Source of the DNA: Stutzerimonas stutzeri
GTDB taxonomy: Bacteria; Pseudomonadota; Gammaproteobacteria; Pseudomonadales; Pseudomonadaceae
Length of the DNA stretch: 64,000 nt
Reading direction: 5' to 3'
Assembly: GCF_002909485.1 (NCBI RefSeq)
Contig: NZ_PPXG01000006.1
Coordinates: 124,001 to 188,000, forward strand
Positions 1 to 64,000 of the stretch are shown piece after piece (the stretch's first letter is position 1; the number at the start of each line of letters is the position of its first letter). Both the position numbers and the translations under genes were made by a program. The notes beneath the pieces were generated by a model. The model made no database searches, was not told the DNA's origin, and saw only the letters and a list, made by a program, of their open reading frames with translations.

Positions 1-2
1 TG

Positions 3-953
<951 letters not shown>

Positions 954-1012
954 GGGACTTTCGCCGCTCCGCGCGGTCGATAGGGGCTGGATAACAATTA
1001 TGGAGGCGAGGC

Positions 1013-1393
1013 ATGTCTTTGCGACATTGGCCCATTGCCCTGCTGATCGGCAGCACTGCCATCAGCCCGCTAGCCGCAGCGGCACCACAAGCCGAGACCC
1101 AATGCCACGAGCAACGCCAGTCCTTGCGTGCACAGCTGCAGCAGGCACGCCTGCTCGGCGACAAGCTGCGCCAGACGCAACTCAACGCCGAGCTGCAGTC
1201 TCTGACCGGAGAGTGCCAGGGCCTGGTAGCACTGCATCCACGACAGGTCGAATATGAGCACATCAACCGACAGGTGGAACGACGTGAGACGCTTTTACGT
1301 GAAGCACTGGGTACTGGCGACGCGCAACTGATCGAGCTGCGCCGCAATCAGTTGGCCAAGTCTCGAGAAAAACTCGACACGCTACGTCGCTGA
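1013..1393 (+). CDS. DUF1090 family small periplasmic protein
   Basis: A 126-residue protein with a signal peptide of about 22 residues (hydrophobic run then AAAA) followed by a charged, helical mature part rich in Gln, Arg and Leu. Two Cys residues (in QCHEQ and GECQG) could form a disulfide. The C-terminal half looks like a short coiled coil with regularly spaced Arg and Glu. A GGAGGCGAGGC ribosome site precedes the ATG. DUF1090 proteins are periplasmic and of unknown function. It ends six bases before the stop of the convergent cytochrome gene. Confidence 0.75.
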   Translation: MSLRHWPIALLIGSTAISPLAAAAPQAETQCHEQRQSLRAQLQQARLLGDKLRQTQLNAELQSLTGECQGLVALHPRQVEYEHINRQVERRETLLREALGTGDAQLIELRRNQLAKSREKLDTLRR

Positions 1394-1399
1394 CCCGCC

Positions 1400-1846
1400 T
1401 CAATAAGCGCGGAATTCCTTGTGGCAGGCTTCGCAGGCATCCTCGACTTGCTGAAAGGCCGGCGCCACGCTTTGTGCGGTGACGGATGCCGCGCGGGTTA
1501 CGTCGACCAGCTCAGCGGTAGTCGCCTCCAGTGCTCGGGCCATCTCGTTAAAGCGCTCCTGACGTTGCCAGACATCATCCCGCGCGTCGCTCTGCTTTTC
1601 CTTGACCTCGGGGTAGTGCTGCCAAGGCTGCCGCGAGAGCTCATCAAGTTTGACGGTGCCCGCGCTGAACGCCTCTACGTCGAAGGGAATGCGCCCGCGC
1701 AGCATGCCGCCAAGGTCTTCCTTGGTATCGAGCATCGCCTGATAGATCGCCTTGCGTTTGCCCAGCGGGGAATTGGGGTCGACCCGATCGCAGCCCGTCA
1801 GCGCCAGGACAGCAATCAGGGGCAGACTCAGCAGACTCAGCTTCAT
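1400..1846 (-). CDS. Cytochrome c' / c556 family lipoprotein
   Basis: 148 residues with a lipoprotein signal (LTGC, lipidated Cys19) and a single haem c site CEACH (Cys138-His142) close to the C terminus, the arrangement of the four-helix-bundle cytochrome c'/c556 family. Asp follows the lipid Cys, which by the Lol rule would favour keeping the protein in the inner membrane facing the periplasm. The middle is helical and charged. Family members carry electrons or bind small gases; which of these applies cannot be read from the sequence. It is transcribed alone, convergent with the DUF1090 gene. Confidence 0.8.
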   Translation of the reverse strand: MKLSLLSLPLIAVLALTGCDRVDPNSPLGKRKAIYQAMLDTKEDLGGMLRGRIPFDVEAFSAGTVKLDELSRQPWQHYPEVKEKQSDARDDVWQRQERFNEMARALEATTAELVDVTRAASVTAQSVAPAFQQVEDACEACHKEFRAY

Positions 1847-1953
1847 GGTTCAACCACTCATAGGTGCAAAGCGCGGGATTATCCCCGCCCATGCACGGTT
1901 GAACAAATCAGTCGGACATTGACTTCGTCAGCAAAGATTGCCCGAGCAGTCCG

Positions 1954-2391
1954 CTAGCGCGACCAGTTGCCCCCCGCGCTCTCGCAATCGATCTTGGCCT
2001 GGGCCCTATCACTGGCGTGGTAGTGATAGGTGATGATCGTCGCATCGTCATTCACCTGGGTCGGCAAGGTCCCGTTTTTCGCCTGGCTGCCGGTGGCGCG
2101 CTCGTTGGCCAGCGTCTCCGGGGTCATCGCTGCGGTACAGATACCGAAGTGACCCTCAGGGCAACTGTCGCGGATCTCACGGCTGGAGTTTTTCACCGCC
2201 TCGTTGTCCTGGCAGACCCAGTCGATGGCGTCCTCCTTGTCCAGACCGTGGAACTCGAAGCATTGCTCCGTCACTACCGGCGCCGGTACCGCGCCGGACG
2301 TTTCGCTATGCACATAGCAGGATTTGGCAGCTACAGGGAGGCTGAAGGCGCCGACAAGCAATACCGGCGCGAGGCGAAGCATGGGGTTCAT
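1954..2391 (-). CDS. Exported hypothetical protein with six cysteines
   Basis: The start at 2391 is chosen because AGGAG lies seven bases upstream and the protein then begins with a clear signal peptide (NPMLRLAPVLLVGAFSLPVAA). The longer open frame upstream has neither. The mature part of about 125 residues has six Cys (SCYV, EQCFEF, WVCQD, DSCPEG, GICTA, DCESAGG), fitting a disulfide-bonded periplasmic protein. I do not recognise a family. It is divergent from ahcY; no functional link is apparent. Confidence 0.7.
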   Translation of the reverse strand: MNPMLRLAPVLLVGAFSLPVAAKSCYVHSETSGAVPAPVVTEQCFEFHGLDKEDAIDWVCQDNEAVKNSSREIRDSCPEGHFGICTAAMTPETLANERATGSQAKNGTLPTQVNDDATIITYHYHASDRAQAKIDCESAGGNWSR

Positions 2392-2483
2392 GGCGGTCTC
2401 CTGAAACGGTTTCGCCCGGCAAAGGTCACCGAACCTGAAATTTCGACCCCCTGCCCCACCACGTAGTTCGCGCGGCATCGGGC

Positions 2484-2512
2484 TTGGGATTGGCGCACGG
2501 CGCAGCTATAAT
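2484..2512 (+). promoter_or_regulatory. Sigma-70 promoter of ahcY
   Basis: TTGGGA at 2484-2489 and TATAAT at 2507-2512 are separated by exactly 17 bases. Transcription would begin near 2519, about 40 bases before the SAH riboswitch and 150 before ahcY. Good match by eye; no start-site data. Confidence 0.7.
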
Positions 2513-2558
2513 CGGCTGGTTTTCCCGGTCGACTCCGTTTCGACCGTGCCCGCCACCT

Positions 2559-2638
2559 GTCCGAGGGGCGCTGCAGCAGGTGAAATAAACCTGTCAGGCT
2601 CGGATGGGGCGTTTTCTAGAACGCATCAACGGCGCCCA
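2559..2638 (+). ncRNA. SAH riboswitch in the ahcY leader
   Basis: The conserved CCGAGGGGCGCTGCAGC core is present, with P1 formed by TCCGAG (2560-2565) and CTCGGA (2599-2604), P2 by CAGGT (2577-2581) and ACCTG (2589-2593), P4 by GCGTT (2609-2613) and AACGC (2620-2624), and the pseudoknot by GGGCGC (2566-2571) and GCGCCC (2632-2637). This matches the S-adenosylhomocysteine riboswitch known upstream of ahcY in Pseudomonas. That class senses SAH and turns the gene on when SAH builds up. The element ends about 20 bases before the ribosome site, so control of translation or of a nearby terminator is possible. Confidence 0.93.
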
Positions 2639-2668
2639 TTCGCATACATACGAATGGAGAACTCTTCG

Positions 2669-4075
<1,407 letters not shown>

Positions 4076-4095
4076 GAAGCAGCTCAAACTGCACG

Positions 4096-4148
4096 CTACA
4101 GGTCGCAAGCCGCTTCGTGCCCGCTTGAGGCCTGTAGCTTGCGGCTTG
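4096..4148 (+). repeat. Intergenic inverted repeats between ahcY and metF
   Basis: CTACAGG (4096-4102) pairs with CCTGTAG (4131-4137), and CAAGCCGC (4106-4113) pairs with GCGGCTTG (4141-4148). The two pairings are interleaved, so they would be alternatives or form a pseudoknot. No T-run follows, so this is not a standard terminator. The AGCTTGCGGCT wording recurs in the hairpin at 31144-31180. Confidence 0.5.
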
Positions 4149-4167
4149 GCAGCTAAGGAATCTTTAG

Positions 4168-5016
4168 ATGACGACTTCCCGCCCCTCCATCAGCTTCGAG
4201 TTCTTCCCTACAAAGACCGAAGCCGGGCATGAAAAACTGCTGAACGTGGCCCGCCAATTGGCAGGTTACCAACCTGATTTCTTTTCCTGCACCTACGGTG
4301 CCGGCGGGTCGACCCGTGACCGCACGCTAAACACCGTGCTGCAGCTCGACGGCGAAGTGAAAGTGCCGACCGCGCCGCATCTGTCCTGCGTCGGCGACAC
4401 CAAGGCTGATCTGCGCGAGCTGCTGAACCTCTACAAGGAGGCAGGCATCCAGCGCATCGTTGCGCTGCGGGGCGATCTGCCCTCTGGTATGGGTATGGCC
4501 AGCGGCGAGCTGCGCTACGCCAATGAGCTGGTGGAATTCATCCGCAGCGAAACCGGGGATCACTTCCACATCGAAATCGCTGCCTACCCGGAGATGCATC
4601 CGCAGGCACGCAATTTCGAGGATGATCTGGCCAACTTCGTGCGCAAGGCCAAGGCTGGCGCCGACAGCGCTATTACCCAGTATTTCTTCAATGCCGACTG
4701 CTACTTCTACTTCGTCGAGCGCGTACGCAAGCTCGGCGTAGAAACGCCAGTGGTGCCAGGCATCATGCCAATCACCAACTACAGCAAGCTGGCACGGTTC
4801 TCCGACGCCTGCGGCGCGGAGATTCCGCGCTGGGTGCGCAAGCAGCTCGAAGCCTACGGCGACGACATCCAGAGCATCCAGGCCTTCGGCGAGCAGGTCA
4901 TCAGCGAGATGTGCGAGAAGCTGCTGGCCGGCGGTGCGCCAGGCCTGCACTTCTACACACTGAACCAGGCCGAGCCGAGCCTGGCAGTCTGGAATAACCT
5001 CAAGCTGTCGCGCTGA
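4168..5016 (+). CDS. metF: 5,10-methylenetetrahydrofolate reductase
   Basis: A 282-residue FAD TIM-barrel enzyme that reduces methylene-THF to methyl-THF, the methyl donor for turning homocysteine into methionine. Typical features are SFEFFPTKTEAG at the N terminus, the FSCTYGAGGSTRDRT segment, the RGDLP loop and the QYFFNADCYFYFVE segment. AAGGA lies eight bases before the ATG. It follows ahcY in the same direction with a 92-base gap that holds inverted repeats, so the two may be co-transcribed with a processing or pausing point. Confidence 0.96.
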   Translation: MTTSRPSISFEFFPTKTEAGHEKLLNVARQLAGYQPDFFSCTYGAGGSTRDRTLNTVLQLDGEVKVPTAPHLSCVGDTKADLRELLNLYKEAGIQRIVALRGDLPSGMGMASGELRYANELVEFIRSETGDHFHIEIAAYPEMHPQARNFEDDLANFVRKAKAGADSAITQYFFNADCYFYFVERVRKLGVETPVVPGIMPITNYSKLARFSDACGAEIPRWVRKQLEAYGDDIQSIQAFGEQVISEMCEKLLAGGAPGLHFYTLNQAEPSLAVWNNLKLSR

Positions 5017-5250
5017 GTCGGACTCAACCTGCTCCGCAGAAATGCGGGGCTGGCTAATGAACCCGTGACCTGCGACACTGTCAGAGCAATGCGGTGTTAA
5101 CAGGCTCTGTTATACTCCGCGCTTCCGCCAGGCTTACGCCCGGATGCCGCTACCATATCTGCGGCAGGACCGGACGGGATCGCACGCCAGTCGCGATTCA
5201 AGCCAGGCATGATCATCCCAGGGCCTCGCCCTAACAAGACAGGATTACTC

Positions 5251-7080
5251 ATGTCCTTTGCTTCCCTCGGTCTCTCCGAGGCTTTGGCCGGTGCCGTCGA
5301 GGCCGCCGGTTACACCCAGCCTACCCCCGTGCAACAGCGGGCAATTCCCGCCGTGTTGCAAGGCCGTGACCTGATGGTCGCCGCTCAGACCGGAACCGGA
5401 AAGACGGGCGGTTTCGCCCTGCCGGTACTTGAATTGCTGTTCCCGGGTGGTCACCCGGACCGTGACCATCGCTACGGTCCGAAACAGCCGCGCGTACTGG
5501 TCCTGACGCCGACCCGCGAGCTCGCCGCTCAGGTCCACGAGAGCTTCAAGGTCTATGCCCGTGACTTGCCCCTGAAGAGCACCTGCATCTTCGGTGGTGT
5601 TGGCATGAACCCGCAGATCCAGGCAGTAGCCAAGGGTCTCGACGTGCTTGTCGCCTGCCCCGGTCGCTTGCTCGACCTGACCAATCAGAAGGCAATCGAC
5701 CTGTCGCATGTGGAAATCCTCGTCCTCGACGAAGCTGACCGCATGCTGGACATGGGCTTCATCCATGACGTCAAGAAGGTCCTGGCCAAGCTGCCAGCCA
5801 AGCGCCAGAACCTGCTGTTCTCGGCCACCTTCTCCAAGGACATCACCGATCTCGCCGGCAAGCTGCTGCACAACCCCGAGCGCATCGAGGTCACGCCGCC
5901 GAACACCACCGTCGAGCGAATCGAGCAGCGCATGTTCCGCGTGGCTGCCAGCCACAAGCGTGCCCTGCTCGCCCACCTGATTACCCAGGGTGCCTGGGAG
6001 CAGGTGCTGGTCTTCACCCGCACCAAGCACGGCGCCAACCGTCTGGCCGAATATCTGGAAAAGCACGGTCTGCCGGCTGCCGCGATTCATGGCAACAAGA
6101 GCCAGAACGCCCGTACCAAGGCTCTGGCCGACTTCAAGGCCAACCAGGTGCGCATCCTGGTCGCCACCGATATTGCCGCCCGTGGCCTGGATATCGATCA
6201 GCTGCCCCATGTGGTCAACTTCGAGCTGCCCAACGTCGAGGAAGACTACGTGCACCGCATCGGCCGTACCGGTCGTGCCGGACGCAGCGGTGAAGCCATC
6301 TCGCTGGTCGCGCCAGACGAGGAGAAGCTGCTCAAGGGCATCGAACGGATGACCAAGCAGCGCATTCCCGAAGGCGACCTGATGGGCTTTGACGCCAGTG
6401 CCATCGAGGCCGAAAAGCCCGAAGTGCGCGAACCGCGCCAGCCACGCCCCCAGCGCGGAGAGGGCAAGCCCCGCGGCGAACGTAGCAAGCCTGCCGAAAA
6501 AGGCGCCGAGCAAAAGGAGCGCAACCGTCGCAGCCAAAGCAAGGCCCGCAAGCCTACGCGCGAGGGCGCCAGCAGCGAAGCACAAGCTGTTGTCCGTCCG
6601 CCTCAGCTGCCGCCGGATCGCGCTCCTGACGAGTTCCGCGATGACGAAGTGGACAACTTCGGCAATCGGGTCGATTACGTCAGCCCATATCAGAACAAGC
6701 AGAACCGCGGCCGCCGCCCCGGCGCTCCTGCTCAGCCAGGCAGCGCTCCACGCGCAGCGGGTGCTGCACGAACAGGTACAGGCGGCACAAGCGGTGCCAG
6801 CGCGCCCGCAGCAGGCAAGGGCAAGCGCCCCGGCCAGGGTCCGGCAGCACGCAGTGGTCAGCCACGCAACGGCCAGCCGCGGCGCAAGAGTGAAAGCCGG
6901 CGGATCGACGAGCCAGTGGCGTCTCGTCAGGAAGCGGCCAAACCTCGCGAGAAGCAGCCGGTGATCATCCACAAGGAATCGAAGATCGATCGCCTGCCTA
7001 GCCTTGACCAGCTCGAGCAGTTACCGACTCGCCCGCGCGGCGAGAAGCCAGCACTGCTGACGCGTAACCGCGAAGCGTAA
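5251..7080 (+). CDS. rhlE: ATP-dependent RNA helicase RhlE (DEAD-box)
   Basis: The 609-residue protein starts at [12 protein letters not shown] with AGGA just upstream. Helicase motifs in order: Q motif ([10 protein letters not shown], about 24-33), Walker A (AQTGTGKT, 45-52), PTRELA, DEAD (about 160), SAT, and motif [13 protein letters not shown]. From about residue 385 to the end there is a long tail rich in Arg, Lys, Pro, Gly and Ala with almost no hydrophobic residues, likely disordered and RNA-binding. RhlE helicases remodel RNA in ribosome assembly and RNA decay. The tail varies among pseudomonads and is long here. A strong terminator follows directly. Confidence 0.95.
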
Positions 7081-7090
7081 GCCACACACA

Positions 7091-7117
7091 AAAACGCCGC
7101 CCAATGGGCGGCGTTTT
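7091..7117. terminator. Bidirectional intrinsic terminator, rhlE / oprM
   Basis: A perfect 12-bp stem, AAAACGCCGCCC (7091-7102) with GGGCGGCGTTTT (7106-7117), and a three-base loop. It has T-runs in both directions and sits between the convergent rhlE and efflux operon. Confidence 0.92.
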
Positions 7118-7119
7118 CG

Positions 7120-7159
7120 TTTCTGCGTTTCTGCGTTTCTGCGTTTCTGCGTTTCTGCG
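7120..7159. repeat. Five perfect tandem copies of an 8-base unit
   Basis: TTTCTGCG is repeated five times without error at 7120-7127, 7128-7135, 7136-7143, 7144-7151 and 7152-7159, directly after the terminator. It is non-coding. Such short perfect tandems change copy number by slippage; no function is evident. Confidence 0.9.
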
Positions 7160-7203
7160 AAGATAGGCGTCAAGCAAGCCCCGCTTCATCACCCTGTTGC
7201 CAC

Positions 7204-8628
7204 TCAGCCCTCCGCCGGCCGCACCTGAGCAGTTTCCTGCCAGCCACCACCTAGCGCCTTGAACAGATTGACCTCGCTGGCCATCTGCGCAAGCCGATCG
7301 CTGATCAGCTGTTGTTGCACGCTGAACAGCTGGCGCTGGGCATCGAGCAAGGTCAGATAGCTGTCTACGCCGGTGCGATAGCGTCGCTCGGCAAGGTTGT
7401 AGTAGTCCTCGCTGGTTTCCAGCAGGTCGCGTTGCGCCTGCACCTGGCGCGTATAAGTGGCTTGGGCCGCCAGCCCATCGGCCACTTCGCGGAAAGCCGT
7501 TTGGATCGCCTTTTCGTACTGCGCAACCTGGATGTTCTTGCTGATCTGCGCGTAATCCACATTCGCCCGCAGCTGGCCGGCGTTGAAGATCGGCACGCTG
7601 ATGCTCGGCGAAAAACTCCAGTAGCCAGAGCCTCCATCGAACAGGCCGGACAGTTCTCTGCTCGCGGTGCCCGCCGCGCCGGTCAGGCTGATACGCGGGA
7701 AGAAGGCGGCGCGCGCAGCTCCGATGCTGGCATTGACAGCCCTGAGCTGAAACTCCGCCTGAAGGATGTCCGGCCGCTGCTGGAGCAGATCCGACGGCAA
7801 ACCGACCGGCAGCGCTGCAAGCTGGGTGCGCTCCAGGCCGTCACCCGAGGGCAAGCCAGCCGGCAGATTCTGACCCAGCAGCAGCGTCAGTGCGTTACGA
7901 TCCTGTGCAACCAGACGCGTGTACTGTTCAATGCTGACCCGTGCGCTGTCTACCGCGCTACGCGCCTGACGCAGCTCCAGTGCCGACGCGACTCCGACAT
8001 CGAAGCTGCGCTGGGTCAGGCCGAAGCTCTCTTCATAGGTCTTGAGCGTATCGCGTGTGACCTGCAGCAATGCCTGATCAGCCTGTAGCGTAAGCCAGGC
8101 GTTGGCGACACTGGCGATAAGGCTGATCTGGGTACTGCGCTGCGCGGCCTCGCTGGCGAAGTACTCCTCCAATGCCTGGTCGCGAAGGCTGCGCAGCCGG
8201 CCGAACAGATCGAGCTCCCAGGAAACACCAAAGGTCGCGCTGTACTGGCTGCTGATCGCAGGCTCACCGCTCATGCTCAGGTCTCCCGGCGTGCGGCTAC
8301 GCGTGCCGGCGCCATCGGCGCTCACTGCCGGCAGCAAATCTGCGCGCTGGATACGATAAAGCGCGCGATAGGCGTCGACGTTTAGCGCCGCAACGCGCAT
8401 ATCGCGGTTGTTCTCCAACGCAACCTCGATCAGTTGCTGCAGAGCCGGATCACGGAAGAACTCACGCCAGCCAAGCGCCTGGTCAGACGTTTGCACGGCA
8501 GCCTGCGGATAAGCCTCACCTTGCGGCCAGTCGCCGGCAACCGGCGCATCCGGGCGCTGGTAATCGGGTATCAGCGAGCAGCCGGTGAGCGCCGTCATGA
8601 GCGCCAGACTCAACAGAGACTTGTTCAC
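7204..8628 (-). CDS. oprM: RND efflux outer-membrane channel lipoprotein, OprM/TtgC type
   Basis: A 474-residue outer-membrane factor that forms the trimeric exit duct of a tripartite drug pump. It has a lipoprotein signal (ALTGC, Cys17), two outer-membrane-efflux repeats, and strong likeness to OprM ([40 protein letters not shown]-like [26 protein letters not shown]). The start is a GTG that overlaps the mexB stop by four bases (GTGA) with AAGGAGG seven bases upstream, so it is translationally coupled. It is the last gene of the operon, ahead of the terminator at 7091. Confidence 0.94.
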
Positions 8629-11600
8629 AGCGAGTCCTCCTTCACACCTTCGTTGGCGGGCTTCGTGCGGTCGAAGATTGTGCAGATCATCACGTAGAAC
8701 AACGGAATCCAGAAAATCGCCAGCACCGCAGCGGAGATCATCCCGCCGATCACGCCAGTACCGATGGCGTGCTTACTGCCCGCGCCAGCCCCGGAAGCAA
8801 GCGCCAGCGGCACCACCCCGAGAATGAACGCCAGCGACGTCATGATGATCGGCCGCAGACGCATGCGACATGCCTGCAATGCCGCATCGACATGGCTCAT
8901 ACCCTGCTCGTGCAGCGCCTTGGCGAACTCCACGATAAGGATCGCGTTACGCGCCGACAGACCAATGGTAGTGACCAGGCCCACCTGGAAGAACACCTCG
9001 TTGGAAAGGCCGCGCAGCAGCGTAAAGGCAAGCGCGCCGACGATGCCCAGCGGTACGACCAGCATGACCGAGAACGGTATCGACCAGCTCTCGTACAACG
9101 CCGCCAAACAGAGGAAAACCACCAGTAGCGACAGGGCATACAACGCAAGGGTCTGCGAGCCCGCCAGACGTTCCTCGTAGGACTGTCCAGTCCAGGAGTA
9201 ACCCACCCCAGGCGGCAGCTGAGCGGCAATGCGCTCGACCTCGGCCATCGCATCACCCGAGCTGTAGCCGGGGGCCGGCTCGCCGAGCATTTCGATCGCG
9301 CTGACCCCGTTGTAGCGGGAAAGCTTGGGTGAGCCGTATGTCCACTCACCGGTCGCGAAGGCGCTGAAGGGCACCATTTCCCCAGCGTCGTTGCGCACGT
9401 ACCACTTCTGCAGATCTTCGGGGCTCATACGGGCACTGGAGACGCCCTGCAGATACACCTTCTTGACTCGACCGCGGTCGATGAAGTCATTGACGTAACG
9501 GCCACCCCAGGCAATCGATAACGTACTGTTTATATCCGCTAGCGGAACGCCCAGCACGCGCGCCTTTTCGTCGTCGATCAACACCTGATACTGCGGCTCG
9601 TCACGCAGCGTGTTTGGCCGTACCCGGGTCAACACCGGGCTCTGACTGGCCAACTGCATGAACTGGTCACGCGCCTGCTGCAGCACCTCCTGGCCCACCC
9701 CGGCTCTATCCTGCAGGTACAGATTGAAACCGGTGGCGTTGCCCAGCTCCATGACCGCCGGCGGCGCGAAAGCGAATACCTGAGCATCACGGAAGCTGGC
9801 GAAGTGCTGCTGCGCCCGTTCGGCCAGCGCGAACACGCTGTCTTCCTTGTTGGTTCGCTCGCTCCAGGGCTTGAGACCAATGAAGGCGATACCCGAACTC
9901 TGACCACGACCGGCAAAGCTGAATCCAGTCACGGTAAATACCGAGCGCACGATGTCGCCCTCTTCCTCCAGCAGATAGCTACGCATGGCATCGATGCTCT
10001 GCTGAGTTCGCTCGGCCGTCGAGCCCGACGGGGTCATTACCTGAGCGAACAACACGCCCTGGTCCTCTTCCGGCAGGAACGCGCTGGGGATTCGGCCGAA
10101 CAGGACGACCATGACACCGACGATCAGCACATAGAGCAGAAGGAACGGTGCCTTGCGCCTGAGGACGGCTTTTACACCACGCTCATATCCATTGACGCTG
10201 CGCTCGAAGGAGCGATTGAACCAGCCGAAGAAACCGCGTTTCTCGTGATGGTCGCCCTTGTCGATCGGCTTCAGCAATGTGGCGCACAGCGCTGGCGTGA
10301 AGATCAGTGCCATCAGTACCGAGAGCACCATCGCCGATACAATGGTGATGGAAAACTGCCTGTAGATGACCCCTGTCGAACCGCCGAAAAAGGCCATCGG
10401 CAGTAGCACCGCGGAGAGCACCACGCCGATGCCAATAAGCGCCCCTTGGATCTGGCCCATGGACTTGCGTGTCGCTTCCAGCGGCGAGAGGCCCTCTTCA
10501 CGCATCACCCGCTCGACGTTTTCCACCACCACGATGGCATCGTCCACCAGCAGACCGATTGCCAGAATCATGGCGAACATGGTCAACGTGTTGATGCTGA
10601 AGCCGAACACCGCCAGCACGCCGAAGGTGCCCAGCAGGACGACCGGCACAGCGAGCGTCGGTATCAGCGTGGCGCGGAAGTTCTGCAGAAACAGGTACAT
10701 CACCAGGAATACAAGCACGAACGCCTCGAACAGCGTGTGCATCACCCCAGTAATGGAAGCGGAGATGACCGGGGTGGTGTCGTATGGATAGACCACCTCG
10801 ACACCCGGCGGGAAGAACGGCTTGAGCTCTTCGATAGTCTTGCGTACACCCTCAACGGTATCCAGCGCGTTGGCCCCGGTGGCCAGCTTCAGCGCGAGAC
10901 CGGCCGCAGGCTTGCCATTGAAGTGGGCGCTGACGGCATAGCTTTCGCCGCCCAGCTCGACCCTGGCAACGTCGCCCAGGCGTACCTGAGATCCATCGCT
11001 GTTGACCTTGAGCAGGATGTTGCGGAACTGCTCCGGGGTCTGCAGGCGCGTCTTGCCAATCACAGTGGCGTTAAGCTGTTGCCCCGGAAGGGCCGGCAGA
11101 CCGCCGAGCTGACCGGAGGATATCTGCACGTTCTGTGCCTGAATCGCCGAACTGACATCCACCGGCGTCAGGCTGAAGTTGTTCAGCTTCGCCGGATCGA
11201 GCCAGATGCGCATCGCATACTGGGCACCGAACACCTGGAAATCGCCCACGCCCTTGGTACGGGAGATCGGGTCCTGCATGTTGGCGACGATGTAGTTGGC
11301 GAGATCGCGCTGGTCCAGGCTACCGTCGGTAGATACCAGGCCGATAACGACGAGGAAGTTGCGTACGGCCTTGGTGACACGGATACCCTGCTGCTGAACC
11401 TCCTGCGGCAATAGAGGCGTCGCTAGCTGCAACTTGTTCTGTACCTGGACCTGCGCGATATCAGGGTTGGTGCCCTGATCGAAGGTCACGGTGATTTCCA
11501 TGCTGCCGTCGGAGTTGCTCGACGAACTGATGTAGCGCAAGCCATCGATACCGTTGAGCTGTTGTTCGATGACCTGCACCACGGTGTCCTGCACGGTCTG

Positions 11601-11762
11601 TGCAGACGCGCCTGGGTAGCTCACTGAGATACCGACGGCGGGCGCGGCGATGCTCGGATACTGGTTGACCGGCAATTTGAGGATAGACAGGCCGCCGGCA
11701 AGCATGATCACCAGGGCGATCACCCAGGCGAAAATCGGCCGGTCGATAAAGAAGTTGGACAT
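8625..11762 (-). CDS. mexB: RND multidrug efflux transporter, MexB/TtgB type
   Basis: The 1,045-residue inner-membrane proton/drug antiporter of a tripartite pump. It begins with [24 protein letters not shown] as in MexB/AcrB (HAE1 family), has the proton-relay pair in [17 protein letters not shown] on TM4, and a second-half TM block ([22 protein letters not shown]). Large periplasmic loops carry the porter and docking domains. Length and motifs are complete, with no frameshift. It follows mexA by 14 bases and overlaps oprM by four. Substrates cannot be deduced in detail; MexB/TtgB pumps export many hydrophobic drugs and solvents. Confidence 0.95.
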
Positions 11763-11776
11763 GGACTAAAAACCCC

Positions 11777-12919
11777 TCAGCCTTCTTGGCCTTGGGGCTG
11801 TGCAGACACCCCACCGCGATTATCGACATTTGTCGCCGAGGACACCTCGACCTCAATCCCCGGCTGGATGAACTGCAGCCCCTCGGTGATCACGCGGTCG
11901 CCCGGCTGCAGGCCGTCACCGACCAGCCAGCGATTGCCCACGGCACGCTCGGTCTTGATCTGACGCAGCTCCACTTTGTTCTCGGCATTGACCACCATCG
12001 CCGTCGGTTCGCCTTTGGCGTTTCGCGTCACGCCCTGCTGAGGCACCAGGATCGCCTCGCTTTTCATGCCTGCGACCAGTTGGGCATGCACAAACATGCC
12101 AGGCAGCAGAACCTTGTCAGGGTTGGGGAATACCGCTCGCAGCGTCACCGAGCCAGTGCCGGGATCCACCGTCACTTCGCTGAACTCGAGCTTGCCTTCA
12201 TGACCGTAGTCGCTACCGTCTTCGAGCATCAGGGTCACCTTGGCAGCGTTCTCACCGGCCTTCTGCAGACGTCCTTCAGCCAGATCACGGCGCAGCGCAA
12301 GCAAATCGCGAGCGGGCTGTGTCACGTCCACATAGATCGGGTCGAGTTGCTGGATAGTTGCCAGCTCCTGCGCCTGACCATTGCTGACCAGCGCGCCCTC
12401 GGTTACAGCCGAGCGGCCGATGCGACCGGAAATGGGCGCCAGCACCTTGGTGTAACGCACATCGATACGCGCACGCTCCAACTCCGCCTCGGCCTGCAGG
12501 CTGGCGGCACGCGCCTCGTCGTAAGCCTGTTTGCTGACCGCCTGATCCTTGACCAGGTCGGCGTAGCGGTCTGCCAGCGACTTGCTCGAGGCAAGACTGG
12601 CCTGGGCACTCTTGAGCGTGGCTTCGTATACCGAGGCATCGATCTGGTACAGCTGCTGCCCGGCCTTGACGTCACTGCCCTCGGTGAAGAGGCGTTTCTG
12701 GATGATGCCGTTGACCTGCGGCCGCACTTCGGCGATGCGGTAGGCGCTCGTACGTCCCGGAAGATCGGTGGTCACCGCGAACGGCTCTGCCTGCAGGGTC
12801 ACGACGCCCACCTGGGGTTTCTGCTGCGCAGGGGGCGCCGCTTCTTCCTGGCAACCAGCCAGGAAAACAGCCATGGCGAAAACGGACATCAGGGCAGCAT
12901 TGGCTGACTTGATTGACAT
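11777..12919 (-). CDS. mexA: RND efflux periplasmic adaptor lipoprotein, MexA/TtgA type
   Basis: A 380-residue membrane-fusion protein that links the MexB pump to the OprM channel. The start at 12919 (MSIKSANAALM) was chosen for its AGAGGT ribosome site and lipoprotein signal (FLAGC, Cys23); the open frame continues upstream through the promoter and is not used. Lipoyl halves (VRPQVNGIIQKRLFTEGSDV and APISGRIGRSAVTEGALV) flank an alpha-helical hairpin. First gene of the minus-strand mexA-mexB-oprM operon. No regulator gene is next to it, unlike mexR in P. aeruginosa or ttgR in P. putida. Confidence 0.94.
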   Translation of the reverse strand: MSIKSANAALMSVFAMAVFLAGCQEEAAPPAQQKPQVGVVTLQAEPFAVTTDLPGRTSAYRIAEVRPQVNGIIQKRLFTEGSDVKAGQQLYQIDASVYEATLKSAQASLASSKSLADRYADLVKDQAVSKQAYDEARAASLQAEAELERARIDVRYTKVLAPISGRIGRSAVTEGALVSNGQAQELATIQQLDPIYVDVTQPARDLLALRRDLAEGRLQKAGENAAKVTLMLEDGSDYGHEGKLEFSEVTVDPGTGSVTLRAVFPNPDKVLLPGMFVHAQLVAGMKSEAILVPQQGVTRNAKGEPTAMVVNAENKVELRQIKTERAVGNRWLVGDGLQPGDRVITEGLQFIQPGIEVEVSSATNVDNRGGVSAQPQGQEG

Positions 12920-12996
12920 GGATAGACCTCTTGAAAACCTGGCAGGCGGGAATGAGCAACAGCGCACCGCAGAGACGGAGCGCAGAGTGGACCGAA

Positions 12997-13026
12997 ATAT
13001 ACTTACATCCATGACTGTCTGTAAAC
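12997..13026 (-). promoter_or_regulatory. Efflux operon promoter with TtgR-like operator
   Basis: On the minus strand TTTACA and TATATT, 18 bases apart, form a promoter for mexA. The same stretch holds an inverted repeat TTACA-N12-TGTAA (13003-13007 and 13020-13024). On the minus strand it reads closely like the operator I recall for TtgR of P. putida, whose core is also TTTACA...CATG.ATGTAAGTATATT and also covers the ttgABC promoter. A TetR-family repressor bound here would block RNA polymerase. No such gene is in this window. Confidence 0.7.
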
Positions 13027-13177
13027 CGCCAAGACTTGCCGCTTTCCTTTTAAGTGTTGCGAAACGTGCGCCATAGACGGGCTCGACACACCATCGCCTC
13101 ACGAAAAGACTCCGGAAGCACCCTCGCAATGCAGAACGCCGGCAAGCTGCCGGCGTTCATCATTCGCTACGAAGCGC

Positions 13178-13753
13178 TTACTTACGCACACCTTCGACCG
13201 AGATGATCAGGTCGACCGTCTGCGAAGCTGGGCCCAGGTCCATCTTGATGTCGAAGTCCTTGAGGGTCAGAGTCGTGCTGCCTTCGAAACCGGCGCGGTA
13301 GCCGCCCCACGGGTCTTTGCCTTCGCCGATGAACTTGGCGGCGATCACCACCGGCTTGGTCACGCCGTTGAGGGTCAGGTTACCGCTGATGTCAGCAGTG
13401 CCGTCGCCGGTGGACTTCACCGAGGTCGACTCAAAGGTCGCGGTCGGGTGCTTGGCGACATTGAGGAAATCGTCACTACGCAAATGCTTGTCGCGCTCGG
13501 CGTGGTTAGTGTCAACGCTGGCAGTCTTCAGCGTAACGTTGACCTTGCTCTCTTCCGGCTTGGCTGCATCGAAGCTGAAGCCACCGTCAAAGTCCTTGAA
13601 TGTCCCCCACAGCCAGCTGTAACCCAGATGGCTGATCTTGAAATTGACGAAGGCGTGCTGGCCTTGCTTGTCGATGGCGTAGTCGGCAGCGAATACCGGA
13701 CTACTGGCCAGCGCAGAGCCGAGGACCAGTGCGGCGAGCGTTTTCTTGAGCAT
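13178..13753 (-). CDS. YceI family periplasmic protein
   Basis: 191 residues, starting at 13753 with AGGAG upstream and a signal peptide ending at VFAADY. The rest is the YceI lipocalin-like beta barrel ([50 protein letters not shown]), which in family members binds an isoprenoid chain. It lies 25 bases after the cytochrome b561 gene and is probably co-transcribed with it, a common pairing in pseudomonads. In P. aeruginosa the matching position carries pasP. Confidence 0.9.
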
Positions 13754-13778
13754 TGATGATTCTCCTATCGAGTGATGA

Positions 13779-14333
13779 TTAACCGGCATTACGACCGAGC
13801 ATGCGTTTGAGTGTCGCATCGCGGTCGATAAAATGGTGCTTGAGCGCAGCACAGGCGTGTACGACCGCGAAGATCACCAACGCCCAGGCTGCATATTCAT
13901 GAATCAGTCCGGCGCGATCAGCCTGATCGGGTATGGTCGTGATCAGCGCAGGCACGTCGAACAAGCCGAATACGGTGATCGGCCGGCCATCGGCGGTGGA
14001 GATCAGATAGCCGGAGAGCATCACCACGAACAGGCCGAGATACAAAAAACCATGACCGAGCTTCGCCGCCCGCTGCGTCAGTCGCCCCTGGCTCGCCAAT
14101 GGTGCCGGGGCAGGACTCACGAAACGCCAGAGAACGCGCAGCACCATGACCATGAACAGCATGACGCCGATACTCTTGTGCAAATCCGGCGCGGTGCGAT
14201 ACCAACTGCTGTAGTAGGTCAGCCCCACCATCCAGAAGCCCAGACCGAAAAGGCCGAACACGGCGAGGGCGACCAGCCAGTGCAACGCAATGCTGGTCAG
14301 ACCGTAGTTGGTGGGGGAGTTACGCCACTGCAT
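13779..14333 (-). CDS. Cytochrome b561 family membrane protein
   Basis: 184 residues with four transmembrane helices and the paired haem-ligand histidines typical of the family ([10 protein letters not shown] in helix 1, PDLHKSIGV in helix 2, and HEYAAW and [11 protein letters not shown] in helices 3-4). The ATG at 14333 is preferred because AAGGAAG precedes it; a GTG five codons upstream is an alternative. These small diheme proteins pass electrons between the quinone pool and periplasmic partners. The YceI gene directly downstream supports a shared job in periplasmic redox or quinone handling, though the partner is not known. Confidence 0.88.
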
Positions 14334-14498
14334 CGAATCTTCCTTCACTTTCCGAGGGCTAGAAGCCTAGCCGGTAACTTATCGCAATAGAGTGCATTTT
14401 TTCGCTGTGACTTATCGACCTATTCGATAGCTGCTCTCGTTTCCGCGCCATCAGGCCTGCATCTGCTAGGCTGCGCGACTCACCGCGGAGGACCAACG

Positions 14499-15905
14499 AT
14501 GAGCCTGAACGACAGCTGGATGCAACGCGACCTTGCCGTACTCTGGCACCCCTGCACTCAGATGAAAGATCACGAACAGCTGCCGCTGATCCCCATTCGC
14601 CGAGGCGATGGCGTGTGGCTGGAAGACTTTGACGGCAAGCGCTACCTGGACGCCGTCAGCTCTTGGTGGGTCAACGTGTTTGGTCATGCCAATCCACGTA
14701 TCAATCAACGCATCAAGGATCAGGTCGATCAGCTTGAGCACGTGATGCTCGCAGGCTTCAGTCACCAGCCAGTGATCGAGCTGTCCGAGCGGCTTGTCGC
14801 GCTGACGCCGGCCGGGCTGGACCGGGTGTTCTACACCGACAACGGTTCGACCGGTATCGAAGTGGCGCTGAAGATGAGCTTCCACTATTGGCGTAACAGC
14901 GGCCGTGGGCAGAAGCAGCGATTCGTCACCCTGACCAACAGCTATCACGGCGAAACCGTTGCTGCGATGTCGGTGGGCGATGTCGCACTCTTCACCGATA
15001 CCTACAAGCCCATGCTGCTGGATACCTTCAAGGTACCGAGTCCGGATTGCTATCTGCGTCCTGAGGGTGTCAGCTGGGAGGAGCACTCCCGGCAGATGTT
15101 TGCGCACATGGAGCAGACGCTTGCCGAGCATCATCAGGACATCGCCGCGGTCATCGTCGAGCCTTTGATCCAGGGTGCCGGCGGCATGCGCATGTATCAT
15201 CCGATCTACCTCAAGCTGCTGCGCGAAGCCAGCGACCGCTACGAGGTGCATCTCATCCATGACGAGATCGCCGTCGGCTTCGGCCGCACCGGCACAATGT
15301 TCGCCTGTGAGCAGGCGGGCATCACGCCTGACTTCCTCTGTCTGTCAAAAGCCCTGACCGGCGGCTATCTACCGATGGCTGCGGTGCTCACCACCAACCG
15401 GATGTACCAGGCGTTCTACGACGACTATTCCACACTGCGCGCATTCCTCCACTCGCACACCTACACCGGCAACCCGCTGGCATGTGCCGCGGCTCTGGCC
15501 ACACTGGATATCTTCGCCGAAGACAATGTCATTGAGGCCAACAAGCCATTGGCCGCCCGCATGGCTAGCGCCACCGCACACCTGGCCGACCATCCGAACG
15601 TTGCCGAGGTCCGCCAGACCGGCATGGCGCTGGCCATAGAAATGGTTCAGGACAAGACCTCTCGCGCCCCATATCCATGGCAGGAGCGGCGTGGCCTGAA
15701 GGTCTACCAGCATGCCCTGGAGCGCGGCGCCCTGCTGCGGCCGCTCGGCAGCGTGGTGTATTTCTTGCCGCCGTATTGCATCACTGAAGAGCAGATCGAC
15801 TTTCTCGCCGCAGTGGCCACCGAAGGCATCGATATCGCCACACGAGAGACCAGCCAGATATCCGTTCCGACCGGGCTTTATCCAGGGTTCAGAGATCCGG
15901 GCTGA
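14499..15905 (+). CDS. bioA: Adenosylmethionine-8-amino-7-oxononanoate aminotransferase
   Basis: A 468-residue PLP aminotransferase of class III that uses S-adenosylmethionine as amino donor to make 7,8-diaminopelargonate in biotin synthesis. Diagnostic stretches are LWHPCTQMKDHEQLPLIPI at the N terminus, SSWWVNVFGHANP, the DEIAVGFGRTGTMFACE loop and the PLP lysine in CLSKALTGGYLPMAAVL. GGAGG precedes the ATG. It stands alone, away from bioBFHCD, as in other pseudomonads. A short hairpin (15913-15939) lies between it and rsmE. Confidence 0.96.
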   Translation: MSLNDSWMQRDLAVLWHPCTQMKDHEQLPLIPIRRGDGVWLEDFDGKRYLDAVSSWWVNVFGHANPRINQRIKDQVDQLEHVMLAGFSHQPVIELSERLVALTPAGLDRVFYTDNGSTGIEVALKMSFHYWRNSGRGQKQRFVTLTNSYHGETVAAMSVGDVALFTDTYKPMLLDTFKVPSPDCYLRPEGVSWEEHSRQMFAHMEQTLAEHHQDIAAVIVEPLIQGAGGMRMYHPIYLKLLREASDRYEVHLIHDEIAVGFGRTGTMFACEQAGITPDFLCLSKALTGGYLPMAAVLTTNRMYQAFYDDYSTLRAFLHSHTYTGNPLACAAALATLDIFAEDNVIEANKPLAARMASATAHLADHPNVAEVRQTGMALAIEMVQDKTSRAPYPWQERRGLKVYQHALERGALLRPLGSVVYFLPPYCITEEQIDFLAAVATEGIDIATRETSQISVPTGLYPGFRDPG

Positions 15906-15997
15906 TGCCAGCCGCAGGCTCGAAGCGAGGCCGCCTGCGAGGTTGGCGGCCGATGCTTTAAACTTGCTGCTTCCACTTGCCGCCAGCAGCTGTCCCT

Positions 15998-16714
15998 ATG
16001 CGCCTATCCCGCTTCTTCATCGACGCCCCTCTTTCCCTCGGCCATCACTCACTGCCGGAAGCCTCCGCACACTACATCAGTCGAGTATTGCGGCTTTCGC
16101 CCGGCAGTGCGGTTCAACTGTTCGATGGCAGCGGCGCGGAGTTTCGCGGTGCGCTGGCTGAAGTCGGAAAGAAAACCGTCACAGTCGAACTTCACGAACG
16201 GGTTATGGGGATACCGGAGTCTCCGCTGCAAATCCACCTCGGACAGGGTTTGTCCCGCGGCGAACGGATGGACTGGGCAATCCAGAAAGCCACTGAGCTC
16301 GGCGTAACGCAGATCACGCCTATCGTCAGCGAGCGTTGCGAGGTTCGCCTCAACGACGAGCGGGCCGATAAACGCCTGGCCCACTGGCGCCAGATCGCGA
16401 TCAGCGCCTGCGAGCAATGCGGACGATCGGTGCTGCCGCTCATCCACGCACCGGTCAGCCTGCGTGACTGGCTGACCTTAGAAGCAGATCTGAAGCTGGT
16501 GCTGCACCCAGTGGCCGAGCCGCTGGTGAGCCACGCGAAGCCGCAGACGCTGGCCTTTCTAATCGGCCCTGAAGGAGGTTTGAGCGAAGGTGAAGTCGGG
16601 CAGGCCGCCGAACAGGGGTTCCAGCCTGCGAGACTCGGACCGCGAGTGCTGCGCACCGAGACCGCACCGGTGGTGGCCTTGAGCGTGGCGCAGCAGCTCT
16701 GGGGCGATTTCTAA
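15998..16714 (+). CDS. rsmE: 16S rRNA (uracil-1498-N3)-methyltransferase
   Basis: 238 residues starting at MRLSRFFIDAPLSLG; an ATG-type start seven codons earlier has no better ribosome site. The N-terminal PUA-like domain is followed by a SPOUT knot with IGPEGGLSEGEV and LGPRVLRTETAPVVALSV, the trefoil-knot SAM site. It methylates U1498 of 16S rRNA in the assembled small subunit. It follows bioA in the same direction and is convergent with chpC, only 22 bases away and with no clear terminator between. Confidence 0.94.
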   Translation: MRLSRFFIDAPLSLGHHSLPEASAHYISRVLRLSPGSAVQLFDGSGAEFRGALAEVGKKTVTVELHERVMGIPESPLQIHLGQGLSRGERMDWAIQKATELGVTQITPIVSERCEVRLNDERADKRLAHWRQIAISACEQCGRSVLPLIHAPVSLRDWLTLEADLKLVLHPVAEPLVSHAKPQTLAFLIGPEGGLSEGEVGQAAEQGFQPARLGPRVLRTETAPVVALSVAQQLWGDF

Positions 16715-16736
16715 AGGCGGGTCGGCAACAGGTTGG

Positions 16737-17210
16737 TCAGATCAGGCCAGCATCGGCGAGCTTCTGCTCCAGGCCGATCAGGTCGGGAATTCGGGCCTGC
16801 ACATCACCCAGGTTGACTGCGTCCAGCTCCAAGGGAGCGAGCGCAACATCCGCGCGAGCGAGGCTTGCATCGACCTTGATCGAGTGCGGAATACCTTGTA
16901 CGAGCAGCGCGATGAACTTGACGTGATCGCGCCCGCCGACCGCGTTGAGTACGGCCACCCGGGCCGTGCTGCTCACCGGCTGCGCCTGGCCACTGGAGGC
17001 CGCCTCGAACGACAGCAGCGGCAGGCTCAGATCACGCCACTGCACTTGCCCGAGAAACCACGCCGGCATCCCCTGCACCGCCTGTGGCGCGCGATAAGGT
17101 ATCAGCTCGGCAACCGCGACGTTAGGCATCAACAACATGCGATCAGCAAGCGGCATCAGTAGCCCAGTGAGGCTGCTCTGTGCATCCTGAGAAACGACCA
17201 TCTGACTCAT
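16737..17210 (-). CDS. chpC: ChpC, CheW-like protein of the Pil-Chp chemosensory system
   Basis: 157 residues with a single CheW fold (YRAPQAVQGMPAWFLGQVQWRDLSLPLLSFE, then VLNAVGGRDHVKFIALLVQGIPHSI). ChpC is a second adaptor of the Chp pathway that can link other receptors to the ChpA kinase; PilI is the main one. Its ATG overlaps the chpB stop by four bases (ATGA). It is the last gene of the cluster: chpD and chpE, which follow in P. aeruginosa, are absent and rsmE comes next. Confidence 0.9.
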   Translation of the reverse strand: MSQMVVSQDAQSSLTGLLMPLADRMLLMPNVAVAELIPYRAPQAVQGMPAWFLGQVQWRDLSLPLLSFEAASSGQAQPVSSTARVAVLNAVGGRDHVKFIALLVQGIPHSIKVDASLARADVALAPLELDAVNLGDVQARIPDLIGLEQKLADAGLI

Positions 17211-18259
17211 GAGTTTTCCCGTAGAAACGACCTGGCAGAAGTGCCGGTCTGATTCACCAAATGATTGACCAGTGCCTGTGCCAGTTCGCGCGGATCACCG
17301 CTGTATGAGCTATAGCCACCTTCGCGAAGATTGTCCGGCATGCTGGAACATGCACAGGAATCGGCGCGCTGCGTCCAGACCTTACCGCCCTGGCGCAGCA
17401 TGTAAGCAGCCGCGGCACTGCCATCGCTGCCCATTCCGCTGAAAGCGATCACGCCGCAACGCTCGCCAAACTGCTGAGCCAGATTCAGCATCATCTGGTC
17501 GATCGAAGGGCTGTAAGGCTCAGGCCAGCAGCGGCCATTGAGCCGCGTACTACCGTCGGCCTCAAACCCCAATTCCTCGCCGATCGGCGCGATAACCACT
17601 TCACCACAGCGCACCGGCTCCCCAGGTCGAACCTGCTGAACCTGCCACTGGCTATGTCGGCCAACGGCCTGGGATAACGCCGACTCGAAGCTGGCCTCGA
17701 TGTGTTGCGCATAGATAAAACCAATCGGCAGGCCACCGGGCAGGGCATCCAGAAACGCCTTTACAGCCTCAGGGCCGCCCAGCGAAGCAGCCAGCAGCCA
17801 CACCTGGGTTGCCGGCTCGCCGGCAACCAGCGCGCTGTCGGCCAGCACCGCCGGCAATGTCAGTCGCTCGGGACGCTGACCTTCACCCTGCAGCACCTGC
17901 AGGCGCGGCCCCACGGCGCGCGATGGATCGCCCACGAGGCGCTTGAGCTTGCTGAAGAGGCTACGTTCCCAGCGCGGGTAGAACTCCGAATGTCGCTCCG
18001 GCGCACGTCCTTCACCGAACAGTACCCGAGTAGTATCCCTTTCGAGCAAGGCATCCACGAGCGGCGAATCTTCGGTCTGGGCAAGATCGACCAGCCATAG
18101 ATCGGCCTCGGTATTATCGAGATCAGCGGGCTCAAGGCGCGCCGGATCATTGTTCAACACCACCTGATAGCCACTGCCGGTCAGGGCTTGCTGCAGCACA
18201 TGGCGCTGCAGCGAGGTATCGGCGAGAACCGCGATGCGTGCGGACAGGACTTCAGACAT
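17207..18259 (-). CDS. chpB: ChpB, CheB-type methylesterase
   Basis: 350 residues. The ATG used here overlaps the chpA stop by eight bases (ATGTCTGA). The C-terminal methylesterase domain shows its catalytic triad: Ser in LLAASLGGPEAVKAF, His in YAQHIEASF and Asp in SGMGSDGSAAAAYML. The N-terminal 110 residues look like a degenerate receiver (IAVLADTSLQRHVLQQAL, WLVDLAQ) without the usual acidic pocket, so activation by phosphorylation is doubtful. It would remove methyl groups from the PilJ receptor, opposing PilK. Confidence 0.92.
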   Translation of the reverse strand: MSEVLSARIAVLADTSLQRHVLQQALTGSGYQVVLNNDPARLEPADLDNTEADLWLVDLAQTEDSPLVDALLERDTTRVLFGEGRAPERHSEFYPRWERSLFSKLKRLVGDPSRAVGPRLQVLQGEGQRPERLTLPAVLADSALVAGEPATQVWLLAASLGGPEAVKAFLDALPGGLPIGFIYAQHIEASFESALSQAVGRHSQWQVQQVRPGEPVRCGEVVIAPIGEELGFEADGSTRLNGRCWPEPYSPSIDQMMLNLAQQFGERCGVIAFSGMGSDGSAAAAYMLRQGGKVWTQRADSCACSSMPDNLREGGYSSYSGDPRELAQALVNHLVNQTGTSARSFLRENS

Positions 18260-21200
18260 CGGCGTGAACCAGTCGCTGAATGGCCTCAAGCAGCACGGAC
18301 TCCTGATACGGCTTGCCCAGGTACTCGTTGACGCCGATGGTCAGCGCGCGATCGCGGTGCTTCTCACCGGTCCGCGAGGTGATCATGATGATAGGCAGGT
18401 CCTTCAGGCGCTCGTCGTGTCGCACCAGCGTGGCCACCTCGAAGCCGTCCATGCGCGGCATCTCGATATCCAGCAGCATGATGTCTGGTTTGCGTTCCTG
18501 CAGCTGGGTAATGGCATCCACCCCGTCCTTCGCGGTGAGGACGTTCATACCGTTGCGCTCCAGCAGGCGGCTGGTGACCTTGCGTACGGTGACCGAATCG
18601 TCGACTACCATGACCAACTTCGGCCGATCGCTTTCCGCCTCCACAGGTTCCAGACCCTGATCGATCAGTCGCGGCTGCTGCAGCTGGGTGAGCTGATGCG
18701 CGTGCAGCACACGGATAGTCGCCAGCAGATCCAGAATCACCACCACCCGGCCATCGCCGAGAATGGTCGCGCCCGAAATGCCGTGCACACCCGCAAATTG
18801 CAGACCAAGGCTTTTCACCACGATTTCGCGCGAACCTGCAAGGCTGTCGACCTGCACCGCAACGCTATGCTCTTTCGAGCGCACCAGGATCACCGGCAAA
18901 GGCAGGCTCTGCCCCACCAGCTTTGGCTTCTGACCATTGCTCAGCAGGTCGCCCAGGTAACGTAGCTCGTAGGCTTGCCCCGCATACTCGAAACGAGGCG
19001 CATCCGGCTGGTAGTAAGCTTCCAGTTCGTACGGCGAAACCCGCACGATACCTTCGATGGTGTTCAACGGGATTGCGTACAGGTCCTCGCCGGAATAGAC
19101 CATCAGTGCGCGGTTGACCGATACCGTGAACGGTAGGCGGATTAGAAAGCGTGTCCCCTGACCAAGCGTCGATTCGATGCTCATCGAACCACCAAGCTGC
19201 TTGACCTCCGAGTGCACCACATCCATCCCGACGCCACGCCCTGAGATCTGAGTAACGCGCTCGGCCGTGGAGAAGCCGGCTTCCAGGATGAACTGCAGGA
19301 TTTCGTGCTCGGACAGATTGCTATCGGCCGACATCAAACCACGCTCTATCGCCTTGCGCCGAACCGCGTCCAGATTGATGCCGCCGCCGTCGTCCGCCAG
19401 CGTCAGCACGATGTCGCCACCTTCACGAGCCAGATCCAGGCGGATGTGCCCTTGCTCGGGCTTGCCAGCAGCCCGGCGCCGGTCACCAGACTCGATGCCA
19501 TGGTCGACCGCGTTGCGCAGCATGTGCTCCAGCGGCGAGACGATTCGCTCGAGGACGCTACGATCCATCTCGCCAGTGGCATTACCGACCATGAACTCGA
19601 CCTGCTTGCCCAGTTCGCCGGCGACCTGCCGAACGATACGACGCAGGCGTGGAACCAGGCGCTCGAAGGGAACCATGCGGGTGCGCATGAGGCCTTCCTG
19701 AAGCTCGGTATTCACCCGCGCCTGTTGCAACAACAGAGTTTCAGCATCACGGTTGCGCGCCGCCAGTGTTTCCTTCAGATCGAGCAAGTCGGAAGCCGAC
19801 TCGAACAGTGCGCGGGAAAGCTGTTGCAGCTGGGAATGGCGGTCCATTTCCAACGGATCGAAATCGTCGTAACCGGCGCGCTCGGCCTCGGCCTGGTAGC
19901 GGCTGAGAATCTGCGCCTGAGTTTCGGTATCCAGCCGGCGTAGCTGGTCGCGAACACGCTCGATGGTCGCTTCCATCTCGCCCAGGGTGAAGCCCACATC
20001 ACTGACCTGTTGCTCAACACGACCACGGAAGATCGATGTCTCACCGGCCAGGTTGACCAAGCCTTCCAGAAGCTCGGCCGGCACCTTGACCAACTCCTGC
20101 GGCGCTCGCCGCGAGGCTGCTTCCTGTGCGGCTAGCTGCGCACGCCGAATGAAAGGTAGTACCTTGGCCGGACTGGCACTTTGGGCTGGCTGGATACTGG
20201 CTGCGATAATCGGCTGCGCCAACGTCAGCGGCTCGCTCGCCGAGTTCTGCTCATGTTCTGCCGACGCCGATTGCGCCTCGCCGCCTCCATCCGCCGCCAG
20301 CCCCGCACGTAACTGCTCGATATCCTTTAGCAGCGCATCGTGGCCCTGCTGAACATCGAGAAACAGGCTTTCCGGCCATGGCGCACCCTGCTGCTGCGCT
20401 TCGCTGAGGCGCTGCTCAAGGTCATGCGCAAGGTTGCCCAATGCGCTCTGCCCGGCAAGCCGCGCCCCGCCCTTCAGTGTGTGCAGAACACGAAGCACGT
20501 CGGTCAATGGCGCAGCGTCTTCGCGCCCAGCATCCCAGCGGGTAAGGGCAGACTCCATTTCTTCCAGTAGCTCATCTGCTTCCTCAACGAAAATATCGAG
20601 GATTTCGTCTTCGGCCGCTTGTTGCGCATCTTCCTGGGCAGCCTTGAGCGAAACGCTGCTGGGAATGCTCAGCTGTTCGTCGGGGTTGCTACGAAATCGG
20701 CGAATCGTCTCGATGAGCGCATCGCCCGAAGGCACCGGGCGGCGAGCGCGAACAGCCTCGAGCATCTCGGCAAGGCGATCCTGGCATGCCTGCAGAAGTC
20801 CGAACAGCTCTGGACTTGCCCGGTAGTTACCGGCACACAGCCCTTCGTACAGATATTCAAGCTCATGAGCCAGATCACCGATCTCGCGAATGTCCGCCAT
20901 CCGCGCACCGCCCTTGAGCGTGTGCAAATCTCGCTGCAGCGCTTCCAGTTCGAAGCTGTTGTCGACATCCGTCATCCACCGCTGTAGACCACCGGCGGCA
21001 CTTTCGATGAGATCGAACCCCTCCTCGAGAAAGATCTCGACCAACTCCGGGTCGCGCTCTTCGATGACTTCATGCACGCCCGCCGGACTTTCATCTGCAG
21101 ATACGATGCTTGCGTCGGCTTCAGGCAATTGAAGCTCGATTGCTTCCAGCTCCTGATCGTCGCTTAGCTGTTCGTCGTCCAAGACAACGTCTGCGTCGCT

Positions 21201-24200
21201 GATATCGTCGGTGACGTCTACAGGACTGCCGTCGCCCTCGATCGGCCGCAGCTCCAGAGGATCGGAGGCCAGCGGCAGATCGGCCACTTCATCAGTGTCG
21301 GTATCGATGCACGCGGCTTGCGTCTCGTCCTCGTCCGGTGCGTCGTCTTCCTGCGCGACGTGCTCAGCGGCCACCTCAGTCACTTCGAAGGTAGGTAGAA
21401 CACCTTGGCGAAAGGCCCGCATCGCTTCGATCAACACGTCTGCGCAACTCATAGGCAGCTGGCGTTGCAGTTGCTCGAGCTGCAACGCCAGATGATCGTG
21501 GCTTCGATGCAACAGCGCAGCCAGTTCGGCCGAATGCACGTAGCGGCCGTCCGAAAGGCCTTCGTAAAGTGATTCCAGCTCATGCGCCAAGTCGCCGATC
21601 GGGCGAATGGCGGCCATCCGCGCACCACCCTTAAGGGTATGCAGATCGCGCAGCAGCGCCGAAAGAGCCATCTGATTGGCCGGATCCGCGAGCCAACGAT
21701 CGAGCGCATGGCCGGCACTTTCCATCAGATCGACGGCTTCGTCGAGAAAGATCTCGACCATTTCATGATCGAGATCTTCCTGCTCTTCAGCTTGTACGAC
21801 AGGGTCAACAGGCCAGGCTTCGGCTTCGGCTTCGGCTTCGGCTTCGGCTTCGGCTTCGGCTTCGGCTTCGGCTTCGGCTTCGGCTTCGGCTTCGGCTTCG
21901 GCTGGCAAGTCTGTCGCGGTCTCATTGTCCGTCAAGGCGAACTGCTGCGAATCGGCTATCTGCTGCAAAGCCAGCGGATCAATAGCTTCGGCCAGTAGTG
22001 CTTCCAGGCGCGCCACCAGCTCCGACTGCTCACTCACCTGCAACGCGGCAGCCACCTGATCCATCATGCCTACCAGCGCCTCGTGGCCCTGTTCGACATC
22101 GTCGAAGAAGCGCTCACTGACTGCCAATCGGCCTTCCTCAACCACCGCATACAACCGCAATAGCACTTGGCAAAGCGCATCCATTTGCGGCAGGTCGGCC
22201 ATTTTGGCCCCTTGTCCGAGCGTCGTAAGCTCTTGTAGCAACGCTGAAAGTTCCTGGCGCTCGGCGGGATGCGCGCGCCAGCTGCGCAGCAGATCTTCCG
22301 CGTCCAGCAGGATATCCATGCCTTCAGAGAGGAACAGGGCGATCATGCTCGGGTCGCGAACCTCGCCGGCATCGTTATGCTGACGCGCACCGGCTTCGAC
22401 TAATCTCGCCTGGTGCAACGCATGCACCTTCTCCAGGAACTCGGGAGCACCTTCGATCGGTGCGAGCGGCTCATGGTCGAGATTGGCCAGGCCCGTGCGC
22501 AACAGCATCTCGGCTTCATGCAGCAATTCGGCTTCAGCGAGATCCATCTGAACCAGATTGGCCTTGAATTCCTTGGCCATTTTTTCCAATGGCGTGGCGA
22601 TTTCCGCAACAGGAAGGATGCCCGCCATGTGCGCACTGCCTTTCAACGTGTGCAGCGCTCGCTGCAACGCATCGGTGACTGGCTGCGGAAGACGTTGGGC
22701 GCAATCGGCGAGAAAGCTGACCAGAGTAGTCAGATGCGACTCGGCTTCGTTGCGAAAGATCTCCAGCAACTGGGGGTCCAGCACGTCGTCGTGCGCTTCC
22801 GTCGAATCAGCCGCCGGCACTACAGCCGGCACGGAGGGCACATCGTCCGGCTGGGTCAACGCCACGGCCTGTCCCTTGGCCAGGGCGTGCGCTGCGGCAG
22901 CTAGTCGATCAACGTCATCACGTTGACGCTGAGTCTTGGAGGCAAATTCATCGACCAGAGCCGGCATCAGTGCAACGACGTCGTTGACCAACTGCTTGAC
23001 CTGATCGGTCGGTTCGATGCTGCGATCCAACACGCGATTAAGCAGGTTCTCGATGGACCAAGCCAGCTCACCGATAACCAGCGCGCGAACCATCCGGCCA
23101 CTACCCTTGAGGGTGTGGAACGCGCGGCGGACTTCACCCAACGCGTGCTTGTCTTCCGTGTCGGCGCACCAAAGTGGCAGTTGCTCGCCAATGGCTTCCA
23201 GAACCTCTGCGGCTTCCTCGATGAAGACCTCCAGCAGATCCTCATCGACCGGCTCCTCATCAGCGGGCGGCGGCAATAGACTTGGAGGCACATCCTGAGC
23301 AGGCGGATTGATGGCAGCAACCGGAGCAGCCATTACCTGCTCCAGACTGACCACGGGTTCGGATTCCGGCGCCTGCGATGACTGCTCATCAGGCAAGGAA
23401 AAGTCAGGCAGGGTGACTTCAGGAAGACCGAGCTCGGCTACCTGCGCCTCGCTCCAATCAGCCAGGGAATCAGCTTCGTCGGCCGGGATAAAGGCAACAC
23501 TGGAGTCCAGCTCTTCGTGCGGCACTTCCTCCGGCAAGCTGAAAACGATTTCGTCTTCGGTAGCTGGCTCGTCGGCGACGGATTCAGCGACAACTTCAAC
23601 GCCACCATTTTCTGCTTCGAACAGCGGTTCGACAGGCAGATCGGCCTCCGGTGTAGCCGGCGCTTGCTGCTGTTCAACCGGGTAAAAATCGAAAGCACCG
23701 CTGTCCGCATCCGACTCTTCTGGCAGGACTTCGATCTCATCCAGTGAATCGACAGGATCGGCCTCGGAGACAGACTCCTCGTCCTGACGCTGTGCGCCCC
23801 CCGGTGCGTAGCCAAGGTTCTGCAAACTCTCCTCTGCGACGTCCAGAATCAGGTCGCCCTGGGTGCCGCAGTCCTCGGTCAGGCGCTCGAGGTAGTACTC
23901 GACGCTGGTAATCGCGTCGGCAAGCGTGTCCAGGCTTTGCCAGTCAGGTACGGCTTGGCGGGCCAGCAGCTGATCTTGAATATATCCATTGCAGGCCTGC
24001 AGCAACGCCGCGGCACGTTCCAACGGGATCATCGCCAGGCCACCGCGGACCTGGGTCAGCAGATCGGGAACACGGGCCAGATGCTCGTGATTCCACTGCG
24101 ACGCGATGAATTCGATGATCGCGTCTTTCGCCTGTTCCAGGCCGTTCCGCGCTTCCCGAATGACAAGTTGATGAATCTGTGCAACGTCGGTGGTCGGCAG

Positions 24201-25496
24201 ATGGCTCGCTTCGTTGCGCTCGTCCCCAGGCCCTCCCACCATGCCGGCCAGCGTGGCTTCGACGTAGAGCAAGGCACCGGCAATATCCATCAACACGGCG
24301 TCATCAGGTGACTGCCGCCCTTGAGCGATGGACTGTACCAAAGCGATCTGATCGAGAATGATCTTACGCGGTTGCGCGAATCCGAGAACCGCCAGTGTAT
24401 CGGCGATCTGCTTCAGCGGAACTTCAAGGCTGGCAAGGTCGGCAATGACCTTACGATCACTACGAACGAACAAGTCAAGACTGTCTTTTACCCGGACCAG
24501 TTCTTCGCACAGCGCTGCAACCACCGAGCGCATGGCGCCCCGATCAGGGCCTGCCAACTGGGCGCGCTCCTGATCGACCACGGCGCTGTCCGGTAGCGCC
24601 TCATCAAGACGGTACTGCTGCTTGAGCGCCTGGATACGTGGCGTCTGCCCCGGTGCCTTGGCGACGTAGAACAGCAGGTTCTTGATTAGCTCATCAGGTG
24701 CGGCCTGGTTGAGGCCATCAGCTCCCTCTTCGACCAGCCGCTTGAGCTGCTTGTCCACTTGGCGCAACAGGGTACGCACCGACGTGCCATTGCTCACGTC
24801 CCCGCTGGCAAGCCCTTCAACCATGCCCGAAGCGATCTGCCACAACGCTGCAAGCGGGGCGTCCTTACAGAGCATTTCCAGCCGCGCGAAAACCCGAGCC
24901 ATATAACCGAGGTTGGTAGGCAGGTCCTGATTGCGAATCACGCCAACCAATGCAACCTGCAACATTTGCCGCAGTTTGCGCAGCAGTGTTGGCAGCTCGT
25001 TCGTGCGCAGACGCTCGACCGTTTCCAAAGAAAGCGCGGGTGTGCGTCCGGAGAGGTCGGGCGAAAACAGGCTGGTTTCCGAAAGCAGCTTCTCGCCACG
25101 CGCGGCACGTAGGTCGTTGAGTAGCGGTAGCACCACCATGGGCAAGTCACGGCGGGCGCTCTGAATGCGATCCAGGTAGGCCGGCAACTGCAGGATAGCC
25201 TGCATCATGACTTCGAGCGCTTCACCCTGATTGGCAACGCGCTCGTCCAGCAGCGCTCGCGCCAGCTGCTCCATCTCCTCGGCGAGCAATGCAGCACCGA
25301 AGAACTCCACCATCTGCAGAGTGCCGTGAACCTGATGCACGTAGGTCAGGCAAAAGCGCATCCGAGTCGAGTCCTGTGGATTCTCGACGAACGCCTCAAG
25401 CGCCTGACGCGCCTGCTTAAGCGTTTCGGCAATCTCGCCCTTCACCCACTCCAGGGCGACATAATCGTGCCGATCACCCATAGCGACTCCGCTCAT
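18252..25496 (-). CDS. chpA: ChpA, giant hybrid chemosensory histidine kinase for type IV pili
   Basis: 2,414 residues. Eight Hpt-like modules can be picked out by the L-H-T-L-K-G-G pattern: His54 (HQVHG), Thr481 (TQVRGG), His794, His949, Thr1091 (TTLGQGAKM), His1286, His1525 and His1672. The CheA core follows: dimerisation helix (LLEGLVNLAGETSIFRGRV), N box (HMLRNAVDHGIE, about 1990), G box (GRGVGMDVVHSEV, about 2085), a CheW domain (about 2120-2265), and a C-terminal receiver with phospho-acceptor Asp2343 (LLDIEMPRMDG). Acidic linkers separate modules; one is a 14-copy Glu-Ala repeat. It phosphorylates PilG and PilH to control pilus motion and cAMP signalling. The ATG at 25496 overlaps pilK (ATGA); an ATG at 25481 has a better GGAG site and could be the true start. 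Confidence 0.96.
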   Translation of the reverse strand: MSGVAMGDRHDYVALEWVKGEIAETLKQARQALEAFVENPQDSTRMRFCLTYVHQVHGTLQMVEFFGAALLAEEMEQLARALLDERVANQGEALEVMMQAILQLPAYLDRIQSARRDLPMVVLPLLNDLRAARGEKLLSETSLFSPDLSGRTPALSLETVERLRTNELPTLLRKLRQMLQVALVGVIRNQDLPTNLGYMARVFARLEMLCKDAPLAALWQIASGMVEGLASGDVSNGTSVRTLLRQVDKQLKRLVEEGADGLNQAAPDELIKNLLFYVAKAPGQTPRIQALKQQYRLDEALPDSAVVDQERAQLAGPDRGAMRSVVAALCEELVRVKDSLDLFVRSDRKVIADLASLEVPLKQIADTLAVLGFAQPRKIILDQIALVQSIAQGRQSPDDAVLMDIAGALLYVEATLAGMVGGPGDERNEASHLPTTDVAQIHQLVIREARNGLEQAKDAIIEFIASQWNHEHLARVPDLLTQVRGGLAMIPLERAAALLQACNGYIQDQLLARQAVPDWQSLDTLADAITSVEYYLERLTEDCGTQGDLILDVAEESLQNLGYAPGGAQRQDEESVSEADPVDSLDEIEVLPEESDADSGAFDFYPVEQQQAPATPEADLPVEPLFEAENGGVEVVAESVADEPATEDEIVFSLPEEVPHEELDSSVAFIPADEADSLADWSEAQVAELGLPEVTLPDFSLPDEQSSQAPESEPVVSLEQVMAAPVAAINPPAQDVPPSLLPPPADEEPVDEDLLEVFIEEAAEVLEAIGEQLPLWCADTEDKHALGEVRRAFHTLKGSGRMVRALVIGELAWSIENLLNRVLDRSIEPTDQVKQLVNDVVALMPALVDEFASKTQRQRDDVDRLAAAAHALAKGQAVALTQPDDVPSVPAVVPAADSTEAHDDVLDPQLLEIFRNEAESHLTTLVSFLADCAQRLPQPVTDALQRALHTLKGSAHMAGILPVAEIATPLEKMAKEFKANLVQMDLAEAELLHEAEMLLRTGLANLDHEPLAPIEGAPEFLEKVHALHQARLVEAGARQHNDAGEVRDPSMIALFLSEGMDILLDAEDLLRSWRAHPAERQELSALLQELTTLGQGAKMADLPQMDALCQVLLRLYAVVEEGRLAVSERFFDDVEQGHEALVGMMDQVAAALQVSEQSELVARLEALLAEAIDPLALQQIADSQQFALTDNETATDLPAEAEAEAEAEAEAEAEAEAEAEAEAEAEAWPVDPVVQAEEQEDLDHEMVEIFLDEAVDLMESAGHALDRWLADPANQMALSALLRDLHTLKGGARMAAIRPIGDLAHELESLYEGLSDGRYVHSAELAALLHRSHDHLALQLEQLQRQLPMSCADVLIEAMRAFRQGVLPTFEVTEVAAEHVAQEDDAPDEDETQAACIDTDTDEVADLPLASDPLELRPIEGDGSPVDVTDDISDADVVLDDEQLSDDQELEAIELQLPEADASIVSADESPAGVHEVIEERDPELVEIFLEEGFDLIESAAGGLQRWMTDVDNSFELEALQRDLHTLKGGARMADIREIGDLAHELEYLYEGLCAGNYRASPELFGLLQACQDRLAEMLEAVRARRPVPSGDALIETIRRFRSNPDEQLSIPSSVSLKAAQEDAQQAAEDEILDIFVEEADELLEEMESALTRWDAGREDAAPLTDVLRVLHTLKGGARLAGQSALGNLAHDLEQRLSEAQQQGAPWPESLFLDVQQGHDALLKDIEQLRAGLAADGGGEAQSASAEHEQNSASEPLTLAQPIIAASIQPAQSASPAKVLPFIRRAQLAAQEAASRRAPQELVKVPAELLEGLVNLAGETSIFRGRVEQQVSDVGFTLGEMEATIERVRDQLRRLDTETQAQILSRYQAEAERAGYDDFDPLEMDRHSQLQQLSRALFESASDLLDLKETLAARNRDAETLLLQQARVNTELQEGLMRTRMVPFERLVPRLRRIVRQVAGELGKQVEFMVGNATGEMDRSVLERIVSPLEHMLRNAVDHGIESGDRRRAAGKPEQGHIRLDLAREGGDIVLTLADDGGGINLDAVRRKAIERGLMSADSNLSEHEILQFILEAGFSTAERVTQISGRGVGMDVVHSEVKQLGGSMSIESTLGQGTRFLIRLPFTVSVNRALMVYSGEDLYAIPLNTIEGIVRVSPYELEAYYQPDAPRFEYAGQAYELRYLGDLLSNGQKPKLVGQSLPLPVILVRSKEHSVAVQVDSLAGSREIVVKSLGLQFAGVHGISGATILGDGRVVVILDLLATIRVLHAHQLTQLQQPRLIDQGLEPVEAESDRPKLVMVVDDSVTVRKVTSRLLERNGMNVLTAKDGVDAITQLQERKPDIMLLDIEMPRMDGFEVATLVRHDERLKDLPIIMITSRTGEKHRDRALTIGVNEYLGKPYQESVLLEAIQRLVHADV
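21816..21903. repeat. 14-copy perfect hexanucleotide repeat inside chpA
   Basis: GGCTTC is repeated 14 times without error from 21816 to 21899, with a partial unit to 21903. On the coding strand this is GAAGCC, giving (Glu-Ala)n at about residues 1199-1228, in the linker between the Thr1091 and His1286 modules. Gain or loss of units keeps the frame and only changes linker length. Confidence 0.97.
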
Positions 25497-26359
25497 AAAC
25501 TTTTCCGGGTAAATGCCAGAACCTGATCATTGGCCACCGGAAGCAATTCCGGATGCTGCCAACCAACCACTTCACCTACACCGATCACCAATAACCCCCC
25601 CGGCGCCAGGCATTCAGCCAAACGATTGAGGATTTCTCGGCGTCGCCAGCGACGGAAGTAGATCAGCAGGTTCTGACAGAAAATGACGTCCATGTCGGAG
25701 ACAGGCGAGTTCGCCAGTTCCAACACATTGAGCCTCGCAAAGCACACTCGTGCAGCCAGGGCGGCCAGGACTTGAAAACGATCATCGGGCAACGGCAGGA
25801 AGTAGCGGTCTCGCATAAGCGGCTCGACCTGCTCCAACCTGCGAGCGCCATAGACAGCCGCTCGCGATTTGGCCAAGGCGCTCAGGCTGATATCAGTGCC
25901 GGTGACACCGAAGCAGCATTGCGCCTCACTACCCGCCAATACCTCTGCCGCAGTCATCGCCAGCGAATAGGTCTCCTCACCGCTTGCGCAACCCACGCTC
26001 CACAACGCCAAGGGCCGCTCAAGCGGCCCCTGTTCCAAACGATGGCGCAGATGCTCTTCAAGCAGTTCAAATGAGGCGGGGTGACGAAAGAAGCGCGTCT
26101 CCTGCACCGTAAGCCTGTCCATCAAGGTCGACCACTCGACCGCCCCACGCGGGCCAGACGTGACCTGCCGGTAGTAACTGGCATAGTCGGACGCGCCGAC
26201 CTCTCGCATGCGGGCGCTCAGATTGGTCTGCAGGAAGCTGCGTCGGCGTTCGCTGACGACCATGCCGGAACGCTCCTCAAGGAGCGTCTGCCAGTCATGA
26301 AATTCCGCCGGCGACATATCGGCCAAGGGCTCCAATGCCCAGTCAAACCTCGGCTGCAT
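25493..26359 (-). CDS. pilK: PilK, CheR-type receptor methyltransferase
   Basis: 288 residues from the ATG at 26359, which has GAGGGG upstream; an ATG eight codons earlier (26383) lacks a good site. CheR features are an N-terminal helical domain, QETRFFRHPASFELLEEHL, the SAM site WSVGCASGEETYSLAM, the TGTDISLSAL segment and the CQNLLIYFRRWRRREIL stretch. It would methylate glutamates of PilJ with SAM, opposed by ChpB. Its stop overlaps the first chpA ATG. Confidence 0.93.
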   Translation of the reverse strand: MQPRFDWALEPLADMSPAEFHDWQTLLEERSGMVVSERRRSFLQTNLSARMREVGASDYASYYRQVTSGPRGAVEWSTLMDRLTVQETRFFRHPASFELLEEHLRHRLEQGPLERPLALWSVGCASGEETYSLAMTAAEVLAGSEAQCCFGVTGTDISLSALAKSRAAVYGARRLEQVEPLMRDRYFLPLPDDRFQVLAALAARVCFARLNVLELANSPVSDMDVIFCQNLLIYFRRWRRREILNRLAECLAPGGLLVIGVGEVVGWQHPELLPVANDQVLAFTRKSL

Positions 26360-26420
26360 GCCCTGCCCCTCGCTTGTGATCATCGGCGGCGGCCATCAAA
26401 TGGCTGCCGCACTCGTCAAG

Positions 26421-28469
26421 TCAGGCCTGATCCGGAGCGTCCGGCAGGGTAAAGCCGGAAACGGAATGGCGCATCTCGTTGGCCATCTTGGCCAAGTTAC
26501 CAATGCTCTTGGCCGTAGCGGTGGTACCCGACGAGGTCTGCGAGGTGATCTCCTGGATCACGTTCATGGTATTGGAGATGTGACCGGCCGAAGAAGCCTG
26601 CTGGCGTGCCGCATTGGAGATGTTCTGGATCAGCGCAGCGAGTGTCTTGGATACCTTCTCAATCTCTTCCAGTGCCACACCGGCGTCCTGAGCCAGACGC
26701 GCTCCGCGCACCACTTCAGAAGTGGTCTGTTCCATCGAGATGACCGCCTCGTTGGTGTCGGTCTGAATGGTCTTCACCAGTGCCTCGATCTGTTTGGTTG
26801 CCGCCGAAGAGCGCTCTGCCAGACGCTGAACTTCGTCCGCTACCACCGCGAAGCCTCGACCTGCGTCACCCGCCATGGAAGCCTGGATCGCCGCGTTGAG
26901 TGCAAGAATGTTGGTCTGGTCAGCAATGTCGTTAATCAGACTAACGATGTCCCCGATCTCCTGAGACGACTCACCGAGACGCTTGATCCGCTTGGACGTG
27001 TCCTGGATCTGTTCACGAATGTTGTCCATGCCGGTGATGGTGTTGTGCACCACCTCGTTACCCTTGTTGGCGATCGCTACAGAACGTTCCGCTACCGCCG
27101 AGGACTCCGCGGCGTTGGCCGATACCTGGTCAATGGACACGGCCATCTCGTTAATCGCCGCGGAGGCACCCGCAATCTCCTGAGCCTGATGCTCAGAGGC
27201 CTCGGCGAGGTGCATTGCAGTCGCCTGGGTTTCCTGCGCTGCACCCGACACCTGAACGGCGGTTTGGTTAATGGTCGCTACAAGTTCACGCAGCTGGTCG
27301 ATGGAGTAGTTGATCGAGTCGGCAATCGCACCGGTGAAGTCCTCGGTAACAGTAGCGGCTACCGTAAGGTCACCGTCGGCGAGGTCGCCGATTTCATCGA
27401 GCAGTCGCAGAATCGCGGCCTGGTTACGTTCGTTCTTCTCGGCGGTTTCGCTCAAGCGACGACGCGCCTCCTGAACCATGACCAAACCGATCAAGATGAT
27501 CGAGGCCAATGCCAGAGCGCCCAGCACATAGCCCAGAATGGTGTTGAGATAACGGGCATCGGCACGACTTTGCAGGCCTTGCGACAGCGCAGAAGTCTTA
27601 TCGAGCAAGGTTTGCGAAACTTCGAAGATGCTGTTTGCCGATTCGCGCACTTGGAACAACTCAGGCGACGTTTCGAGAATTTCATCCACCGAACCGGATA
27701 CGAACTGGAACAGTTCAGCAATTTCGGATAGTCGATCAAGCGCTTCTTCGTCGGTTACGGCGGTGATGCCCATCGCGACGTTGCCTTCGATCATGGCGTT
27801 CAGAACGCGGCCGAACAGACTGGCATCACGACCGAACATATCTGCTGCCTGGACGGAGTCCTGGTCGCCGGAGAGCACCTTGTTCACCGAGCCGAGAATA
27901 CGCTCGGCCAGCAGTGATTGCCGCTGAGCTACCGAGACCTGAGCCGCCGGCGCACCACTTTCCAGCAGGATATCGACGACTTCCTCGTACTCTACCTGCA
28001 GCTGGGGAATGGTCTCAGCCAGAGTACTGGCTACCTGGTGCAGCGAAAGAACGGTTTGCTCGCTGGACACGATGGCGTCAGTGTCACGGCGCAACGTGGT
28101 CCAGTCCTGCTCTACCGCGTTGACTTCGTCGCGTAGCGACTCAGGCACCGCAGGCAAGCCAATGCTCTCGTTACCCTGCGAGAGGTAAGCCCAGCGCTGA
28201 TCGAACTCGTTTCGGGCTTGTTTCAGAGACGCGAACGCCTCCTGCGTGCCCGTTGCCGCTTCCACGGCGTCCTTGGCGATCTGCTGGGACAGTACGCGCA
28301 GCTCTCCTGCGTGAGCGATGTACTCGTTATCGTAATCGGCCTGAGTGTTGACGTACGCGAAGTTCGCGAACAGCAACACGATCGAAACGATCAGTACGAT
28401 AAACAGGCCGGTGGTCAGCGTATTGCTGCGCACCCCGCTCAACAAAGCATTAGCATTCATTTTGATCAT
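26421..28469 (-). CDS. pilJ: PilJ, methyl-accepting receptor for twitching motility
   Basis: 682 residues from [12 protein letters not shown], the same length as I recall for P. aeruginosa PilJ. Two transmembrane helices (about 17-38 and 318-340) enclose a periplasmic sensor region with two PilJ domains ([20 protein letters not shown] and [21 protein letters not shown]). A HAMP-like linker and the conserved MCP signalling tip follow ([39 protein letters not shown]). It senses pilus attachment or retraction and controls ChpA. The cytoplasmic half is nearly identical to known PilJ; the periplasmic half differs more. Confidence 0.96.
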
Positions 28470-28550
28470 TATCCGGCCCCCGCCTGGACCCCCGTGCGCT
28501 TCCATCCAAGAACCAAAAGGCCGACCTCGGTCGACCCACCTACAACTTAT

Positions 28551-29087
28551 TTAAAACGCGACGTCCAAGAACGCCTGGTGCGTAGCCAATGCGTGCGGGC
28601 TGAAGACCAGCCAGGGCTGCTCGCGCTGAAACACACCATGAATAAACGGCTGGATCGATGCTTCGATCGGAGGTAACTCCTCCGAGAAGGTCTCTACCGG
28701 AAAATGCTGCATGCCGAAGACTTCATCGACGGTTAGCCCTGCAAACACGTCCTGATGGTCGACTACAAGCACCCTGCGCTGTTTGCGCAGAGCCGAAAGC
28801 TCCAACCCGAAATAGCCGCAAAGGTCCATCACCGGCAGCAACCTGCCTCGGACATTCGCCACACCCTTGACCCAGCTCTTGACGCCAGGAAGTAAGGTGT
28901 AGCGCGGCTCGTGCAGGATTTCGCCTACCTCTCCCATTGGAGCGACGAACAACCGTCCCCCCATGCGGAAACCGATCCCTCCCCAGGTTTGTACGGCTTC
29001 CTGTTGAGAAGGCAGGCCCGCCGCGAACATGCGGCATCGATTATCTAGCTCCAGCAACTGCTGAAACGGCGTTTGCATGTCAGCCAT
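28551..29087 (-). CDS. pilI: PilI, CheW-type adaptor
   Basis: 178 residues from MADMQTPFQQLLELD; GTG nine bases upstream is too close to the AGGGA site. It is a single CheW domain (GIGFRMGGRLFVAPMGEVGEI, VKGVANVRGRLLPVMDLCGY, RVLVVDHQDVFAGLTVDEV). It couples the PilJ receptor to the ChpA kinase. It lies 81 bases ahead of pilJ and 41 after pilH in the same operon. Confidence 0.94.
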   Translation of the reverse strand: MADMQTPFQQLLELDNRCRMFAAGLPSQQEAVQTWGGIGFRMGGRLFVAPMGEVGEILHEPRYTLLPGVKSWVKGVANVRGRLLPVMDLCGYFGLELSALRKQRRVLVVDHQDVFAGLTVDEVFGMQHFPVETFSEELPPIEASIQPFIHGVFQREQPWLVFSPHALATHQAFLDVAF

Positions 29088-29128
29088 GCTGGCCACGTCC
29101 CTTTGTCCGAGTGTTGGCTACCCCGGCG

Positions 29129-29494
29129 TTAGCCCGCCAGAACGGCATTCAGGGTTTTCAGCAATGTCGCTTCATCCACCGGCTTGGTCAGGTAATCCTT
29201 GGCCCCTTGGCGTTTGCCCCAGACCTTATCGGTTTCCTGATCCTTGGTGGTGACGATGATCACCGGAATGTGACTGGTTTCAGAATCTTTGGTCAGTTGA
29301 CGCGTGGCCTGAAAACCATTCAGCCCAGGCATGACGATATCCATCAGGACGACGTCCGGTTTTTCTTGGCGCGCCAATGCAACACCGTCAGCACCGTTTT
29401 CGGCTTTCAGCACTACATGCCCATGCTTTTCCAGCATGGCGGTGAGCTTGTACATTTCGGTCGGCGAATCATCAACAATCAGAACGCGAGCCAT
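29129..29494 (-). CDS. pilH: PilH, single-domain response regulator
   Basis: 121 residues, a lone CheY-like receiver with the acidic pair in LIVDDSPTEMYKL, the phospho-acceptor Asp in VVLMDIVMPGLNG, the Thr in VIIVTTKDQETDKVWG and the Lys in DYLTKPVDE. PilH opposes PilG in twitching, favouring retraction or acting as a phosphate sink. The start at 29494 gives the normal family length; the frame is open upstream into pilG but that is not coding. Confidence 0.95.
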   Translation of the reverse strand: MARVLIVDDSPTEMYKLTAMLEKHGHVVLKAENGADGVALARQEKPDVVLMDIVMPGLNGFQATRQLTKDSETSHIPVIIVTTKDQETDKVWGKRQGAKDYLTKPVDEATLLKTLNAVLAG

Positions 29495-29537
29495 GATTTC
29501 TCCATAGGAAGGCTTCAGCGGCAAACAATGCCGAACT

Positions 29538-29945
29538 TCAGAATGCTTGCTCCACCGGTGCAAAATCAGGCACATGCGCCTTGATCGCACCGAGCAGCTC
29601 TTCTTTGCTGAACGGCTTGGTGAGGTATTGATCGGAACCGACGATACGCCCCTTGGCTTTGTCGAACAGGCCATCTTTCGAAGACAGCATGATGACCGGC
29701 GTCGACTTGAAGGAGCTGTTGTTCTTGATCAAGGCGCAGGTCTGATAGCCGTCCAGCCTGGGCATCATAATATCGACAAAGATGATGCGGGGATGAGTAT
29801 CCGCAATCTTGGCGAGCGCATCGAAACCGTCCACTGCGGTGATGACATCGCATCCTACTTTCTTCAGCAGGGTTTCAGCGGTACGACGAATCGTTTTCGA
29901 ATCGTCGATCACCATGACCTTCAAGCCCTCGGAGTGCTGTTCCAT
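29538..29945 (-). CDS. pilG: PilG, single-domain response regulator
   Basis: 135 residues with acidic pair in VMVIDDSKTIRRTAETLL, phospho-acceptor Asp in IIFVDIMMPRLDGYQ, Ser-Ser in VIMLSSKDGLFDKAKG and Lys in QYLTKPFSKEEL. The receiver is extended at both ends, as usual for PilG. It is phosphorylated by ChpA and drives pilus extension and adenylate cyclase activation in P. aeruginosa. First gene of the operon; GGTAGGGCG precedes the ATG. The 236-base region upstream, shared with divergent gshB, must contain the operon promoter but I cannot pick a convincing one. Confidence 0.95.
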   Translation of the reverse strand: MEQHSEGLKVMVIDDSKTIRRTAETLLKKVGCDVITAVDGFDALAKIADTHPRIIFVDIMMPRLDGYQTCALIKNNSSFKSTPVIMLSSKDGLFDKAKGRIVGSDQYLTKPFSKEELLGAIKAHVPDFAPVEQAF

Positions 29946-30181
29946 TTCGCCCTACCATCGCCTCGGTGAGTCGTAGTTTATCGTTATGTCAGTGCGCCGG
30001 AGGCCCTGCCACCGATGGGCTGCACCCAATCGCCGGACCTTTTTAGCACACTCCTCATGCGCACGCTATCAACCGGAAAAGCATCCGGATTTTCCTTGAC
30101 CCAGTGCACAACCACAGCCAATCTGCAGCGACATTTTGAGCCACTGGCGGCATCTGCTGCCCACTGCCGGAGAAACACCTC

Positions 30182-31132
30182 ATGACCGTTCGCGTCGGGA
30201 TCATCATGGACCCTATCGCGCATATCGCCTTCAAAAAGGACAGCTCGCTGGCCATGCTGTTGGCTGCCCAGGCGCGAGGCTGGGCGCTGTTCTATATGGA
30301 GCAGCGTGACCTTTATCAGCTCGGCGACCAGGCCCGTGCACGCATGTGCCCACTACGGGTGTTCAATGATCCGCAACACTGGTTCGAGACGGACGAAGAG
30401 GTTGACACCGCCCTTAGCGACCTCGACGTGATCCTCATGCGCAAGGACCCGCCGTTCAACAGCGAATACATCTACGCAACCTATCTACTGGAATTGGCGG
30501 AGAAATCGGGAACGCTGGTGGTCAACCGCCCGCAAAGCCTGCGCGACTGCAACGAGAAGTTCTTCGCCACCCAGTTTCCACAATGCACGCCGCCGACGCT
30601 GGTCAGCCGACGCTCGGACATTCTCCGCGAGTTCGCCCGCGAGCACCGTGACATCATTCTCAAACCCCTTGACGAGATGGGTGGCGCCTCTATCTTTCGT
30701 CACCGCGAGGGCGACCCCAACCTTTCGGTCATCCTGGAGGTACTCACCGAGCATGGCAGCCGCCAGATAATGGCGCAGCGCTATGTCCCGGCTATCAAAG
30801 ATGGCGACAAGCGCATCCTGATGATCGACGGCGAACCGGTTCCTTATTGCCTGGCGCGAATCCCCGCAGCGGGTGAAACACGTGGCAACCTGGCTGCCGG
30901 CGGTCGTGGTGTCGCGCAACCGCTATCCGATCACGATCGAGAGATCGCTGCGATCGTTGGCCCGGAATTGCGTAAACGCGGCCTGTTGTTTGTAGGCCTG
31001 GATGTGATCGGTGACTGCCTCACCGAAATCAACATAACCAGCCCTACCTGCATCCGCGAAATCGACAATGCTTTTGACACGCGCATCGGCGAGCGCCTCA
31101 TGGATGCGATCGCGGCCAAGCTGCAAGGTTGA
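30182..31132 (+). CDS. gshB: Glutathione synthetase
   Basis: 316 residues of the ATP-grasp enzyme that joins gamma-glutamylcysteine and glycine. Family stretches include MTVRVGIIMDPIAHIAFKKD at the N terminus, VILMRKDPPFNSEYIYATYLL, ILKPLDEMGGASIF (ATP-binding lid), RYVPAIKDGDKRILMIDGEPV and the glycine loop AAGGRGVAQPLS. The start is set by length and the conserved N terminus. It is divergent from pilG and followed by a strong hairpin. Confidence 0.97.
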   Translation: MTVRVGIIMDPIAHIAFKKDSSLAMLLAAQARGWALFYMEQRDLYQLGDQARARMCPLRVFNDPQHWFETDEEVDTALSDLDVILMRKDPPFNSEYIYATYLLELAEKSGTLVVNRPQSLRDCNEKFFATQFPQCTPPTLVSRRSDILREFAREHRDIILKPLDEMGGASIFRHREGDPNLSVILEVLTEHGSRQIMAQRYVPAIKDGDKRILMIDGEPVPYCLARIPAAGETRGNLAAGGRGVAQPLSDHDREIAAIVGPELRKRGLLFVGLDVIGDCLTEINITSPTCIREIDNAFDTRIGERLMDAIAAKLQG

Positions 31133-31143
31133 ACCAGCTAACA

Positions 31144-31180
31144 GCTTTGAGTTTGGAGCTTGCGGCTCCAAGCTCAAAGC
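31144..31180 (+). terminator. Strong hairpin after gshB
   Basis: GCTTTGAG-T-TTGGAGC (31144-31159) pairs with GCTCCAA-G-CTCAAAGC (31165-31180) around a five-base loop: 16 pairs, one of them G-T. It begins 12 bases after the gshB stop but no T-run follows, so it could be an RNA-stabilising hairpin or a terminator acting with a factor. Confidence 0.6.
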
Positions 31181-31219
31181 CGGCAGACTGCGCGGCACTT
31201 CGAGCCGACCCGAAACCTG

Positions 31220-32113
31220 ATGAACGCCGCTACCCGCCAACCCATGCCTGAACCTACCCGCGTCCGCCCTGCGGACAGGCTCGGCTTCACGCTATTTCTG
31301 GCCGCTGCGTTGCATCTGGCCCTAATACTCGGCGTGGGCTTTACCCTGTCCGAGCCCAAGCAGATCAGCAAAACGCTGGAAATCACCCTCTCGACATTCA
31401 AGAGCGAGGAAAAGCCCAAGGAGGCCGACTTCCTCGCCCAAGACAATCAACAGGGCAGCGGTACGCTGGAACACAAAGCCTCGCCGAAAACCACCGAGCA
31501 GGCACAGTTCCAGGATACCGAGGTGCGCAAGGTCACCCCGCCTGCCGCACCGCCACGCAGCACTCGGCCGGAGCCGGCAAAGACGGTCGTCACCACTCGC
31601 AGCCCTCAGCCAGATAAAGCCCAGGTCAAGCAGCAGACCCAGCCACAGCCCGAACCGCAAGCTGCTCCTGCGTTCGACAGCTCGCAGCTGAGTGCCGAGA
31701 TCGCCAGCCTGGAAGCCGAACTTGCGCAGGATGTCGAACGCTATGCCAAGCGCCCCAGAGTCAGCCGCCAGAACAGCGCCGCCACGATGCGCGATATCAG
31801 CGCCTGGTATCGCGACGAATGGCGCAAAAAGGTCGAGCGCATCGGCAATCTCAACTACCCGGACGAAGCACGCCGGCAGCAGATCTACGGCAGCCTGCGC
31901 ATGCTGGTCACTATCAACCGCGACGGCACCATACAGGAGCTGCGCGTTATCGAGTCCTCCGGCCAGCCGGTGCTCGACGATGCAGCAATGCGCATCGTGC
32001 GCTTGGCAGCACCTTTCGCACCGTTCACCGGAGAGCTGGGGCAGAAGTTCGACCAGGTAGAGATAATCCGGACCTGGCGTTTCGAGCGCGGCGACAGGCT
32101 ATCGAGCCGCTGA
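31220..32113 (+). CDS. TonB-like energy transducer (TonB3 of the twitching locus)
   Basis: 297 residues: a short cytoplasmic start, one transmembrane helix (LGFTLFLAAALHLALILGVGF, about 22-42), a Pro, Gln, Lys and Glu-rich periplasmic spacer, and a C-terminal TonB domain (GNLNYPDEARRQQIYGSLRMLVTINRDG, SSGQPVLDDAAMRIVRLAAPFAPF). Its position after gshB matches P. aeruginosa tonB3 (PA0406), which is needed for normal twitching and pilus assembly rather than iron uptake. No exbB or exbD is nearby. The start is uncertain (31220 or 31244). Confidence 0.85.
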   Translation: MNAATRQPMPEPTRVRPADRLGFTLFLAAALHLALILGVGFTLSEPKQISKTLEITLSTFKSEEKPKEADFLAQDNQQGSGTLEHKASPKTTEQAQFQDTEVRKVTPPAAPPRSTRPEPAKTVVTTRSPQPDKAQVKQQTQPQPEPQAAPAFDSSQLSAEIASLEAELAQDVERYAKRPRVSRQNSAATMRDISAWYRDEWRKKVERIGNLNYPDEARRQQIYGSLRMLVTINRDGTIQELRVIESSGQPVLDDAAMRIVRLAAPFAPFTGELGQKFDQVEIIRTWRFERGDRLSSR

Positions 32114-32179
32114 GGCGAACAGCTGGACGAACCGTCGCACCTGTAGCCGGAAAGCGGTGCAACGCTTAAGCTAATGCGC

Positions 32180-32749
32180 ATGAAAAGCACCGCGCCCAGT
32201 TACCTCAAGCATCACTTTCTGATCGCCATGCCGCAGATGGCCGATCCGAACTTTGCCCAGACGCTGATCTACCTGATCGAGCACGGACCAGAAGGCGCCA
32301 TGGGCCTGATAATCAATCGTCCGAGCGGCCTGAACCTTGCCGATGTGCTCGAGCAGTTGCGCCCGGATCAGCCGAGTTCCCTTCTCTGTCAGAACCTGCC
32401 GATATTCTCTGGCGGCCCGGTGCAGACCGACCGCGGTTTCGTCCTGCATTCGCCCGATCTGCAGTTCCAGGCCACCCTGTCGCTCGGCCCGCTGGGCATG
32501 TCCACCTCGCAGGACGTTCTGTTCGCTATCGCGGACGGCCAGGGTCCTGCTCGGCACTTCATCGCACTCGGCTACGCCGGCTGGGAAGCAGGCCAGCTTG
32601 AGGCCGAACTGGTCGACAATGCCTGGCTAAGCTGCCCCGCTGACACCGAGATATTGTACGACCTGCCGTATGACCAACGCCTGAACGCAGCTGCTGCGTC
32701 ACTTGGTGTGGACCTCCGACTGCTCAGCACCCAGGTCGGGCACGCATGA
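32180..32749 (+). CDS. YqgE/AlgH family protein
   Basis: 189 residues of the UPF0301 family, with SYLKHHFLIAMPQMADPNFAQTL, EGAMGLIINRPSGL and FIALGYAGWEAGQLEAEL. The ATG at 32180 matches relatives; another ATG two codons upstream is possible. The molecular role is unknown; in pseudomonads AlgH has been linked to alginate and virulence gene expression. Its stop overlaps ruvX by four bases, a widely conserved pairing. Confidence 0.92.
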   Translation: MKSTAPSYLKHHFLIAMPQMADPNFAQTLIYLIEHGPEGAMGLIINRPSGLNLADVLEQLRPDQPSSLLCQNLPIFSGGPVQTDRGFVLHSPDLQFQATLSLGPLGMSTSQDVLFAIADGQGPARHFIALGYAGWEAGQLEAELVDNAWLSCPADTEILYDLPYDQRLNAAAASLGVDLRLLSTQVGHA

Positions 32750-33171
32750 GCGCGCCTCGACTGTTGCTCGGCTTCGACTATGGCACCAAGCAGATCGGCG
32801 TTGCCGTCGGCCAGGTTATTACGGGACAAGCGCGCGAGCTCTGCGTACTTAAGGCGCAGAACGGAATACCAGACTGGCAGCAGGTCGAGGCGCTGATGAG
32901 CGAATGGCAGCCCGATGCGCTGGTCGTCGGCCTACCGCTGAACATGGACGGCACGCCTAGCGACATGAGTGCGCGAGCGGAAAAGTTCGCCCGCAGGCTC
33001 AATGGCCGCTTCAACTTGCCGGTACACACTCACGACGAACGCCTTACCACGTTCGAAGCCAAAGGCGAGCGTCTGCGTCAGGGCCAGCACGGCAGCTATC
33101 GTGACCGTCCAGTGGACGCCCTGGCTGCCGCCCTATTACTGGAAGGCTGGCTGAGCGATCACCCCACCTGA
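32746..33171 (+). CDS. ruvX: Putative pre-16S rRNA nuclease / Holliday junction resolvase (YqgF)
   Basis: 141 residues of the RNase H-like YqgF family: the catalytic Asp in LLLGFDYGTKQIGVAVG, a middle strand VVGLPLNMDGTPSDMSARAEKFARRL, and the late acidic site DRPVDALAAALLLEGWL. Members process the 5' end of 16S rRNA; a role in junction resolution has also been proposed. It overlaps yqgE by four bases (ATGA) and is followed 21 bases later by pyrR. Confidence 0.93.
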   Translation: MSAPRLLLGFDYGTKQIGVAVGQVITGQARELCVLKAQNGIPDWQQVEALMSEWQPDALVVGLPLNMDGTPSDMSARAEKFARRLNGRFNLPVHTHDERLTTFEAKGERLRQGQHGSYRDRPVDALAAALLLEGWLSDHPT

Positions 33172-33192
33172 TCCGGACCTGAAGGAGATCCC

Positions 33193-33705
33193 ATGATCCT
33201 GCCCAACCCTGAACAGCTGCTGTCCGAAATGGCCGCCGCGCTCAAGCAGCACCTGAGCGACCGTAGCATCCAGGAACCGCGCTTCATCGGAATTCGTACT
33301 GGCGGCGTCTGGGTTGCCCAGGCACTGCTCGCGGCGCGGGGACAGAACGAACCTCTCGGCATTCTCGATGTGTCGTTCTACCGCGACGATTTCACCCAGA
33401 AGGGCCTGCATCCCCAGGTGCAACCATCGGAGCTGCCTTTCGAGATCGAAGGCCAGCATCTGGTGCTGATCGATGACGTACTGATGACCGGCCGTACCAT
33501 CCGCGCGGCCCTCAACGAGCTGTTCGACTACGGACGGCCGGCCAGCGTGACCCTGGTCTGCCTGCTCGACCTGAACGCGCGTGAGCTACCGATTCGCCCT
33601 GACGTGGTCGGCGCCACCCTGTCGCTGGCGCCGGAACAGCGCATCAAGCTGATCGGGCCGGAGCCGTTGGCCCTCGAGCAACAGATGGAAACCAGCCCCT
33701 CCTGA
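33193..33705 (+). CDS. pyrR: PyrR: pyrimidine operon regulator / uracil phosphoribosyltransferase
   Basis: 170 residues of the type I phosphoribosyltransferase fold with the PRPP loop [20 protein letters not shown] and the ISYRD-like segment [21 protein letters not shown] precedes the ATG. PyrR is an RNA-binding attenuator in Gram-positives; its role in pseudomonads is less clear. It stands 52 bases before pyrB, in a row conserved with P. aeruginosa (yqgE-ruvX-pyrR-pyrB-pyrC'). Confidence 0.94.
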
Positions 33706-33757
33706 GGGGGTCGACAATCCCCTCAGCCCATCTCCAGCCGCTAACCGAGATCTTGCG

Positions 33758-34774
33758 ATGACGCCCACCGACGCCAAGCGCCCGCTACAGCTTAACGACC
33801 AAGGACAGCTGCGCCATTTTCTCTCCCTCGACGGCTTGCCCCGCGAATTGCTCACCGAGATCCTGGATACCGCCGACTCATTCCTAGAGGTCGGCGCTCG
33901 GGCAGTGAAGAAGGTCCCGCTGCTGCGCGGCAAGACCGTCTGCAACGTCTTCTTCGAGAACTCCACGCGCACGCGCACCACCTTTGAGCTGGCGGCGCAG
34001 CGGTTGTCAGCGGATGTCATCACGCTGAACGTCTCGACCTCCTCCACCAGCAAGGGCGAAACCCTCACCGACACGCTACGCAATCTGGAAGCCATGGCGG
34101 CGGACATGTTCGTCGTGCGTCACGCCGATTCCGGTGCCGCACACTTCATCGCCGAGCACGTCAGCCCGGAGGTTGCGGTCATCAATGGTGGCGACGGGCG
34201 TCATGCACACCCGACTCAGGGCATGCTCGACATGCTCACCATCCGCCGCCATAAAGGCAGCTTCGAAAACCTTTCGGTCGCCATCGTCGGCGACATCCTG
34301 CACTCGCGGGTAGCGCGTTCGAACATGCTCGCCTTGAAGACGCTGGGCTGTCCGGATATCCGCGTCATCGCGCCGAAAACCCTGCTTCCCGAGGGCATCG
34401 AACAGTACGGCGTGCGTGTATTCACCGACATGAACGAAGGCCTACGTGACGTCGACGTGGTGATCATGCTGCGCCTGCAACGCGAGCGCATGCAAGGCGG
34501 CCTGCTCCCCAGCGAAGGCGAGTTCTACAAGCTCTACGGCCTGAACACCCAGCGCCTGGCGCTGGCCAAGTCCGACGCCATCGTCATGCACCCGGGCCCG
34601 ATCAACCGCGGCGTGGAAATCGAGTCGGCGGTGGCCGACGGCCCACAATCGGTGATCCTCAACCAGGTCACCTACGGCATCGCCATACGCATGGCCGTAT
34701 TGTCCATGGCGATGAGCGGCCAGGCTGCGCAGCGCCAGATCGATTCTGAATCCGTATCCGAGGAGCAGCAGTGA
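33758..34774 (+). CDS. pyrB: Aspartate carbamoyltransferase catalytic subunit
   Basis: 338 residues. The carbamoyl-phosphate site [18 protein letters not shown], the [13 protein letters not shown] segment, [12 protein letters not shown] and [12 protein letters not shown] are all present. It makes N-carbamoyl-aspartate, the first committed step of pyrimidine synthesis. The N-terminal extension of about 20 residues before the core is typical of Pseudomonas, where nucleotide effectors bind the catalytic chain. No pyrI regulatory subunit is present; the enzyme forms a complex with the inactive dihydroorotase encoded next, whose start overlaps the pyrB stop. Confidence 0.96.
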
Positions 34775-36048
34775 TGGTGGCAATTCGAATCCTCGGCGCG
34801 CACGTGATCGACCCCGCCAGCGGGCGTGACGAAATCGCCGATATATTCCTGCAGCATGGCAAGATCGCGGCCATCGGCCAGCCGCCCGCCGGCTTCGAGG
34901 CGCAACAGACGATCGACGCCCAGGGGCTGATTGCGGCACCCGGCCTGGTCGATCTTGCGGTGGCACTACGCGAGCCGGGCTACAGCCGCAAAGGCAGCAT
35001 TGCCAGTGAGACGCTGTCCGCAGCAGCAGGCGGCATCACCAGCCTATGCTGCCCGCCGCAGACCCGCCCGGTCCTGGACACCGCGGCAGTCACCGAACTG
35101 ATCCTCGACCGCGCACGCGAGTCGGGGCACGCCAAGGTATTCCCCATCGGTGCACTGACACGCAACCTGGCCGGCGAACAGCTTTCCGAACTGGTGGCAC
35201 TGCGCGAAGCCGGCTGCGTCGCCTTTGGTAATGGCCTGAACGAATTTGCCAGCAACCGGAACCTGCGCCGCGCGTTGGAATACGCAGCAACCTTCGACCT
35301 GACGGTGATCTTGCACTCGCAGGATAGCGACCTCGCCGAAGGCGGGCTCGCTCACGAGGGCGCAGCCGCCAGCTTCCTAGGTTTGTCCGGCATACCGGAA
35401 ACCGCAGAGACCGTTGCGCTGACGCGCAACCTGCTGCTGGTGGAAAAGTCCGGCGTTCGCGCACACTTCACCCAGCTGACAAGCGCCCGTGGTGCGGAAC
35501 TGATCGGCCAAGCTCAGGCGCGCGGCCTCCCGGTGACGGCGGATGTGGCGATGTATCAACTGATACTCACCGACGAAGCGCTACACGGCTTTTCCAGCCT
35601 GTATCACGTGCAGCCGCCACTGCGCAGCACAGCGGACCGCGACGGTCTGCGCGAGGCAGTGAAGACAGGCGTGATCTCGGCGATTTCCAGCCATCACCAG
35701 CCTCACGAAGCGGATGCCAAATTGGCACCATTCGGCGAAACCGAAGCGGGCATCAGCAGCGCGGATATCTTATTGCCATTGGCCCTGACGCTGGTGGAAG
35801 ACGGCCTGCTGGATCTGCCGACCCTGCTGACGCGGCTGACCAGCGGTCCCGCTGCGGCGCTAACGCTCCCGGCAGGCAAGCTGCAACCCGGGTTGCCGGC
35901 CGACATAGTCCTATTCGACCGAAACAGCTCGACCCTGGTTGGCGAAAGTTGGTACTCCAAGGGCCGCAATTGCCCATTCATGGGCCACTGCCTGCCAGGT
36001 TCGGTGCGCTATACGATCGTCGACGGCCGCATCAGTTACCAGAACTGA
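34774..36048 (+). CDS. pyrC': PyrC', non-catalytic dihydroorotase-like subunit
   Basis: 424 residues of the amidohydrolase fold, but the metal site is lost: the usual HxH after PGLVD is Ala62-Val-Ala64 (LVDLAVALREPG), and the late DHAPH-type motif reads SSHHQPHE. In P. putida and P. aeruginosa this pseudo-enzyme is needed to assemble the dodecameric aspartate carbamoyltransferase, while true dihydroorotase is encoded elsewhere. The ATG overlaps the pyrB stop by one base with GGAG eight bases upstream; a GTG one codon earlier is possible. Confidence 0.94.
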   Translation: MVAIRILGAHVIDPASGRDEIADIFLQHGKIAAIGQPPAGFEAQQTIDAQGLIAAPGLVDLAVALREPGYSRKGSIASETLSAAAGGITSLCCPPQTRPVLDTAAVTELILDRARESGHAKVFPIGALTRNLAGEQLSELVALREAGCVAFGNGLNEFASNRNLRRALEYAATFDLTVILHSQDSDLAEGGLAHEGAAASFLGLSGIPETAETVALTRNLLLVEKSGVRAHFTQLTSARGAELIGQAQARGLPVTADVAMYQLILTDEALHGFSSLYHVQPPLRSTADRDGLREAVKTGVISAISSHHQPHEADAKLAPFGETEAGISSADILLPLALTLVEDGLLDLPTLLTRLTSGPAAALTLPAGKLQPGLPADIVLFDRNSSTLVGESWYSKGRNCPFMGHCLPGSVRYTIVDGRISYQN

Positions 36049-36059
36049 AGCTGACCTTA

Positions 36060-36089
36060 TGCGCATGGAGGAGGCTTCATCCATGCGCA
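36060..36089 (+). terminator. Hairpin between pyrC' and the TM2 gene
   Basis: TGCGCATGG (36060-36068) pairs perfectly with CCATGCGCA (36081-36089) over a 12-base loop. It lies between convergent genes and 11 bases after the pyrC' stop. There is no T-run, so its termination role is only inferred. Confidence 0.5.
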
Positions 36090-36127
36090 CAAGGCGCTGA
36101 AAAACGCCTCATTCGTCCTGAACCTGC

Positions 36128-36523
36128 TCAGCGCCGCGCTAGATTGCGCTCGGATATCTGCGAGTTCAGCGTCCAGAAGTCGTAAAGCACGCCGATGAAG
36201 AACAGGCCGCCGGTGAACAGGTAGAGAATCCCAGTGATCCACTTGCCCTGATACATGCGGTGCACACCGAATACACCGAGAAAGGTCAGCAGTATCCAGC
36301 CGACCGTGTAATCGATGGGCCCCGGCTGGAAGCGCATGTCCGCTTCGCGATCCATCGAGGGGATCAGGAACAGATCGATGATCCAACCGATGAAGAACAA
36401 GCCCAGAGTGAAAAACCAGATGGTGCCAGTGATGGGCTTGCCGTAATAGAAACGATGGGAGCCAAGAAAACCGAATATCCACAGGAGATAGCCGATCAGC
36501 GTGCTATGTGTGTTTTGCTGCAT
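36128..36523 (-). CDS. TM2-domain membrane protein
   Basis: 131 residues with two TM2 units: each starts with a helix, then a G-x-H-R-F/M-Y loop (FGFLGSHRFYYGKPITG and LGVFGVHRMYQGKWITG), then a second helix and a D-rich end (WIIDLFLIP, VLYDFWTL). The start at 36523 (MQQNTHS) has GAGG six bases upstream. TM2 proteins are small inner-membrane proteins of unknown function. The internal duplication is clear by eye. Convergent with pyrC' and divergent from the radical SAM gene. Confidence 0.85.
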   Translation of the reverse strand: MQQNTHSTLIGYLLWIFGFLGSHRFYYGKPITGTIWFFTLGLFFIGWIIDLFLIPSMDREADMRFQPGPIDYTVGWILLTFLGVFGVHRMYQGKWITGILYLFTGGLFFIGVLYDFWTLNSQISERNLARR

Positions 36524-36621
36524 CCGAGCCTCGATGTGCAATTAATGAGTGGCGCCAGCTTATCCGATAACTCGTCTCGCGAACCACCAGACGGAGGCTC
36601 TCGGTAAGGGAAGCCGTGATA

Positions 36622-36637
36622 CTGTATATGCAAACAG
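36622..36637 (+). promoter_or_regulatory. LexA (SOS) box
   Basis: CTGTATATGCAAACAG fits the LexA consensus CTG-N10-CAG with the favoured TATAT start, and lies inside the longer inverted repeat ATACTGTATATGCAAACAGTAT. It sits 15 bases before the radical SAM start codon, where bound LexA would cover the promoter or the ribosome site. Confidence 0.88.
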
Positions 36638-36652
36638 TATCACGGTGCCGCC

Positions 36653-37864
36653 ATGCAATTGATCGAAAAACTCAGCGTGCTCGCCGACGCGGCCAAGTAC
36701 GATGTTTCCTGCGCCAGCAGCGGGGCACCGAAGCGAAGCTCGAAAGGCAAGAGCGGACTCGGCGCCACCAATGGCATGGGCATCTGCCACAGCTTTACGC
36801 CGGATGGTCGTTGCGTAGCGTTGCTGAAAATCCTGCTGACCAACTTTTGTCTTTACGACTGCCAATACTGCGTCAATCGTCGCTCCAGCGATGTGCCGCG
36901 GGCACGCTTCACACCGGAAGAAGTGGTCAGCCTAACCCTCGACTTCTATCGGCGCAATTGCATCAGCGGCCTGTTCCTCAGCTCCGGCATCATCCGCTCA
37001 GCGGACTACACCATGGAGCAGCTGATTCGGGTCGCCAAGCTGCTACGTGAAGAGCACGAGTTTCGCGGCTACATCCACCTCAAGACCATTCCCGACGCTG
37101 ACCCGCAGCTGATCGCCGAAGCCGGGCGCTATGCCGACCGGCTCAGCGTGAACATCGAGCTGCCCACCGAAGCCAGCCTGATCCGCTTGGCACCGGAAAA
37201 GCAGGTAGTGACCATCAAGCAGGCGATGCACACCATCCACCAAGGCGAAACCGAGGCCAGTGCGGAAAAGCGCGCACCCCGTTTTGCACCTGCCGGGCAG
37301 AGCACGCAAATGATCGTTGGCGCCGACAGTACCGACGACAGCACCATTCTGCACACTGCTCAATCGTTATACGGCAGCTACCGGCTGCGCCGGGTCTACT
37401 ACTCGGCGTTCAGCCCGATCCCGCACAGCCCCAACACCGTGCCTTTCGCTGCGCCGCCGCTGATGCGCGAGCACCGCCTTTATCAGGCCGACTTCCTCAT
37501 GCGTGGTTACGGCTTCAGGGCCAGCGAACTGCTCAGCGGGCCGGGCAACCTCGCGCTGGATATCGATCCGAAACTGGCCTGGGCTCTGGCCCATCGCGAC
37601 CAGTTTCCGGTGGACCTTAATCGCGCCGAACCAACGATGATCGCCCGCATTCCCGGGATCGGCATGCTCAGCGCCAAACGCTTGGTGGATCTGCGCCGGC
37701 AGAAGCGCATCCGCTTTGAGGATCTGACTCGCCTACGCTGCTCCCTCGAGAAAGCCAAGCCCTTCATCATTACCCAGGATTACCGGCCAAGCCTGGCAGG
37801 GCACGAATCGGCGGTGCTGCGCCAGCATCTACGCGATACGCCTGCGCAACTGGCACTCTGGTAA
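36653..37864 (+). CDS. Putative DNA modification/repair radical SAM protein (TIGR03916-like)
   Basis: 403 residues. The radical SAM cluster motif is Cys66-X3-Cys70-X2-Cys73 (FCLYDCQYCVNRR), with further Cys at 20, 45 and 54. The barrel continues through GLFLSSGIIRS and YIHLKTIPDADPQLI. A helix-hairpin-helix unit (about 320-360, VDLNRAEPTMIARIPGIGMLSAKRL) points to DNA or RNA binding. It matches the family known as the UDG-linked radical SAM protein, whose reaction has not been established. It sits behind a LexA box and its stop overlaps the next ATG by one base, so the pair is an SOS-controlled operon. Confidence 0.85.
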   Translation: MQLIEKLSVLADAAKYDVSCASSGAPKRSSKGKSGLGATNGMGICHSFTPDGRCVALLKILLTNFCLYDCQYCVNRRSSDVPRARFTPEEVVSLTLDFYRRNCISGLFLSSGIIRSADYTMEQLIRVAKLLREEHEFRGYIHLKTIPDADPQLIAEAGRYADRLSVNIELPTEASLIRLAPEKQVVTIKQAMHTIHQGETEASAEKRAPRFAPAGQSTQMIVGADSTDDSTILHTAQSLYGSYRLRRVYYSAFSPIPHSPNTVPFAAPPLMREHRLYQADFLMRGYGFRASELLSGPGNLALDIDPKLAWALAHRDQFPVDLNRAEPTMIARIPGIGMLSAKRLVDLRRQKRIRFEDLTRLRCSLEKAKPFIITQDYRPSLAGHESAVLRQHLRDTPAQLALW

Positions 37865-38700
37865 TGGTCACGGTGCGCTTCGACGGCAGCTTTCCGGAAT
37901 GGCGAACTCGCGCCCGTGCGCTGCTGCAGAATCATGTCGCCCCACATGAGGTGAACTGGGCGAGCGGCAATGAATCGGCTGGGCTGTTCGACATCCCCTC
38001 GCCTGCCCCGTCAGCCGAGAGCGAACAGCGGGTTCGTGTACCCAGACAATTGCTGGACGAACTTGAGATGGCCGCACGCTATCGCGTAGAAAACCGCTGG
38101 GGCTTGCTTTATCGCGTGCTCTGGCGCGTTGCCCAGGGCGATTCGAGTGCACGAATGGTCGGCGATGTCGATGGCAGCGAACTGCACGGCCGAATCAAGG
38201 CGGTGCGCCGCGAGGCCCATCATCTGCATGCCTTTCTTCGTTTCAGCCCGGTGGACGCCGGCGATGGACCGCAGCACGTAGCCTGGTTCGAGCCCGCACA
38301 CGATGTGCTGCCTTGGGCAGCCGGGCATTTTGCAGAGCGGATGGGTGAGAACACCTGGCTGATTGCAACACCGGAAGAAGGCGTTTGCTGGGATGGACGG
38401 CAGATGCACCACGCCCAACCCTGCCCGCCACAGTGGCGGCAGCTGGCGCAGAACGCAGCGGACCCTGGAGGTGAGCTATGGAAGGCGTATTACGAGAGCA
38501 CGTTTAATCCAGCACGACTGAACCGAAGCGTCATGGAAAGCAATCTGCCCGTGCGCTTCTGGAAGAATCTGCCCGAGGGCATGCTGATACCCCAGCTGAT
38601 GAGCCGCGCGAGGGCAGGCGCGCAGCGCGACGGCCAGGCCGAGCGCGTCGCCGCTAAAAGCGGAAAGCGCATCGGCCGGGCTGCTGAACAGGCCGATTAA
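37864..38700 (+). CDS. DUF4130 / TIGR03915 family partner of the radical SAM protein
   Basis: 278 residues. The recognisable core is AARYRVENRWGLLYRVLWRVA, VRREAHHLHAFLRF, VAWFEPAHDVLPWAAGHFAERM and, near the end, YYESTFNPARLNRSVMESNLP with FWKNLPEG. In many bacteria this domain is fused to a uracil-DNA glycosylase-like domain; here it stands alone and ends in a basic tail. Conserved His residues (REAHHLHAF, EPAHD) could bind metal. The biochemical role is unknown. The gene starts inside the radical SAM stop codon and ends four bases into the convergent pilU stop. Confidence 0.82.
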   Translation: MVTVRFDGSFPEWRTRARALLQNHVAPHEVNWASGNESAGLFDIPSPAPSAESEQRVRVPRQLLDELEMAARYRVENRWGLLYRVLWRVAQGDSSARMVGDVDGSELHGRIKAVRREAHHLHAFLRFSPVDAGDGPQHVAWFEPAHDVLPWAAGHFAERMGENTWLIATPEEGVCWDGRQMHHAQPCPPQWRQLAQNAADPGGELWKAYYESTFNPARLNRSVMESNLPVRFWKNLPEGMLIPQLMSRARAGAQRDGQAERVAAKSGKRIGRAAEQAD

Positions 38701-39842
38701 CGGAAACTGCGGCCTGGATCCTCTTCGCTGACCTCAAGGCTCAAGCCCTGGGACACACTGGTCAGATGCTCGCCATCGGTTTCCGAACCCAGCTTGATCA
38801 GCAGACGTAGGTCGTTGGCCGAATCCGCGTGCAACAGCGCGTCTTCGTATGTGATCTCGCCCTGCACATAGAGGTTGTACAGCGCCTGATCGAAGGTCTG
38901 CATGCCCAGCTCGGTGGAGCGTTTCATCAGCGATTTGAGTTCGTGCACCTCGCCCTTGCGGATCAGATCGGCCGCCAGCGGCGTATTGATCAGCACCTCG
39001 ATCACCGCGCGGCGCCCCTTCCCATCCGGTGTCGGCACCAGCTGCTGGGCGACGATGGCCTTAAGGTTGAGCGACAGATCCATCCACACCTGGTTATGCC
39101 GATCGGGCGGGAAAAAGTTGATGATGCGGTCCAGCGCCTGGTTGGCGTTGTTGGCGTGCAGCGTCGCCAGGCACAGGTGGCCGGTTTCGGCGAAGGCCAC
39201 GGCATGGTCCATGGTCTCGCGGGTGCGCACCTCGCCGATGAGGATCACGTCCGGCGCCTGGCGCAGGGTGTTCTTTAGTGCTACCTCGAACGAGCTGGTA
39301 TCGATACCGACTTCGCGCTGGGTGACGATGCAATTCTGGTGCTGGTGGATGAATTCGATCGGGTCCTCGATAGAAATGATGTGCCCGCTGGAGTTCTTGT
39401 TGCGGTAGCCAATCATCGAAGCCAATGAAGTCGACTTGCCAGTACCAGTCGCACCTACGAACAGCACCAGCCCGCGCTTGGTCATCGACAGCTTTTTGAG
39501 GATGTCCGGCAGCTTGAGCTCGTCGATCGTGGGGATGTTGGTCTCGATGCGACGCAGCACCATCCCGGCCAGGTTGCGCTGGTAAAAGGCGCTGACACGG
39601 AAGCGGCCAATACCGCGGGCACTGATGGCGAAATTGCACTCGTGATTCTCGGTGAACTCGCGGCGCTGCTGCTCGTTCATCACGCCATGCACGGTTTCCC
39701 GGGTCATCTCCGGGGACATCGCTGTCTTGCTAACCGGCATGATCTTGCCGTTGACCTTCATTGAAGGTGGCACGCCGGCCGTAATGAACAGATCGGAGCC
39801 GCCCTTTTCAACCATCAGGCGCAGAAGTTTCTCGAATTCCAT
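38697..39842 (-). CDS. pilU: PilU, type IV pilus retraction ATPase
   Basis: 381 residues of the PilT/PilU hexameric AAA-like ATPases. Walker A VGATGTGKSTSLASMIGYR, the Asp box IISIEDPIEFIH, Walker B VILIGEVRTRETM and the His box ETGHLCLATLHANNANQALDR are intact. PilU assists PilT in depolymerising pili. It lies 85 bases after pilT in the same direction, likely one transcript. The C-terminal tail of about 30 residues is acidic. Confidence 0.96.
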   Translation of the reverse strand: MEFEKLLRLMVEKGGSDLFITAGVPPSMKVNGKIMPVSKTAMSPEMTRETVHGVMNEQQRREFTENHECNFAISARGIGRFRVSAFYQRNLAGMVLRRIETNIPTIDELKLPDILKKLSMTKRGLVLFVGATGTGKSTSLASMIGYRNKNSSGHIISIEDPIEFIHQHQNCIVTQREVGIDTSSFEVALKNTLRQAPDVILIGEVRTRETMDHAVAFAETGHLCLATLHANNANQALDRIINFFPPDRHNQVWMDLSLNLKAIVAQQLVPTPDGKGRRAVIEVLINTPLAADLIRKGEVHELKSLMKRSTELGMQTFDQALYNLYVQGEITYEDALLHADSANDLRLLIKLGSETDGEHLTSVSQGLSLEVSEEDPGRSFR

Positions 39843-39927
39843 CGTCGTACTCGCAATCGTGGCAAGCGCCGCAACGAGCGGCGCCCGGGGTGTTTCAGAG
39901 CCTTTTCGCGATCTGCTGAGCAGGCTC

Positions 39928-40962
39928 TTAGAAGTTTTCCGGCTGCTTGGCCTTCTCCTTGGCGCTGTCCCTCGAGATCAGCCCCTTGGCGAGCAGACCC
40001 TTGAGGCACGAATCGAGCGTCTGCATGCCCAGCGAACCACCGGTCTGAATCGAGGAATACATCTGCGCTACCTTGTCCTCGCGAATCAGGTTACGGATCG
40101 CCGGAGTACCGATCATGATCTCGTGGGCTGCCACGCGACCACCGCCGACCTTCTTCAGCAGCGTCTGAGAGACTACCGCCTGCAGTGATTCGGAGAGCAT
40201 CGAACGGACCATGGATTTCTCTTCGGCCGGGAACACGTCGACCACGCGGTCGATGGTTTTTGCGGCGGAAGTGGTGTGCAAGGTACCGAATACCAGGTGA
40301 CCGGTTTCCGCAGCGGTCAGCGCCAGGCGAATGGTTTCCAAGTCACGCATTTCGCCCACCAGAATGATGTCCGGGTCTTCACGCAGTGCAGAACGCAACG
40401 CCTCGGAGAAGCCCAGGGTGTCACGATGGACCTCGCGTTGGTTGACCAGGCACTTCTTCGACTCGTGGACGAATTCGATAGGGTCTTCGATGGTGAGGAT
40501 GTGGTGGTACTTGGTGTTGTTCAGGTAGTCGAGCATCGCTGCCAGGGTGGTCGACTTGCCCGAGCCAGTCGGTCCGGTAACTAGCACCAAGCCCCGGGGC
40601 ACATCGGTAATCTTGCGAAAAACCTCGCCCATATTCAGATCTTCCATGGTCAGCACCTTGGAAGGAATCGTCCGGAATACCGCGCCTGCACCGCGGTTCT
40701 GGTTGAAGGCGTTGACCCGGAAGCGGGCGACGCCGGGCACTTCGAACGAGAAGTCGGTTTCCAGGAACTCCTCGAAGTCCTTGCGCTGCTTGTCGTTCAT
40801 GATGTCGTAGATCAGCGCATGCACCTGCTTGTGGTCCATGGCCGGCAGGTTGATTCGCCGCACGTCGCCGTCGACGCGGATCATCGGCGGCAGGCCGGCG
40901 GAAAGGTGCAAATCCGACGCACCCTGCTTGGCGCTGAAGGCCAGCAGTTCTGTGATATCCAT
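39928..40962 (-). CDS. pilT: PilT, type IV pilus retraction motor ATPase
   Basis: 344 residues from MDITELLAFSAKQGASDLHL, the exact family length; GGGGAG lies five bases upstream. Walker A VTGPTGSGKSTTLAAMLDYL, Asp box ILTIEDPIEFVHESKK, Walker B IILVGEMRDLETIRLAL and the AIRNLIRE motif needed for retraction are all present. PilT powers pilus retraction in twitching and DNA uptake. Divergent from yggS across 66 bases. Confidence 0.97.
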   Translation of the reverse strand: MDITELLAFSAKQGASDLHLSAGLPPMIRVDGDVRRINLPAMDHKQVHALIYDIMNDKQRKDFEEFLETDFSFEVPGVARFRVNAFNQNRGAGAVFRTIPSKVLTMEDLNMGEVFRKITDVPRGLVLVTGPTGSGKSTTLAAMLDYLNNTKYHHILTIEDPIEFVHESKKCLVNQREVHRDTLGFSEALRSALREDPDIILVGEMRDLETIRLALTAAETGHLVFGTLHTTSAAKTIDRVVDVFPAEEKSMVRSMLSESLQAVVSQTLLKKVGGGRVAAHEIMIGTPAIRNLIREDKVAQMYSSIQTGGSLGMQTLDSCLKGLLAKGLISRDSAKEKAKQPENF

Positions 40963-41028
40963 GGGACTCCCCAATTACAAGCAAGCAGGTAGAATGCCGC
41001 GCAGACCCTAAGGCGGCGGGCGCAAGTA

Positions 41029-41718
41029 ATGTCCACGATAGAGAAGAATATTGCAAAGGTCGGAACACGCATCCGTGAGGCGGCGCAAGCTGTGGATCGT
41101 GATCCCGCCAAGGTCGGGCTTTTGGCGGTGAGCAAGACCCAGCCAGCCGCCGCCATTCGTGACGCTTTCGCTGCCGGAGCGCGCGATTTCGGCGAAAACT
41201 ATCTACAGGAAGCGCTGGACAAGCAGGCCGACCTGACGGACCTGCCGCTGGTCTGGCACTTCATCGGTCCGATCCAGTCGAACAAGACCAAGCCCATCGC
41301 CGAGCACTTCGACTGGGTGCACTCGGTGGACCGCCTGAAGATTGCCCAACGCCTGTCCGATCAGCGTCCAGGCGAGCTGCCGCCACTGAACATCTGCCTG
41401 CAGGTGAATGTCAGTGGCGAAGCAAGCAAATCCGGCTGCGCGCCAGAGGAGCTGAATGACTTGGCGCAGGCTGTCGCCGCAATGCCTCGTCTGCACCTGC
41501 GTGGTCTGATGTGCATTCCCGCCCCCAGCGACGATGCTGCTGAACAGCACGCAGCATTTGCCCGCCTGCGGACATTGCGCGATGAGCTGCCTTTGAAACT
41601 CGATACCCTGTCCATGGGCATGAGCCAGGATCTCGAAGCTGCAATTGCCGAAGGCGCGACCTGGGTTCGCATCGGCACTGCACTATTCGGCGCCCGTGAC
41701 TACGGGCGCCCTCAATAA
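41029..41718 (+). CDS. PLP homeostasis protein (YggS/PROSC family)
   Basis: 229 residues of the single-domain PLP-binding barrel. The PLP Lys is in GLLAVSKTQPAAAI; GARDFGENYLQEALDK, WHFIGPIQSNKTKPIAEHFDWVHSVDR and LSMGMSQDLEAAIAEGATWVRIG are family signatures. It has no known enzymatic activity and buffers pyridoxal phosphate. First of a three-gene row with proC and yggT, widely conserved. Confidence 0.94.
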   Translation: MSTIEKNIAKVGTRIREAAQAVDRDPAKVGLLAVSKTQPAAAIRDAFAAGARDFGENYLQEALDKQADLTDLPLVWHFIGPIQSNKTKPIAEHFDWVHSVDRLKIAQRLSDQRPGELPPLNICLQVNVSGEASKSGCAPEELNDLAQAVAAMPRLHLRGLMCIPAPSDDAAEQHAAFARLRTLRDELPLKLDTLSMGMSQDLEAAIAEGATWVRIGTALFGARDYGRPQ

Positions 41719-41728
41719 AGGAAACGCT

Positions 41729-42553
41729 ATGAACTCTCCCCGCATCGCCTTCATCGGTGCTGGCAACATGGCCGCCAGCCTGATCGGCGGGATGCGCGCC
41801 CAGGGCGTCCCAGCGGACGCCATCCGCGCCAGCGATCCAGGTGCCGAGCAGCGCGCAAAGATCAGCGCCGACCACGGTATCCAGACGTTCGCTCAGAATG
41901 CTGAAGCGCTGGCTGGCGCCGATGTCGTGGTGCTATCGGTCAAACCACAGGTCATGCAGGCCGTCTGTCGTGATCTGGTCGCGCATTTGGATCATGCCCC
42001 ACTGATCGTATCGATCGCAGCCGGCATCAGCTGCGACAGCCTGCAGCGTTGGCTCGGCCCAGGCCCGCAGGCAATCGTGCGCTGCATGCCGAACACGCCG
42101 GCTTTGCTGCGCCAGGGTGTCAGCGGCCTGTACGCCAACTCGCACGTCAGCGACACGCAGAAGCGGCAGGCCGAACAACTGCTATCGGCGGTCGGTATGG
42201 CGTTGTGGCTCGAAGAGGAACACCTGATCGACGCGGTAACAGCCGTTTCCGGTAGCGGCCCAGCCTATTTCTTCCTCCTGATCGAAGCGATGACCGCCGC
42301 TGGCGAGCAGCTAGGCCTGCCGAGGGAAGCCGCAGCACAGCTGACGCTGCAGACTGCGCTCGGCGCAGCGCGTATGGCCTGTGAGGGCGATGTCGATGCA
42401 GCCGAATTGCGCCGCCGCGTAACCTCGCCGAACGGAACAACCGAAGCGGCGATCAAAGCCTTTCAGGCTGGCGGCTTCGAGCAACTGGTGCAGCAGGCGT
42501 TGAACGCCGCCGCACAACGCTCGGCCGAGCTGGCCGAACAACTGGGCCAATAA
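41729..42553 (+). CDS. proC: Pyrroline-5-carboxylate reductase
   Basis: 274 residues from MNSPRIAFIGAGNMAASLIGG, with AAAGGA upstream; the frame is open into yggS but that part is not coding. NAD(P) site at the N terminus, then VVLSVKPQVMQ, RCMPNTPALLRQGVSGLYAN, AVTAVSGSGPAYFFLLIEAM and RRRVTSPNGTTEAAIKAF. It reduces P5C to proline. Ten bases after yggS and nine before yggT. Confidence 0.96.
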   Translation: MNSPRIAFIGAGNMAASLIGGMRAQGVPADAIRASDPGAEQRAKISADHGIQTFAQNAEALAGADVVVLSVKPQVMQAVCRDLVAHLDHAPLIVSIAAGISCDSLQRWLGPGPQAIVRCMPNTPALLRQGVSGLYANSHVSDTQKRQAEQLLSAVGMALWLEEEHLIDAVTAVSGSGPAYFFLLIEAMTAAGEQLGLPREAAAQLTLQTALGAARMACEGDVDAAELRRRVTSPNGTTEAAIKAFQAGGFEQLVQQALNAAAQRSAELAEQLGQ

Positions 42554-42562
42554 GGAGCATTC

Positions 42563-43153
42563 ATGTCCCAACTCTCGCAAGCGCTGATTCTCGTCATCCA
42601 GACGCTGGGCAGCCTCTACCTGCTTATCGTGCTGCTGCGCTTCATCCTGCAACTGGTTCGCGCAGACTTCTACAACCCGCTCAGCCAGTTTATCGTCAAG
42701 GCGACCCACCCACTGCTGCGGCCGATGCGCCGCATCATCCCGAGCATGGGTACGCTGGACCTCTCCTCGCTGCTCCTTGCGCTGATCGTACAGACGGTGC
42801 TGATGGCGCTGATCCTGCTGATTGCCTACGGCACCATCGGCAATCCCTTGCTGCTATTGATCTGGGCGGTGATCGGCATCATTGGGCTGTTTCTGAACAT
42901 TTTCTTCTGGGCACTGATAATCAGCGTCATCCTGTCCTGGGTGGCACCCGGCAGCCAGAACCCAGGGGCACAATTGGTCGGCCAGCTCTGCGAACCGGTG
43001 TTGGCTCCCTTGCGCCGCCTGCTCCCGAACCTCGGCGGGTTGGATATTTCGCCAATATTCGCCTTTCTCGCGATCAAGCTGCTGGACATGCTGGTGGTCA
43101 ACAACCTCGCCACCATGACCCATATGCCCAACATCCTGCGCATGTTGATCTGA
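42563..43153 (+). CDS. YggT family membrane protein
   Basis: 196 residues with two YGGT units, each a pair of helices around a polar stretch (LRFILQLVRADFYNPLSQFIVKAT with LRPMRRIIPSMG, and ISVILSWVAPGSQNPGAQLV with LAPLRRLLPNLGGLDISP). Four or five transmembrane helices. The role is unclear; relatives are tied to ion tolerance and membrane or division functions. Ends the yggS-proC-yggT row. Confidence 0.9.
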   Translation: MSQLSQALILVIQTLGSLYLLIVLLRFILQLVRADFYNPLSQFIVKATHPLLRPMRRIIPSMGTLDLSSLLLALIVQTVLMALILLIAYGTIGNPLLLLIWAVIGIIGLFLNIFFWALIISVILSWVAPGSQNPGAQLVGQLCEPVLAPLRRLLPNLGGLDISPIFAFLAIKLLDMLVVNNLATMTHMPNILRMLI

Positions 43154-43424
43154 GACGTCGTTCACGGTTTCTTGCCATCGCGGCACCTTGGCGCGTAAAG
43201 CGCCTCGGCTTGCCGCTTGCCAGCACGTAGACTGCATTTTCTCGGCTGTTTCCATCCTACCCCGCACTTCGATCGCGGGATGTGAACGAGTAATAGACAC
43301 GACTTCGAACCGGCGACAACCGTCCGTGCCCCTGGCTTGCCCGCTCGGTCACGCCAGGCTTCGAATGAATTGACCTCGTAACGGCGGATCCGATAATTCG
43401 CCGAATCACACTTCCAGGAGTTGG
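43154..43424. other. 271-base gap between yggT and the dynamin-like gene
   Basis: No coding frame is convincing. Several hairpins are visible: GGCGC (43190-43194) with GCGCC (43200-43204), then CCCGC with GCGGG around 43261-43280, and CCTGGC with GCCAGG around 43339-43362. No tRNA and no clear promoter is seen, but the promoter of the GTPase gene should lie here. Confidence 0.6.
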
Positions 43425-45392
43425 ATGAGCATGGAACGACTCGATCGACAGGTAGACGCCTACGTCACCTGGAAGCGCGACCTGATTCGTGAGATCACCC
43501 GCTACCGCAGTTGGCTGGCGCACAACAGGCTCAGCAGCGAGGGCGTTGAGGCCCGCCTGGAAAGGGCGCTGCGGGTGCTGCGCACCGATCACATCACCCT
43601 CGCGTTCGTCGGCGAGTACTCGCGCGGCAAAACCGAGCTGATCAACAGTCTGTTCTTTTCCAACTACGGCCAGCGCATCCTGCCTTCACGCGCCGGGCGT
43701 ACCACCATGTGCCCTACCGAGCTGCTGTTCGATCCGCGCTCGGAACGCTCCTATATCCGTCTGTTACCCATTGAATCGCGCCTGCAGGACACCAGCATTG
43801 CCCAGCTCAAGCGCACACCACGACTGTGGCTGAACCTGCCGCTCGACCCGAATGATGCCGATGGCATGGCCGAAGCATTCGCCCAAGTGGCGCTGACCAA
43901 AGCGCTGCCGGTGGAGCAGGCGATCCAGCTGGGCTTCGATCCCGCAAGCCTGGAAAGTGCCGGCAATGCCAATACCGTGCTGGTGCCTGCCTGGCGCCAC
44001 GCCATGGTCAACTTCGACCACCCGCTGCTGCGTCAAGGCCTGCGCATCCTCGATACGCCAGGGCTGAACGCGCTGGGTAGCGAGCCGGAACTGACCCTGT
44101 CGATGCTGCCCAATGCGCAGGCGATCGTTTTCCTGCTGTCAGCCGACACTGGCGTGACCGCCAGCGACATGGAGATCTGGCAGCAGCACATCCGCCAGCT
44201 CGACGAGGACACCCAGGCCAGCCTGTTCGCCGTACTGAACAAGATCGACGTACTCTGGGACGATGTGGCCGGCGAAGTCTTCGTGCAGCGAGCGATCGAT
44301 GAGATCCGCGCCACTACTGCGCAGCAGCTGGGCATCGACTGCGCAGACGTGTTGCCGCTGTCGGCAAAGCAGGCGCTGATGGCAAAGATTCGCGGCGACC
44401 ACGCGCTGCTCGAACGCAGCCAGCTGGATCAGTTGGAACAGTTGCTCAGCCAGCGCATCCTGGCGCAGAAAGAACGCCTGCTCGAAGATCAAGTGGTGCA
44501 CCAGGTGCTGGCAATGGTGCAGAACAGTCAGCATGCACTCAAGCTGCGCCAGGAAAAGGTCATCGAACAGCGTGACATGCTGGCCAACCATCAGCAGGGT
44601 AACGGGCAGATGCTGCTTGAGCTTACCGCTCGCACGCGTCACGACCATAACTGCCACCATAAGCGCCTGCTCGACCTGAAGACCAACCAGCGACTACTGC
44701 AACGCCAAGGCGAACTGTTGCGTGCAGCGATACGCGCCGAGCGCCTCGAAGAGCACCTGACCCGACTACGTCGCAGCCTTACCGGAAGCTTGACGACGCT
44801 GGGCATCAACCTGGCGATCCTGCACTTCTTCCGCTCGGTGGAACAGGATCTGGGTATCCTCGAGCAGGAGGCCGAACGCGCCAACAAGATGGTTGCGGCG
44901 ATCTACCGCCGACACAACGAAGAGAACCCGTTGCACGGTATCGACCCACCGACGTTCCAACTGCAGCCTTATCAGCGTGAGCTGCGAGCGTTGCAGAGCA
45001 AGGCTGACCAATTTCGTCTGCAGCTCAAGACCTTGCTTACCGAACAACGCACGCTGACCCGGCGCTTCTTCTCCACGCTGGTGCAGGAAGTCATCGGCTT
45101 GCATCAGCGTCTGCGCCTGGAAGCCGAACAATGGGCGGGGGATGCGCTGACGCCACTGCTGCAGTACTCCCTGGAGCACAAGCAGCAGCTGGAGACGCAC
45201 ATCCTGCGGCTCAAGAGCCTGGCCACGGAAAGCCAGCAAAATAGCCAGCGCGGGCAACTGCTGACTCGCTACAGCGGCGAGCTGGAGCTGCAACTGGCAC
45301 AGGCCGCGGAGATGCTGCGCGCTTTGCGACGGCCAGCGCCGATGCGGCGGCAGGAAAAAGTGGTCAGTTTGGCCAGCGCACAGATCAGCTAA
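43425..45392 (+). CDS. Bacterial dynamin-like GTPase
   Basis: 655 residues. G1 is GEYSRGKT (63-70), G3 is DTPGLNAL (from about 210), G4 is NKID (about 272). Switch Thr is in SRAGRTTMCPTELL. After the G domain comes a long helical part (about 300-640) rich in Gln, Leu, Glu and Arg, with one hydrophobic patch (LTTLGINLAILHFF, about 460) that could insert in membranes. The plan is that of bacterial dynamin family proteins that bind and remodel membranes. AGGAG is four bases before the ATG; the ATG two codons later is also usable. It stands alone between yggT and metX with 271 bases upstream. Confidence 0.85.
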   Translation: MSMERLDRQVDAYVTWKRDLIREITRYRSWLAHNRLSSEGVEARLERALRVLRTDHITLAFVGEYSRGKTELINSLFFSNYGQRILPSRAGRTTMCPTELLFDPRSERSYIRLLPIESRLQDTSIAQLKRTPRLWLNLPLDPNDADGMAEAFAQVALTKALPVEQAIQLGFDPASLESAGNANTVLVPAWRHAMVNFDHPLLRQGLRILDTPGLNALGSEPELTLSMLPNAQAIVFLLSADTGVTASDMEIWQQHIRQLDEDTQASLFAVLNKIDVLWDDVAGEVFVQRAIDEIRATTAQQLGIDCADVLPLSAKQALMAKIRGDHALLERSQLDQLEQLLSQRILAQKERLLEDQVVHQVLAMVQNSQHALKLRQEKVIEQRDMLANHQQGNGQMLLELTARTRHDHNCHHKRLLDLKTNQRLLQRQGELLRAAIRAERLEEHLTRLRRSLTGSLTTLGINLAILHFFRSVEQDLGILEQEAERANKMVAAIYRRHNEENPLHGIDPPTFQLQPYQRELRALQSKADQFRLQLKTLLTEQRTLTRRFFSTLVQEVIGLHQRLRLEAEQWAGDALTPLLQYSLEHKQQLETHILRLKSLATESQQNSQRGQLLTRYSGELELQLAQAAEMLRALRRPAPMRRQEKVVSLASAQIS

Positions 45393-45445
45393 CGCCTGCG
45401 GCCAATCCTCTCGACGCTACCGACGAATTGGCAAGAGCCTTCCTC

Positions 45446-45474
45446 GCGTTGCATTTCAGGATGAATTGCAACGC
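45446..45474. promoter_or_regulatory. Perfect inverted repeat upstream of metX
   Basis: GCGTTGCA (45446-45453) and TGCAACGC (45467-45474) are perfect arms, 13 bases apart, 48 bases before the metX start. It could be a repressor operator, or a leader hairpin. No T-run follows. Confidence 0.5.
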
Positions 45475-45521
45475 GCATACCTTTAGACTTTGCCGCCTTC
45501 TTCAAGCAAGAGCCAGGGTCG

Positions 45522-46661
45522 ATGCCCACTGCCATTCCCGCCGATTCCGTTGGCCTGGTGATTCCGCAGGTCGCGCATTTTGCCGAACCACTGACACTCG
45601 CCTGCGGCCGTACGCTAGCCGATTACCAGCTGATCTATGAAACCTATGGCGAGCTGAACGCCGCGCGCAGCAATGCCGTGCTCATCTGCCATGCACTTTC
45701 CGGCCATCATCATGCCGCCGGCTACCACAGCATGGATGACCGCAAACCCGGCTGGTGGGATTCCTGCATAGGCCCGGGCAAGGCCATCGATACCGATCAT
45801 TTCTTCGTCGTCAGCCTGAACAACCTGGGCGGCTGCAATGGTTCGACCGGCCCGAGCAGCACCAACCCGGCCAGCGGCAAGCCCTATGGTGCAGACTTCC
45901 CGGTGGTGACAGTGGAGGACTGGGTGCACAGTCAGGCACTTCTGGCCGACCGCCTCGGCATTACCCAGTGGGCAGCGGTGATTGGCGGCAGCCTGGGCGG
46001 TATGCAGGCCTTGCAATGGACCATCAGCTACCCTGAGCGAGTGCGCCACTGCCTGGCCATCGCCTCGGCCCCCAAGCTGTCGGCACAGAACATCGCCTTC
46101 AACGAAGTGGCTCGCCAGGCGATACTCTCCGACCCCGAGTTCCATGGCGGGCACTTCCAGGAGATGGGCGTGATTCCCAAGCGCGGGCTGATGCTGGCGC
46201 GCATGGTCGGCCACATCACCTACCTGTCCGATGACGCCATGGGCACCAAGTTCGGGCGCGGATTGAAGAGCGAGAAGCTCAACTACGACTTCAACAGCGT
46301 GGAATTTCAGGTCGAGAGCTATCTGCGCTATCAGGGCGAGGAGTTTTCCGGGCGTTTCGACGCCAATACCTACCTGCTGATGACCAAGGCGCTGGACTAT
46401 TTCGACCCGGCCGCGGCCAACGACGACGATCTGGCCAAGACCTTCGAGGTCGCCCAGGCGCGCTTTTGCGTCATGTCCTTCACCACCGACTGGCGCTTTT
46501 CACCAGAGCGCTCGCGGGAAATCGTCGACGCGTTGCTCGCCGCCCGTAAGGACGTCTGTTACCTGGAGATCGATGCGCCACAGGGCCACGACGCCTTCCT
46601 GATCCCCAACCCACGCTACCTGCAAGCCTTCCGCGGTTACATGAACCGCATAGCCGTATAA
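45522..46661 (+). CDS. metX: Homoserine O-acyltransferase
   Basis: 379 residues of the alpha/beta-hydrolase MetX family. The nucleophile Ser is in [15 protein letters not shown]; substrate loop [20 protein letters not shown]; the late His in [10 protein letters not shown] and Asp in [12 protein letters not shown] complete the triad. It activates homoserine for methionine synthesis. MetX of pseudomonads is reported to use succinyl-CoA, although many members use acetyl-CoA; I cannot settle this by eye. Followed nine bases later by metW, a conserved pair. Confidence 0.95.
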
Positions 46662-46670
46662 GGAACGAAG

Positions 46671-47270
46671 ATGCGCGCCGATCTGGACATCATCCAAGAG
46701 TGGATTCCGGCCGGCAGCCGAGTCCTCGACCTCGGCTGCGGCAACGGCGAGCTGCTGGCCTGGCTACGCGACCACAAGCAGGTCAGCGGCTACGGCCTGG
46801 AAATCGATCCGGACAACATTGCCGCCTGCATAGACAAGGGCGTCAATGTCATCGAGCAGAATCTCGATCTGGGGCTGGGCAACTTCGCTAGCGACAGTTT
46901 TGACATGGTGGTGATGACACAAGCCCTGCAGGCCGTGCATTACCCCGACAAGCTGATGAAGGAAATGCTGCGCGTCGGTCGTCAGTGCATCATCACCTTC
47001 CCCAATTTCGGCCACTGGCGCTGCCGTTGGTACCTCGCAAGCAAAGGCCGCATGCCGGTATCGGAGTTCCTGCCCTACACTTGGTACAACACACCGAACA
47101 TTCACTTCTGTACGTTCGAGGATTTCGAGCGGCTATGCCAAGAAAGCGGTGCCAGGGTGCTCGAGCGCCTTGCCGTCGACCGAGATCACAGGCACGGTTG
47201 GGCCAGTCGAATCTGGCCAAATCTGCTGGGCGAGATCGGCATCTACCGTGTCACGGGACCTACCCGCTGA
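46671..47270 (+). CDS. metW: MetW methionine biosynthesis protein
   Basis: 199 residues with a class I SAM-methyltransferase fold (WIPAGSRVLDLGCGNGELLAWL, VNVIEQNLDLGLGNFASDSFDMVVMTQALQ cores). MetW acts with MetX; its own catalytic role is not certain. ATAAGGAACGAAG precedes the ATG. The frame ends 25 bases before the next gene. Confidence 0.95.
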   Translation: MRADLDIIQEWIPAGSRVLDLGCGNGELLAWLRDHKQVSGYGLEIDPDNIAACIDKGVNVIEQNLDLGLGNFASDSFDMVVMTQALQAVHYPDKLMKEMLRVGRQCIITFPNFGHWRCRWYLASKGRMPVSEFLPYTWYNTPNIHFCTFEDFERLCQESGARVLERLAVDRDHRHGWASRIWPNLLGEIGIYRVTGPTR

Positions 47271-47295
47271 GCGGTTCAACGCTGGAGGAAAACAC

Positions 47296-47718
47296 ATGAA
47301 GCGAGTTCTCATCGGCCTACTGGCCGCACTGCTTACGCTGCCGGCAGTGACCGAGCGCAAGCACAGCGTCGGCGGCTACGACATCCACTACATCGCTTTC
47401 AACTCCGGGTTCCTGCAGCCCGATATCGCTGCGGCAGCTGGTCTCACACGTAGTAAGACCCAGGGCGTGCTCAATGTCTCGGTGCTCAAGGACGGCAAGC
47501 CGGTGGCGGCACAGGTCAGCGGCCAGGTGAAGAACCTGCTCGGCCAGGATCGCTCTCTGTCCTTCAAGCAACTCAAGGAAGGCGAAGAGGCGCTCTATTA
47601 CCTTGCACAGTACCCCTTCGATTCGCAGGAAACCCTGCGCTTCAGCCTCACCGTACAGCCGACCGGTGCACAGCCGATCAGCTTCGAGTTCACCCAGGAA
47701 GTCTTCCCCGACCGATGA
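47296..47718 (+). CDS. DUF4426 family exported protein
   Basis: 140 residues starting after GGAGGAAAACAC, with a signal peptide ([15 protein letters not shown]) and a compact beta-rich domain ([50 protein letters not shown]). DUF4426 is unassigned. The place between metW and rdgB is kept in P. aeruginosa (PA0388). Its stop overlaps the rdgB ATG. Confidence 0.85.
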
Positions 47719-48308
47719 TGTCTTTTTCCGAACTGGTGCTGGCCAGTCATAACGCCGGCAAACTCAAGGAGCTCCAGGCCATGCTCGGCGACGCCGTACG
47801 CGTGCGCTCTGTGGCTGAGTTCAGCACCATCGAGCCGGAGGAAACCGGTCTTTCCTTCGTCGAGAACGCCATTCTCAAGGCGCGCAACGCCGCGCAATTA
47901 TCCGGTCTGCCGGCGCTCGCCGACGATTCCGGCCTGGCCGTCGACGCCCTTGGCGGCGCACCGGGCATCTACTCGGCGCGCTATGCCGACGGCAGGGGCG
48001 ATGCGGCCAATAATGCCAAGCTGTTGGATGTCCTGCGTGATGTTCCAGATGCCGAGCGCGGCGCGCAGTTCGTCTGCGCCCTGGTGCTGGTGCGCCACGC
48101 CGACGACCCACTGCCGATCATCTGCGAGGGTCTCTGGCACGGCAGCATCCTGCATGCAGCGCGCGGCGAGCACGGTTTCGGCTACGACCCATTGTTCTGG
48201 GTACCGGAATGCGAGTGCTCCAGCGCCGAACTGCCGGCCGCGCAAAAGAACCAGCTCAGCCACCGTGCACGCGCCATGGCCCTGCTCAAGCAGCGGCTGG
48301 GGATATGA
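47715..48308 (+). CDS. rdgB: RdgB/HAM1 non-canonical purine NTP pyrophosphatase
   Basis: 197 residues. Signature [10 protein letters not shown] at the N terminus, [24 protein letters not shown], and [12 protein letters not shown] with [10 protein letters not shown]. It hydrolyses ITP, XTP and dITP to clean the nucleotide pool. Starts by a four-base overlap with the DUF4426 gene and overlaps hemW in the same way. Confidence 0.96.
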
Positions 48309-49504
48309 AAGCGGCAGCATCGCGAACCGCTAACGACGGCATGAACGGCGGGGCACTGGTGGCAGGCTTCGAACTGCCGCCACTGGCGGCCTACGTCCAT
48401 ATTCCCTGGTGCGTGCGCAAGTGCCCGTACTGTGACTTCAATTCCCATACGGCCGGACCCGAGCTGCCCGAAGAAGCCTATGTCGCTGCGCTGCTGGCCG
48501 ATCTTCACGCTGATATCGAGCACGTCCAGGGTCGCCGACTGAGTTCGATCTTCTTTGGTGGCGGCACACCGAGCCTGTTCTCCGCCAAGGCGCTGGCGGC
48601 GATTGTCGATGGTCTGGAGCGGCTGGTCGGTTTCGCCGAGGACATCGAGATCACCCTAGAGGCCAATCCCGGTACTTTCGAACAGGCCAAGTTTCGCGAC
48701 TATCGCCAGCTCGGCATCAACCGGCTGTCGATCGGCGTGCAGAGTTTCCAGGCCGACAAGCTCAAGGCACTCGGTCGTATTCATGATGGCAGCGAAGCGA
48801 TTCGCGCTGCGGATATGGCCCGCGCCGCCGGGTTCGACAATTTCAACCTCGATCTCATGCACGGCCTGCCGGATCAGAACCTGGACGATGCCCTAGGCGA
48901 CCTGCGCATCGCCATCGCCCAACAGCCGACGCACCTGTCCTGGTACCAGCTGACGCTGGAGCCGAACACGGTGTTCTGGAGCCAGCCGCCGCAGCTGCCC
49001 GAAGACGACACCCTCTGGGACATCCAGGAAGCTGGCCAGGCGCTACTCGCCGAACACGGCTACCGCCAGTACGAGACCTCGGCCTATGCCCAGCCAGGTC
49101 GGCAGGCACGGCACAATCTGAACTACTGGGCCTTCGGCGATTTCCTCGGCATAGGTGCCGGCGCCCACGCCAAGCTCAGCCACGCCGACGGGCGCATCCT
49201 GCGCAGCTGGAAGACCCGCCTGCCCAAGGACTACCTCGACCCGGCCAAGGCCTTTCGCGCTGGTGAAAAGCAGCTAACTGCCGATGAATTACCCTTCGAA
49301 TTCCTGATGAATGTGCTGCGCCTCACCGACGGCGTGCCGGCCATGCTGTTCACTCAGCGCACCGGGTTGGCGCTGGACGTACTCGCCGGCCCGCGGCGCG
49401 ACGCCGAAGCTCGCGGTCTGCTGATGCCAGACCCTACACGTCTCGTCGCAACCGCCAAGGGCCAGCTTTTTCTCAACGACCTGCTACAAAGCTTCCTGCC
49501 TTAA
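48305..49504 (+). CDS. hemW: HemW, radical SAM haem chaperone
   Basis: 399 residues from the ATG that overlaps the rdgB stop (ATGA). The radical SAM motif [13 protein letters not shown] (CX3CX2C) lacks the extra Cys of Hem[35 protein letters not shown] and [12 protein letters not shown] are HemW features. HemW delivers haem to membrane targets, and is often misnamed coproporphyrinogen oxidase. It is followed nine bases later by the DUF3392 gene. Confidence 0.93.
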
Positions 49505-49513
49505 GGACACCGC

Positions 49514-49837
49514 ATGGATTTGCTACTCGACCTGATCGTCACGCTGTCGCGCTGGAGCCGCAGCCACCTTTCCGATATCTCACTGGCGCTGATGGCCACG
49601 CTTTTCGTACTGTTCGGCCCGGCGATCAACACATGGGTAAAGGGCGCTGTCAGCAGCCTCAACTTCTTTTTCCGCACACTGATCTTCGTACTGGTATGCG
49701 CGGTGGGCTATGGCTTGGCCATCGTGTTCCTGACACCGTGGATGACCCAGGGTCTTTCCCATCTGAACAACTACAGCCTGGCGCCTGTGCTGTTGCTGGT
49801 GTTCTTCCTGATCGGGGTGATCGCTGATCGCAACTAG
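49514..49837 (+). CDS. DUF3392 family small membrane protein
   Basis: 107 residues with three transmembrane helices (about 24-40, 52-72 and 90-105). TTTGPAIN-like FVLFGPAINTWVKGAVSSL is a family stretch. Function unknown. Nine bases after hemW, in the same operon; five bases before the convergent gene's stop. Confidence 0.85.
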   Translation: MDLLLDLIVTLSRWSRSHLSDISLALMATLFVLFGPAINTWVKGAVSSLNFFFRTLIFVLVCAVGYGLAIVFLTPWMTQGLSHLNNYSLAPVLLLVFFLIGVIADRN

Positions 49838-49842
49838 CGCGG

Positions 49843-50205
49843 TCAGCCTTCACGCAAAAAGCGGTCAAGATCGATCGGCTCGCCAGGCACGCAATGCAGC
49901 TGCTGGCGCAGATCCTTGAACATAGGATCATAGTCGGCATGAAAGGCAAACAGGACGTCCGAGTGCAGAGCGGCACCCTGTTTGCGCAGGGATTGACGAA
50001 CATGCTGTAGAAAATTGCAAGCGACGTCGCGATGCATGCGGAACACTTCGTCGATCGGCGTACGATCGACGGTCCCGTGCAAATGAAAGCACGCCCATTC
50101 TGGCTTCTGTTCCAACCCTTCCACGTGGTAATCGAGAACAAGGTGATAGCCGGAGAAAGCCTTCGATGAGGGCCGACTGACCACCGCATGACCGGATCTG
50201 AACAC
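49843..50205 (-). CDS. Small hypothetical protein, possibly DUF5064
   Basis: 120 residues from a GTG start with a strong GGGGGG site six bases upstream. A beta-rich first half (SGYHLVLDYHVEG, ACFHLHGTVDRTPIDEVFRMHRDVACNFLQHV) and an acidic, helical second half. It resembles the small cytosolic DUF5064 proteins of pseudomonads, which I cannot confirm. Convergent with the DUF3392 gene and divergent from arcD. Confidence 0.6.
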   Translation of the reverse strand: MFRSGHAVVSRPSSKAFSGYHLVLDYHVEGLEQKPEWACFHLHGTVDRTPIDEVFRMHRDVACNFLQHVRQSLRKQGAALHSDVLFAFHADYDPMFKDLRQQLHCVPGEPIDLDRFLREG

Positions 50206-50318
50206 TGCATACCCCCCTTTCCAGGTCCATTCTGACGCACCCCGAGTCTGAGCGCCGAACTGTCTAGCTCACGCCCCAACAGACAGCACGATCGTTGCAC
50301 CCCGCTACACTGGTTCTC

Positions 50319-50332
50319 TTGACGCTGGTCAT
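50319..50332 (+). promoter_or_regulatory. Anr (FNR-type) box of the arcDABC operon
   Basis: TTGAC-GCTG-GTCAT matches the Anr/FNR pattern TTGAT-N4-ATCAA at seven of ten positions. Its centre (50325.5) is placed so that a -10 element TTTAAT lies at 50355-50360, which is where it must be for a class II activated promoter (site centred at -41.5). P. aeruginosa arcD is switched on by Anr without oxygen through a similar site. Confidence 0.75.
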
Positions 50333-50354
50333 CACACCGTCGCACTGCCAGGCA

Positions 50355-50360
50355 TTTAAT
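50355..50360 (+). promoter_or_regulatory. -10 element of the arcD promoter
   Basis: TTTAAT, with transcription expected near 50367, 31 bases before the arcD ATG. No -35 hexamer is needed with Anr at -41.5. Confidence 0.6.
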
Positions 50361-50397
50361 GGCTTTAGCTGCTTTGATTTGCAAAGGAGACAGAACC

Positions 50398-51825
50398 ATG
50401 GCCACGGCTTCGAAACAACTGAAACTCAGCGCTCTTGTTGCACTAGTAGTGGGATCGATGATCGGTGGCGGAATCTTTTCCCTGCCACAGAACATGGCGG
50501 CTAGCGCCAGCGCCGGTGCCATTCTGATCGGCTGGGCAATTACCGCGGTCGGTATGCTCAGCCTGGCCTTCGTCTTCCAAACCCTGGCCAACCGCAAGCC
50601 GGAACTCGATGCCGGTGTCTATGCCTATGCCAAGGCCGGCTTTGGCGACTACATGGGCTTTTCCTCGGCCTGGGGTTACTGGATCAGTGCCTGGATCGGC
50701 AACGTCAGCTACTTTGTCCTCCTTTTCAGCACACTCGGCTATTTCTTCCCGATATTCGGAGAGGGCAATACCTTGCCGGCGGTGATCGGCGCCTCGCTGG
50801 TCCTGTGGGGCGTACACCTGCTGGTTCTACGCGGCATCCAGCAGGCGGCGTTCATCAACCTGATCAGCACCATCGCCAAGATCGTGCCTCTGTTGCTCTT
50901 TATCGTCATCACCGCCGTGGCGTTTCGTCTGGACGTGTTCACAGCCGACTTCTGGGGGCGCGGCAACATTGAGCTTGGCAGCGTCATGGAGCAGGTGCGC
51001 AACATGATGCTGGTGACGGTGTGGGTGTTCATCGGCATCGAGGGCGCCAGCGTCTATTCGGCACGTGCCGAGCGACGTAGCGACGTCGGTAAAGCCACGG
51101 TGATCGGATTCATCGGCGTGCTCGCACTGCTTGTGCTGGTGAACGTTCTGTCGATGGGCATCATGAGCCAGGCCGAGCTGGCCGGCCTGAAGAACCCCTC
51201 CATGGCTGGCGTTCTGGAACAGGTGGTAGGGCGCTGGGGGGCGATCCTGATCAGCGTCGGGCTCGTGGTCTCACTGGCCGGCGCTCTGCTGTCGTGGACC
51301 CTGCTCTGTGCCGAGATTCTCTTTGCCAGCGCGCGCGATGACACCATGCCCCGCTTCCTGCGCAAGGAGAATGCCAATCACGTTCCTGCAAACGCGCTAT
51401 GGCTCTCCAACGGCCTGATCCAGCTATTTCTGATCATCACCCTGTTCAGCGCCTCGACCTATCTGAGCCTGCTGTACCTGGCTACCTCGATGATCCTGGT
51501 GCCCTATTTCTGGTCGGCCGCCTACGCGCTGCTGCTCGGTGTGCGTGGCGAAGGCTACGAGACTGCACCGGGTGAACGACGCAAGGACCTGCTCACAGCC
51601 GTGATCGCAACGCTATATGCGGTATGGCTGGTCTATGCCGGCGGTATCCAGTACGTATTGCTGTCCGCACTGCTCTACGCCCCGGGCGCCCTGTTGTTCG
51701 CCAAGGCCAAACGTGAACTCGGGCAGCCGGTGTTCACCTCGCTGGAGAAACTGATTTTCGCCGCGGTACTGATCGGTGCGGCGATCGCCGCCTACGGGCT
51801 GTACGACGGATTCCTCTCTCTCTGA
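50398..51825 (+). CDS. arcD: Arginine/ornithine antiporter
   Basis: 475 residues from the ATG with AAAGGAG eight bases upstream. Twelve or so transmembrane helices of the basic-amino-acid/polyamine antiporter family: VGSMIGGGIFSLPQNMAA (helix 1 signature), GAILIGWAITAVGML, WVFIGIEGASVYSARAERRSDVGKAT. It exchanges arginine for ornithine at no energy cost and so feeds the deiminase pathway. First gene of the arcDABC operon. Confidence 0.95.
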   Translation: MATASKQLKLSALVALVVGSMIGGGIFSLPQNMAASASAGAILIGWAITAVGMLSLAFVFQTLANRKPELDAGVYAYAKAGFGDYMGFSSAWGYWISAWIGNVSYFVLLFSTLGYFFPIFGEGNTLPAVIGASLVLWGVHLLVLRGIQQAAFINLISTIAKIVPLLLFIVITAVAFRLDVFTADFWGRGNIELGSVMEQVRNMMLVTVWVFIGIEGASVYSARAERRSDVGKATVIGFIGVLALLVLVNVLSMGIMSQAELAGLKNPSMAGVLEQVVGRWGAILISVGLVVSLAGALLSWTLLCAEILFASARDDTMPRFLRKENANHVPANALWLSNGLIQLFLIITLFSASTYLSLLYLATSMILVPYFWSAAYALLLGVRGEGYETAPGERRKDLLTAVIATLYAVWLVYAGGIQYVLLSALLYAPGALLFAKAKRELGQPVFTSLEKLIFAAVLIGAAIAAYGLYDGFLSL

Positions 51826-51855
51826 TCACCGGAAGCAAGTTCCGCCAATCCTCGA

Positions 51856-51874
51856 CCACCGCCAAAAGCGGTGG
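51856..51874 (+). repeat. Hairpin between arcD and arcA
   Basis: CCACCGC (51856-51862) pairs with GCGGTGG (51868-51874) around CAAAA. No T-run follows; it may set mRNA processing or stability. Confidence 0.7.
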
Positions 51875-51921
51875 CGAGCCACTAAGCACCCACAGGTGCG
51901 AAGACTGCAAGGAGTACAGAC

Positions 51922-53178
51922 ATGACCCCGCAAACACCAGAGCTGGGCGTCCATTCCGAAGCTGGAAAGCTGCGCAAGGTAATGGTCTGCTCGCCGGGCC
52001 TGGCCCATCAGCGATTGACCCCAAGCAACTGCGACGAGCTGCTGTTTGACGATGTGCTTTGGGTGAACCAGGCCAAGCGTGACCACTTCGACTTCGTCAC
52101 CAAGATGCGAGAACGCGGCGTCGAAGTCCTGGAAATGCACAACCTGCTGACCGAAACAGTGGCCAATCCAGAAGCATTGAAGTGGATCCTCGACCGCAAG
52201 ATCACGCCCAACCAAGTGGGCATCGGCCTGCAAAACGAGGTTCGCAGCTGGCTCGAGGAACAACAGCCGCGACGACTCGCTGAATACCTGATTGGCGGTG
52301 TATCTGGCAGCGACCTGCCCGGCACCCAGAGCGGCGAAATCGTCAGCATGTTCCGTGACTACCTCGGCCACTCAAGTTTCATTTTGCCACCGTTGCCCAA
52401 CACGATTTTTACCCGCGACACCAGCTGCTGGATATACGGTGGCGTCTCGCTAAACCCCATGCATTGGACGGCACGGCGTCAGGAGACGCTGCTCACCACC
52501 GCGATCTATCGTTTCCACCCCGAGTTCGCCGGCAAGGACTTCAAGGTCTGGTACGGCGACCCCGAACTCGACCACGGCCTGGCCACCCTCGAAGGCGGCG
52601 ACGTAATGCCGATCGGTAACGGAGTGGTGTTGATCGGGATGGGCGAGCGCACCTCTCGCCAGGCCATCGGCCAGTTGGCACAGTCGCTGTTCAATCATGG
52701 CGCCGCCCAGCGGGTGATCGTTGCAGGCCTTCCGCGGTCTCGCTCAGCGATGCACCTGGATACCGTGTTCAGCTTCTGCGACCGCGATCTGGTGACCATA
52801 TATCCCGAGGTGGTGAGCGGCATCATTCCGTTCAGCCTGCGGCCCGACGAGAGCAAACCAGGCGGCATCGACCTGCGCCGCGAGAGCGCAAGCTTCCTCC
52901 AGGTGGTCGCCGAAGCACTCGGCCTGCCTGCACTACGGGTGGTGGAGACCGGCGGCGACAGCTACGAAGTCGAGCGCGAGCAGTGGGATGACGGCAACAA
53001 CGTCGTGGCCCTCGAACCCGGCGTCGTGATCGGCTATGACCGTAACACCTTCACCAATACCCAGCTGCGCAAGGCCGGTGTCGAGGTGATCACCATCAGC
53101 GCCAGCGAGCTGGGCCGCGGCCGTGGCGGTGGCCACTGCATGACCTGCCCGATCATTCGCGACGCTCTCGACTATTGA
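51922..53178 (+). CDS. arcA: Arginine deiminase
   Basis: 418 residues. The nucleophile is Cys406 in [55 protein letters not shown], the [10 protein letters not shown] segment with HLDT, and the catalytic Asp/Glu/His are in place. It turns arginine into citrulline and ammonia. AAGGAG is close to the start. It is 96 bases after arcD; the gap holds a hairpin. Confidence 0.97.
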
Positions 53179-53189
53179 TCTCGGATCAA

Positions 53190-53212
53190 CGTGCCGGTCT
53201 CCGGCCGGCACG
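53190..53212 (+). repeat. Hairpin between arcA and arcB
   Basis: CGTGCCGG (53190-53197) pairs with CCGGCACG (53205-53212) over a seven-base loop. No T-run. Confidence 0.7.
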
Positions 53213-53236
53213 CCCTGCGCAAAGAGGATCTTCACC

Positions 53237-54247
53237 ATGGCTTTCAACATCCATAACCGCAGCCTGCTAAGCCTCATGCACCACAACGAGCGCGAGCTGC
53301 GCTATCTGCTCGACCTCTCCCGCGACCTCAAGCGCGCCAAATACACCGGCACTGAGCGCCAGCATCTCAAAGGCAAAAATATCGCGCTGATCTTCGAGAA
53401 AACCTCGACCCGCACCCGCTGCGCATTTGAGGTGGCCGCCTACGATCAGGGCGCCAACGTTACCTATATCGACCCCAACTCCTCGCAAATAGGCCACAAG
53501 GAGAGCATGAAGGACACCGCCCGGGTGCTCGGTCGCATGTATGACGCAATTGAATACCGCGGCTTCAAGCAGGAAATCGTCGAGGAGCTCGCCCGCTACG
53601 CTGGCGTGCCTGTCTACAACGGCCTGACCGACGAATACCACCCGACCCAGATGATCGCTGACGTCATGACCATGCGCGAGCACAGCGACAAGCCGCTGCA
53701 CCAGATCAGCTACGCCTACCTCGGCGACGCGCGTAACAACATGGGTAACTCGCTGCTATTGATCGGTGCCAAGCTGGGTATGGATGTGCGCATCGCGGCT
53801 CCGCGGGCGCTGTGGCCAAGCGAAGAGCACGTCAAGGCGTGCAACGAGTTCGCCGAGCAAAGCGGCGCGAAGCTGCTGCTCACCGAAGACCCGCAGGTCG
53901 CAGTCCAGGGCGTCGATTTCGTCCACACCGACGTATGGGTATCGATGGGTGAGCCGGTCGAGGCCTGGGCCGAGCGTATCGAGCAGCTGCTGCCTTATCA
54001 GGTAAACCCTTCGCTAATGCAGGCAACCGGCAATCCAAGGGCAAAATTCATGCATTGCCTGCCAGCATTTCACAACAGCGAAACCAAGGTCGGAAAGGAG
54101 ATCGCCGCGCGCTATCCGCACCTGGCCAACGGTATCGAGGCTACCGAAGAGGTATTCGAGTCGCCCGCGTGCATAGCCTTTGAACAGGCCGAGAACCGCA
54201 TGCACACCATCAAGGCGATCCTGGTATCAACCCTCGCCGACATCTGA
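53237..54247 (+). CDS. arcB: Catabolic ornithine carbamoyltransferase
   Basis: 336 residues. Carbamoyl-phosphate motif [38 protein letters not shown] and [15 protein letters not shown] are present. In this operon it runs in the direction citrulline + phosphate to ornithine + carbamoyl phosphate. Start [20 protein letters not shown] matches catabolic enzymes; AAAGAGGA is upstream. Confidence 0.96.
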
Positions 54248-54257
54248 TCCACCTGTC

Positions 54258-54272
54258 GCCCGCTCCGCGGGC
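54258..54272 (+). repeat. Hairpin between arcB and arcC
   Basis: GCCCGC (54258-54263) pairs with GCGGGC (54267-54272) around TCC. No T-run. Third hairpin of its kind in the operon. Confidence 0.65.
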
Positions 54273-54291
54273 GCACTTCGGAGGAACACAC

Positions 54292-55215
54292 ATGCGTATC
54301 GTAGTCGCATTGGGCGGTAATGCCCTGCTTCGCAGAGGGGAGCCTTTAAGCGCGGAAAACCAGCGCGAGAATGTCAGGATTGCGTGTACCCAGATCGCAC
54401 GGATCGCGCCGGGCAACGAACTGGTGGTGGCCCACGGAAACGGTCCTCAGGTCGGGCTGCTGGCATTGCAAGGTGCCGCCTACAAGGACGTCCCTACCTA
54501 TCCGCTGGATGTGCTTGGCGCAGAAACCGAAGGCATGATCGGCTACATAATCGAGCAGGAGCTGGGCAACCTCCTTCCGTTCGAGGTGCCCTTCGCAACC
54601 CTGTTGACACAGGTGGAGGTGGATGCCGACGACCCGGCATTCCAGAAGCCCACGAAACCCATCGGACCTGTCTACAGTCGTGAAGAAGCCGAACAACTAG
54701 CCAAGGAAAAAGGCTGGAGCATTGCTGCGGACGGTGACCGTTTTCGCCGCGTAGTCGCCAGTCCAAGACCGAAGCGCATTTTCGAGATTCGGCCGATCAG
54801 CTGGCTGCTGGAGAAAGGCAGCGTGGTGATCTGCGCCGGGGGAGGAGGAATCCCTACGGTGTATGACCAGAACGGACGGCTGCAAGGTGTGGAGGCAGTG
54901 ATTGACAAGGATCTGTGCTCGGCGCTGCTGGCCGAACAGCTGAACGCCGACCTGCTGGTGATCGCCACCGACGTCGATGGCGCCTATCTGGACTGGGGAA
55001 CACCACAGCAGCGGCGCATCCATGAAGCGCATCCCGACCAGCTGGAACGCCTGGGTTTCGCTGCAGGTTCTATGGGCCCGAAGGTGCAAGCAGCCTGCGA
55101 GTTCGCTCGCAACACAGGCAAGGTCGCGGTGATCGGCTCGCTTGGCGATATCGAAGCGATTGTCCAAGGCAGCGCCGGAACGCGCGTCAGCCTGGCGGCG
55201 AGCGAATCGTTATAA
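54292..55215 (+). CDS. arcC: Carbamate kinase
   Basis: 307 residues of the amino-acid kinase family. [20 protein letters not shown] at the N terminus, [61 protein letters not shown]. It makes ATP from carbamoyl phosphate, the energy-yielding step of the pathway. GGAGG precedes the ATG. Ends before a strong terminator. Confidence 0.96.
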
Positions 55216-55234
55216 GCGACCCCGGCCGAAAACG

Positions 55235-55263
55235 AAAAAGCCGCCCTGCAGGGCGGCTTTTTT
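55235..55263. terminator. Bidirectional terminator, arcC / DUF1329 gene
   Basis: AAAAAGCCGCCC (55235-55246) pairs with GGGCGGCTTTTT (55251-55262) around TGCA. Poly-T on both strands; it closes the arc operon and the convergent DUF1329 gene. Confidence 0.95.
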
Positions 55264-55279
55264 CATCCGTGGCCTAGGA

Positions 55280-56620
55280 TCAGTTTCCGCCGCGGCGCAG
55301 CGCCTGGGGCGAGAAGTCGCGAGGGTTCAGCTTCACGTCGAAATCGTACATCTGCTCGTTGTTGTCCAGCCCATCGACGAAGTAGTTGCCGTCCTTGAGG
55401 TGGTACAGCGTTTCCAGCGTGCTGTTGAACATCGGCACATCGTAATAGCTGATCGGATGGCTCTCCTGCAGGCCGATCAGGGCACCCTTCTCGTCATACA
55501 AGTCGACTGCGAGGATCGCCCAGCTGTCCTCGTCGATATAGAACCGACGTTTGTCGTAGAGATGACCGAAGCCTTTGCGCAATGTCGCCTCGACCACCCA
55601 GACGCGATGCAGCTCGTAGCGCAGCAGCTCGGGATTCAGCGTTCGCGGCTGAACGATGGTGTCGTAGGGAATGCCCTTCTGGTGCACCGCATAGCTGTTG
55701 TAGGGCATCAGCATCTCGCGCTTGCCGAGCAGCTCCCAGTCATAACGGTCAGGCGCACCATTGAACGAGTCGACTACATCTGCCGTCGCCAGGCCGCTGG
55801 TGTCGGGCTGTAGTGAATCATAGGCCAGCGAAGGCAGCCGGCGAACACGGCGATCATCCGGGCTGTAGCGCCAAGCCTTGCGGGTGGTCAGCACCTGATC
55901 CAGCGGGTCCTGTACCACTAGCGCGGTACCGGAGAGCTTGGCGGGCGCCGTAACCCGATACTTGTAATACAGCACGGTATTGTCCAGATCCCCTTGAGTC
56001 ATCCCCTCGCGGTTGTAGACGTAGTAAACATGCCGGTCGCGCTTGATGTAGTTGGCCCTGCCACCGATCACCACTGCCTGGTTGTTGACCATGTGGGTCT
56101 GGTCGCCCTTGTAATGCAGAATATGGTTCCAGATGACCTCGATGCCGCTCTGCGGAATCGGGAAGGGGATTCCGGCTGCAACCCCTAGAATGCCGTTGCC
56201 GTTGGCGATCAGCTCAGCGCTCACAGCGTTGAAGCGTGTGGCGTCATAGATGCGTTGCGGTACCGAAGCACTGCGACGAGTCGGGAAAACGCGTAGATGG
56301 TAATCCGGATAGCGCTCCAGCAAGGCTTTCAAACCTTCGGAGAGCTGACCGCCATACTGGTCGAGGTTGGTCCGATCAACGCGATACAGCATCGTATCCG
56401 ACGCATACGGGTCGGGATGGTGCATTCCCGACTCGTAGCCGGCTGGCGGTGCAACGCCACCCGTCCAGGGCGGGATTGTGCCGGCCGCATTGCCAGCTCG
56501 TTCCGCCCCCAGCGGAGTAAGGTCCTGCCCCAGCCGGGCAGCCTCGGTACTGTCTACCTTTGCCTGAGCCTGCCAAGCGGCACAGGCCGCCAACAACAGA
56601 ATTCCGATCTTTCCGTACAT
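55280..56620 (-). CDS. DUF1329 family exported protein
   Basis: 446 residues with a signal peptide (IGILLLAACAAWQAQA). Family stretches are LGQDLTPLGAERAGNAAGTIPPWTGG, IPFPIPQSGIEVIWNHILHY, RRVRRLPSLAYDS and NSYAVHQKGIPYDTI. The mature part is beta-rich, resembling lipoprotein-carrier folds. In pseudomonads it usually pairs with a DUF1302 outer-membrane protein; none is next to it here. GGGGGAG precedes the ATG. Function is not established. Confidence 0.88.
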   Translation of the reverse strand: MYGKIGILLLAACAAWQAQAKVDSTEAARLGQDLTPLGAERAGNAAGTIPPWTGGVAPPAGYESGMHHPDPYASDTMLYRVDRTNLDQYGGQLSEGLKALLERYPDYHLRVFPTRRSASVPQRIYDATRFNAVSAELIANGNGILGVAAGIPFPIPQSGIEVIWNHILHYKGDQTHMVNNQAVVIGGRANYIKRDRHVYYVYNREGMTQGDLDNTVLYYKYRVTAPAKLSGTALVVQDPLDQVLTTRKAWRYSPDDRRVRRLPSLAYDSLQPDTSGLATADVVDSFNGAPDRYDWELLGKREMLMPYNSYAVHQKGIPYDTIVQPRTLNPELLRYELHRVWVVEATLRKGFGHLYDKRRFYIDEDSWAILAVDLYDEKGALIGLQESHPISYYDVPMFNSTLETLYHLKDGNYFVDGLDNNEQMYDFDVKLNPRDFSPQALRRGGN

Positions 56621-56843
56621 CGTCTACTCCCCCCCGATTGCGCACGACGCTGGGCACTGCTTGGTGTTCCCAGCCGTCGGCGTTGCATTGTTATACGGTG
56701 TGGCAGGCGTGCCTTCCTGGCAGGCACTTGTCCCTGGCCGCTGTTGCGGCTCTCGATTGAGTGTGGCAAGCGACGGCGCTGACCGGTTACCGCCTACAAG
56801 GCGGCCCGGCGGCGGTCCCGGATACTGCTTGTCGTGATTTCGC

Positions 56844-57560
56844 TCAGTCGATGCGCTGGAACTTCAGATCCCAGACACCATGGCCGAGCCGCTCGCCACG
56901 TCGTTCAAACTTGGTTACCGGCCGCTCCGCCGGTCGCGGCACGCAGCGCCCGTCTTCAGCCAGATTGCGATAGCCCGGAGCGACGCTCATTACCTCAAGC
57001 ATGTATTCGGCATAGGGCTCCCAGTCGGTAGCCATATGCAGCACGCCGCCGATCTTCAGCTTGCTGCGTATCAGCTCGGCGAAAGCCGGCTGCACGATGC
57101 GGCGCTTGTGATGGCGGCTCTTGTGCCATGGGTCCGGAAAGAACAACAGTACGCGGTCCAGACTGGAATCGGCCACGCAATCGCGCAGCACCTCCAAGGC
57201 GTCGCAACTGTAGACCCTCACGTTGTTCAATTTCTGTGACATAAGTCCGCTCAGCAGCGCGCCGACACCGGGTTTATGCACTTCCACGCCGATGAAGTCC
57301 TGATCCGGCGCCGCTGCCGCCATTTCCAGCGTGGAATGGCCCATGCCGAAGCCGATTTCGAAAGTGCGCGGCGCGCTGCGGCCGAACACTTCGTCGAAAT
57401 CGCGCAGGCCGTCTTCGAGCGCCAAGCCGAACTTCGGCCAGCCTTGTTCCAGACCGCGCTGCTGGCCTTCGGTCATGCGACCGGCACGCATCACGAAACT
57501 CTTGATGGTACGGCGGTGCTCGGTTTGCTGCTCTTCGGCCGCGGGGGTCTGCTCTGTCAT
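56844..57560 (-). CDS. trmB: tRNA (guanine-46-N7)-methyltransferase
   Basis: 238 residues. SAM site [30 protein letters not shown], and the TrmB motif [21 protein letters not shown] charged N-terminal tail of about 20 residues precedes the RSFV-like [16 protein letters not shown] lies just before the ATG. A strong terminator lies only 18 bases upstream, at the end of thiG. Confidence 0.95.
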
Positions 57561-57578
57561 GGTCTACCTGCGAGAAAT

Positions 57579-57613
57579 AAAAAAGCCGACCTCGACACGA
57601 CGTCGAGGTCGGC
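57579..57613 (-). terminator. Intrinsic terminator between thiG and trmB
   Basis: A 12-bp perfect stem, GCCGACCTCGAC (57585-57596) with GTCGAGGTCGGC (57602-57613), a five-base loop, and TTTTTTATTT on the minus strand after it. It would stop transcripts from thiG. Confidence 0.93.
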
Positions 57614-57624
57614 CATGAGCCGTT

Positions 57625-58419
57625 TTAGCGAATCAGCCCGTCCAGCGGCGACGAGGCGCTGGCGTAGAGCTTCTTCGGCATGCGCCCGGCGAGATAGGCC
57701 AGGCGGCCGGCCTCGATGGCGTACTTCATGGCTTCGGCCATCAGTACCGGATTCTGCGCATGGGCGATGGCGCTGTTCATCAACACCGCTTCGCAACCCA
57801 GCTCCATGGCGATGGTGGCGTCCGAGGCGGTGCCGACCCCGGCATCCACCAGTACGGGAACCGTGGCTTCCTCGAGAATGATGCGCAGATTGTACGGATT
57901 GCAGATGCCCAGGCCGGTGCCGATCAGTCCAGCCAGCGGCATTACCGCAATACAGCCCATCTCGGCCAGCTGGCGGGCGATGATCGGGTCGTCGCTGGTG
58001 TAGACCATCACGTCGAAACCGTCCTTGACCAGCACTTCGGCGGCCTTGAGGGTTTCAATCACATTGGGAAACAGCGTCTTCTGATCGGCCAGTACCTCCA
58101 GCTTGACCAGCTTGTGACCGTCGAGCAGTTCACGGGCCAGGCGGCAGGTGCGTACCGCGTCTTCGGAGGTGAAGCAGCCGGCGGTGTTCGGCAGGATGGT
58201 GTAATGCTCGGGACTGATCACATCGAGCAGGTTCGGCTCGCCTGGGTTCTGACCGATGTTGGTGCGGCGCACGGCGACGGTGACGATCTCGGCGCCCGAG
58301 GCTTCGATGGCTGCGCGCGTCTCCTCGAGGTCCTTGTACTTGCCGGTACCTACCAGCAGGCGCGATTGATAGGTGCGACCGGCCAGCGTAAAGGGCTTGT
58401 CGTTCGGAACTGGGCGCAT
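57625..58419 (-). CDS. thiG: Thiazole synthase
   Basis: 264 residues from [22 protein letters not shown] (GAGGA upstream). TIM barrel with the Schiff-base Lys in [14 protein letters not shown], then [29 protein letters not shown] and [22 protein letters not shown]. It builds the thiazole part of thiamine using ThiS thiocarboxylate. 75 bases after thiS. Confidence 0.96.
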
Positions 58420-58494
58420 GGGAAATCCTCGTTCGGACGTATTGCTGCGGACAGGGTGCCGCACAGGCGGCGTGATTCGGAGGAGCGCAAGCGG

Positions 58495-58695
58495 CTAGCC
58501 GCCACCGATGGCGTGGACCACCTCGATATGATCGCCTTCGCTGAGCTCGGTAGACGCGTGCGCGCTGCGCGGCACGATGTCCCGATTGAGCTCGACCGCC
58601 AGGCGGCGTCCGCTCAGCTCAAGACGCACCAGCAGGTCCGCCACCGTCTCGCCGGCTGGCAGCTCATAAGGTTCGCCGTTCAACTGAATCTGCAT
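58495..58695 (-). CDS. thiS: Sulfur carrier protein ThiS
   Basis: 66 residues from MQIQLNGEPYELPAG; a longer ATG start five codons upstream is less likely. Ubiquitin-like fold with the C-terminal Gly-Gly (HAIGGG) that carries sulfur as thiocarboxylate. Directly upstream of thiG, which consumes it. Confidence 0.94.
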   Translation of the reverse strand: MQIQLNGEPYELPAGETVADLLVRLELSGRRLAVELNRDIVPRSAHASTELSEGDHIEVVHAIGGG

Positions 58696-58783
58696 ACTGT
58701 TCGCCGCCATTGCGAAAAGGGGACAGCATTCTAGCCCGAATCACCCATACCACCAACGCGAAGCCCGCGGCCGTTCGTCCCGC

Positions 58784-59158
58784 TCAAGCGCGCAGGCGCC
58801 ATCCCGCCAGAGCGAGGCAGAGCCAGCCTGCGAGGAAGGCTGTGCCACCTATCGGTGTGATCATGCCCAGCCGCCCGACTCCGCTCAGCGTGAGCAGGTA
58901 TAGGCTGCCGGAAAACAGCAGGATGCCGCCGACGAACAGTGCGCCAGCAGCTGTCAGTAGGCGACTGGGCCGTTGCAATGCAAGCAGCGCGACAGCGAGC
59001 AGGGCCAGCGCGTGAATCATCTGGTACTGCACGCCCGTCTGGAAAACCGCCAGATAGGCGGGGCTCAGCTGAGTCCTGAGACCGTGGGATGCGAAGGCGC
59101 CGAGCGCCACGCCAGTGAAACCGAACAGGGCGGCAAGCACGAGATAAGAACGAATCAT
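58784..59158 (-). CDS. DUF423 family membrane protein
   Basis: 124 residues from MIRSYLVLAALFGFTGVALGAFASHGL, the family signature. Four transmembrane helices; YQMIHALALLAVALLAL and GILLFSGSLYLLTLSG are typical. Function unknown. Divergent from mtgA; 88 bases upstream of thiS, so possibly co-transcribed. Confidence 0.9.
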   Translation of the reverse strand: MIRSYLVLAALFGFTGVALGAFASHGLRTQLSPAYLAVFQTGVQYQMIHALALLAVALLALQRPSRLLTAAGALFVGGILLFSGSLYLLTLSGVGRLGMITPIGGTAFLAGWLCLALAGWRLRA

Positions 59159-59226
59159 TGCCTTTTCCAGTCGAGGACTTGAACGGTCGCTATAATGCCG
59201 GCTCTTTTCGCCCACGACCACGTGCC

Positions 59227-59955
59227 ATGTTGCGAAACCTTCTACTGCGCCTGTCCAAACTGCTGCTCTGGCTGATCGGCCTATCGGTGCTGCTGGTCCT
59301 GTTGTTTCGCTGGGTCCCGCCGCCGTTCACCGCTTTGATGATCGAGCGCAAGATAGAGTCCTGGCGCACAGGCGAAACTATCGACCTGACCCGCGACTGG
59401 CGGCCCTGGCGCGAGCTGCCGGACGATCTGAAGATGGCGGTGATCGCTGCCGAGGACCAGAAGTTTGCCGACCACTGGGGCTTCGACGTCGCAGCAATTC
59501 GCGCGGCACTCAGCCACAATGAGAGCGGCGGCTCACTACGTGGCGCCAGTACGCTAAGCCAGCAGGTGGCGAAGAACCTGTTCCTCTGGTCCGGCCGCAG
59601 TTGGCCGCGCAAAGGCCTGGAAGCCTGGTTCACCGCACTGATCGAACTGCTGTGGCCCAAGCAGCGCATCCTCGAGGTTTATCTCAACAGCGTTGAGTGG
59701 GGTGATGGCATCTTCGGTGCGCAGGCGGCGGCACAGCTTCATTTCAGTATCGGCGCATCGTACTTATCTACCCGACAGGCCAGCCTTCTGGCTGCGGTGC
59801 TGCCCAATCCGCGGCAATGGCATGCAGGCCAGCCGAGCGGGTATGTGAACAATCGCGCCGCCTGGATTCGCCAACAGATGCGCCAGCTCGGGGGCGGGCA
59901 CTACCTGCAGCGAATCAAACCCGACCGCCCGGACTGGTGGCCGAGCTGGCTTTAG
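59227..59955 (+). CDS. mtgA: Monofunctional biosynthetic peptidoglycan transglycosylase
   Basis: 242 residues: one N-terminal transmembrane helix (LLLWLIGLSVLLVLLFRWV) and the GT51 domain with the catalytic Glu in VIAAEDQKFADHWGFD, then GASTLSQQVAKNLFLWSGRSW and EVYLNSVEWGDGIFGAQAAA. It polymerises lipid II into glycan strands in the periplasm. A TATAAT at 59191 may be its -10, but no clear -35 is seen. No transpeptidase domain. Confidence 0.95.
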   Translation: MLRNLLLRLSKLLLWLIGLSVLLVLLFRWVPPPFTALMIERKIESWRTGETIDLTRDWRPWRELPDDLKMAVIAAEDQKFADHWGFDVAAIRAALSHNESGGSLRGASTLSQQVAKNLFLWSGRSWPRKGLEAWFTALIELLWPKQRILEVYLNSVEWGDGIFGAQAAAQLHFSIGASYLSTRQASLLAAVLPNPRQWHAGQPSGYVNNRAAWIRQQMRQLGGGHYLQRIKPDRPDWWPSWL

Positions 59956-60078
59956 GCCAGTATGTCGCACCGCGGGCGCAGCAGGATGCAGCACTACCTG
60001 TGTATACGATGTTCCTTCCGCTCGCCGTGTGCGATGAGGTTTGACTGTGCAGTATCTCGATCGGACCCAAGAGCAACG

Positions 60079-62010
60079 ATGAACACGCACCTCGTCCGGC
60101 TGACCCTGGCCTACTTCCTCCTGGCCATGCTGTGGATTCTTCTCGGCGACACGCTCATCGGCAACCTGGTCAAAGGCGATGACAGCCAGGCCTGGCACAT
60201 GGGCAAAGGCGCTCTGTTCGTGTCATTCACCAGCGCCCTGCTGTTCGTGCTCGGCCGGCAGCACTTTCGCCGCTTCGACGAGCAGCAGCTCGCTCAGCAT
60301 GTGCAGGAAACCAGCCTGAAACAGGCTGCTGCGGTCTTCGACAGCACCCAAGAAGGCGTTCTGGTAACCGATCCAAGCCAGCACATCGTGCACGTCAATC
60401 CTGCATTCAGCCGCATTACCGGGTACAGCACCGCCGAGGTACTCGGGCAGACGCCCAAGCTCTTCGCCTCCGGCAAGCACGACGCGGCCTTCTACAAGCA
60501 GATGTGGCTGGCGCTGAAAGAACATGGGGAATGGAGCGGCGAGATCTGGAACCGACGCAAGAACGGCGAGGTTTACCCGCAATGGCAGAACCTGCGCTGT
60601 ATCCACGACAACCAGGGTAATCTCAGCCATTACGTAGCGGTGTTCTCCGATCTTTCGGCGCTGAAACGCTCCCGCGAGGAACTTGACCAGCTCGCCCATT
60701 ACGACCCGCTGGTCAATCTGCCGAATCGCCTGCTATTCACCGAGCGCGCCAAGCAAGACCTCGAGCGAGCACGAGCGAGCAAGCGTAGCGGTGCCCTGCT
60801 ACTGATCGACCTCGATCATTTCAAGGACATCAACGAAAGCCTTGGTCATAGCCTGGGCGATGCCTTATTGCAAACCGTCAGCGCTCGGCTGACCAGCGGG
60901 CTGGAGGAAGGCATGACGCTCGGCCGACTTGGCGGCGACGAGTTCGCGCTGCTTTGCGAAGGCTACGGCGCCGAAAAAGCCACCGCCCTGGCATTGCGCA
61001 TCCTTGATCGCCTGAACGAGCCCTTCAACCTCGGAGGGCAGGAGCTGTTCAGCAGCGCCAGCATCGGCATCGTGCTCTATCCGTATCCGACCGATGTGCA
61101 AAATGTCGAGCAGCTGATGCGCAACGCCGACTCAGCGCTGTTCAAGGCCAAGAGCAGTGGCCGCTCTACTTATGCGTTCTATTCCGAAGAGCTGACCAGC
61201 CAGGCACGCCAACGCGTCGAACTGGTCGCGGCGCTGCGTCAGGCCTTGGAGCAAGGGCAATTACGTCTACATTTTCAGCCGATCTACGATCTGCTCCAAG
61301 GCACGATCGCTGGTTTCGAAGCCCTGGTCCGCTGGCAGCATCCGCAAAAAGGCCTTGTAGCGCCAGACATCTTCATTCCCATCGCCGAAGAAACCGGCTT
61401 GATAGGAGCTATCGACCATTGGGTGCTGGAGCAAGCCTGTAACCAGGCCCGGGAATGGCTTGCCCAAGGTCGCACGCTTGGATTCATCGCGGTGAATATC
61501 TCCAGTCGGCTGTTCGGCAACGGTGACCTTGATCTGCAGGTAGCGACCATTCTGGCCAAGAGCGGGCTGGACGCCCGTTATCTGGAGCTGGAGATCACCG
61601 AAAGCGCTGTCATGCAGGACCCGGACGCAGCGCTGGAATTGTTGCAGCGCTTGCGCGCGCTCGGCGTTCAACTGGCAATCGACGACTTCGGTACCGGTTA
61701 TTCATCGCTGCAACGACTAAAGCGCATGAATGTGCACAAGCTCAAGATCGACCAAGGGTTCGTCAGAGGGCTGCCGGCAGATCGTGAAGATGCTGCCATT
61801 ACCCGCTCGGTCATCAGCCTGGCGCACAACTTGGGGCTGAAGGTCGTCGCTGAAGGCATCGAGGTTGCGGACCAGGCGGCATTCCTGCTGGCCCAGAATT
61901 GCGACTATGGGCAGGGCTACGGTTTTGCCCGGCCGCAGCCTGCGAGCGACATCGACTGGCGCCCGACAGCACTGGATTACGGCAACAGCAGCCATTCATC
62001 TCGACGCTGA
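60079..62010 (+). CDS. PAS-GGDEF-EAL cyclic-di-GMP protein
   Basis: 643 residues from MNTHLVRLTLAYFLLAML. Two N-terminal transmembrane helices (about 6-23 and 43-60), a PAS domain (about 85-205, GVLVTDPSQHIVHVNPAFSRI), then GGDEF with the motif intact (285-289), and an intact EAL (414-416, FEALVRWQHP) with DDFGTGYSSLQRL. No RxxD inhibitory site is seen ahead of GGDEF. Both cyclase and phosphodiesterase motifs are kept, so the net activity cannot be read off. Downstream is a sensor kinase. Confidence 0.9.
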   Translation: MNTHLVRLTLAYFLLAMLWILLGDTLIGNLVKGDDSQAWHMGKGALFVSFTSALLFVLGRQHFRRFDEQQLAQHVQETSLKQAAAVFDSTQEGVLVTDPSQHIVHVNPAFSRITGYSTAEVLGQTPKLFASGKHDAAFYKQMWLALKEHGEWSGEIWNRRKNGEVYPQWQNLRCIHDNQGNLSHYVAVFSDLSALKRSREELDQLAHYDPLVNLPNRLLFTERAKQDLERARASKRSGALLLIDLDHFKDINESLGHSLGDALLQTVSARLTSGLEEGMTLGRLGGDEFALLCEGYGAEKATALALRILDRLNEPFNLGGQELFSSASIGIVLYPYPTDVQNVEQLMRNADSALFKAKSSGRSTYAFYSEELTSQARQRVELVAALRQALEQGQLRLHFQPIYDLLQGTIAGFEALVRWQHPQKGLVAPDIFIPIAEETGLIGAIDHWVLEQACNQAREWLAQGRTLGFIAVNISSRLFGNGDLDLQVATILAKSGLDARYLELEITESAVMQDPDAALELLQRLRALGVQLAIDDFGTGYSSLQRLKRMNVHKLKIDQGFVRGLPADREDAAITRSVISLAHNLGLKVVAEGIEVADQAAFLLAQNCDYGQGYGFARPQPASDIDWRPTALDYGNSSHSSRR

Positions 62011-62199
62011 CGGCGCATTTATATCAATAGGCCATCATGGACGGTAGACTGACGATTGCTCAGCGTGCCCAGGCCGACCGCCAGTGCGCCCGAGGTCGCT
62101 TCGTTGCGGCATACTGGCCCGGAAAGCCAGCAGCGGGCAGCACAGTTTCTGACCGACCAGGCAACCAAATCGGTTCACGTACCGCCCACCACAGCGAAG

Positions 62200-64000
62200 A
62201 TGATGAGCGATCCAGTAGAACACCACAGCCAATCCATGGGTTTGCAACAGCTCTTCACCTGGCGAAACGGTATCGCCTGGGGCGCTTTGGTGCTGACCCT
62301 GCTGGTACAGCTGGTGGTCTGGCAGAATCTACGTGCCAATGAAGATCGCGCGGCCGAAGAGCAATTCCGTATGCTCAGCGAGAAGGTCACCGAGGCCATT
62401 CGCAAACGTCTGCGTGACCACGAGCAGATCCTTCTTGGCGGCGCCGGTCTGTTCGATGCCGTCGAGCACGTCAGCCGCGAGCAGTGGGGCATGTATGTCA
62501 GCCGTCTGCTGCTGCCGGATCGCTACCCGGGCATTCAAGGCGTCGGCTTCGCACAGGCCGTCCCTCATGAAGAGCGCGATGCCCATATCGCGATGATCCG
62601 CGCGCAGGGCTTCCCGAATTACGACATTTCCCCTGCCGGGGATCGCGAGTTTTACACCTCGATCATCTTTCTAGAGCCATTTACCGGTCGCAATCTGGCC
62701 GCCTTTGGCTACGACATGTATTCCGAACCGACCCGCCAGCGGGCGATGCTGCGCGCTGCGCGGCTAGGTGAAACCAGCATTACCGGGAAAGTTACGCTGC
62801 TGCAGGAGACCCACGGCGAGGTCCAGGCCGGCGTATTGCTCTATGTACCGGTGTACCGACCAGAACTTCCGGCGACTACGCCCGAGCAACGCATGCAGGC
62901 GCTGCTAGGATTCGTCTACAGTCCCTATCGGGTCGACGACCTACTGCAAGGTATTCTTCGCGCTGCAGACTTGCCACTGGCTTTGCACATCTATGCCAGC
63001 ACCAGCGAAGCACCGCAGCATTTGCTCTACGCTTCGCGCGAGGTACCAGAGCCTGGTAGCGCCCGCTACAGCCAGCTTCAGCAACTGGAACTCTACGGCC
63101 AGACCTGGTCGCTACGCATGGACAGCAGGCCAGAGTTCGATGAGCGCTTCCGCACCAACGAAGCGCTGGTAATTGGCCTGGGACTCGGGCTAAGTCTGCT
63201 GGTGTTCCTTCTAACGTCCTCGCTTGCGCTCCGCCATCGCCGTACCAAGGCTCTGGCTGAAGAGATGACCCGGCATATTCGACAGAGCAGGCACGACCTG
63301 AAGCTGAGCGAGGAACGTCTTTCGCTGGCCCTCAAGGGCAGCAACGACGGCCTTTGGGACCTCGATCTGGAAGCCGGCAGCATGTTTGCCTCACCCCGCG
63401 CCTGGGACATGCTCGGTTATCGCCCCAATGAACTGGCCTGCGATCTCAAATTGTGGGAACGGGTGACCGTTGCCGAAGAGCTTGCCCAGCAGAAGGCGCG
63501 ATTGGCGCAAACCATGCTTTCCAACGTCGACCACTTCACCACCGAACTACGGCTGCAACACAAACATGGCCACATTGTGCCGGTACTGTTGCGCGGTTAT
63601 ATCCAGCGCGACCCACAGGGCATGGCGCAACGTATCAGCGGTACGCTGATGGACCTGACGGAGCACAAGCGCGTCGAACAGATGAAGAACGACTTCGTTT
63701 CCACCGTCAGCCACGAGTTGCGCACGCCACTTACCTCCATCAGCGGAGCGCTCGGGCTGATTGTCGGCGGCGCACTCGGCGCAGTACCTCCAACCATGTT
63801 GCAGATGCTCGAAATCGCCTACCGCAACAGCCTGCGCCTGGGCCACCTGATCAATGACCTGCTGGACATGGAGAAGATCGCCGCCGGCAAAATGTCCTTC
63901 GAGTTGCGCGAACACTCTCTGGGTGACCTGCTCGAGGAAGCACTGGCAAGCAATCGCGCGCTTTGCGATCAGCACGGGGTAACCTGCACGCTGGAACACA
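62200..64000 (+). CDS. CHASE-domain sensor histidine kinase (cut by right edge)
   Basis: Open from 62200 to the right edge, 600 codons. First transmembrane helix about 24-42, a periplasmic CHASE domain (about 75-300, ILLGGAGLFDAVEHVSREQWG and PFTGRNLAAFGYDMYSEPTRQRAM), second helix about 321-343, a PAS domain (about 360-480, GSNDGLWDLDLEAGSMFASPRAWDML) and HisKA with the phospho-acceptor His505 in STVSHELRTPLTSI. The kinase ATP-binding part lies beyond the edge and it may be a hybrid. Two adjacent ATGs at 62200/62203 could start it; the ribosome site is weak. Confidence 0.85.
   Translation, partial: MMSDPVEHHSQSMGLQQLFTWRNGIAWGALVLTLLVQLVVWQNLRANEDRAAEEQFRMLSEKVTEAIRKRLRDHEQILLGGAGLFDAVEHVSREQWGMYVSRLLLPDRYPGIQGVGFAQAVPHEERDAHIAMIRAQGFPNYDISPAGDREFYTSIIFLEPFTGRNLAAFGYDMYSEPTRQRAMLRAARLGETSITGKVTLLQETHGEVQAGVLLYVPVYRPELPATTPEQRMQALLGFVYSPYRVDDLLQGILRAADLPLALHIYASTSEAPQHLLYASREVPEPGSARYSQLQQLELYGQTWSLRMDSRPEFDERFRTNEALVIGLGLGLSLLVFLLTSSLALRHRRTKALAEEMTRHIRQSRHDLKLSEERLSLALKGSNDGLWDLDLEAGSMFASPRAWDMLGYRPNELACDLKLWERVTVAEELAQQKARLAQTMLSNVDHFTTELRLQHKHGHIVPVLLRGYIQRDPQGMAQRISGTLMDLTEHKRVEQMKNDFVSTVSHELRTPLTSISGALGLIVGGALGAVPPTMLQMLEIAYRNSLRLGHLINDLLDMEKIAAGKMSFELREHSLGDLLEEALASNRALCDQHGVTCTLEH

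Follow-up and report, generated by a model that had tools for sequence, protein, structure and literature searches.

A putative LexA-controlled radical SAM–DUF4130 gene pair without a UdgX domain in Stutzerimonas stutzeri

Introduction

COG4277, which we take to be a helix-hairpin-helix (HHH)/radical SAM protein, belongs to one of the closest described systems. The COG1573–COG4277 operon is presented, in the passages of a comparative SOS study that deal with it, as a system based on uracil-DNA glycosylase (UDG) under SOS control in Bacteroidetes, Verrucomicrobia, and Alphaproteobacteria (PMC8565304). In Clostridium acetobutylicum, CAC3343–CAC3344 are putatively LexA-controlled, and the section concerned gives CAC3344 only as a protein of "unknown function" (PMC3828012); we infer that it is a DUF4130 protein. 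Furthermore, parts of two sources tie the radical SAM protein SplB to SOS and DNA repair (PMC8565304, PMC3765255), and the LexA table of a Streptomyces study contains one radical SAM gene (PMC9380542). The UDGX passages of a further paper do not treat the operon of such a pair (PMC10776899), and nothing relevant to it was found in the excerpts of PMC3978071 and PMC12288472. SOS control of a radical SAM–DUF4130 pair is not new in kind. Here, we describe such a pair in a stretch of 64,000 nucleotides from Stutzerimonas stutzeri (the window), in which the DUF4130 protein stands alone.

Results

The radical SAM gene (36653–37864, + strand) encodes a protein of 403 aa, followed by a DUF4130 gene (37864–38700, + strand) encoding 278 aa without a UdgX domain. 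The family memberships suggested by the preliminary description were confirmed: the first protein belongs to TIGR03916 (rSAM_link_UDG; 549.7 bits, cut-off 343.5) and the second to TIGR03915 (SAM_7_link_chp; 201.1 bits, cut-off 112.25), its gene lying beside the TIGR03916 gene, with Pfam additionally matching DUF4130 (126.1 bits). At NCBI, the first family goes no further than the name "putative DNA modification/repair" and the second than "putative DNA repair". An Acinetobacter protein with such an annotation is increased on desiccation according to the relevant part of PMC13130816. The overlap of the radical SAM stop with the DUF4130 start, noticed before, amounts to one shared base (TAATG). 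On the right, a pilU-like gene (38697–39842, − strand; Pfam T2SSE) is convergent with the DUF4130 gene, and the stops of both overlap; on the left lies a TM2-domain gene (36128–36541, − strand; Pfam), and both neighbours are outside the pair. The earlier placement between pyrC' and pilU is thus correct on the pilU side but not on the pyrC' side, where the TM2-domain gene intervenes. No sigma-70-like promoter was found in 36540–38760. Grouping of ORFs from 80 named loci revealed no third conserved gene among the 25 largest groups, which comprised the pair ORFs, shadow ORFs, and other groups that were scattered over no more than 11 genera; this search is weak evidence because ORFs were taken stop-to-stop.

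Upstream of the pair, CTGTATATGCAAACAG is located at 36622–36637, leaving 15 bases to the ATG at 36653. The pattern CTGTN8ACAG occurred once in the 64 kb versus 0.78 expected, with at least one occurrence in 60 of 100 shuffles, and a match to it alone is not significant. The LexA-type box TACTGTATATGCAAACAGTA (36620–36639, + strand) matches the extended form TACTGTATATNNNNACAGTA exactly, ends 13 bases before the radical SAM gene, and compares to an expectation of 0.03 for extended boxes with up to three mismatches. The position reported in the preliminary description was upheld. The same site was also scored on the opposite strand, with three mismatches. The box lies inside a perfect palindrome (36614–36645, no strand assigned), whose 12-bp arms flank 8 bases; among the 47 carriers of the pair in the genus, the perfect arm length ranges from 0 (five carriers) to 13 (three carriers) and equals 12 in 12 carriers. 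In the same genome, LexA-type boxes also precede lexA, imuA, topB, a PA0069-family gene, and a yebG-like gene, and matches to ACTGTN8ACAG also precede genes of a non-repair or unassigned kind.

All 47 genus carriers, of which this genome is one, have the box in place, 42 in its strict form and five with one mismatch. For the 80 named relatives, boxes were sought in the 150 nt upstream. With one mismatch allowed, they were present in 12 of 12 betaproteobacterial (nine strict) and 12 of 14 gammaproteobacterial loci (seven strict), and 46 of 50 alphaproteobacterial loci carried the direct repeat of that class, the other four being without it. Summed over shuffles, the alpha motif was expected 0.17 times in Alphaproteobacteria and the strict box 0.03 times in each of the other two classes. 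Over the whole loci, including the boxes at the genes themselves, there were 69 alpha boxes per 511 kb of alphaproteobacterial sequence and 20 strict boxes per 323 kb of the remainder. The box was also kept by three of the four UDG-less alphaproteobacterial members (L176, L190, and L212, not L193). The operator motif upstream of the pair changes with the class-specific LexA motif. SOS control of the pair, with LexA binding predicted from this conserved LexA-type upstream operator, is hence better backed than the preliminary description could know, by conservation both within the genus and across classes. A chance resemblance to a LexA box, with the palindrome serving a different regulator as operator, is highly improbable: the palindrome arms do reach past the LexA core, and relatives in Xanthomonas and Stenotrophomonas lack the box and have a different palindrome at that place, but boxes of the same type precede the lexA, imuA, topB, PA0069-family, and yebG-like genes of this genome, and the motif varies by class. 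As the SOS switch is kept before the genes across several classes, we read the pair as a probable damage-induced DNA repair module.

In the radical SAM protein, the CX3CX2C motif occupies residues 66–73 (36848–36871, + strand), with the cysteines at 66, 70, and 73 as originally described, and Pfam Radical_SAM is matched with 31.4 bits (cut-off 29.5). The helix-hairpin-helix reported near 320–360 was recovered as a match to Pfam HHH_3 at residues 319–359 (37607–37729, + strand), yet its 23.1 bits are below the cut-off of 27, and we call it probable; when the profile was compared with PDB sequences, eight of nine weak matches (E 0.008 to 0.072) were ComEA or RuvA chains. Residues C20, C45, H46, and C54 (codons within 36710–36814, + strand) mark a possible second metal site and are invariant in 21 of 21 and 62 of 62 alignment rows, and likewise in a set of seven rows, four of which were new (three Clostridia and one Acinetobacter). 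Three of them are extra cysteines N-terminal of CX3CX2C, as expected of radical SAM enzymes with two clusters, and C20/C45/C54 may form a second Fe-S site in a lipoyl-synthase-like N-terminal position, in a region (C20–C54) modelled with low confidence. The best fold match of the model was lipoyl synthase (Z 18.1), tied with HydE (Z 17.5); the fold gives no pointer to DNA because many unrelated radical SAM enzymes match at about an equal level. The name spore photoproduct lyase does not occur among the 10 NCBIfam matches of the protein with E 1 or better. Purifying selection acts on both genes in the absence of a UdgX domain, with dN/dS values of 0.027–0.056 for the radical SAM gene against nine of ten genus relatives (0.156 against the tenth) and 0.085–0.157 for the DUF4130 gene in the eight of ten genus comparisons for which it was computed.

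The Pfam DUF4130 domain covers residues 77–238 of the second protein (38092–38577, + strand). Its confident structure model resembles DHH/DHHA1 folds at residues 1–198 (37864–38457, + strand), with matches to PAP phosphatase (Z 8.4, 180 aligned residues, 4.9 Å) and RecJ (Z 7.8, 182 aligned residues, 4.3 Å) in the PDB. Against a viral library, DHH proteins ranked near the top, none reaching E 0.001. Profile comparison lends this fold no support: hhalign gave RecJ a probability of 0.2%, no better than the 0.4% for the radical SAM profile, and sequence kinship to either was rejected. A search for solved sequence relatives yielded none, the best hit being a ribosomal-protein-like chain (E 0.12). 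The C-terminal tail (38578–38697, + strand) is mostly one predicted helix and aligns with the UdgX linker of fused relatives.

Some of these structural matches bear on the reading that the pair is induced by DNA damage but repairs or modifies RNA, which we regard as decidedly unlikely. Several radical SAM enzymes have RNA substrates, the radical SAM protein has RlmN and MiaB among its fold matches, and the DUF4130 protein has the C-Ala domain of alanyl-tRNA synthetase among its own; however, DNA is indicated by the LexA-type boxes across classes and by relatives in which the partner is fused to a uracil-DNA-binding domain.

A search of the whole genome for TIGR03914 yielded no match over the cut-off. 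The best hit, a partial match of 30.1 bits (cut-off 189.95), is a weakly family-4-glycosylase-like protein encoded elsewhere (L001). Similarly weak matches were obtained for 50 of 56 genus genomes, seven of the nine without the pair among them, and by score and matched region we take them to be one and the same protein; it was rejected as a specific glycosylase partner. The partner is thus truly missing here, as first described, but this is no oddity, given that UdgX is absent in 42 of the 47 genus carriers, decayed in two, and intact-looking in three. Among 50 other carriers of the phylum, all have TIGR03915, while TIGR03914 exceeded the cut-off in 39 and was not found over it in 11. Stand-alone TIGR03915 partners were also identified in two Clostridia and on one Acinetobacter contig. 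In the 83 fused rows with a script-found GxQPG, the motif reads GEQPG in 80, and HP[SA]xxxR is present in 74. UdgX is evidently an optional fused module, and the radical SAM–DUF4130 core appears to be what selection keeps, as the SOS switch is retained with or without the glycosylase. Ung is present in this genome (279.6 bits) and in all five genus genomes with fused UdgX; it is missing from one of 11 UDG-less carriers versus 15 of the remaining 39 (p 0.08, two-sided, kinship ignored), so that replacement of the UdgX step by Ung in UDG-less carriers is only a trend.

The distribution of UdgX also bears on two further readings. A crippled remnant of the SOS-induced uracil-DNA-glycosylase base-excision system known from other phyla would agree with the UDG-based COG1573–COG4277 operon under SOS control, as portrayed in the pertinent part of PMC8565304, and with the decaying UdgX domains of two genus relatives. 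This is very unlikely in view of the purifying selection on both genes, the box still kept by the 42 genus carriers without UdgX, and the UDG-less pairs in two Clostridia. A DNA modification or mutagenesis module, in which undamaged bases (e.g., thymines) are altered during SOS and UdgX processes the product, is unlikely, though it finds an echo in the family name "DNA modification/repair" and in passages of PMC3765255, where DUF4130 is called a predicted mutagenesis-related enzyme with links to radical SAM photolyases and to uracil glycosylases "which might modify thymines". Loss of UdgX while the pair stays would be odd if UdgX clears the product, although Ung could substitute, and the three neighbours scanned with Pfam include no restriction or methylation genes. 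Neither protein matches PADLOC, which argues against this module and led us to reject a defence-system identity of the pair.

Within the genus, 47 of 56 genomes carry the pair. The TM2-domain gene adjoins it in all 47, and pilU was found in 41 of the stretches, the remaining six ending short of it; in all nine genomes without the pair, TM2 and pilU are adjacent. Three Pseudomonas-labelled records, placed by the gene tree immediately outside the main group of the genus, have the pair at the same TM2–pilU site, and for this reason its absence from nine genomes looks more like loss. The earlier suggestion of an insertion or lineage-specific module was half right: the pair is probably an old resident that was lost from some lineages. 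Gain and loss of UdgX were followed on a tree built by a quick method from 93 rows selected from the extracted set, with decayed domains scored as UdgX-bearing and two cut rows left out of the count. It contains at least 10 changes of this two-state label; because of long branches and weak forks, we claim no number of losses. Genus rows are split: 41 group together, L112 and L118 stand outside, as do the four other UdgX-bearing rows, and the decayed row L105 falls among rows without UDG. It is conceivable that lineages have exchanged DNA at the pair site.

Discussion

The explanation that we consider reasonably probable is a LexA-repressed two-gene DNA-repair module, in which the radical SAM enzyme processes lesions together with a DNA-binding partner. 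The preliminary description had proposed a damage-induced module of nucleic acid repair or modification; the protein families and the conservation of the box speak for it, and its induction and chemistry can be outlined as a model. Upon DNA damage, LexA would leave the box, and a single transcript would yield both proteins. The radical SAM protein would dock on DNA via its helix-hairpin-helix; a role on nucleic acid is suggested by this motif, sub-threshold as it is, and by relatives in which the partner is fused to UdgX. Its [4Fe-4S] cluster would cleave S-adenosylmethionine to a 5'-deoxyadenosyl radical, which would act on a damaged base (probably a pyrimidine lesion) by altering or reversing it, and a second Fe-S site at C20/C45/C54 may contribute. 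The DUF4130 protein would act as the regular partner, its predicted fold suggesting that it grips the strand or nucleotide with the lesion. In many relatives, it bears a UdgX-type uracil-DNA-binding domain; here, the corresponding step is absent and probably left to Ung or other repair.

More tentatively, and with the balance of probability against it, the pair could represent an undescribed SOS direct-repair class that spans phyla. It would combine a radical SAM enzyme that has Fe-S sites at both C66/C70/C73 and C20/C45/C54, a DHH/DHHA1-fold DUF4130 protein as a RecJ-like protein turned DNA-holding subunit, and UdgX as an accessory. As UdgX would have been gained and lost by lineages, what other phyla have as an SOS "uracil-DNA glycosylase" system would then be this pair plus an optional add-on. 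If the core does repair lesions directly, a radical SAM route would join the few known direct-reversal repair enzymes.

Comparison with known systems places the pair among several relatives. DHH/DHHA1 phosphoesterases such as RecJ and PAP phosphatase may share the fold predicted for residues 1–198 of the DUF4130 protein, whereas no profile-level link connects RecJ to it. SplB and the PA0069-family protein appear to belong to NCBIfam families other than TIGR03916, although the PA0069-family gene of this genome has a LexA-type box like that of the pair. The stand-alone pairs of Clostridia (Pusillibacter and Lachnospira) consist of the same radical SAM family followed by TIGR03915 without UdgX and differ from the present pair in phylum. 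DUF4130–UdgX fusions (TIGR03915 plus TIGR03914) have the radical SAM partner and DUF4130 in common with it; the UdgX domain is theirs and absent here. The COG1573–COG4277 operon likewise comprises two genes under SOS control but is treated as a uracil-DNA-glycosylase system in the part of the comparative study devoted to it (PMC8565304), whereas the present pair has no such domain and lets the core be studied without a confounding UdgX.

Gene Pair and Genomic Context

Re-reading of the window bore out the LexA-type box (36620–36639), the two genes and their overlap as given in the preliminary description, and profile searches answered its question about the families. The radical SAM protein (36653–37864, + strand), 403 aa long, scores 549.7 bits against TIGR03916; its partner (37864–38700, + strand), 278 aa long, reaches 201.1 bits against TIGR03915. 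The C-terminal end of the partner comprises the DUF4130 domain and a 40-residue tail, and no UdgX domain (uracil-DNA-glycosylase-like, TIGR03914) follows DUF4130. The pair is flanked on the left by a TM2-domain gene, and the stop codon of the DUF4130 gene overlaps that of the convergent pilU. Purifying selection acts on both genes within the genus: for the radical SAM gene, dN/dS is 0.027–0.056 in nine of ten comparisons and 0.156 in the remaining one, and for the DUF4130 gene it is 0.085–0.157 in the eight comparisons computed. These ratios are rough because dS exceeds 1 in several comparisons. By eye, no Shine-Dalgarno-like sequence was visible between box and ATG (36638–36652). A palindrome with 12-bp arms before the radical SAM gene would form a hairpin if transcribed.

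LexA-Type Operators in the Genus

CTGTN8ACAG alone is expected 0.78 times in a window-sized stretch; the longer form of the box is exact at the pair and expected only 0.03 times even at three mismatches. Genome-wide, ACTGTN8ACAG was found 13 times in forward and 14 times in reverse orientation, palindromic sites being entered twice, compared to 6 and 3 for a reversed control pattern. Ten of these loci were viewed by eye, and one protein was scanned at each of seven: four exceeded the NCBIfam cut-off (lexA, imuA, topB, and a radical SAM gene of the PA0069 family), two stayed below it (a gene resembling yebG, at 36.6 bits, and an HU-like one), and the protein at the seventh locus (L046) had no NCBIfam match. 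The remaining three loci showed no obvious repair gene by eye. Hence not every match is an SOS site; the strong ones fit. The PA0069-family gene, a second radical SAM gene in this genome (501.7 bits), lies right behind the box ACTGTATATCCAAACAG (contig C27, 83292–83309; L061), and topB, encoding DNA topoisomerase III, begins ~70 bases after its box (contig C24, 109367; L055).

TIGR03916 was detected in 47 of 56 genomes of the genus. All 47 carriers have a box before the radical SAM gene (42 strict and five with one mismatch), located 63 to 68 bases upstream of the same conserved codon, and the long palindrome arms around it vary.

LexA-Type Operators beyond the Genus

For named genomes, we searched the 150 bases upstream of the conserved start region in the best 80 of at least 575 relatives, a set leaning to near relatives. 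Within these best 80, a box was present in 12/12 Betaproteobacteria (nine strict) and 12/14 Gammaproteobacteria (seven strict), 46 of 50 Alphaproteobacteria carried the alpha box (the direct repeat GTTCN7GTTC or its reverse), and the four loci from Planctomycetes and Verrucomicrobia had neither type in the 150 bases. Mononucleotide shuffles gave 0.17 expected alpha boxes over all 50 alphaproteobacterial loci together, and 0.03 boxes each in Beta- and Gammaproteobacteria, counting the strict form only; in real DNA, 511 kb of alphaproteobacterial loci contain 69 alpha boxes and 323 kb of the other loci contain 20 strict ones, at-gene boxes included. Other sites were GTTCN4GAAC just upstream of the gene in two of three verrucomicrobial loci (L181 and L230, not L227) and GAACN4GTTC upstream in Lachnospira, which we take to be the LexA motifs of the respective phyla. 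Pusillibacter has a site of this type only at 189 bases upstream, and none was found upstream in the planctomycete (L226), Acetoanaerobium, or Acinetobacter. As the position of the operator is constant while its letters track the class, it would be difficult to account for the pattern other than by LexA control of the pair across classes.

The two box-less Gammaproteobacteria are Xanthomonas and Stenotrophomonas (L180 and L213), which share with a further locus (L085) the palindrome GTCTCAN5TGAGAC. It lies ~72 bases upstream of the conserved region around the start codon, the place taken by the LexA box in other carriers. A different regulator may act on the pair in this group.

History of the Locus

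The preliminary description had regarded the pair as an insertion or lineage-specific module. Its patchy presence holds (47/56 genomes), and TM2 and pilU are adjacent, 74–482 bases apart, in all nine genus genomes lacking the pair. Against insertion, the arrangement pyrC'-TM2-pair-pilU-pilT recurs in three Pseudomonas-labelled records (P. peli, P. alcaligenes, and a P. synxantha MAG), which adjoin the 41 main genus rows in the gene tree. Seven other Pseudomonas loci had no such neighbours within the 5 kb examined, and an eighth was cut. We therefore read the pair as a putative old resident lost in some lineages; an exchange of gene versions at the TM2-pilU site is possible.

The radical SAM gene also occurs on 158 records of a plasmid collection (58 from Phaeobacter; 142 rated non-mobilizable). 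An IMG/VR contig listed as viral (L235) carries it behind an alpha-type LexA box, with no DUF4130 found in the ~780 bases after it. A 240-kb record labelled Acinetobacter phage (L269, CAKLQH020000003.1) contains glyS, glyQ, and aidB-like genes, so that it appears to be a contig from a bacterial chromosome.

UdgX and Ung

That the pair is without its glycosylase partner, as noted previously, is correct but no oddity. TIGR03914 exceeded the cut-off in three of the 56 genus genomes, with both UdgX motifs intact (GEQPG as motif A, HPAAILR as motif B), and two further genomes have weaker fused copies, which appear decayed: G045 has a changed motif A and lacks the segment following it, and in G052 motif B is unrecognisable and motif A altered. 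The other 42 genus carriers lack UdgX altogether. In a phylum sample of 299 genomes, all 50 carriers outside the genus had TIGR03915 above the cut-off on the carrier contig (within 1 kb except in G283 and G295), and 39 had TIGR03914 above the cut-off anywhere in the genome, the match being split in two pieces in G209 and, in G248, sitting at the end of a different contig. Among the best 80 of at least 575 named loci, 59 were fused, 17 lacked UdgX, two were cut by contig ends, and in two DUF4130 was not found in the stretch searched. A two-gene form with stand-alone partner occurs in Lachnospira, Pusillibacter, and one Acinetobacter contig. From this pattern of presence and absence, UdgX is an optional fusion to DUF4130.

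Ung might substitute for UdgX. The window's genome encodes Ung (279.6 bits), and Ung was missing from 1/11 carriers without UdgX vs. 15/39 other carriers, where two nearly full-length matches below the cut-off (G153, G082) were scored as Ung and a fragmentary 33.6-bit match (G348) was not (two-sided Fisher p = 0.08, genomes counted regardless of kinship). However, all five genus genomes with fused UdgX possess Ung, which argues against a simple rule of Ung replacing UdgX. A ~230–250 aa protein of the window's genome (contig C22, 155565; L001) shows a weak relationship (34 bits) to uracil-DNA glycosylases of family 4; most genus genomes yield comparable weak matches, whether or not they carry the pair.

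Protein Anatomy and Predicted Folds

Alongside C66, C70, and C73, residues C20, C45, H46, and C54 of the radical SAM protein are invariant in 21 diverse sequences and in 62 of the named set, and they recur in sequences from three Clostridia and an Acinetobacter (41–53% identity). With a mean pLDDT of 86.1 the AlphaFold2 model is of good quality as a whole, but it is poor at residues 18–23 and 41–55, the extra cysteine region, so the model does not establish the geometry there. Its nearest structures are lipoyl synthases (Z 18.1), tied with HydE (17.5). Lipoyl synthases carry a three-cysteine auxiliary cluster upstream of the radical SAM motif.

The DUF4130 model is confident (pLDDT 90.7, pTM 0.80). 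Foldseek against the PDB returned no match at E 0.001 or better, the six best, all weaker, being PAP phosphatase and RecJ-type entries. A second structural comparison ranked PAP phosphatase top (Z 8.4), followed by RecJ and Cdc45 chains, at Z values for which the tool warns of a mere common arrangement. In a viral-model library, too, the top rows included an exopolyphosphatase, RecJ, and phosphohydrolases of the DHH or DHD type, all of them weaker than E 0.001. Comparing the profile against that of RecJ revealed no relationship. The likeness of the predicted fold to RecJ/PAP phosphatase (DHH-type) folds may serve as a lead.

Comparison with Known Pairs

Taken together, a genuine SOS gene pair is well supported. 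SOS control, judged from operator sequences, is the strongest part and very probable; a role in DNA is likely, with good support, and any specific chemistry is weakly supported. The chemistry of such pairs was not found in the literature searched. Pairs of this biochemically uncharacterised kind are already known: the COG1573-COG4277 operon is described as SOS-controlled in several phyla (PMC8565304), LexA control is proposed for CAC3343-CAC3344 (PMC3828012), and an Acinetobacter gene with this annotation is reported to be induced by desiccation (PMC13130816).
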